Origin: a virus | IMG/VR virus record: IMGVR_UViG_3300017922_000010 | Span: 1 to 25,150 of that record | DNA length: 25,150 bases | Direction: 5' to 3' (one strand) | Part shown: positions 1-25,150 of the stretch, piece by piece | Layout: each line of letters opens with the position of its first letter | Position numbering within the stretch: the first letter of the stretch is position 1 | Made by a program: the position numbers and the translations under genes | The notes under the pieces: model-generated | Seen by the model: only the letters and a program-made list of their open reading frames with translations | Told to the model about the DNA's origin: nothing | Databases searched by the model: none

Positions 1-35
1 CGTATCGATCAAAAACTTCAGGTTAAAGGTAACAA

Positions 36-539
36 ATGACCACGCCCGAAATAATCCTCAGCACCAAGGACATCGCTGCTTTCTTCCAGATCAGCCGCAA
101 GCAAGTGGCGGAATGGCGCAAAAACGGCTGTCCCCAGGTAAAGCGCGGTCGCTGGAACCTCAAGGAGGTGTTTGATTGGTGGTGGGAGAACATGGCTTCG
201 GATCGAGCCGCTCAGCAGGGCGGGGATGAATCCATGAACGAGGCCAAGCGGATTTACTGGTGGGAGAAGGCCAAGAAGGAACAATTCCAGAACGAGCAGC
301 TGGCCGAGAACCTGATCCCGCGGGAAACGATCGAGTCCGAGTGGGCGAAGCGGGCGGCGGAATACAAAGCTGGTTGCTTTGAGTTGGAGAATAGCTTGCC
401 GCCTTTGCTGGAGGGCAAGAGCCAAGGCGAGATGCGCCGGGTTGTCTATGACAAAGTGTGGTCGATGTTCGACCGTGTGTGTCGCACGGGCCGGTTTTGC
501 CCCAAAGAGAAGAGCCATACGGATAAGGCGAAGAAGTGA
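36..539 (+). CDS. Terminase small subunit (Nu1-like)
   Basis: Probable small terminase subunit, the DNA-recognition part of the packaging motor that brings the large subunit to cos/pac on concatemeric DNA. The 167-residue product opens with a Nu1/MerR-type winged helix-turn-helix at about residues 8-50 (STKDIAAFFQISRKQVAEW, then KRGRWNLKEVFDWWW), where a helix pair is followed by a basic wing. A long charged helical region follows (about 65-160), as expected for an oligomerising stalk. An AAAGGT Shine-Dalgarno lies just before ATG 36. Its stop overlaps the GTG start of the large subunit, indicating translational coupling. The position directly 5' of a gpA-type large subunit supports the call. 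Only 35 bases of upstream sequence are visible, so a cos site cannot be judged. Confidence 0.85.
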   Translation: MTTPEIILSTKDIAAFFQISRKQVAEWRKNGCPQVKRGRWNLKEVFDWWWENMASDRAAQQGGDESMNEAKRIYWWEKAKKEQFQNEQLAENLIPRETIESEWAKRAAEYKAGCFELENSLPPLLEGKSQGEMRRVVYDKVWSMFDRVCRTGRFCPKEKSHTDKAKK

Positions 540-2446
540 TCTGGTCCGAGCGGGAGCTGTTATCACTGAAGCCGCGTGAGCGGCTGTCCGTCACCGAATG
601 GGCGGAACGCAAGCGGGTGCTGACCAACGCTGCGATCCGCGGGCCGTATCAGGCCGACATGGTGCCCGTGTTGGTTCCCGTTATGGACGCGTTCGCGGAC
701 CCGAACGTGGAGACGGTGGTGCTGTGCAAGCCGGCGCAAATCGGCGGGACTGATGCGGTCCTGAACGTCTTGGGCTACTTCACCGACCAGGAGCCAAGCT
801 CAATCATGCTGGTTTTGGCCGACGAGGACACAGCGATCCAGGAAATGAGTCGCCAGCGCGTCCAGCCAATGTTCCAGGAGTCGCCCGAACTGCAGCATTT
901 GCCCGACAGGGAGCTGTGGACCAAGAAGGAGCTCGGTTTCGTCAACGGATCCAGGTTAACTTTTGGGTGGGCGAGCTCTGTAGCGCGTTTGGCCTCCCGC
1001 CCTTTTCGTGTCGTGGTCTGCGACGAGATAAATAAATCCGGCTACGAGCTCACAACCAGCGAAGGGGACGCGATCGGCCTCGCGCGAGAGCGGACCAATA
1101 CGTTTGCAAATAGAAAAATCGGTTTACTCTCCACGCCGACCGTCGACACCGGACGAATCACGCGGGAGTTGGAAACCTGCGACGCCATTTACGATTGGCA
1201 CGTCCCCTGCCCGCACTGTGGCCAGCTGCAGCCCCTTCGGTGGTCGGCCAAATACGCGTCCGGCTGCGTGGATGGGCACTACCGAGCCGAGGACGGGACC
1301 TGGCACCAGGTCGGCGGTGTCCACTGGGACGGAGGCCGCCAAGCCACTCGGGAACAGGTCGAGGCCGCGGCCTACCAGTGCGGTGAATGCGGATGTCTGT
1401 GGTCCACGGTGGAGAAGAACCAGGCTATCGAGCAGGGCCGGATGGTCCCTAGGGCTGAGGTGCCGGGCGGTGCCCGCAAGATCGGCTTTCACCTCAACCG
1501 GCTCTACTCTCTATTTCCCGGCGGCAGACTCGAAAATCTGGTTTCGGAATGGGTCGATGCAGTAAACAGCGGCGACCTCAAACAGGTCCAGGGATTCGTC
1601 AACAACTCCCTGGCCGAGCCCTGGAAGCAGGTCACGGTAGAGGCCACGGAATCCGCCATCCTTAAAGCCAGGGTGGATCTCCCCCCACAAACAGTCCCGA
1701 ACGAGGCCGTGCTGCTGACATGCGGAATCGATAATCAGAGATACGGCTTCTGGTTTGCAGTCCGGGCCTGGGCTGCGGATTTTACTTCCTGGTTGGTTGA
1801 CTACGGGCACCTGGCCGCCTGGGCGGACATCGAGGCCCTGCTGTTCGAGACCGCCTACCCATCCCATGATGGCAGCCGGACGTTACCGATCTGGCGGGCC
1901 GGGATCGATACCGGTGGCGGGAGGTTTGGGGCCGGCATGAGCATGACCGAAGAAGTGTACTGGTGGGTGCGGCAGAACGGGACCGGTCGTGGATGTCGGG
2001 TCTGGGCCACCAAGGGGGCCAGCACTACGCTGGTCGGTAAATTGAAGGCCGGCAAGCCGCTGGACAAGACTCCAAGCGGGCGCCCCATCCCGGGCGGTCT
2101 GCAGATCATTTCCCTCGACACCGATAAGCTCAAAGACACCTACCACTACCGCCTCCACCATGCCTCTGCCAACGAAGGGGCGCCGCAATCCGCCTATCTC
2201 CACGCCGAAACCGGCGAGGATTATGCCCGGCAAATCCGGGCGGAGGAAAAGCAGCTCGACCGCAGAGGTGTAGAATCCTGGGTGCAGGTCCAGGACGACA
2301 ACCACCTCCTGGACTGCGAGGTCATCGCCCACGCCCTGGTGGATCCAGAATGGCCCGGGGGCGGGCTGCAGCTGTATCGGGAGCCTAGCCCTTCTGCAAA
2401 AAACCGAAAACAAAAGCCGAAGCCAAGTCGGAGGTCTAGATGGTAG
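536..2446 (+). CDS. Terminase large subunit, GpA family
   Basis: ATPase-nuclease that pumps DNA into the prohead and cuts concatemers. At 636 residues it is close to lambda gpA (641). A Walker A-like segment lies at residues 64-73 (CKPAQIGGTD, the deviant P-loop seen in GpA proteins), and Walker B is at 158-164 (RVVVCDEI). Two cysteine pairs, C225/C228 (CPHCG) and C282/C285 (CGECG), form a likely zinc ribbon. The acidic C-terminal half would hold the nuclease. The start is GTG 536, overlapping the TGA of the small subunit as GTGA; it gives the N-terminal RERLSVTEWAERKR, typical of this family. The gene ends in TAG, so amber is a normal stop codon in this phage. Confidence 0.95.
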   Translation: MIWSERELLSLKPRERLSVTEWAERKRVLTNAAIRGPYQADMVPVLVPVMDAFADPNVETVVLCKPAQIGGTDAVLNVLGYFTDQEPSSIMLVLADEDTAIQEMSRQRVQPMFQESPELQHLPDRELWTKKELGFVNGSRLTFGWASSVARLASRPFRVVVCDEINKSGYELTTSEGDAIGLARERTNTFANRKIGLLSTPTVDTGRITRELETCDAIYDWHVPCPHCGQLQPLRWSAKYASGCVDGHYRAEDGTWHQVGGVHWDGGRQATREQVEAAAYQCGECGCLWSTVEKNQAIEQGRMVPRAEVPGGARKIGFHLNRLYSLFPGGRLENLVSEWVDAVNSGDLKQVQGFVNNSLAEPWKQVTVEATESAILKARVDLPPQTVPNEAVLLTCGIDNQRYGFWFAVRAWAADFTSWLVDYGHLAAWADIEALLFETAYPSHDGSRTLPIWRAGIDTGGGRFGAGMSMTEEVYWWVRQNGTGRGCRVWATKGASTTLVGKLKAGKPLDKTPSGRPIPGGLQIISLDTDKLKDTYHYRLHHASANEGAPQSAYLHAETGEDYARQIRAEEKQLDRRGVESWVQVQDDNHLLDCEVIAHALVDPEWPGGGLQLYREPSPSAKNRKQKPKPSRRSRW

Positions 2447-2658
2447 AAAGCCCCGCCCTGAGCGGAATGAAGGCAATTTGTCAGTATGTGAATCGCTCGG
2501 AGTCAACGGTGCTGCACTGGATTCGTGATTTGGACTTTCCGGCTCACAAGATAGGCGGCATCTGGGAAAGCGACAGAAACTTGATCGACGAATGGAGGCG
2601 GCAGCAAATACGATTCAGTCGGCCAAAATTTGAGGCTGTCAACCATAAAAAACAGTAA
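2440..2658 (+). CDS. Small helix-turn-helix DNA-binding protein
   Basis: A 72-residue protein that is almost entirely one winged helix-turn-helix. Helices at about residues 10-28 (MKAICQYVNRSESTVLHWI) are followed by a wing-like FPAHKIGGIWESD and a final helix. The fold resembles MerR/excisionase/Nu1-type binders and the N-terminus of the small terminase at 36-539. The start ATG 2440 lies inside the end of the terminase gene and has a strong GGAGG at 2430-2434, five bases away. Its 3' end abuts a phased repeat array and a promoter (2651-2731), so it may be the regulator of that promoter, or a second packaging-site binder. Both roles are inference. The C-terminus is basic (NHKKQ). Confidence 0.75.
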   Translation: MVESPALSGMKAICQYVNRSESTVLHWIRDLDFPAHKIGGIWESDRNLIDEWRRQQIRFSRPKFEAVNHKKQ

Positions 2659-2711
2659 CGACCGGTAATCTTCCCCCATATAACGGTAAATACCGGTAAA
2701 TACCAGTAATG
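2651..2711. repeat. Phased 10-bp repeat array, probable operator
   Basis: Five related decamers lie at 2651 (AACAGTAACG), 2661 (ACCGGTAATC), 2682 (AACGGTAAAT), 2692 (ACCGGTAAAT) and 2702 (ACCAGTAATG). The first pair and the last three are directly adjacent; 11 bp separate the two groups. A period of one DNA helical turn puts every copy on the same face. The array ends just upstream of a -10 element, where a -35 would be. That arrangement fits a binding array for an activator or repressor. The first unit overlaps the 3' end of the helix-turn-helix gene. Confidence 0.6.
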
Positions 2712-2731
2712 CCCAAAAGGCCATGTATAAT
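2703..2731 (+). promoter_or_regulatory. Promoter with consensus -10 and no -35
   Basis: A perfect TATAAT lies at 2726-2731 in the only sizeable gap among the head genes. Seventeen bases upstream, at 2703-2708, the sequence is CCAGTA, which does not resemble TTGACA and is part of the last 10-bp repeat. A good -10 with a poor -35 replaced by protein-binding repeats is the layout of an activator-dependent promoter. Transcription would start near 2738, before the ribosome site and ATG 2757, and would serve the head and possibly tail genes. Confidence 0.55.
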
Positions 2732-2756
2732 GCTCTCAAAACCTGGAGCATCCTGC

Positions 2757-2981
2757 ATGGCCTTTACTACGTGGAACACCCTCTACGCCAAAATGCTCGA
2801 TGATTTGGCGAACAACAACGCCACCAATGGCTCGTATTCAGGGCCTGGTGGCCGCCGCATTGAGTTCAGATCGCACGATGAGTGGCTGAAGCAATTTCAG
2901 TTCGTCAAAACTATGGCGGGTGAAGAGTCTGGCACTGTCGTCAGGCGCACCTATGCCAAGCCCAAAAGGAACACCTGGTGA
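2757..2981 (+). CDS. gpW-like head-tail joining protein
   Basis: A 74-residue basic protein in the slot of lambda W, between the terminase and portal genes. gpW seals the portal after packaging and provides the platform for tail attachment. Matching features are size, an N-terminal helix (TLYAKMLDDLANN), a central hairpin with the GRRIEF pattern (lambda has GRRVEF), a second helix (SHDEWLKQFQFVKTM) and a basic tail (VRRTYAKPKRN). ATG 2757 is chosen because GGAG at 2745-2748 sits eight bases before it. An upstream in-frame ATG at 2709 would lie before the predicted transcription start. The stop overlaps the portal GTG. Confidence 0.75.
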   Translation: MAFTTWNTLYAKMLDDLANNNATNGSYSGPGGRRIEFRSHDEWLKQFQFVKTMAGEESGTVVRRTYAKPKRNTW

Positions 2982-4456
2982 GCCTGGCGCGTAAGTTAGA
3001 CGACATAATCGGGGTCTTTTCTCCTTCGGCTCAACTTCGCAGGGAAGAGGCTCGGAGAAGGGTGCGCCGTGAACGAATGTATGCGGCTGCCAAAGCTGAC
3101 CGCCTATCTGGCGGCTGGCGCCCTGTGGACAAGGACGTCAACGACCTCATTGCTTCCAGCTCCCCACAGGTTCGAGCCAAAGTCCGACAGCTGGTTCGTG
3201 ATTTTCCGTATTTTGCTTCTGCGGTCGACAACATCGTCAATCTTGTTGTCGGCGACGGCATCAAGATGCAGGCACGGGTCCGTTCTGGAAACGAACTGAA
3301 CCAGAAAGTTAATCAGCAACTTGAAGAGATATGGAAGCGCTGGTGCGATGAGGCTGATATTTCAGGCCGGCTGCACTTCGACGAGATGTGTGCCCTGGCT
3401 AAGCGTCAGGAAATGGAGGCTGGAGAATACATCTTCATTAAAGCCCGTCCCAGAAGGTCAACATTCCTTCCCTACGCTCTGCAGGCCATTGAACCCAGCC
3501 GCATTTCAGATCTAGGCGCCAGGATCAACAAAACGTCGGCACTGCACCAGGGCGTGGAATATGACCCTCGAACTGGCGAGGTCCTGGCGTTTCACATCGA
3601 AGACGAAGCCGGCGGCAATTCAAAAAGAATTAAGGCGGAAAACGTACTCCACGGGTTTCGCTTTCTGCGCCCTGGCCAACTGCGCGGGATTTCTCGCTTC
3701 GCTCCAGCCGTCATGTCCGCCTATGATTTAAGTGAATACATGGACGCGGAGGTCGATGCTACAAAAACTGCGGCCAAGTATCTGGCGTTCATCAAGACCG
3801 GAGACCCCGCTGGATTTCAGGATGGTCGCGTAGAAAAGGACGAAAACGGCCAGCAGATAGAGGAGATGGAGAACGCAATCATCGAATATCTGCGCCCCGG
3901 TGAGGACGTTTCGATTGCCAAGTCAGATCGCCCTGGATCTCAATTTGACCCATTTGTGAAGCTGATATTGCGCATGATCGCCGTCACGGTCGGGCTGCCT
4001 TATGAGATCCTGTCCGGTGATTATCGCGGCCTCAATTACACCACCCTGCGCGGCGTTCGGAACGACCTTGTTCGTCAAATATCCCCACAGCAGCAGCAGA
4101 TCATACGTCACCTCTGCCAACCCGTATATCGGGATGTCGTCGATACCGCTTTTTTGAGCCGTGCCATCTCCCTGCCTGGGTACGCGAAAAGTCCACACCC
4201 CTACTACCAAAGCTCGTGGATTCCTCCTGGGGTCCCGTCGCCGGATCCGCTCAAAGAGGGCAAGGCTTACATCGATCAAATCAAAAACCTACTGCGTTCT
4301 CCGCAGGAGGTTACTGCCGAGCGAGGGAGGGACTTTGAGGAGGTCCTGAGCGAGCTCTCGGAGGCCAAAAAAATGGCGGAGGCGAAGGGTTTGACCCTGC
4401 AGGATGTCAGTACGGCAACTGCCAACAACCCTGCTGCCGTAGAGGGGCAAAAATAG
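2978..4456 (+). CDS. Portal protein, lambda (GpB) family
   Basis: Forms the dodecameric ring at one capsid vertex through which DNA enters and leaves and to which the tail joins. The product has 492 residues (lambda B has 533). Family features include the conserved N-terminal part SSSPQVRAKVRQLVRDFPYFASAVDNIVNLVVGDG, seen across residues about 49-90, the central PSRISDL, GEVLAFHI, and the crown/wing region with GLPYEILSGDYRGLNYTTLR at about 340-360. GTG 2978 overlaps the preceding TGA. The C-terminal EEVLSELSEAKKMAEAKG is helical. Nothing looks truncated. Confidence 0.93.
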   Translation: MSLARKLDDIIGVFSPSAQLRREEARRRVRRERMYAAAKADRLSGGWRPVDKDVNDLIASSSPQVRAKVRQLVRDFPYFASAVDNIVNLVVGDGIKMQARVRSGNELNQKVNQQLEEIWKRWCDEADISGRLHFDEMCALAKRQEMEAGEYIFIKARPRRSTFLPYALQAIEPSRISDLGARINKTSALHQGVEYDPRTGEVLAFHIEDEAGGNSKRIKAENVLHGFRFLRPGQLRGISRFAPAVMSAYDLSEYMDAEVDATKTAAKYLAFIKTGDPAGFQDGRVEKDENGQQIEEMENAIIEYLRPGEDVSIAKSDRPGSQFDPFVKLILRMIAVTVGLPYEILSGDYRGLNYTTLRGVRNDLVRQISPQQQQIIRHLCQPVYRDVVDTAFLSRAISLPGYAKSPHPYYQSSWIPPGVPSPDPLKEGKAYIDQIKNLLRSPQEVTAERGRDFEEVLSELSEAKKMAEAKGLTLQDVSTATANNPAAVEGQK

Positions 4457-4464
4457 GAGTGTCT

Positions 4465-6462
4465 ATGCACAAACAGATTTTTAGGCAGCGAGAAGTAGCA
4501 AACAGGGCCACTACGGTTCGTGAGCTCTCGCTACGCCTGTTGCAAGACGGAACGCCAGCATCCCTGAGCGAAGAACAACGCTCTGTGGACCTGGTTGCCG
4601 CTACAGAGACCCCCGTTCCCGTATTGGACCTGGACCGCTTTGAAATAGTCGATGAGGTCCTGCTTATGAGTGGGGCGCAATTTGGTGAGCGAGCCTCTTT
4701 GCTGGACAGCCACGATCGTTTCGACACGTCCCACGTATTGGGATCCGTTCGGGACTTTCGCGTGGAAGGGGATCAGCTTATCGGCACGGCGTATTTCTCC
4801 TCTGTCGATAAGGGCGAACAGGCCCTGACCAAGGTTCGAGAGGGGCACCTGACCGACTTTTCCGTTGGCTACACGGTCAACGAGTCGGCCTTTGTCGAGG
4901 AGGGAACGACAGCCACAATAGACGGTCGGGAATTTACCGGTCCGGTACGAGTCACCACTTCCTGGACCGTAAAAGAAGTTTCGATCGTGCCTATCGGCGC
5001 GGACGAAAAGGCGAAAGCGCGGGCCGTAGCCCAAAAACAACACACGGAGGATAACATGGACCCCAAACTTCGAGCGTTTCTGGAAAAGCGCGGCCTGCCC
5101 ACCGACGCCACCGATAAGCAGGCCTGGGATTTCTTTGAACGACTGGACGACGGAAACCCACCCAGCAATCCCGGCCACAACACCGACCCCGAACCCCACC
5201 GCTCTGAAGCTGCCCAGCAGGAGCGCCAGCGTATTTCTGAGATTCACGCTCTGGCGAAGCGTTTCGAGTGCGAAGACCTGGTGGAGAGTGCCATCAATAG
5301 CGGCCAAGACCTGGATCAATTCCGCGCACAAGTGCTGGACCAGGTTGAAAAGCGCAAAAAAGCCGAGCCCCAGCCCTCCTTCCGGGCCGAGATGGGGTCC
5401 ACGGAAGGCGAGAAGTTCCGCGATGCGGCGGGCGAAGCACTACTTTTCCGGGCTGGCATTTCCACCGAGCGCTCTGACAGCAACAATGGCCTGGCGGGCT
5501 ATACGTTGCGCGAACTCGCCAGGGAATTCTTGGTCCGCTCTGGGTCCCGGGTGCCCGACAATCCGCTGGAGATGATCGGCCGCTCCCTGACGACAAGCGA
5601 CTTTCCGAAGATCCTAGCCAATACCGCCAACAAGGCGCTGATGTCCGGCTGGGAAGGTGCCGAGGAAACCTGGGACCGCTGGTGCGGCACTGGCCAGGTC
5701 AGCGACTTCAAGCAGCACACCATGGTCCGGGCCGGCGAAATGGACGACCTGAAAGAGATCCCTGAGGGGGCCGAGTACGAATACAGCGCATTCTCCGAGG
5801 CTCAAGAGCAATATCAGATCGCCACCTATGGCCGGATCTTTGCTATTACTCGTCAGACCATCATTAACGACGACCTGAACGCCCTGACGGACCTCCCGGC
5901 CAAGCGCGGTGAGGCCGCAGCCCGCAAGATCGGCGATGTAGCTGTAGCGGTCCTGACAGCAAATGCCGCCATGGGTGACGGCACTGCCCTGTTCCATGCA
6001 GACCACAATAACCTCCTGACCGGCGCATCTCTGGGCGTTGATTCCCTGGGTAATGCCATCAAGGCCATGAAGCTCCAGAAAGATATCGCCAACAAGCGTC
6101 GCCTGAACATCCGCCCGCGCTACTTCATGGCCCCGGTCACGCTCGAGGCCGCTGGAGAACAATTCTTCAACACCACGCTTATCGGCGGCAAGACCAACCA
6201 GCCAAACCTCAACAACCCCTACGGCGGCTCGTATTTCGAGCGGGTCTATGAGCCCCGTTTGGACGATGACAGCACCAAGGCCTGGTACCTGCTCGGCCCC
6301 CGGGGCAAGACGGTCGTGCTCTTTTTCCTGAATGGGATCCGCACCCCCTACCTCGAGACCCGCGACGGGTGGAGCGTTGACGGTGTGGAGTACAAGGTCC
6401 GTCTCGATGTCGGCGCCAAAGCTGTCGACTGGCGTGCAATGACCAAGAACCCCGGCGCGTAA
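4465..6462 (+). CDS. Prohead protease-major capsid protein fusion
   Basis: A single 665-residue polyprotein. Residues about 50-185 form a Caudovirus prohead protease (S78/U35 type). The probable catalytic His83 is in DSHDR and Ser133 in LTDFSVGY, with the conserved W-TVKEVSIVPIGAD at about 167-180. Residues about 198-310 are polar and helical (scaffold-like, delta-domain-like), and about 310-665 form the HK97-fold capsid subunit, related to Mu gpT-type heads (LLFRAGI, then IFAITRQTIINDDLNAL, DGTALFHADHNNL). The protease would cleave the scaffold segment during maturation. ATG 4465 has AGGAG at 4455-4459, so it is preferred over the in-frame GTG 4459. Fused protease-capsid genes are known. The internal start at 5056 is listed separately. 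Confidence 0.9.
   Translation: MHKQIFRQREVANRATTVRELSLRLLQDGTPASLSEEQRSVDLVAATETPVPVLDLDRFEIVDEVLLMSGAQFGERASLLDSHDRFDTSHVLGSVRDFRVEGDQLIGTAYFSSVDKGEQALTKVREGHLTDFSVGYTVNESAFVEEGTTATIDGREFTGPVRVTTSWTVKEVSIVPIGADEKAKARAVAQKQHTEDNMDPKLRAFLEKRGLPTDATDKQAWDFFERLDDGNPPSNPGHNTDPEPHRSEAAQQERQRISEIHALAKRFECEDLVESAINSGQDLDQFRAQVLDQVEKRKKAEPQPSFRAEMGSTEGEKFRDAAGEALLFRAGISTERSDSNNGLAGYTLRELAREFLVRSGSRVPDNPLEMIGRSLTTSDFPKILANTANKALMSGWEGAEETWDRWCGTGQVSDFKQHTMVRAGEMDDLKEIPEGAEYEYSAFSEAQEQYQIATYGRIFAITRQTIINDDLNALTDLPAKRGEAAARKIGDVAVAVLTANAAMGDGTALFHADHNNLLTGASLGVDSLGNAIKAMKLQKDIANKRRLNIRPRYFMAPVTLEAAGEQFFNTTLIGGKTNQPNLNNPYGGSYFERVYEPRLDDDSTKAWYLLGPRGKTVVLFFLNGIRTPYLETRDGWSVDGVEYKVRLDVGAKAVDWRAMTKNPGA
5046..5058 (+). 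promoter_or_regulatory. Internal ribosome binding site and start codon
   Basis: GGAGG at 5046-5050 is followed, after five bases, by ATG 5056. This is optimal Shine-Dalgarno geometry, in frame with the protease-capsid fusion and exactly between its two domains. It decides the start of the nested capsid product. Confidence 0.75.
5056..6462 (+). CDS. Nested major capsid protein (internal start)
   Basis: Predicted shorter product of the same frame: 468 residues starting at MDPKLRAFLEKRGLP, i.e. scaffold segment plus capsid domain without the protease. The evidence is the strong internal ribosome site at the domain boundary (197 codons after ATG 4465, in frame). Capsids need hundreds of coat subunits but few proteases, so independent re-initiation would set the stoichiometry. 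Lambda uses the same principle with Nu3 nested in C, although there the nested product is the scaffold. The coat domain carries the HK97-type elements described for the full-length product. Whether both forms are made cannot be shown from sequence. Confidence 0.7.
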   Translation: MDPKLRAFLEKRGLPTDATDKQAWDFFERLDDGNPPSNPGHNTDPEPHRSEAAQQERQRISEIHALAKRFECEDLVESAINSGQDLDQFRAQVLDQVEKRKKAEPQPSFRAEMGSTEGEKFRDAAGEALLFRAGISTERSDSNNGLAGYTLRELAREFLVRSGSRVPDNPLEMIGRSLTTSDFPKILANTANKALMSGWEGAEETWDRWCGTGQVSDFKQHTMVRAGEMDDLKEIPEGAEYEYSAFSEAQEQYQIATYGRIFAITRQTIINDDLNALTDLPAKRGEAAARKIGDVAVAVLTANAAMGDGTALFHADHNNLLTGASLGVDSLGNAIKAMKLQKDIANKRRLNIRPRYFMAPVTLEAAGEQFFNTTLIGGKTNQPNLNNPYGGSYFERVYEPRLDDDSTKAWYLLGPRGKTVVLFFLNGIRTPYLETRDGWSVDGVEYKVRLDVGAKAVDWRAMTKNPGA

Positions 6463-6478
6463 GCTGAACGACAACCAG

Positions 6479-6497
6479 GGGCGGGTTAGGCCCGCCC
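6479..6497 (+). terminator. GC-rich hairpin after capsid gene
   Basis: GGGCGGG (6479-6485), a five-base loop TTAGG and CCCGCCC (6491-6497) make a perfect 7-bp stem. No T-run follows, so full rho-independent termination is unlikely. It may be a partial attenuator or a 3' stabiliser of the capsid message, ahead of the decoration gene's AACGGAGG ribosome site. Confidence 0.45.
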
Positions 6498-6513
6498 TCT
6501 AACGGAGGACAAT

Positions 6514-6849
6514 ATGGCCAAGAATTATGTGCAACCCGGTGATGTGGTCCAGGTCGCGAGCGCAGACACCAGTGCCGGTGATCATGTGGTCAAGGGGGCG
6601 CTCCACGGAGTGGCCCTTACGGACACCGACGATAACGGGAATGTCCAGCTCCGGACCACAGGCGTTTGGGACCTCAGTGTGACCGGCAATGACGGCGCGA
6701 GCGATATAGCGGTCAGCTTCGGGGACAAAATCTATGACGACTCCGGCACCTTGAACATCAATAGCTCCGGCACTTTGTTCGGTATTGCCCTGGGGGCTGT
6801 CGACTCCGGCGCCACTGCCGAGATCCCGGTCAAGATTATACACGCGTAA
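6514..6849 (+). CDS. Capsid decoration (cement) protein, DUF2190-like
   Basis: A 111-residue, acidic, beta-rich protein that begins MAKNYVQPGDVVQV and has the pattern VVKGALHGVALTDTDDNGNVQLRTTGVWDL and GTLFGIALGAVDSGATAEIPVKI spread along it. This matches the DUF2190/cement protein family that trimerises on capsid three-fold sites and stabilises heads against internal DNA pressure (the role of lambda gpD). It directly follows the coat gene with a strong GGAGG before ATG 6514 and is bracketed by two hairpins, consistent with a highly expressed head unit. The family call rests on pattern recognition. Confidence 0.8.
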   Translation: MAKNYVQPGDVVQVASADTSAGDHVVKGALHGVALTDTDDNGNVQLRTTGVWDLSVTGNDGASDIAVSFGDKIYDDSGTLNINSSGTLFGIALGAVDSGATAEIPVKIIHA

Positions 6850-6858
6850 ACCCTGACT

Positions 6859-6883
6859 GCCGGGTGGCAAAGGGCCACCCGGC
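6859..6883 (+). terminator. Strong hairpin, probable terminator of head genes
   Basis: GCCGGGTGGC (6859-6868), loop AAAGG, then GCCACCCGGC (6874-6883) form a perfect 10-bp stem, followed by only TTTA. The stem is strong and the T-tract weak, so it is a partial terminator or an mRNA end stabiliser at the boundary between the head block and the lysis-like block. Confidence 0.6.
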
Positions 6884-6896
6884 TTTAGGATAAAAT

Positions 6897-7232
6897 ATGC
6901 CCGAGCAGTTACCAGAACAGGCTAGCCGTGTGCAGGTCGGGATCCCGTCTTTGGTGCTCATAATTTCGCTCAGCATTGGCGGCACATGGGCGATCTCTCA
7001 GCTCATGCAGACCAGCCGTCAGGAGCAAGCAGCCTGCATTGCGGACGTCGAGCAGTCCGTAACGTCGAATACGCGTCGCATTGAATCTCTGGAGCGCACA
7101 CAGGAGCGAATGGCAGAGGTACCGGAACAGATCGCGTCAATGTCGAGTGACCTGCGTTACCTCAGGCGATCAGTTGAGCGATTGATGCCTGGTCTGGAGA
7201 AGGGTCGCCGTAACGGGGGTGATGATGGCTGA
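6897..7232 (+). CDS. Small membrane protein with coiled coil
   Basis: A 111-residue protein not recognised by name. One hydrophobic segment lies at about residues 17-37 (SLVLIISLSIGGTWAISQLM), preceded by a polar N-terminus without a signal-peptide cleavage pattern. A heptad-like helical region runs from about 40 to 100 (NTRRIESLERTQERM...EQIASMSSDLRYLRRSVERLM). This is the shape of an inner-membrane-anchored protein with a periplasmic or cytoplasmic coiled coil. It opens a block with a zinc-finger protein, a peptidoglycan-type protein and a holin-like protein, so a lysis role (spanin-, holin- or antiholin-like) is possible but unproven. AGGA at 6887-6890 precedes ATG 6897. The 3' end overlaps the next gene. 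Confidence 0.65.
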   Translation: MPEQLPEQASRVQVGIPSLVLIISLSIGGTWAISQLMQTSRQEQAACIADVEQSVTSNTRRIESLERTQERMAEVPEQIASMSSDLRYLRRSVERLMPGLEKGRRNGGDDG

Positions 7233-7431
7233 TATCTGCGATCAAGCTCAAAACGAGATGGACGTCTGGGAGCGAGTTAATCGGCAGCGCGCCCAGCAGC
7301 GTCGCGGCAACCCCAATGTCGAATCTTTGACCAACTGCGAGAGCTGCGGCCAGCCGATCCCTGAGCCCCGGCGCCAGGCCGTGCCGGGCTGCACGCTGTG
7401 CGTTAAATGCGCGGAGGAGGCGGGACAATGA
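7225..7431 (+). CDS. TraR/DksA-type C4 zinc-finger protein
   Basis: A 68-residue protein with the TraR/DksA zinc finger: C38-x2-C41-x17-C59-x2-C62 (CESCGQPIPEPRR then CTLCVKC). The short helical N-terminus (MADICDQAQNEMD) matches phage TraR proteins. TraR binds the secondary channel of RNA polymerase and mimics ppGpp/DksA, tuning host and phage transcription. Phage copies are small, as here. GTG 7219, ATG 7222 and ATG 7225 are all in frame; 7225 is chosen because GGGGG at 7215-7219 is then five bases away and homologues start MAD. It overlaps both neighbours, so it is translationally coupled. Confidence 0.85.
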   Translation: MADICDQAQNEMDVWERVNRQRAQQRRGNPNVESLTNCESCGQPIPEPRRQAVPGCTLCVKCAEEAGQ

Positions 7432-7871
7432 GCGAGCGCACTGTTCGTCTCTTGCGCACGTCGACCAGCGACCAGGGTACACTCGGCGTGCTGGTTCTGC
7501 CCGACGGGTGGGAATGCCGCACGATCGAACTGCCGTGGCGCGGTAATCAGCAAAACATCTCCTGCATTCCGGACGGCACGTACGATGTCGACTGGATCCG
7601 GTCCAACACGTTCGGGCCGTCTTTCTGGGTTCGGGGGGTCCCGGGCCGGACCGGCATATTGATCCACTCCGGCAACCTCGCCGGGGACCGCCAGCAGGGC
7701 TACCGCACCCACTCCTACGGCTGCATCCTGCCCGGTAAATATCCTGGGCGGCTCGACGGGCAGCGAGCGGTGCTGGTCTCTCGGGCGACTGTTACTACAT
7801 TGGAGCACCGGCTCGGCAGCCGCCCATTTACCTTGCAAATCGTCAACACATACGAGGCGTCAAATGCTTAG
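7428..7871 (+). CDS. DUF5675-like protein, candidate murein enzyme
   Basis: A 147-residue protein resembling DUF5675 phage proteins (N-terminal VRLLRTSTSDQGTLGVL, then CRTIELPWRGN, IPDGTYDV). Residues 80-102 run H80-SGN...H95-SYGC-I, with Cys99. A histidine followed by S/T-x-G-C is the layout of the YkuD L,D-transpeptidase active site, so it may act on peptidoglycan. Its position directly before a holin-like gene, and the absence of any other endolysin in the window, make it the best candidate for the lysis enzyme. That role is inference. ATG 7428 has GGAGG upstream and overlaps the TraR stop as ATGA. There is no signal peptide. Confidence 0.7.
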   Translation: MSERTVRLLRTSTSDQGTLGVLVLPDGWECRTIELPWRGNQQNISCIPDGTYDVDWIRSNTFGPSFWVRGVPGRTGILIHSGNLAGDRQQGYRTHSYGCILPGKYPGRLDGQRAVLVSRATVTTLEHRLGSRPFTLQIVNTYEASNA

Positions 7872-8400
7872 CGCGCTCTTGAGTGGCGGCCTGACTGGCG
7901 TGATCGGCAGCCTGGTCAGCAACATCACAGATATTTGGAAACGGCGCCAAGACCGCCAACACGAATTGAAGTTGCGGCAGCTCGACATCCAGATGATGGA
8001 CAAAGAGTGGGAGTACCGTGAACGGCAAGCCGAGACGGAAGCGTCTGTCGATATGCAGGAGTCCGCAGATTCGCTACGGGCCGACTCGTACGACCACGAC
8101 GCGCGGACATATTCCGTGGGCCTGGAGGTCGAGGCCGCGTGGTCTAAAGCGCTTTTGGTCTTGGCCGATTTCATTCGCGCCCTGGTGCGTCCTGCACTGA
8201 CCGTATTCTTGATCTGGCTGGTCTGGGAGACGCGAATGGAGGTTGTTGAGGTCTTGGACGCCGCGGGCATGCAGGGCATCTCCGCCGAGCAGGCCGTGTC
8301 AGTGTATGCCTCTGTCGTTGACATGATTTTGTACCTGGCCAGTACCGCCGTGACGTGGTGGTTCGGCACCCGACCAATTTCGTCAAAAAAGCAGGTGTAG
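7864..8400 (+). CDS. Holin-like membrane protein (GTA 3TM type)
   Basis: A 178-residue protein with a hydrophobic or amphipathic N-terminus (1-24, MLSALLSGGLTGVIGSLVSN). A charged helical arm follows at about 26-75 (RRQDRQHELKLRQLDIQ...), then transmembrane segments at about 95-121 (ALLVLADFIRALVRPALTVFLIWLVW) and 147-168 (VYASVVDMILYLASTAVTWWFG). This resembles the three-TM holins of phages and gene-transfer agents, which permeabilise the inner membrane to time lysis. ATG 7864 overlaps the upstream stop, coupling it to the putative murein enzyme. Confidence 0.7.
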   Translation: MLSALLSGGLTGVIGSLVSNITDIWKRRQDRQHELKLRQLDIQMMDKEWEYRERQAETEASVDMQESADSLRADSYDHDARTYSVGLEVEAAWSKALLVLADFIRALVRPALTVFLIWLVWETRMEVVEVLDAAGMQGISAEQAVSVYASVVDMILYLASTAVTWWFGTRPISSKKQV

Positions 8401-8402
8401 CT

Positions 8403-8564
8403 ATGCCAACATACAAAAACGACTCTACCGCGGTGCGCAATGTAATCAACGCCTCGCACCAGTCCGTCTAGGTCCGGCCGGGCGAGACGGTCCAGACCCT
8501 GCAATTGCTCACTGATGCGGATTGGACCAAAACCGCAGATGCGCCGTTTTATAATAGGGATTCT
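8403..8564 (+). pseudogene. Small phage domain interrupted by in-frame amber
   Basis: From ATG 8403 (AGGTG upstream) the frame encodes MPTYKNDSTAVRNVINASHQSV, then TAG at 8469-8471, and continues without another stop as VRPGETVQTLQLLTDADWTK to about 8564, running on in frame into the next gene. The joined text reads like one small phage protein with a PGETVQT-type loop, so the amber appears to split a formerly continuous gene; CAG to TAG is the simplest change. Other genes here end normally in TAG, which argues against general amber recoding. Alternatives are a sequencing error, low-level readthrough, or a genuine 22-residue leader. Confidence 0.55.
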
Positions 8565-8861
8565 GTGGAGCGGTTTTCAGATTTTGCGGAAGAAGAGGGG
8601 CCGCTCGAGGGCGGCAAGGTCCGCCTGGATTCGATACTGAACACCGAAATCACAATAACCGGGTTCCGGATCCAGGCCAGCAAGTACAACGGCAAAAACG
8701 CGACAGGTAAATGTTTGACTGTTCAGTTTGAGCAAAACGGCGAGCGTCAAGTGTTCTTTACCGGATCGGATGTTTTAATTCATCAGTTCGAAAAGTACGG
8801 CGATCGCATCCCGTTCCTCGCTACACTGAAAAAGGTCGATCGTTACTACACACTGAGCTGA
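8565..8861 (+). CDS. Conserved small protein, paralogue of 24700 gene
   Basis: Function not recognised. The 98-residue product starts at GTG 8565 with AGGG at 8556-8559. This start is chosen because the paralogue at 24700 begins at the equivalent point (SVQRFSDFAEEHGPLEG against SVERFSDFAEEEGPLEG). The frame is also open upstream to a TTG at 8505 and to the amber at 8469. It is beta-rich: ILNTEITITGFRIQASKY, GKCLTVQFEQNGERQVFFTGS, IPFLATLKKVDRYYTLS. The pattern, with a paralogue adjacent to ssb, makes a small OB-fold-like or ssDNA-related protein conceivable, but that is a guess. This copy is full length and ends just before the connector genes. Confidence 0.7.
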   Translation: MERFSDFAEEEGPLEGGKVRLDSILNTEITITGFRIQASKYNGKNATGKCLTVQFEQNGERQVFFTGSDVLIHQFEKYGDRIPFLATLKKVDRYYTLS

Positions 8862-8870
8862 GGGTGGGGT

Positions 8871-9203
8871 ATGTATATTCAATACCGGGACAAAATAACA
8901 GACGCAAGCGGGCGCACCTGGTCTGTACAACAGGCTAAAGCCTGGCGGCGCATGTTTCCAGATGAAGACCTCTCTGTATTCTTCTTTGCCGACACTGAAT
9001 CCGGGACACACACGTCTGGCGACGGAGCCTCAACAGAATGCACGTTAATGATAGACGAGTCCCCAGCGCTAGGGAACGCACGGGAGAACATGGACTCTGA
9101 ATTCCGCCCTGGCCTGGGCCGATATGCAACGCTCTATGTGCTATTCGGCGATGGTTCCGCCTGGACGACGTACGCCAGTGCCGACGAAAGGGGGGCGTGG
9201 TAA
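8871..9203 (+). CDS. Hypothetical phage protein, connector region
   Basis: A 110-residue protein not recognised. It has a soluble, acidic composition, with aromatic N-terminal MYIQYRDKITDASGRTW and a charged centre. GGTGGGG precedes ATG 8871. It sits between the split gene and a Z/gp10-like tail completion gene, where head-tail connector proteins (head closure or adaptor) are normally found, so a connector role is plausible from position alone. Its TAA shares a base with the next ATG (TAATG at 9201-9205). Confidence 0.65.
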   Translation: MYIQYRDKITDASGRTWSVQQAKAWRRMFPDEDLSVFFFADTESGTHTSGDGASTECTLMIDESPALGNARENMDSEFRPGLGRYATLYVLFGDGSAWTTYASADERGAW

Positions 9204-9826
9204 TGGCCGTGGACTCTGTGCGCATTAAAGGGCGCCGCTATCGCTTTTATGGCAACGACACGTTTGTCCGGATCCGCGACGAGGCTCACCCGTGGTTGCA
9301 GCACATGGCCAGAGAATTTCCATCCGAACTCAATCGAGCCCTGCGCCATGTCGGCTGGTGGGCGCGTAAAGAGCTCCGCAGCGCGATTTTTGAAGGCGGA
9401 GTGGCGGGATCCAGCTGGCCTCCACTGTCTGACGTGCAGCAAATGCGCCGCATCGACGACCTGAAGGGGCGTCTGCGTAACCCCCGGACCCACCCGTTTG
9501 GCAGCCTAGTCCGGGCCATAGGCTACAAGCACGAGCCAGCCATCATGCGCGTGCGCGTTGGCTGGCTTTCCAGGTCTGCGGCCGCCCAGGGTGCAAAGTT
9601 ACAAAAAGGGTTCACGACACAAATAACGCCCAAGATGCGCCGTTTTTTCTGGGCGGCGGACATCCCGTTAAGTGGAAGCAAGGCTGTGTTTCGCACTCCT
9701 GCCAGGCCCCTTTTTGACCCGTTTTTTATGGCGAATCGTCGAAAGATTTACGCTCGCATAGAGTCCCGAATCCTGTATTACCTCAACAAATCAAAAAAAC
9801 GCGCGAGGTTCCAATGGGCAGCGTAA
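9203..9826 (+). CDS. Tail completion protein, virion morphogenesis/gpZ-like
   Basis: A 207-residue, strongly basic protein. The features WLQHMAREFPSELNRALRHVGWWARKELRSAIFEGG (residues about 30-65) and SSWPPLSDVQQMRR, together with a basic C-terminus, are those of the gpG/gpZ and HK97 gp10-type tail completion proteins that fit the tail end for joining to the head. The order connector - this gene - terminator - tail tube matches other siphoviruses. ATG 9203 is chosen over the in-frame GTG 9197 because a GGGGGG run at about 9188-9193 serves it and the TAATG overlap couples it to the upstream gene. Confidence 0.7.
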   Translation: MAVDSVRIKGRRYRFYGNDTFVRIRDEAHPWLQHMAREFPSELNRALRHVGWWARKELRSAIFEGGVAGSSWPPLSDVQQMRRIDDLKGRLRNPRTHPFGSLVRAIGYKHEPAIMRVRVGWLSRSAAAQGAKLQKGFTTQITPKMRRFFWAADIPLSGSKAVFRTPARPLFDPFFMANRRKIYARIESRILYYLNKSKKRARFQWAA

Positions 9827-10269
9827 CATTGACGGAAATCACTCAGGATTTGCGGGACGCCCTGGCAAGCGACCAGGCGCTGAACGATTGGTGCTTGGCT
9901 GAGCTAGGCGAGTTGCCAACCATATTTGTTGGCATCGATGAGCGAAATAAGCCCGGCCTGCAGGACTGCCCACTGATCATCATCCGCCCAGAAACGATCG
10001 CCGGAGGGCAAGAGCAAGCCGCTATTGAGCCGGTACTCTATGTTGATTGGGGGCTAGTGAATGACGAAATAACGACCGCTGACCGGATCCGGGAGTACCA
10101 GGGCGTATATCAGTCAGACCGAATGGGAAACCTGATATGGAACGCACTTCGGAGTGCTGGCCCGGACTACGCGCTATCTCAGAGCGATTACACGCTAGAG
10201 TCGGTTCGTTTTTTCCCAATGCACGTAGGCGGAATGGATATCAAAATTTCAATCCCAACCACATTATAG
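9814..10269 (+). CDS. Putative tail terminator protein (gpU position)
   Basis: A 151-residue acidic protein. It opens with a helix (TEITQDLRDALASDQALNDWCLAEL), then strands (PTIFVGID, CPLIIIRPETIAGG, VLYVDWGLVN) and a C-terminal strand that ends ISIPTTL. The alpha/beta pattern and the place directly before the tail-tube gene fit the tail terminator, which caps the tail tube at its final length. The name comes from synteny more than from a specific motif. The ATG at 9814 lies 13 bases inside the preceding gene with CGAGG upstream. Confidence 0.6.
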   Translation: MGSVTLTEITQDLRDALASDQALNDWCLAELGELPTIFVGIDERNKPGLQDCPLIIIRPETIAGGQEQAAIEPVLYVDWGLVNDEITTADRIREYQGVYQSDRMGNLIWNALRSAGPDYALSQSDYTLESVRFFPMHVGGMDIKISIPTTL

Positions 10270-10279
10270 GGAGATCATT

Positions 10280-11248
10280 ATGGGTCAAGCACGAGGATAC
10301 AAATCGCGACTTGTTTTGGATTTCGAGACGGCATTCAAGACAGATCCCTCCACTCCGGCCGGGCACATTATGCCGTTCAACTCATACAGCGTGCAGGGGT
10401 CGCGCAACAAGGAAAGCGCCAACACTATTCGTGGCCGGCGTGACCCCGTTGCCCCGTTTGACGGCAACGAGTCTGTTGACGGCCCGTTAGTCGTGCCCGT
10501 GGATGTCCGGAACATCGGGCTATGGCTGAAGGCCTTGCTTGGCGCTCCTGATTCAACAGACAACGGCGATGGGACGTACGATCACGTTTACAGCATCAGT
10601 GACTCCCAGCCGTCTATGGTCCTGGAGACCAGGCTTTCTGATAACACATCGGTAATCAAGTATATCAAGCACAATGGTTGCAAGCTGAACAGCCTGGAAA
10701 TCAGTGCTGGAGGCGACGGAGAGCTGGTCGCGAATCTGAACATCATGGGGGCAGCCGAGGCCCTGGGCGACAGCGCGTATGATTCCGATCCGACAGAATT
10801 ATCATTTCAGCGCTTCCGTAATTTCCAGGCTACCCTAAAAGAAGGCGGCTCCGCTCTGACCGGCACAGCGACAAACATGACTCTGAATGTTGCCGCAAAT
10901 CTTGACGGGGATCAGTATACAATCGGCGACAATGGCACCCGCGGGGATATCTCTGAAGGGCTGATGGGCCTGTCTGGATCTATTGATGCGCTGTTCAAGG
11001 ACACGTCTGCGGCAATGCTGCAAAAAGCCATCGACAGCACCGAAACGTCGTTGGAGCTGGCATTCGAAGACAGCAACGGCAATTCGCTGACGTTTACATT
11101 GCCCGAACTTCAGTTTGCCCAGCAAGGCCCTACTGTCGACGGGCCGCAGGGTGTGCGCATATCGCTGCCGTTCCAGGCGTACTACGACGACGCGGCTGAA
11201 GGCACTGGTTTACAAGTAACTCTTGTGAACGATCAAGTATCGTACTAA
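10280..11248 (+). CDS. Major tail tube protein
   Basis: A 322-residue acidic, beta-rich protein in the tail-tube position. Polymerised rings of it form the DNA conduit of the non-contractile tail. Features: N-terminal basic arm (MGQARGYKSRLVLDFETAFKT), the PFNSYSVQGSRNKESANTIRGRRDPVAPF segment spread over residues about 31-60 (typical of tail-tube families), LNSLEISAGGDGELVANLNIMG at about 137-158, and a C-terminal barrel strand (VRISLPFQAYYDD). AGGGAG before ATG 10280 suggests strong translation. It is followed by the G/GT chaperones, as is usual. Confidence 0.85.
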   Translation: MGQARGYKSRLVLDFETAFKTDPSTPAGHIMPFNSYSVQGSRNKESANTIRGRRDPVAPFDGNESVDGPLVVPVDVRNIGLWLKALLGAPDSTDNGDGTYDHVYSISDSQPSMVLETRLSDNTSVIKYIKHNGCKLNSLEISAGGDGELVANLNIMGAAEALGDSAYDSDPTELSFQRFRNFQATLKEGGSALTGTATNMTLNVAANLDGDQYTIGDNGTRGDISEGLMGLSGSIDALFKDTSAAMLQKAIDSTETSLELAFEDSNGNSLTFTLPELQFAQQGPTVDGPQGVRISLPFQAYYDDAAEGTGLQVTLVNDQVSY

Positions 11249-11259
11249 GGAAGCCCTCT

Positions 11260-11550
11260 ATGGATATCACTTTGAAGTCGACCGGCCGGACTCTCCCGCT
11301 GAAAAGCTACAAGGTCAGTGATCAGGAGCGCGTTGACGAGCTACAGCGTAAGGCATTGGATGGGCATGGCTCTGTCATTGAAATGCGCAAACAGACAGTA
11401 CTGTTTGCGTACCCTGAACTGAAAGACGAAATTGACGACTGGGAAATGGCCGAACTGTCTGAGCTGTATGTTTTGCTCGGTCGCTACATCCACGGCGGGC
11501 CGGATGCAATAAAAAACTCCTCAGCGTCTGGCGATGGTGGGCAGGAGTAG
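11260..11550 (+). CDS. Tail assembly chaperone (gpG-like)
   Basis: A 96-residue protein made by ordinary termination at TAG 11548-11550. It is helical and acidic (SDQERVDELQRKALDGHGS, ELKDEIDDWEMAELSELYVLLGRYI). It occupies the universal siphovirus slot between tail tube and tape measure, where G-type chaperones coat the tape measure protein during tail assembly. AAGGAAG precedes ATG 11260. A slippery heptamer near its 3' end produces the longer GT form. Confidence 0.8.
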   Translation: MDITLKSTGRTLPLKSYKVSDQERVDELQRKALDGHGSVIEMRKQTVLFAYPELKDEIDDWEMAELSELYVLLGRYIHGGPDAIKNSSASGDGGQE

Positions 11551-11873
11551 ACAGCGATGGCGACAATACGGGGCTGGGCGCCCCGTATTGTCGCGACTGC
11601 ATGAAAGCTCAGCGCCAGACAGAGGAGCCTGTGGATTGCAACTCCTGCCCGAATCAATGCCCAGAGCTCAATCAGGACAACCTGCCTGCCTGGGAGCTCT
11701 GGGCCACAGTGCAAACTCAGTGGCGGACCGATATGGGGCAGTTGGTCGGCCTGGACTACAATGCCCTCTACCTCGTCGCCGAATCGCTCAACATTCGCAT
11801 GACCCCTGGGAATTTGCAGCGAATCAAGTCGCTCGAAACTGCACAAATACAGTCCAGCCGCAAAAAGGATTGA
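11260..11873 (+). CDS. gpGT-like chaperone by -1 frameshift
   Basis: Predicted about 204-residue fusion. Reading from ATG 11260 slips back one base at A AAA AAC (11511-11517) and continues from CTC 11517 with no stop to TGA 11871-11873. The extension begins LLSVWRWWAGVDSDGDN and includes a C-x2-C...C-x2-C set (YCRDC, CNSCPNQC), a possible zinc knuckle. It then has a DUF1799-like part (PAWELWATVQTQWRTDMGQ, LVGLDYNAL). In lambda-like phages the T domain binds the tail tube protein while G coats the tape measure. No good ribosome site supports independent starting at ATG 11601, so frameshifting best explains this frame. Confidence 0.8.
11511..11517 (+). promoter_or_regulatory. -1 ribosomal frameshift heptamer A AAA AAC
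   Basis: In the G frame the codons are ATA AAA AAC. Slippage of both tRNAs by -1 lets them re-pair on AAA AAA, and the next codon is CTC at 11517. This X XXY YYZ heptamer lies 11 codons before the G stop, and the -1 frame after it is open for 118 codons. It sits exactly where G/GT frameshifts occur in tail operons. Confidence 0.85.
11560..11594 (+). other. Perfect 14-bp hairpin in the frameshift extension
   Basis: GCGACAATACGGGG (11560-11573), loop CTGGGCG, and CCCCGTATTGTCGC (11581-11594) are exact reverse complements. No T-run follows, so it is not a classical terminator. It begins 42 bases after the heptamer and 9 bases after the G stop, farther away than classical frameshift-stimulating stems. 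It may modulate frameshifting at a distance, block re-initiation or stabilise the mRNA. Confidence 0.7.
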
Positions 11874-11874
11874 T

Positions 11875-14430
11875 ATGTCGCTAAACACTCAGATCATCGT
11901 CTCTGCAAAGGACTACGCGACATCTACATACCGCAAGATCGGCCTCAGCACAGAGAGCCTGCGGCAAAAAGTGTTCTCCTTGCAGGGGGCGTTTGCCGGG
12001 CTAGGTGGCGCGTTGGTAGCGCGCAAGGCCTTGCAGTCATTTTCGCAACTTGAGCAGGGGCTGGTGGAGGTCCAAAAAACTACAGGACTGACCGACGACG
12101 AGCTCCAGGTATTACAGCGCCGAATCCAGGACATGGCGCTGGAAACGCCTGTTGCCGTCCAGGGGTTACTGGGTATCGCCGGGGCGGCCGGGCAGATTGG
12201 GGTCAAGGGCGTCGACAATATTGAACTGTTCACCGAAGTCCTGGCCAAGATGCAGGTCGCATCGGATATTGTCGGCACAGAAGGAGCGAAGAGTTTGGCC
12301 CGCCTCCTGAACACCGCCGGGGAGGGGACAGACAAAATTGATGAACTGGGCTCTGCCATTGTCGCGCTGGGGAACGATACCGCGGCATCTGAGTCTGAGA
12401 TTGTGAAGGTCGCATCGGAAGTGGGCCGGGCCACGGCTGCATACGAGGTGAGCTCGGAAGCGGCGGTCGCTTATGGCGCAGCACTAAAAGGCATGGGTGC
12501 CCGGGCGGAATTGTCCGGCTCTGCTATTGGCCGGATGATGATCACGATGGATAAGGCGCTGTCGGCCGGTGGCGAAGAGCTGCGAGCGTTCACCGAAATC
12601 GCAAACATGTCGGCTGCGCAGTTCCGGGAGACATTCGAGCAGGACGCCGCCGAGGCGCTGAATGCAGTTCTGCACGGCATGGACCGCATGGTGCGAGACG
12701 AGGGCGCCAAGACTGTTCAGCTCCTGGAGTCAATCGGACTGTCTGGTGTCGAGACGGTCAAGGGCTTGAGCCCGCTCATAGCGAACATCGACCAGCTCGA
12801 TAAGGCGTTTGCCCTGGCGAATAAAGAGATCCGAAACGCCACGGCTCTCAATCAAGAGGCCTTGGCGGCTTCCAAGTCGTTTTCGTCTCAGATGCAGATG
12901 ACTCTCAACGCTGTCGACCAAATTGCTGCGGGGATTGGTGAAGGCTTGGCCCCGGCGATTGTGCGCGTGACTGGCGATTTCCGGGACTGGGTAGATGAAA
13001 ACCAAGACTTCATCCAGCAGGAATTGCCAAACCATATTGCTGATGTGGCTGACAGCTTTGGTGAGCTCGGCACGGCTGTCGGTGATTTTGTCACATCGCC
13101 TGAGTTTGACGCGCTCAAGGAGTACTGGGAACTCATTGCCGGCGCTGCTGCCGGCGCTTATGTCGGCGGCCCTCTTGGCGCCCTCGTTGGCGCCGGAGCT
13201 GGTGGTTTTTGGTCTGCGGCCAAAGACGCAAAAGAGGCCGGCTGGCTGATCGACACCGACGCCGACGAGTCAAGGGGACAGGTGCAGTCGTTGCGCCTGG
13301 AGTTGCAGGAACTGCTCGAAACTCGCAACCGCATTCTGTCTGCAATCCCTGAAGGGGACGACATCATTGACTACCCGGCTCAAAAACAGGGCCTGGATGA
13401 TGTCAACAATGCAATCAAGAAAACTCGCGCGGAACTTAACGCACTATTGGAGTTGCAGGCCAAGCGCTCGTCACCTGGACAGGCCTTACAGCCAGCCCCT
13501 CAGCCACAGGAGTCGCCTAGAGAGGCCACCAGCCGTCCCAGTCAAAGCCCGGGGCTTGCCGCCTCCCAGGTCCCGATGGACCTCATTCGCGACACACGGC
13601 AATGGGTCGAGGAAGAGCTGGAGCGCTGGAGGCAGGACGGAAATTGGCTGAGCGAAGACGAGCTCATGCGCCGTCAATCATCTGAGGTGCAGAACAAGTG
13701 GAATCAACGCCGCGGCGATAATGCGGCCGCCGAGGTGGCGGCGATGCAGCGCGTCTACGACGAGCAGGAGCGGGCGGCTGAACAGGCGCAGCGGGCCGCC
13801 ACACAGACGTTCAGCTTCATGGATGAAATGTCGCGCCAGACAGCCCGAAACATGCAATCCAATTTTTCCACCATATTCTATGACGGGATGAAGGGTGAGT
13901 TGGACTCGTTCGGCGATCTCTTCTCCAGCTTTGCAGATTCCTTGCTGCGAACCTGGGCAGATGTCCAGGCGCAGATGCTGGCTCGAAACATGTTCGGCGA
14001 GGCGTTCATGTCCGGCGATTCGTCTAACATGGGCGGATGGGTCGGACAGCTAGGCTCAGCCGTGGCCGGCATGTTTCACTCCGGCGGTGTCGTGGGGCAA
14101 AGCGCGGTTGCGTCTCGCTCGGTCCCCGCCACGGCCTACGCCGGCGCGCCCAGGCTTCACAATGGTTTCATGCCTGGCGAGTATCCGGCGATACTGAAGC
14201 GCGGCGAGTCCGTGCTGACCCCTGAGCAGATGCGAGCGATGGGATCCAGGCAGGCGCCAAATGTCGAGGTCAACGTCATCAACAGAACCGGCGAAAAAGC
14301 AGATGCCAGGCGCGGCGACATGAAATTTGATGGCGAAAAATGGGTCATGAATGTGGTGCTGGACGCAGCAAACCGTAACCGGAGCGGCTTTGGAAAAAAC
14401 TTAAACGCCGCATTGAGTAAATCGAGGTAG
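11875..14430 (+). CDS. Tail tape measure protein
   Basis: Sets tail length by serving as the internal ruler, and is later ejected with the DNA. At 851 residues it has the N-terminal TP901-type core (about 1-330) with SFSQLEQGLVEVQKTTGL, GIAGAAGQIGV, EVGRATAAYEV and SGSAIGRMMITMDKAL. A glycine/alanine membrane-active-looking segment lies at about 420-445 (LIAGAAAGAYVGGPLGALVGAGAGG), then long helical coiled-coil parts (RGQVQSLRLELQELLETRN). The C-terminus is typical of lambda-type tape measures (ARNMQSNFSTIFYDGMKG, FMPGEYPAILKRGESVLTPEQM). It follows the G/GT genes directly. Confidence 0.93.
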   Translation: MSLNTQIIVSAKDYATSTYRKIGLSTESLRQKVFSLQGAFAGLGGALVARKALQSFSQLEQGLVEVQKTTGLTDDELQVLQRRIQDMALETPVAVQGLLGIAGAAGQIGVKGVDNIELFTEVLAKMQVASDIVGTEGAKSLARLLNTAGEGTDKIDELGSAIVALGNDTAASESEIVKVASEVGRATAAYEVSSEAAVAYGAALKGMGARAELSGSAIGRMMITMDKALSAGGEELRAFTEIANMSAAQFRETFEQDAAEALNAVLHGMDRMVRDEGAKTVQLLESIGLSGVETVKGLSPLIANIDQLDKAFALANKEIRNATALNQEALAASKSFSSQMQMTLNAVDQIAAGIGEGLAPAIVRVTGDFRDWVDENQDFIQQELPNHIADVADSFGELGTAVGDFVTSPEFDALKEYWELIAGAAAGAYVGGPLGALVGAGAGGFWSAAKDAKEAGWLIDTDADESRGQVQSLRLELQELLETRNRILSAIPEGDDIIDYPAQKQGLDDVNNAIKKTRAELNALLELQAKRSSPGQALQPAPQPQESPREATSRPSQSPGLAASQVPMDLIRDTRQWVEEELERWRQDGNWLSEDELMRRQSSEVQNKWNQRRGDNAAAEVAAMQRVYDEQERAAEQAQRAATQTFSFMDEMSRQTARNMQSNFSTIFYDGMKGELDSFGDLFSSFADSLLRTWADVQAQMLARNMFGEAFMSGDSSNMGGWVGQLGSAVAGMFHSGGVVGQSAVASRSVPATAYAGAPRLHNGFMPGEYPAILKRGESVLTPEQMRAMGSRQAPNVEVNVINRTGEKADARRGDMKFDGEKWVMNVVLDAANRNRSGFGKNLNAALSKSR

Positions 14431-14432
14431 TT

Positions 14433-14762
14433 ATGACTACATGGCCGGACATACAAGGGCCGTCCACACTCATGGAACGCAGCCGTAAAAAGCAACTTAA
14501 ATCTGATTTTGAGGCTGGTTATGTGCAGTCAAGGCCACAGTGGACGCGAACCAGACGCGAGTTCGAGCTGGGGTGGAGCTCAATGCCTGCGGCGGACAAG
14601 GCCATGCTTGAGGCATTTTTTGCAAACAATGTCGGCGGCACGTTTGACTGGCAGCACCCAGGCGGCACGGTCTACACAGTGCGGTTCGCTGACAACGAGA
14701 TCGAGTTTAAACATCGAGCAGTGAACCGTTGGCGGTGCTCGCTGATGCTGGAGGAAGCCTGA
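14433..14762 (+). CDS. Minor tail protein, lambda gpM-like
   Basis: A 109-residue tail-tip protein. The WPDIQGPS start, TRTRREFELGWSSM, and the FFANNVGGTFDWQHPGG / TVYTVRFADNEIEF segments match the phage minor tail protein family that includes lambda gpM (109 residues there as well). It joins the tape measure and tail tube to the tip complex. GAGG lies upstream of ATG 14433. Its TGA overlaps the next ATG as TGATG, coupling it to the gpL-like gene, the same order as lambda M-L. Confidence 0.85.
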   Translation: MTTWPDIQGPSTLMERSRKKQLKSDFEAGYVQSRPQWTRTRREFELGWSSMPAADKAMLEAFFANNVGGTFDWQHPGGTVYTVRFADNEIEFKHRAVNRWRCSLMLEEA

Positions 14763-15379
14763 TGCCACTATCAATCAGCACACAAGCAATAGCTGAGAAA
14801 AATAAGCTCGCCAGCAGCGATCCGTGGTTGTTGCTGCTGGAAATCATCTATCCTGGCGAGGAATCCATTAGATTGGTCTGGAATACCGAGTCCGTGACTT
14901 GGGACGGGGAGACGTGGCAGCCTGCCGCGTTCGAACTTGGGGATCAGGAGGAAAGCAAAGACGCAGACATCCCCGAAGTGTCGCTTGGGATTGTGGACAT
15001 CAATCGCCAACTCACACCGCTCTTGGATCAGTACGATGGCGGCATTGGGGCTGAGGTCTGGATTCGCATTGTACATTCCGCGCACCTCGACGTAACGGAG
15101 CCAGAATACGAAGATCGGCTGGAAATCATCGACACCGCCATTGATAGCATGAATCGCGTCAAGTTCAAATTGGGCGCGGAGAATCTGACCAATTACCGTT
15201 GCCCGCCTGACAGATTTCTCAAAGGCCACTGCCGCTACAAAGAGTTTAAGGGAAGTCTGTGCGGGTACGATGGCCCAGAAACAGAATGTAATCGGACATT
15301 TGAAAGATGTCGGGAGCTAGGAAATCAGGCCAGGTTCGGCGGCTTCCCTGGCGTTGGGCGCCTGGGGTACTGGCAATGA
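14762..15379 (+). CDS. Minor tail protein, lambda gpL-like, Cys cluster
   Basis: A 205-residue tail tip protein. N-terminal beta domain (LLEIIYPGEESIRLVWN, WQPAAFELGDQ), LIVDI-like DIPEVSLGIVDINRQ. The C-terminal cysteine-rich part holds C168, C177, C187, C194 and C202 (RCPPDRFLKGHCRYKEFKG, LCGYDGPETECNRTFERC). Lambda gpL carries an iron-sulfur cluster in an equivalent C-terminal region, so a metal or Fe-S site is expected. ATG 14762 is used because it overlaps the gpM stop; an in-frame start at 14729 would lie inside gpM. Confidence 0.85.
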   Translation: MPLSISTQAIAEKNKLASSDPWLLLLEIIYPGEESIRLVWNTESVTWDGETWQPAAFELGDQEESKDADIPEVSLGIVDINRQLTPLLDQYDGGIGAEVWIRIVHSAHLDVTEPEYEDRLEIIDTAIDSMNRVKFKLGAENLTNYRCPPDRFLKGHCRYKEFKGSLCGYDGPETECNRTFERCRELGNQARFGGFPGVGRLGYWQ

Positions 15380-15759
15380 CGGGCATCAATGACCTAATCG
15401 GCAAGCCCTTTGTTGATTGTGGACGTGGGCCGCACGGCTACGACTGCTGGGGCTTGGTGCGGGAAATCTACCGGCGACACGGTGTTGAAATCCCGGATTA
15501 TTCTATCAGTGCCGAAAGCTGCGCGGAGATCACCGGCGCAGTCCAGGATGGTATGCAATCAGGTGCATGGCTGGAGCTACATCAACCAGAAACGCCCTGC
15601 CTGGTTGTTATCCGCATCCACCCCAATTTTTCTGTGCATCTCGGAGTGTATGTCGGATACGGACGGTTTTTGCACGTTAAAAATGCTGTCGTGATTGATA
15701 AAGTGAGCGACCCTGTTTGGATTAGGAGGATACATGGGTACTGGCGTTATGTCGGTTAA
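15376..15759 (+). CDS. NlpC/P60 tail tip peptidase (gpK-like)
   Basis: A 127-residue cysteine peptidase domain. Catalytic Cys24 lies in GYDCWGLVREIY, and histidines at H88 (NFSVHLGVYVG) and H100 (GRFLHV) supply the likely catalytic base and third residue. NlpC/P60 enzymes cut gamma-D-Glu-diamino acid bonds in murein; in tails they open the cell wall or process the tip. It is shorter than lambda gpK because the N-terminal JAMM-like domain is absent. ATG 15376 overlaps the gpL-like TGA (ATGA), and its 3' end overlaps the tip attachment gene by 26 bases. Confidence 0.85.
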   Translation: MTGINDLIGKPFVDCGRGPHGYDCWGLVREIYRRHGVEIPDYSISAESCAEITGAVQDGMQSGAWLELHQPETPCLVVIRIHPNFSVHLGVYVGYGRFLHVKNAVVIDKVSDPVWIRRIHGYWRYVG

Positions 15760-18700
15760 CACCGTGCGCTGTGTTATCATCTATAGCCCGCTGAGGCCCG
15801 AAAAGCGCACAATTTTCGATGCCCCACATACGCCGGGACAGACCATTGTTGAATACGTTCAGCACATTGACATGCCGGATGGCTGCCGCATGGTGGCAGC
15901 CCGCAATGGCCGTACCGTTGATCCGCATGCTGTCTGTCCGCAGCCCGGAGACATTGTGTCTGTCTCGTTGGAGATGCAGCCGGGGGCGATCGCATCTGCT
16001 GTTGCGTCTCAAGTCGCCGCTGCCGTGGCTGTGGCCAGCACAACATATGTCACGACACTCGTAACTGTATATGCTGCAACCTATGCCCTGGTCTATGCCG
16101 CAACCACTTTTGCTATCGGCTGGGGCATGAGCCAACTCGCCAGTGCTTTGGGCGGAGGCCCGGAAAAACCCGACCTTGGCAGTATTGGCGGTGATGCGGC
16201 CACCTCCCCAACCTATGGATGGGGTCCCCTACGACAAACAGAAACCGAGGGCAATCCGATTCCGATTTTGTTTGGGACACATAAGCTCTCCGGCCAAGTC
16301 ATTAACAAATTCAAGACCGTTGGAGACGATAGTAAAGAGTATTTCAATGCACTTCTGGCCGTCAATGACGGTGCCGTGGACAGCATTGACAATATCCGTG
16401 TCAACGATCAGCCGGTTGCGTATTACCGATCCGTGGAAACCTTTACTCGATCCGGCGGGTTGCAGGATGATCCGATAGATGGGTTTGCTCAGATTGTGCA
16501 GCAACGGAGCTTAGGGATTCGTCTCTCGACAACGGAAACTATTCAGGAAACAGATGGCAACCAGGTCAATCGACTGAAATTGATTTTACAAGCCCCGTCT
16601 GGGTTATATCACACAAACGACGAGGGCGGACTAGATGAACGGCATGTGGATATTGATATTGCGTATCGCGTTAAGGGCACATCGACCTGGGCGCAACTTG
16701 ACACATACCGCTTGACAGGCAAAACCACATCCGCAATCCGCAAAAGCGTTGACATTAAAGATTTGACTCCGGGGCAATACGAGATACGCATCAAACGCCT
16801 TACTTCAGAATCAATCTCTTTTAAAGAGTCCACCAAGGTATATTTGACTGCCATCAAGGAAATTGTGGACGAGGAGTTAATCTATCCCGGCATTGCCAAA
16901 TACGCAATCAAGGCTCTTGCTACCGACCAACTCTCCGGCTCGGAGCCTGCGTTGTCGTGCATTGCTACTCGCAACACAGTGCCGGTCTACAATCCATATA
17001 CATCACAATGGGAATCTCGCCCTGCGAGTAATCCTGCATGGATGGCTTACTGCCTGCTCAATACCTACGCCCACATCCACCACACGCGCATCCTGTATGA
17101 TGAATTTCAGGCATGGGCCGACTATTGCGACGAGTATGTGGATGGTGCGCCCCGTTTTCAAGCTGGTATCTACTTTGACAGCGCGTCCAACGCCTGGGAG
17201 TGCGTCCAGCGTGTGGCGGACCTTGCCCGCGCTCGTGTTTTGCGCCGTGGCAGTAAATATGGCGTATTTGTGGACAAGCCGGAGGACATGGTTTCACATT
17301 TATTCACCGTTGGGAATATCGTTGAAGAATCCTTTGGCCTTCAATATCTTCCGCAAAAGGAAAGGGCCAACGCGATTGAAATAACCTACGTTGACCCTGA
17401 TCGTGACTACACAAATCAAGTTGTTGGTGTCTACTCGGACGATTATCAATCTTCAAACTCGACCCCGAAAAAAACCAGCGTCAAATACAACGCCGCCGTG
17501 CCTCGACAGCAAGTTATTCGTGAGGCCGCGTTTCGGCTCAACTGCAACAAATACCTCGTGCGTATTATTGAATTTGAAGCCGCAACAGATTCATTTTCCT
17601 GTACCGTTGGTGATTTGGTTTATTTCCAACATTTTATCCCGCAGTACGAGGAAAGCATGGGCGGGCGCGTTGTCGCAGCGGGCAACGACGATGGCAGCGG
17701 CAATCCCTATGTGCAACTTGACCAACAAGTAACGCTGGAGGCGGGCACGGCCTACGGTATTTTGGTACGCTTGAACGATGATTCTCTCGTTGAAAAATCG
17801 CTCCAGCCCGTCAGCACCACGCACGAAACTGACACCCTGCTGCTGCAAAATCAATGGCAAGATGTACCAGAGCAATACGATCTTTATGTGTGCGGCCCAG
17901 CCACAACTTACCTCAAAACGTATCGCGTCACGAACATTACCCGCGCCCAAGACCTCACCCGGCGCATAACGCTGATGGAGTACGTCGAAGCAATTTACAA
18001 TGACGATAATTATGTCATTGAAGAGCCGACCTGGGGTGAAGCTCTGGTTCAGCAAGCCACGAATGTCTCCACAGATGAATTTTTGACCTACGGCAAAGGC
18101 GGAGATTACCAATCCAATATCGCTGTATCGTGGAATGCGGCGAACGACAACACTGGCAGCAATTGGGATGTATGGTTGCGAGATGATACTATTTCCAGCC
18201 AGTGGAGCGAGGAGTTTGACGACTCCTTTGCCGATACAGACAACGCCCCTGCGTTATGGCATATAGGACGATCAGCAGATATGTCGTTTACTATCGGCCC
18301 CGCTCATCTGGTACAGGATCACAACTATACAGTGATCGTTTCGCCGGCGCAGGAGGCTCCAACAGACACCGGAAACAACACCTCTCGCGTTCAGGTGCGA
18401 GGCAAACTCGCCCCGCCGGATGACATTGTAAATTTTTCCGCAACCTGGAATCCGATCAAGCGCACAGTCAATTTTGTATGGTCGGAAGTAGACAACATTG
18501 ACTTGAGTCACTACGAGATTCGTAAGGGCGAAAATTGGGACAGTGGCGAGGTGGTTGTCCGCAAGACACGGCAATCCTCGGCCTCCCTATTTATAGCAGA
18601 AGGTACGACCGAAAACCAAACGTATTGGATCAAAACCGTAGACACCTCTGGCATTAAATCTATCAACGCCGCACAGTCCACAGTGGCCGTAGATACTGGC

Positions 18701-20551
18701 GAAACACCACTGGCAACACCAACAGGGCTGACCCTCACCAGCGAAAGCGCAGTAGGATCAGATGGAACAGACCATGCGACGCTCATCGCGACATGGGACA
18801 GCAATGCCGTTTCTGATGATTTCGGCTATTACCGGTTGACGCTGGAAGACATGGAGTCCGGCGCGAAATCTCGCAGCACGACACCAGATGAGCAATATCA
18901 ATGGCAGCTCACTCCAAACAAAACCTATGGAGTATCGCTAGAGGCGGTGGACAAGGCCGGGGTTGCAACCATTTCAACCAATCAAAAAACGATCACTACT
19001 GCCAGCGATGCGAACGCTCCAGCTGCGCCGCAGTGGGCAGTAACCCCTCTTGTCCCGGGATTTAAAGTCGTTGGCCTGCGCTGGCTAGAGAACTCTGAGC
19101 CGGACTTGAAGGGCTACAAAGTAGAGCGGTCAGCCACCGGCGATTTTGCCGGTGAGCAAGTCGGGCTGGGGCTCAAAGACGGTAGTTTTACGACTGACAC
19201 CGATTTGGCCGTAGGCCAAACATACTATTATCGTATCCGGGCCGTGGACACATCAGGCAACGAATCAGGATGGTCCACAATTCAAAGCGCGACAACATTG
19301 CAAGTTGGCCAAGCTGATCTTGCCGCAAACTCTGTCACGGCAAATGAGATAAATGTCAATCAACTTGACGCTATTGCTGCCAATCTCGGGACTATTATCG
19401 CCGGGATACTCAGGGCGGACGACTGGTCGAATACTGGTGGGATTTATATCGACGTTGCTAATGGGGTAATCAAAGCGGGCAACGACCCGGCAAACCCAGA
19501 CTTGTCGTGGGATGGCGTAAATTTAGACATGACAGGCACTATGACCATCACCGGTGGCACAGGAGCGTTGAACCTCAACGATGGCCCTGCTGAGTCTGGT
19601 GCCGACGTAACTGCCAATAACACTGCAAACGATGTCCTAACAGGTGCTGGTAAAGCAGTTGCGGAGGTAGGGGCCACTAATGATTCCGCATGGCGGGCCG
19701 CTTCGGATACAACGCTGATTGATGGTGGGCAGATTTACGCCGGTTCGCAAATTCAAATCGGTAATTTAGATGGATACAGCGATTTTTGTGAAATTACCGA
19801 TGGTGATATTGATTTTTACTATTATACCGGGTCAGCCCATAAGCTCTATAAGACACTTAAGCGCATTGAGGGCGGCATAGCCTCGGATGGTGACACTGTT
19901 GATATACCTGGTTATTGGAAAAGTCAACCAAATGTTTGGACATTTCCTGCCAGTATAGAAACATATAATCCTGATTACCCCAATCAATCACAGACACTAG
20001 ATTGCTTCCCTACAAATATTGTAAATTATAATGATGGTAAATATCGCTTTGATTTAGTAGCTGCATCATACCTGAAGTCTCCAAGTTTAGTTAATTCAAT
20101 TAATGAGTCTTTTTATCAAGGATATACCGATGCTGGCGGCGACAGGTATCTTAGTGATAATTTTTCAACACAGACATATACAACCACAGATTTGACGACA
20201 GAAATTACATTTCATTATGAGTGGGAAGCAAGAACCTGTGATGGTGAAGGAGGTGATTGGTCTGGTCATATAGATGTAAATATATATGTTACAATAGATG
20301 GTTCTGAACAACTTATTGAAAGTTACACTGATAATACTTATGATGTTACAAGGGGTGGGTCAAACTCAAAATCTATTTCTGTTTCTTCAGGTGTGCACGA
20401 TATTAGTATGCGAGCTTATATGACAGTTTGGTTTGACGAGTGTTATGTAGAAGCCTTTAATTCATTTACTTGGAACTCATATACTACAAATTCGGATGGG
20501 AATGTCAAACTTAAATCGGGAACCGCTAGGTGGATTGCAATAGGTGAATAA
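15734..20551 (+). CDS. Tip attachment protein J-like (host specificity)
   Basis: A 1605-residue central tail-tip fibre. Residues about 1-145 resemble lambda gpI fused on: a small beta-grasp-like part and a hydrophobic Ala/Val-rich stretch at about 84-135. From about 150 the J/TipJ core follows (YGWGPLRQTETEGNPIPILFG, then LLAVNDGAVDSIDNIRVND). Three fibronectin III-like domains lie at about 892-985, 991-1090 and 1095-1188 (e.g. SHYEIRKGENWD, LKGYKVERS, TYYYRIRAVDTSGNESGW). A TANEINVNQLDAIAANLGTI segment precedes the fibre C-terminus. The last 250 residues or so (DNA 19790-20548) are strikingly AT-rich and look imported. ATG 15734 has AGGAGGA just upstream. A fused gpI-J gene is unusual relative to lambda. 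Confidence 0.9.
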   Translation: MGTGVMSVNTVRCVIIYSPLRPEKRTIFDAPHTPGQTIVEYVQHIDMPDGCRMVAARNGRTVDPHAVCPQPGDIVSVSLEMQPGAIASAVASQVAAAVAVASTTYVTTLVTVYAATYALVYAATTFAIGWGMSQLASALGGGPEKPDLGSIGGDAATSPTYGWGPLRQTETEGNPIPILFGTHKLSGQVINKFKTVGDDSKEYFNALLAVNDGAVDSIDNIRVNDQPVAYYRSVETFTRSGGLQDDPIDGFAQIVQQRSLGIRLSTTETIQETDGNQVNRLKLILQAPSGLYHTNDEGGLDERHVDIDIAYRVKGTSTWAQLDTYRLTGKTTSAIRKSVDIKDLTPGQYEIRIKRLTSESISFKESTKVYLTAIKEIVDEELIYPGIAKYAIKALATDQLSGSEPALSCIATRNTVPVYNPYTSQWESRPASNPAWMAYCLLNTYAHIHHTRILYDEFQAWADYCDEYVDGAPRFQAGIYFDSASNAWECVQRVADLARARVLRRGSKYGVFVDKPEDMVSHLFTVGNIVEESFGLQYLPQKERANAIEITYVDPDRDYTNQVVGVYSDDYQSSNSTPKKTSVKYNAAVPRQQVIREAAFRLNCNKYLVRIIEFEAATDSFSCTVGDLVYFQHFIPQYEESMGGRVVAAGNDDGSGNPYVQLDQQVTLEAGTAYGILVRLNDDSLVEKSLQPVSTTHETDTLLLQNQWQDVPEQYDLYVCGPATTYLKTYRVTNITRAQDLTRRITLMEYVEAIYNDDNYVIEEPTWGEALVQQATNVSTDEFLTYGKGGDYQSNIAVSWNAANDNTGSNWDVWLRDDTISSQWSEEFDDSFADTDNAPALWHIGRSADMSFTIGPAHLVQDHNYTVIVSPAQEAPTDTGNNTSRVQVRGKLAPPDDIVNFSATWNPIKRTVNFVWSEVDNIDLSHYEIRKGENWDSGEVVVRKTRQSSASLFIAEGTTENQTYWIKTVDTSGIKSINAAQSTVAVDTGETPLATPTGLTLTSESAVGSDGTDHATLIATWDSNAVSDDFGYYRLTLEDMESGAKSRSTTPDEQYQWQLTPNKTYGVSLEAVDKAGVATISTNQKTITTASDANAPAAPQWAVTPLVPGFKVVGLRWLENSEPDLKGYKVERSATGDFAGEQVGLGLKDGSFTTDTDLAVGQTYYYRIRAVDTSGNESGWSTIQSATTLQVGQADLAANSVTANEINVNQLDAIAANLGTIIAGILRADDWSNTGGIYIDVANGVIKAGNDPANPDLSWDGVNLDMTGTMTITGGTGALNLNDGPAESGADVTANNTANDVLTGAGKAVAEVGATNDSAWRAASDTTLIDGGQIYAGSQIQIGNLDGYSDFCEITDGDIDFYYYTGSAHKLYKTLKRIEGGIASDGDTVDIPGYWKSQPNVWTFPASIETYNPDYPNQSQTLDCFPTNIVNYNDGKYRFDLVAASYLKSPSLVNSINESFYQGYTDAGGDRYLSDNFSTQTYTTTDLTTEITFHYEWEARTCDGEGGDWSGHIDVNIYVTIDGSEQLIESYTDNTYDVTRGGSNSKSISVSSGVHDISMRAYMTVWFDECYVEAFNSFTWNSYTTNSDGNVKLKSGTARWIAIGE

Positions 20552-20552
20552 T

Positions 20553-20846
20553 ATGAAATGTACATTACATTCTGACATTCCGAAGACCATACACAACGGT
20601 GCGGACGATACAGAGCTGAACGCCGTAATACAAGACTACCTTGGCTCGGACGGGAACGTACAACAATGGCGGATTGACAACTACGCCCAACTTCGCGCCT
20701 GGGCGTATCCGAAAATGGCTGAATACAATGACGCTCAGGTCAAACTGAGTTCAACAGATTCTGCGATACAGTCCGAAGGCCAAGCACAACTGGATCAGTA
20801 TGTGGCCGATTGCCTCACCGTTAAACAGCGATTCCCCAAGGAGTAA
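20553..20846 (+). CDS. Hypothetical protein downstream of tip gene
   Basis: A 97-residue acidic, mostly helical protein, not recognised. Its repeated helix-type segments are LNAVIQDYLGSDGNVQQWRI, YAQLRAWAYPKMAEYNDAQ and AQLDQYVADCLTVKQRF. It lies between the tip attachment gene and the fibre genes, where small fibre chaperones or tail accessory proteins occur. ATG 20553 is preferred to an in-frame GTG 20544 that lies inside the upstream gene; AGG at 20542-20544 is eight bases before it. Base composition returns to normal here after the AT-rich end of the tip gene. Confidence 0.65.
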   Translation: MKCTLHSDIPKTIHNGADDTELNAVIQDYLGSDGNVQQWRIDNYAQLRAWAYPKMAEYNDAQVKLSSTDSAIQSEGQAQLDQYVADCLTVKQRFPKE

Positions 20847-20848
20847 CC

Positions 20849-21511
20849 ATGCCTAAAACATATTCCCGCGCCGGACTTACTGGCGACACAACAGACACCC
20901 TGGACGGTATTGACGGGGCCGAGCTTGTAGACGGTGATCGCGCAATCGTGATCACTGCAACAGACGCCTACTTGTTTCGCTTGAACGCTACCTCCGGCGC
21001 ATCCCAGGTTGTGCCCCAGGTCATTTCTCCGACTATCAATGCGGACAACAAGCGATGGGAGCTTGTCACAGTCACGCAGCAACAGAGCATTGAGGACGTA
21101 CTAACGCTGCAAGGGCTTACTGTCGAAAACGATGCTAAAATCAAAAACGCGCTGGAAGTGCTGCAAAAGCTGACTGTTGGCGGTGAACTCGACGTATCCG
21201 CCGCCGCAACGATAGCAGGCGCACTCACAGTGCAAAATGACATTGAGGCTACCGGTTCTATCAATGCCGCCGGATTTACAGTCAATGGCACTCCTGTCGG
21301 CTCCAGCACTGATACATTTTGGGAGTCTGACGCCGAGGGCAACATTTCATACAACGCGGGCCATGTTTTTACCGGCCCTATCAAGCTCAACGCACACACC
21401 ATATCTGCCAATACAACCGTTCCAGCGGGCTATCACGGCATGGCTGTAGGTCCGCTGGATATTGACGCAGACGTAACAATTTCAAGCAATAGTATTCTGG
21501 AGGTAATCTAA
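20849..21511 (+). CDS. Tail fibre/spike base protein
   Basis: A 220-residue acidic protein. The N-terminal 1-75 is a globular part (LVDGDRAIVITATDAYLFRLN). Regular short strands follow (LTVGGELDVSAAATIAGALTVQNDIEATGSINAAGFTV over about 110-150), repeats typical of trimeric beta-helical phage fibres. The C-terminus (ITISSNSILEVI-like end, about 205-220) is the kind of short helix-capping end seen in fibre shafts. Its TAA overlaps the ATG of the DGR target (TAATG, 21509-21513), so the two are translationally coupled and may assemble into one fibre. The exact role is inferred. Confidence 0.65.
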   Translation: MPKTYSRAGLTGDTTDTLDGIDGAELVDGDRAIVITATDAYLFRLNATSGASQVVPQVISPTINADNKRWELVTVTQQQSIEDVLTLQGLTVENDAKIKNALEVLQKLTVGGELDVSAAATIAGALTVQNDIEATGSINAAGFTVNGTPVGSSTDTFWESDAEGNISYNAGHVFTGPIKLNAHTISANTTVPAGYHGMAVGPLDIDADVTISSNSILEVI

Positions 21512-22866
21512 TGAGTCAGTTTAATCTGGGCAACAAATCAGACGCAAGTACACCATCAAACGGCAAAACTGCTATTTTTTGCAGCACAGGTGGCAACCTC
21601 GCAACGAAAGACGCCTCCGGCCAGGTGCGTGAGTACAGCCCTACACCTATCGAATCGGAAAACATGGTCTACGGGGTGCGGTGGAATACGACCACCGGCG
21701 ACCCTGACTGCGAGCCGGGAATCCTGGTCAACGGTTCTTTTGTGGGTATGGACTACCAAAACATGCCCGTGCATGAGCAAATGGGTCGGGGCCTACTCAC
21801 CGGTGATGGACAGTGGACGAAGCTCTCGCCGTACAACTCCGCGCAGCTCGAAGACGGGAGCACAGCAACCATAGACGGGACTGCCGGGCAGGTCATGGTT
21901 CGATCCCCGTATCGGTTTTATCAGAACATCCAGACGATCGGCGATTATGTCTATATGCTACTGAGTGAGCAGCCGTTCACATTCAACGGCGTGTCCGCCT
22001 GGGTCCCGCCGGTCTACATGGACGACGGATATTTTTTCGTCGGCGCGTTCCACGGCGTGGCGCTATCAGACAGCACCAGCTCTAACGTCGGCTCTTGCGT
22101 CAAAGACACAAGCGGGTACACGTCAAATAGTTACCCTGATCCTTTTACGAATATTACCATTGGCGCATCCCGCTCCCAGTGCAGTAATACAGGAGCGGTG
22201 TTTTGCCAGTACAGCAATGGGATGCACGATCTGCTGTATTTCTTGGCCGTGACCAAGTTTAAAACATTCGACGTGCAAGCCCAAATCGAGGGGCACACAG
22301 AGCGCAGCAGCTTTGATTATGCCCAGGCAACAAAAGCTGGGGCAACCCTGGCCCTTGGTGACTTTTCCGGCTCCATCTGGGACGATGATGCCGGAATGTA
22401 TATTGCCAACAGTTTCCAAGGCGTTGAGAACTTTTTTGGGAACACGTGGAAGTTGGTAGATGGTATCGCGTTTGATACCGACAACAACTACCGGGTGTAT
22501 GTCGCGCATGACCCGACAGTATGGAGCACCGCAGAGGCGGACATTTTGGCCAATTACATTGATACCGGCCACGCCCCTGGATGGGACGACAACGATGACT
22601 ATATCAAGTCTGTTGTTGGTAGCGGCAAGCACATCCCGTTATTCCCTGACGTTGTTGGCGGCGGTGCGGACAGTTCCACATACATCACAGACTACCTGTG
22701 GTCGTATCCGCTCGGTTCCGGTTGGCGGTTCTCGGGTGTCGGTGGGCGATCGGACGCTGCTCGTCAGGCGGGTCCCGGTGCTCGGGTTGTCTATCGCTCG
22801 TCCTCGGCTTCGGGTTCGCTTTACGGGCCGCGCTTGGCCGCCTATATCAGCCTGGCCAGCACATGA
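21511..22866 (+). CDS. DGR target: hypervariable tail fibre/adhesin
   Basis: A 451-residue probable receptor-binding protein whose C-terminal 57 residues are rewritten by the downstream retroelement. N-terminal 1-110 contains a fibre-type part (NLGNKSDASTPSNGKTAIFCSTGG spans 5-28). The middle is an aromatic-rich domain (PFTFNGVSAWVPPVYMDDG). The end has the C-type-lectin-fold pattern used by DGR proteins (LWSYPLGSGWRFSG near 397-409, then PRLAAYISL). Variable residues cluster in W/Y/G/S/A-rich loops. Variation encoded from TR Asn (AAY) codons includes Tyr, Gly, Asp, Ala, Val and Leu. The start overlaps the preceding stop. Bordetella phage Mtd is the closest functional analogy. Confidence 0.88.
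   Translation: MSQFNLGNKSDASTPSNGKTAIFCSTGGNLATKDASGQVREYSPTPIESENMVYGVRWNTTTGDPDCEPGILVNGSFVGMDYQNMPVHEQMGRGLLTGDGQWTKLSPYNSAQLEDGSTATIDGTAGQVMVRSPYRFYQNIQTIGDYVYMLLSEQPFTFNGVSAWVPPVYMDDGYFFVGAFHGVALSDSTSSNVGSCVKDTSGYTSNSYPDPFTNITIGASRSQCSNTGAVFCQYSNGMHDLLYFLAVTKFKTFDVQAQIEGHTERSSFDYAQATKAGATLALGDFSGSIWDDDAGMYIANSFQGVENFFGNTWKLVDGIAFDTDNNYRVYVAHDPTVWSTAEADILANYIDTGHAPGWDDNDDYIKSVVGSGKHIPLFPDVVGGGADSSTYITDYLWSYPLGSGWRFSGVGGRSDAARQAGPGARVVYRSSSASGSLYGPRLAAYISLAST
22695..22847 (+). repeat. DGR variable repeat (VR)
   Basis: This 153-bp segment in the 3' end of the target gene aligns without gaps to TR at 22890-23042. I count 29 mismatches, all at TR adenines: 21 A-to-G, 4 A-to-T, 4 A-to-C. The other 8 adenines and all 116 non-adenine positions match. 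Similarity begins at CCTGT and ends at CCTATAT, after which VR reads CAGCC and TR reads TGCAT. The adenine-free GCCGCGCTT near the 3' end fits the homing-initiation region. Confidence 0.97.
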
Positions 22867-22889
22867 TTCATATTTGGTTGCCTGATGCC

Positions 22890-23042
22890 CCTGTAGTCGA
22901 ATCCACTCGGTTCCGGTTGGCAGTTCTCGAATGTCAGTGAGCAATCGAACAATGCTCGTCAAGCAGGTCCCAGTGCTCGGAATGTCAATCAATCGTCCTC
23001 GAATTCGAATTCGAATTACAGGCCGCGCTTAGCCACCTATAT
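22890..23042 (+). repeat. DGR template repeat (TR)
   Basis: Invariant donor copy lying in the non-coding gap 42 bp after VR and 112 bp before the reverse transcriptase. Its RNA is reverse transcribed with errors at adenines, and the cDNA replaces VR. In the target frame it has nine AAY codons placed at diversified residues. It contains three tandem TCGAAT hexamers (22999-23016) and an in-frame TAG at 22894-22896 opposite TGG in VR. Confidence 0.97.
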
Positions 23043-23154
23043 TGCATTTTGCTTTTCGGCGCAGGTAACCTTGGCTCTAGCCAAAACAATACGAACTCTC
23101 GCGTGAGGTTAGTAGGGAAACCGAAAGCCTTGAGAGCAATATAGAATACTACCG
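23043..23154 (+). ncRNA. DGR RNA spacer between TR and RT
   Basis: 112 bp without an ORF. In characterised DGRs, sequence 3' of TR forms part of the structured RNA that binds the RT and primes cDNA synthesis. Here a small inverted repeat TTGGC-TCTA-GCCAA lies at 23071-23084. No clear promoter or strong Shine-Dalgarno precedes the RT ATG. The RNA role is inferred from position. Confidence 0.5.
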
Positions 23155-24216
23155 ATGAAGAGATACGGAAACCTATACAGCCAGATCGCAGACTACGACA
23201 ATCTGCGACTGGCTCACAAAAACGCGCAAAAAGGGAAGCGGCATTATCCTGAAGTGCAAAAAGTCAACGCCAGAGAAGACGAGTACCTTGCTGCGTTGCA
23301 ACGTCAACTTCAGGATATGTCGTTTAAAAACTCCGAGTACGAAACATTTATCAAGCGGGGTGCGAAAAAAGAACGCCTGATTTACAAACTGCCTTATTAC
23401 CCTGACCGCATCGTTCATCACGCAGTAATGAATGTCTGTGAGCCAATCTGGCAGCGAAGCATGATCCGCGATACCTATGCCGCATTGAAGGGGCGCGGCA
23501 TACATGATGGGGTGCGGCGCTTTAAGGGCTTCTTGCAAGACCGCCCTGGAACGATGATGTGCTACAAGTTTGATATTGCCAAGTTCTATCCTTCAATCGA
23601 CAATAACATACTGGCTGACTGGATATTGCCCCTTAAGATCAAATGCAAGCAAACTCTCGCGTTGCTGCGCGAGGTTGTGTTCAGCACAGATGGGCTGCCT
23701 ATTGGGAATTTCTTGTCGCAGATATTTGGCAATCTATTCCTGACGCCGTTTGATTGGTTCATGAAACAGGTGCAAAAAGTGCGCTACTATGCTCGGTATT
23801 GTGATGACATTGTGGTTTTGCACTCGGACAAGGCGCTCCTTCGAGATTTGGCCGGGGTCACACAGGAATGGCTGGCTGAAAACTTGAGACTGGGCATCAA
23901 AGGGAACTGGCAAATCTTCCCGCGCCTCCAGCGCCCCATAGATTTCCTGGGCTATGTGTTTTGTGATGGCTATACGTTGGTCCGTAAAGATATTGTCAAA
24001 CGCTTCAAGCGCCGGATTCAGCAGATACGCCAAAACTGGCGGCAAATGCCGGTGCAAAAAATCGTGAACACGTTGATGAGTTACTATGGCTGGTTCCTCC
24101 ATGCCAATGCGTGGGGGCTATGGAACAAATATGTCGATAACGAGATACGCTGTACCGTAGACACGGTGTGCCGAAATAACGGCCTCCACAATCCACTCCG
24201 GAGGATATATGCCTGA
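23155..24216 (+). CDS. DGR reverse transcriptase
   Basis: A 353-residue RT of the DGR clade, which copies TR RNA into adenine-mutated cDNA. The N-terminus MKRYGNLYSQIADYDNL and the AQKGKRH motif are typical of DGR RTs. Palm motifs: motif A Asp140 in YKFDIAKFYPSIDN; motif B GLPIGNFLSQ at 180-189, where SQ is characteristic of DGR enzymes in place of the QG of retrons and group II introns; catalytic YCDD at 215-218 (ARYCDDIVVL); then PIDFLGYVF at 261-269. A basic thumb (IVKRFKRRIQQIRQNWRQM) follows. All catalytic aspartates are present, so it should be active. The start has a weak ribosome site, suiting low expression. Confidence 0.96.
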   Translation: MKRYGNLYSQIADYDNLRLAHKNAQKGKRHYPEVQKVNAREDEYLAALQRQLQDMSFKNSEYETFIKRGAKKERLIYKLPYYPDRIVHHAVMNVCEPIWQRSMIRDTYAALKGRGIHDGVRRFKGFLQDRPGTMMCYKFDIAKFYPSIDNNILADWILPLKIKCKQTLALLREVVFSTDGLPIGNFLSQIFGNLFLTPFDWFMKQVQKVRYYARYCDDIVVLHSDKALLRDLAGVTQEWLAENLRLGIKGNWQIFPRLQRPIDFLGYVFCDGYTLVRKDIVKRFKRRIQQIRQNWRQMPVQKIVNTLMSYYGWFLHANAWGLWNKYVDNEIRCTVDTVCRNNGLHNPLRRIYA

Positions 24217-24697
24217 ATCAAAGCATTTCCCGCAGGTCCGTCAATTACAGGGCGGCGTCCTGGTTCCGTTCAACGTGCAGCAGCAAACGCGAACAGATGA
24301 GGACGGCGAGCAAACCACTTTTTATCGGTTCGGCCAGGTCAAACTGGAGCAACGAAACCTGCCAGCCCTGTCTCAAGTGCAGCACACCGCATGGCGCGAG
24401 CTACAACGTGCCCTGCACGATCACATCTATCCCCGCTATGACCAGGGCAGTCAAAGCACGATCCAGGCATACGCCCAACGCGCAGAGCGGCAGGGGCGGT
24501 CCGATATTGTGGCTGAGTGCGAAAAAATCATGGATTGGATTGATGCGTGCTTGATGTATTACTACGCGAAAAAGGACGCCATATATGCGGCGACAACCGA
24601 AGGTGAGTTGGTCGGCATTGCGTGGGATTTTGGGGCGGATGTGCCTTTCCCTGATGATGTGCTGCCGCTTAAAAATATCAAGGGGATGTTTGCGTAG
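24209..24697 (+). CDS. Unknown protein coupled to DGR RT
   Basis: A 162-residue protein, not recognised. The N-terminal part is beta-like (LQGGVLVPFNVQQQTRTDEDGEQTTFYRFGQVKLE), followed by a long helical part (LSQVQHTAWRELQRALHDHIYP, QSTIQAYAQRAERQGRSDIVAECEKIMDWIDACLMYYYAKKDAIY) and an acidic end. ATG 24209 overlaps the last eight bases of the RT gene and has CCGGAGG just upstream, so it is translationally coupled and well expressed. It does not look like Avd, which is a small basic four-helix bundle, but it holds the place where an accessory DGR protein could lie. A tail-fibre assembly or tape/fibre accessory role is equally possible. Confidence 0.65.
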   Translation: MPESKHFPQVRQLQGGVLVPFNVQQQTRTDEDGEQTTFYRFGQVKLEQRNLPALSQVQHTAWRELQRALHDHIYPRYDQGSQSTIQAYAQRAERQGRSDIVAECEKIMDWIDACLMYYYAKKDAIYAATTEGELVGIAWDFGADVPFPDDVLPLKNIKGMFA

Positions 24698-24699
24698 AT

Positions 24700-24909
24700 A
24701 TGTCTGTGCAACGCTTTAGCGATTTTGCGGAGGAACATGGCCCCCTCGAGGGCGACAAGGCCCGCCTGGATGCGATTTTGAACCACGAGGTATTGATTAC
24801 CGGCTACCGTGTCCAGGCCAGTAAATACGGCGGGAAGAACAAAAGCGGCAAGTGCTTGACGGTACAATTCGAGCTGCCGGAGGGGTGTTCCCCGCAGACG
24901 CGGGGATGA
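24700..24909 (+). pseudogene. Truncated paralogue of the 8565 gene
   Basis: Begins at ATG 24700 (MSVQRFSDFAEEHGPLEGD) and is clearly homologous to the 8565-8861 product through KCLTVQFE. The homology stops there. The frame runs into the first CRISPR repeat and ends at a TGA inside it, adding only LPEGCSPQTRG. The roughly 40 C-terminal residues present in the full copy (VFFTGSDVLIHQFEKYG to the end) are missing and do not reappear after the array. The gene therefore seems to have been cut at the junction with the mini-array. It may still make a 69-residue protein; function unknown. Confidence 0.65.
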
Positions 24910-24974
24910 TCCGCCGGACCGGGACGCTATTGCCGAGCAGGATGAGTGTTCCCCGCAGACGCGGGGATGATCCG
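24885..24974 (+). CRISPR. Minimal type I-E CRISPR array, one spacer
   Basis: Two identical 29-bp repeats (24885-24913 and 24946-24974) flank a single 32-bp spacer (24914-24945). The repeat starts GTGTTCCCCGC and ends GCGGGGATGATCCG; CCCCGC/GCGGGG form the stem around an AGAC loop. The 29/32 geometry and sequence match type I-E (E. coli style), with crRNAs read on the + strand. No leader, cas genes or third repeat is visible: the expected next repeat position is inside ssb. Confidence 0.9.
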
Positions 24975-24986
24975 ACCGGGGGTTAC

Positions 24987-25150
24987 TTAGAACGGTATAT
25001 CGTCCATCTCATTCGTGTTCGACGGAAACGCCAGGCCGGTGCCGCCCTGTTGCGGTGGGGTTTGCGCTTGTGTGTGTCCGCCGCTCTGTTTGCCCTGGCC
25101 CTTGCTGTCGAGGAACTGCACCCGATGGGCCTTGATCTCCGTACTGTAAC
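24987..25150 (-). CDS. ssb: Single-stranded DNA-binding protein, C-terminus (partial)
   Basis: Reading the - strand from the window edge gives 53 residues and TAA (complement of 24987-24989). It begins YSTEIKAHRVQFLDSK, the last strand of the SSB OB fold. A Gly/Gln/Pro-rich linker (HTQAQTPPQQGGTG) follows, and the protein ends NEMDDIPF, the acidic tip that docks SSB-interacting proteins. It binds ssDNA during replication and recombination. The 5' two-thirds lie outside the window. It converges on the late + strand genes, only 12 bp from the CRISPR-like repeat, so it begins the replication/early module or flanking host DNA. Confidence 0.92.
   Translation of the reverse strand, partial: YSTEIKAHRVQFLDSKGQGKQSGGHTQAQTPPQQGGTGLAFPSNTNEMDDIPF

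What the first reader, a model, noticed from the sequence alone, without database searches (positions are those of the whole stretch)
21511..24216. Complete diversity-generating retroelement in a siphovirus tail operon
VR (22695-22847) and TR (22890-23042) align over 153 bp without gaps. All 29 differences fall on TR adenines (29 of 37 A changed; 0 of 116 other bases changed), and an RT with the DGR motifs GLPIGNFLSQ and YCDD follows. This directly implies targeted hypermutation of the fibre C-terminus and thus receptor switching. The high fraction of altered adenines and pure A specificity suggest recent or ongoing activity.
Basis: partly seen in the sequence, partly recalled or inferred. Interest (0 to 1): 0.95.

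Follow-up and report, generated by a model that had tools for sequence, protein, structure and literature searches.

The report
Avd-less phage DGR with OB-fold partner
A lambda-like phage carries a standard gene-scrambling cassette (a diversity-generating retroelement) that rewrites the tip of a tail fibre, and its relatives show that this branch of the cassette travels, adjacent or fused, with a small uncharacterised protein predicted to be nucleic-acid-binding instead of the usual helper Avd.

Summary
VR 22695-22847 and TR 22890-23042 align over 153 nt without gaps; 29 of 37 TR adenines differ and 0 of 116 other bases (chance 2.6e-24). RT 23155-24216 belongs to the DGR clade. The target 21511-22866 models as a C-type-lectin DGR variable protein (best solved match TaqVP, Z 20.3; then Mtd). 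So it is a real DGR in a lambda-like siphovirus tail region: a new member of a known kind, architecture target-TR-RT without avd. "Recent or ongoing activity" is not shown for this phage: 78% changed adenines is just saturation. In relatives with identical TRs, VRs differ almost only at adenines. What goes beyond the known is a ~100-residue predicted OB-fold family (PHROG_19665, function unknown; window 8505-8861, plus a truncated copy 24700-24909 after the RT). In two scans seeded on it alone, 99 of 101 testable loci have a DGR RT within 1 kb, either before TR (Avd's place) or after the RT. In two Bacteroides phages/prophages it is fused to the RT C-terminus. No bAvd was found in 13 records tested. 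I infer it replaces Avd, probably handling TR-RNA or cDNA. I found no paper describing it, but the key survey (Wu 2018) could not be read.

The parts
21511..22866 (+). DGR target gene, 451-aa tail fibre/receptor-binding-like protein with CLec-fold C-terminus
   Evidence: VR in last 60 codons; PHROG_5302 tail protein 1e-43; AF2 model matches TaqVP (5vf4, Z 20.3) and Mtd (Z ~10)
22695..22847 (+). Variable repeat (VR)
   Evidence: 153-nt gapless match to TR; 29 differences, all at TR adenines
22890..23042 (+). Template repeat (TR), intergenic
   Evidence: a TR lies in the same place 5' of the RT in most related loci
23037..23045 (+). 5' arm (CTATATTGC) of a helix closing the TR-RT spacer RNA, overlapping the TR 3' end
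   Evidence: pairs with 23136-23144; own-locus pairing exceeds cross-locus pairing over 55 loci, 0 of 20000 permutations
23136..23144 (+). 3' arm (GCAATATAG) of the same helix, 10 nt before the RT start codon
23043..23154 (+). TR-RT spacer RNA (112 nt), likely RT docking/priming region by analogy with BPP-1
   Evidence: spacing 100-191 nt in nearly all relatives; function inferred
23155..24216 (+). DGR reverse transcriptase, 353 aa
   Evidence: RVT_1, PHROG_1423 4e-100, DGR clade apart from group II introns 100/99, 34% identity to BPP-1 Brt
24209..24697 (+). 162-aa ORF overlapping the RT stop; no known family; may be in the same operon
   Evidence: no Pfam, PHROG or NCBIfam match; no homologue in the RT-relative loci L002-L027
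24700..24909 (+). RT-proximal copy of the OB-fold DGR-associated gene, truncated after about 58 family residues
   Evidence: 77% identity over 57 aa to the 8505 copy; profile E 2.8e-9; sits in the canonical post-RT position
8505..8861 (+). Intact 118-aa OB-fold DGR-associated protein, 14.3 kb upstream of the RT
   Evidence: PHROG_19665 family; AF2 core pLDDT about 90, b-b-b-a-b-b; OB-domain matches

Best explanation
This is a diversity-generating retroelement of the avd-less target-TR-RT type in a lambda-like siphovirus. TR is transcribed; its 3' end pairs with the end of the spacer just before the RT gene, presenting the TR 3' junction to the RT (inferred by analogy with BPP-1). The RT copies TR and misincorporates opposite adenines, and the cDNA replaces VR in the last 60 codons of the fibre gene, varying residues of a C-type-lectin domain that probably binds the host (inferred). 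In place of Avd this DGR branch uses a ~100-residue predicted OB-fold protein that acts with the RT, most likely by binding TR-RNA or the single-stranded cDNA during synthesis or homing. Shown: VR/TR pattern, RT clade, target fold match, the gene association, the fusions, absence of bAvd. Inferred: that the OB protein binds nucleic acid, that it replaces Avd, and that this particular cassette still works. My confidence is 0.97 for a genuine DGR, 0.85 that the OB family is a DGR component, 0.5 for the nucleic-acid role.
For: DGR: 29/29 differences on A, p 2.6e-24; RT in DGR clade with BPP-1, VP58.5, ANMV-1, crAss LMMB and hankyphage RTs, group II introns apart at 100/99; target model's best solved matches are DGR variable proteins TaqVP Z 20.3 and Mtd Z ~10; A-only VR/TR pairs in nearly all RT relatives; seven sets of loci with 99-100% identical TR whose VRs differ 8-14 times at A and 0-2 times elsewhere, plus L002/L003 with 18:3. 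OB partner: only 2 of 50,697 phage records match by tblastn, both directly after a DGR RT; OB-seeded scans give an RT within 1 kb in 51/51 and 48/50 testable loci; 41 clusters at 70% identity, 38 with an RT seen; Bacteroidota profile scan hits 2 of 395 genomes, one beside and one fused to a DGR RT, 0 of 14 controls; RT-OB fusion in hankyphage p00 residues 345-423, E 1e-22; OB before TR/RT (Avd's place) in 58 members, after the RT in 54; bAvd rings in BPP-1 but in none of the 13 other records; OB-type topology and matches to PriB, RPA, POT1, Teb1 OB domains. Helix: own mean 5.16 vs cross 4.28 bp, 0/20000 permutations.
Against: The OB fold rests on a model and on middling matches (Z 5-7; Foldseek best E 0.06), so the fold call is probable, not proven, and a fold shows no function. 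Some close DGR relatives carry no recognisable OB gene (L005, L006, L009, crAss cr50_1, Perkons), so the protein is not universal in this RT branch. In this window the RT-adjacent copy is truncated and the intact copy lies 14.3 kb away. No VR-downstream hairpin was found. The spacer RNA of this one sequence is not unusually stable alone (z -0.64). The permutation test mixes related loci and does not fully remove shared ancestry. Activity in this phage is untested.
Confidence: 0.85

Rival explanations
1. The DGR is real, but the small OB-fold gene is only a neighbouring phage gene (for example a tail-region or replication gene) kept beside the cassette by synteny within a few phage lineages.
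For: Many loci are phage tail regions and the two scans used lineage-specific motifs; some DGR relatives lack the gene; an intact copy exists away from the RT in the window; L130 carries one with no RT in 4 kb upstream.
Against: The gene switches sides of the RT yet stays within 1 kb, spans archaeal viruses to Bacteroides prophages, and is fused to the RT in two records. The L003 stray copy is a decayed cassette that still holds TR sequence.
Confidence: 0.12
2. The cassette in this window is a decayed or crippled DGR: TR, VR and RT persist but homing no longer works because the accessory gene beside the RT is truncated and TR holds an in-frame stop codon.
For: Truncated OB copy 24700-24909; TAG in TR relative to the VR frame, the only case among 68 loci; truncation also in L002/L003.
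Against: RT ORF and fibre ORF are intact, VR is saturated with A changes, a second intact OB gene exists at 8505. The VR carries G at the TAG adenine, so homing past it has happened or the TR changed later.
Confidence: 0.2
3. VR/TR differences arose by ordinary divergence of a duplication, with selection or chance placing them on A.
For: None beyond the general possibility; A>G bias is 21 of 29.
Against: 0 of 116 non-A changes, p 2.6e-24, and the same pattern in nearly all RT relatives.
Confidence: 0.001

Closest known systems
Bordetella phage BPP-1 DGR (mtd-VR, avd, TR, brt)
   Same: A-specific VR/TR difference, intergenic TR upstream of RT, CLec target in a tail fibre, RT 34% identical
   Different: No avd here; an OB-fold family appears in its place; no VR-downstream hairpin detected
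crAssphage LMMB and other 'lineage 3' DGRs (PMC7290462, citing Wu 2018)
   Same: Architecture target-VR-TR-RT, no avd, tail-collar fibre target, RT 37% identical
   Different: LMMB carries no recognisable OB gene; whether the window RT falls in Wu's lineage 3 was not tested with their reference set
ANMV-1 archaeal virus DGR (PMC4372165)
   Same: Target-TR-RT followed directly by the OB-family gene AJP62065.1
   Different: Archaeal virus; the OB gene is annotated only as hypothetical protein in the record
Hankyphage p00 DGR (PMC6199706)
   Same: Same OB domain, but as a C-terminal part of the RT protein DAC76693.1
   Different: Fused rather than separate; the paper points to a separate small ORF near the RT as Avd-like by size and charge
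Known DGR accessory proteins Avd, HRDC, MSL (PMC10053308)
   Same: Small gene tied to RT and TR
   Different: Predicted OB fold, not the Avd bundle; PF22296 bAvd negative in the 13 records tested. One further Wu 2018 accessory protein without Pfam entry could be this family

Membership tests
Diversity-generating retroelement | VR/TR repeats differing almost only at TR adenines | tested here: met
   29/29 on A, 0/116 elsewhere
Diversity-generating retroelement | RT of the DGR clade adjacent to TR | tested here: met
   RT tree; 112 nt after TR. A first tree with very long branches (Drt3a, RT-Cas1) was unreliable
Diversity-generating retroelement | VR within the 3' end of a target gene, usually CLec fold | tested here: met
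   TaqVP Z 20.3, rmsd 3.6, 268 aligned; Mtd Z 9-10; model mean pLDDT 68, pTM 0.73
Diversity-generating retroelement | VR varies while TR is invariant in a population | tested here: inconclusive
   Met in relatives; no near-identical record of this phage was found
BPP-1-type DGR with Avd | avd gene | tested here: not met
   PF22296 negative in the 25-kb window, positive in BPP-1 control; the record may be a fragment
BPP-1-type DGR with Avd | hairpin just downstream of VR | tested here: not met
   no inverted repeat of 7 nt or more at 22800-22900
Avd-less target-TR-RT DGR (Wu lineage 3) | architecture target-VR-TR-RT without avd | tested here: met
   description of the lineage from PMC7290462
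Avd-less target-TR-RT DGR (Wu lineage 3) | RT inside lineage 3 of the Wu 2018 tree | not tested
   reference set not available; LMMB RT, placed in lineage 3 by its authors, lies in the same 25-row group (99/97) as the window RT
OB-fold nucleic-acid-binding proteins | five-strand OB barrel topology | tested here: inconclusive
   b-b-b-a-b-b model with core pLDDT about 90; many OB domains among the matches but Z only 5-7, Foldseek best E 0.06
OB-fold nucleic-acid-binding proteins | binds ssDNA or RNA | not testable with these tools
   needs a binding assay
PHROG_19665 | profile match | tested here: met
   9 of 10 aligned members, best 5.9e-36; window member weak at 0.001, linked through intermediates

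The most novel reading that the evidence does not exclude
A widespread branch of phage and archaeal-virus DGRs uses an OB-fold nucleic-acid-binding protein instead of Avd, encoded beside or fused to the RT, together with a TR-3'-end/pre-RT helix; it would be a further type of DGR accessory factor with a different way of handling template RNA or cDNA.
Probability: 0.5. Interest if true: 0.75.

Novelty: new variant of a known kind. Interest (0 to 1): 0.58.

Why it matters
About a quarter of DGRs lack a homologue of the known accessory gene (stated in PMC7290462), and how they work without it is open. A small protein that is nearly exclusive to DGR loci, takes Avd's place in the operon and is fused to the RT in hankyphage, a prophage of culturable Bacteroides, makes that question directly testable. 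It would also help annotate DGRs in metagenomes. The DGR in the window by itself is an ordinary, well-formed example.

Tried and rejected
Near relatives of this phage: a masked VR/TR pattern and the fibre protein found none in viral contigs, blastn none in phages. Rfam: no hit. PF05635 as an Avd profile did not ring even in BPP-1, so it was dropped for PF22296. A first RT tree including Drt3a and RT-Cas1 joined long branches (hankyphage with Drt3a) and was rebuilt without them. The mixed-family profile A1 was too diverse to scan with, so it was split into A2 and A3. A per-locus random-shuffle test of the TR/RT helix was not significant; only the position-restricted own-versus-cross test was, and I chose its windows, so it needs an independent set. 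Sequence search of the OB family against the PDB: nothing. Exact CRISPR-repeat and spacer searches: nothing. Wu 2018 (PMC5758913) is not held.
Full report
1. The observation. VR 22695-22847 and TR 22890-23042 match over 153 nt without gaps; 29 of 37 TR adenines are changed and none of the 116 other bases. The chance that 29 of 29 differences fall on adenines is 2.6e-24. Homology stops at both ends. No second VR exists in the window. The RT ORF runs 23155-24216 (353 aa) and the target ORF 21511-22866.

2. Genomic setting. The window is a virus record of 25,150 bases. Lambda-family portal, tail tube, minor tail L, NlpC/P60 and a gpJ-like tip protein precede the cassette, with terminase and tape measure. 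The siphovirus tail setting is therefore right.

3. RT and target. The RT matches RVT_1, PHROG_1423 at 4e-100 and is 34% identical to BPP-1 Brt. In a tree cleared of very long branches it groups with L003 inside a DGR clade that holds BPP-1, VP58.5, ANMV-1, crAss LMMB and hankyphage RTs, apart from group II introns at 100/99. The target model (28 aligned relatives, mean pLDDT 68, pTM 0.73) has as best solved matches the DGR variable protein TaqVP (Z 20.3, 268 residues), with formylglycine-generating-type CLec enzymes (Z 10-12) and Mtd (Z 9-10) next. It belongs to one target family with the targets of the RT relatives.

4. Activity. Nearly all RT relatives have an adenine-only VR/TR pair directly before the RT. 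In seven sets of loci with 99-100% identical TRs, VRs differ at 8-14 adenine positions and 0-2 others; L002 and L003's first VR differ 18:3. That shows mutagenic homing in the branch. For this phage there is no such pair: no near-identical sequence was found. The changed fraction (78%) equals the 75% expected at saturation, so it says nothing on timing. Changes lean to G (21 of 29, p 2e-5 against one third); this lean is shared by the window's RT relatives (156 of 224, window included) and weaker in the rest (450 of 1054). Selection on codons could contribute.

5. No Avd, but another gene. bAvd (PF22296) rings in BPP-1 and in none of the 13 other records tested, the window included. A small gene drew attention because the 118-aa ORF at 8505-8861 has a truncated paralogue after the RT at 24700-24909, and homologues beside the RT in relatives.

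6. Association test. tblastn with this protein hits only two of 50,697 phage records, ANMV-1 and vir525, in both directly after the DGR RT. A viral-contig scan seeded on the upstream type gave 53 loci; all 51 that extend far enough have a DGR RT 0.2-0.4 kb downstream. A scan seeded on the window type gave 51 further loci; 48 have the RT within 1 kb, one ends too early (L104), one is the decayed L003 copy (L147), and one has no RT (L130). Two genome loci (Methanosaeta and Bacteroides bins) also have it. An independent PHROG_19665 scan of 395 Bacteroidota genomes hit two, one beside a DGR RT and one inside an RT ORF; 14 control genomes gave none. At 70% identity there are 41 clusters: 26 after the RT, 10 before TR, 2 fused, 3 with no RT seen.

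7. Fusions. The hankyphage p00 RT (435 aa, DAC76693.1) carries the domain at residues 345-423 (E 1e-22; 7e-15 in the first profile round). A Bacteroides bin carries a 475-aa RT with the domain at about 345-463. Fusion in two proteins plus a switch of side is hard to explain by synteny alone.

8. Fold. The model core (residues 31-118) has pLDDT about 90 except for one loop, and strand-strand-strand-helix-strand-strand order. Second-look structural matches include many OB domains: RuvBL DII, PriB, RPA, POT1, HIN domains, Teb1, with Z 5-7. Foldseek alone is weak (best E 0.06). I take OB fold as probable.

9. RNA. In the window the TR 3' end (23037-23045) is perfectly complementary to 23136-23144, 10 nt before the RT start. 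Over 55 loci the pairing within a locus (mean 5.16 bp) exceeds pairing between loci (4.28), never reached in 20,000 permutations, with many different sequences making the helix. The windows were chosen after a looser look, so this is a lead. In BPP-1 the spacer folds, recruits RT-Avd and primes cDNA from an internal adenine (PMC12875486); a helix at the TR junction would suit such a role.

10. Mechanism. Most likely: TR-RNA folds so that its 3' junction meets the spacer; RT with the OB protein makes A-mutagenised cDNA; cDNA homes to VR. The OB protein would stabilise or present RNA or cDNA. Steps shown: repeats, RT clade, target fold match, variation in relatives, gene association. Steps inferred: priming, OB binding, receptor change, and function in this phage, where the RT-adjacent copy is truncated and the intact copy is 14.3 kb away.

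11. Novelty. The DGR itself is a new member of a known kind, of the avd-less target-TR-RT architecture described for crAssphage LMMB and lineage 3 (PMC7290462). I found no open paper joining DGRs with an OB-fold partner. One accessory protein of Wu 2018 without a Pfam entry is mentioned in PMC10053308 and could be this family; the source could not be read. I therefore rate it a new variant of a known kind and the fully novel reading at one half.

Noticed in passing
window 24885-24974: Two identical 29-nt type I-E-like CRISPR repeats with one 32-nt spacer (24914-24945) cut off the OB-gene copy; similar arrays sit on Acidiphilium, Acetobacter and Roseomonas plasmids. Either a phage-borne mini-array or an assembly junction; an SSB-like C-terminus (DDIPF) follows on the minus strand at about 24987-25150.
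   Followed up: partly
window 22894-22896 (TR): TR has an in-frame TAG relative to the VR reading frame (TGG in VR), the only such case among 68 loci; homing that keeps this adenine would truncate the fibre.
   Followed up: partly
L003 1-870 and 2953-6132: Duplicated cassette with complementary decay: copy 1 keeps VR and most of the OB gene fused to a 5' TR remnant (rest of TR and RT lost), copy 2 keeps TR and RT but a truncated OB gene; the one TR matches both VRs.
   Followed up: partly
L073 4324-4398 and 4839-4915: A second locus in which one TR matches two VRs.
   Followed up: no
L077 3940-4218 and 5912-6169: Two OB-family genes in one locus, one before and one after the RT.
   Followed up: no
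L006 4830-5099, L009 1679-1945, L015 6083-6346: DGRs without a recognisable OB gene share a different ~88-aa ORF directly after the RT; could be another accessory or a tail gene.
   Followed up: no
window 24209-24697: 162-aa ORF overlapping the RT stop codon, no known family.
   Followed up: partly
window RT relatives versus other loci: A>G share of VR changes is 70% in the window's RT branch and 43% elsewhere, perhaps a difference in RT error spectrum.
   Followed up: partly
L130 4046-4297: Single OB-family gene in a contig with no RT in 4 kb upstream and no VR/TR pair.
   Followed up: partly
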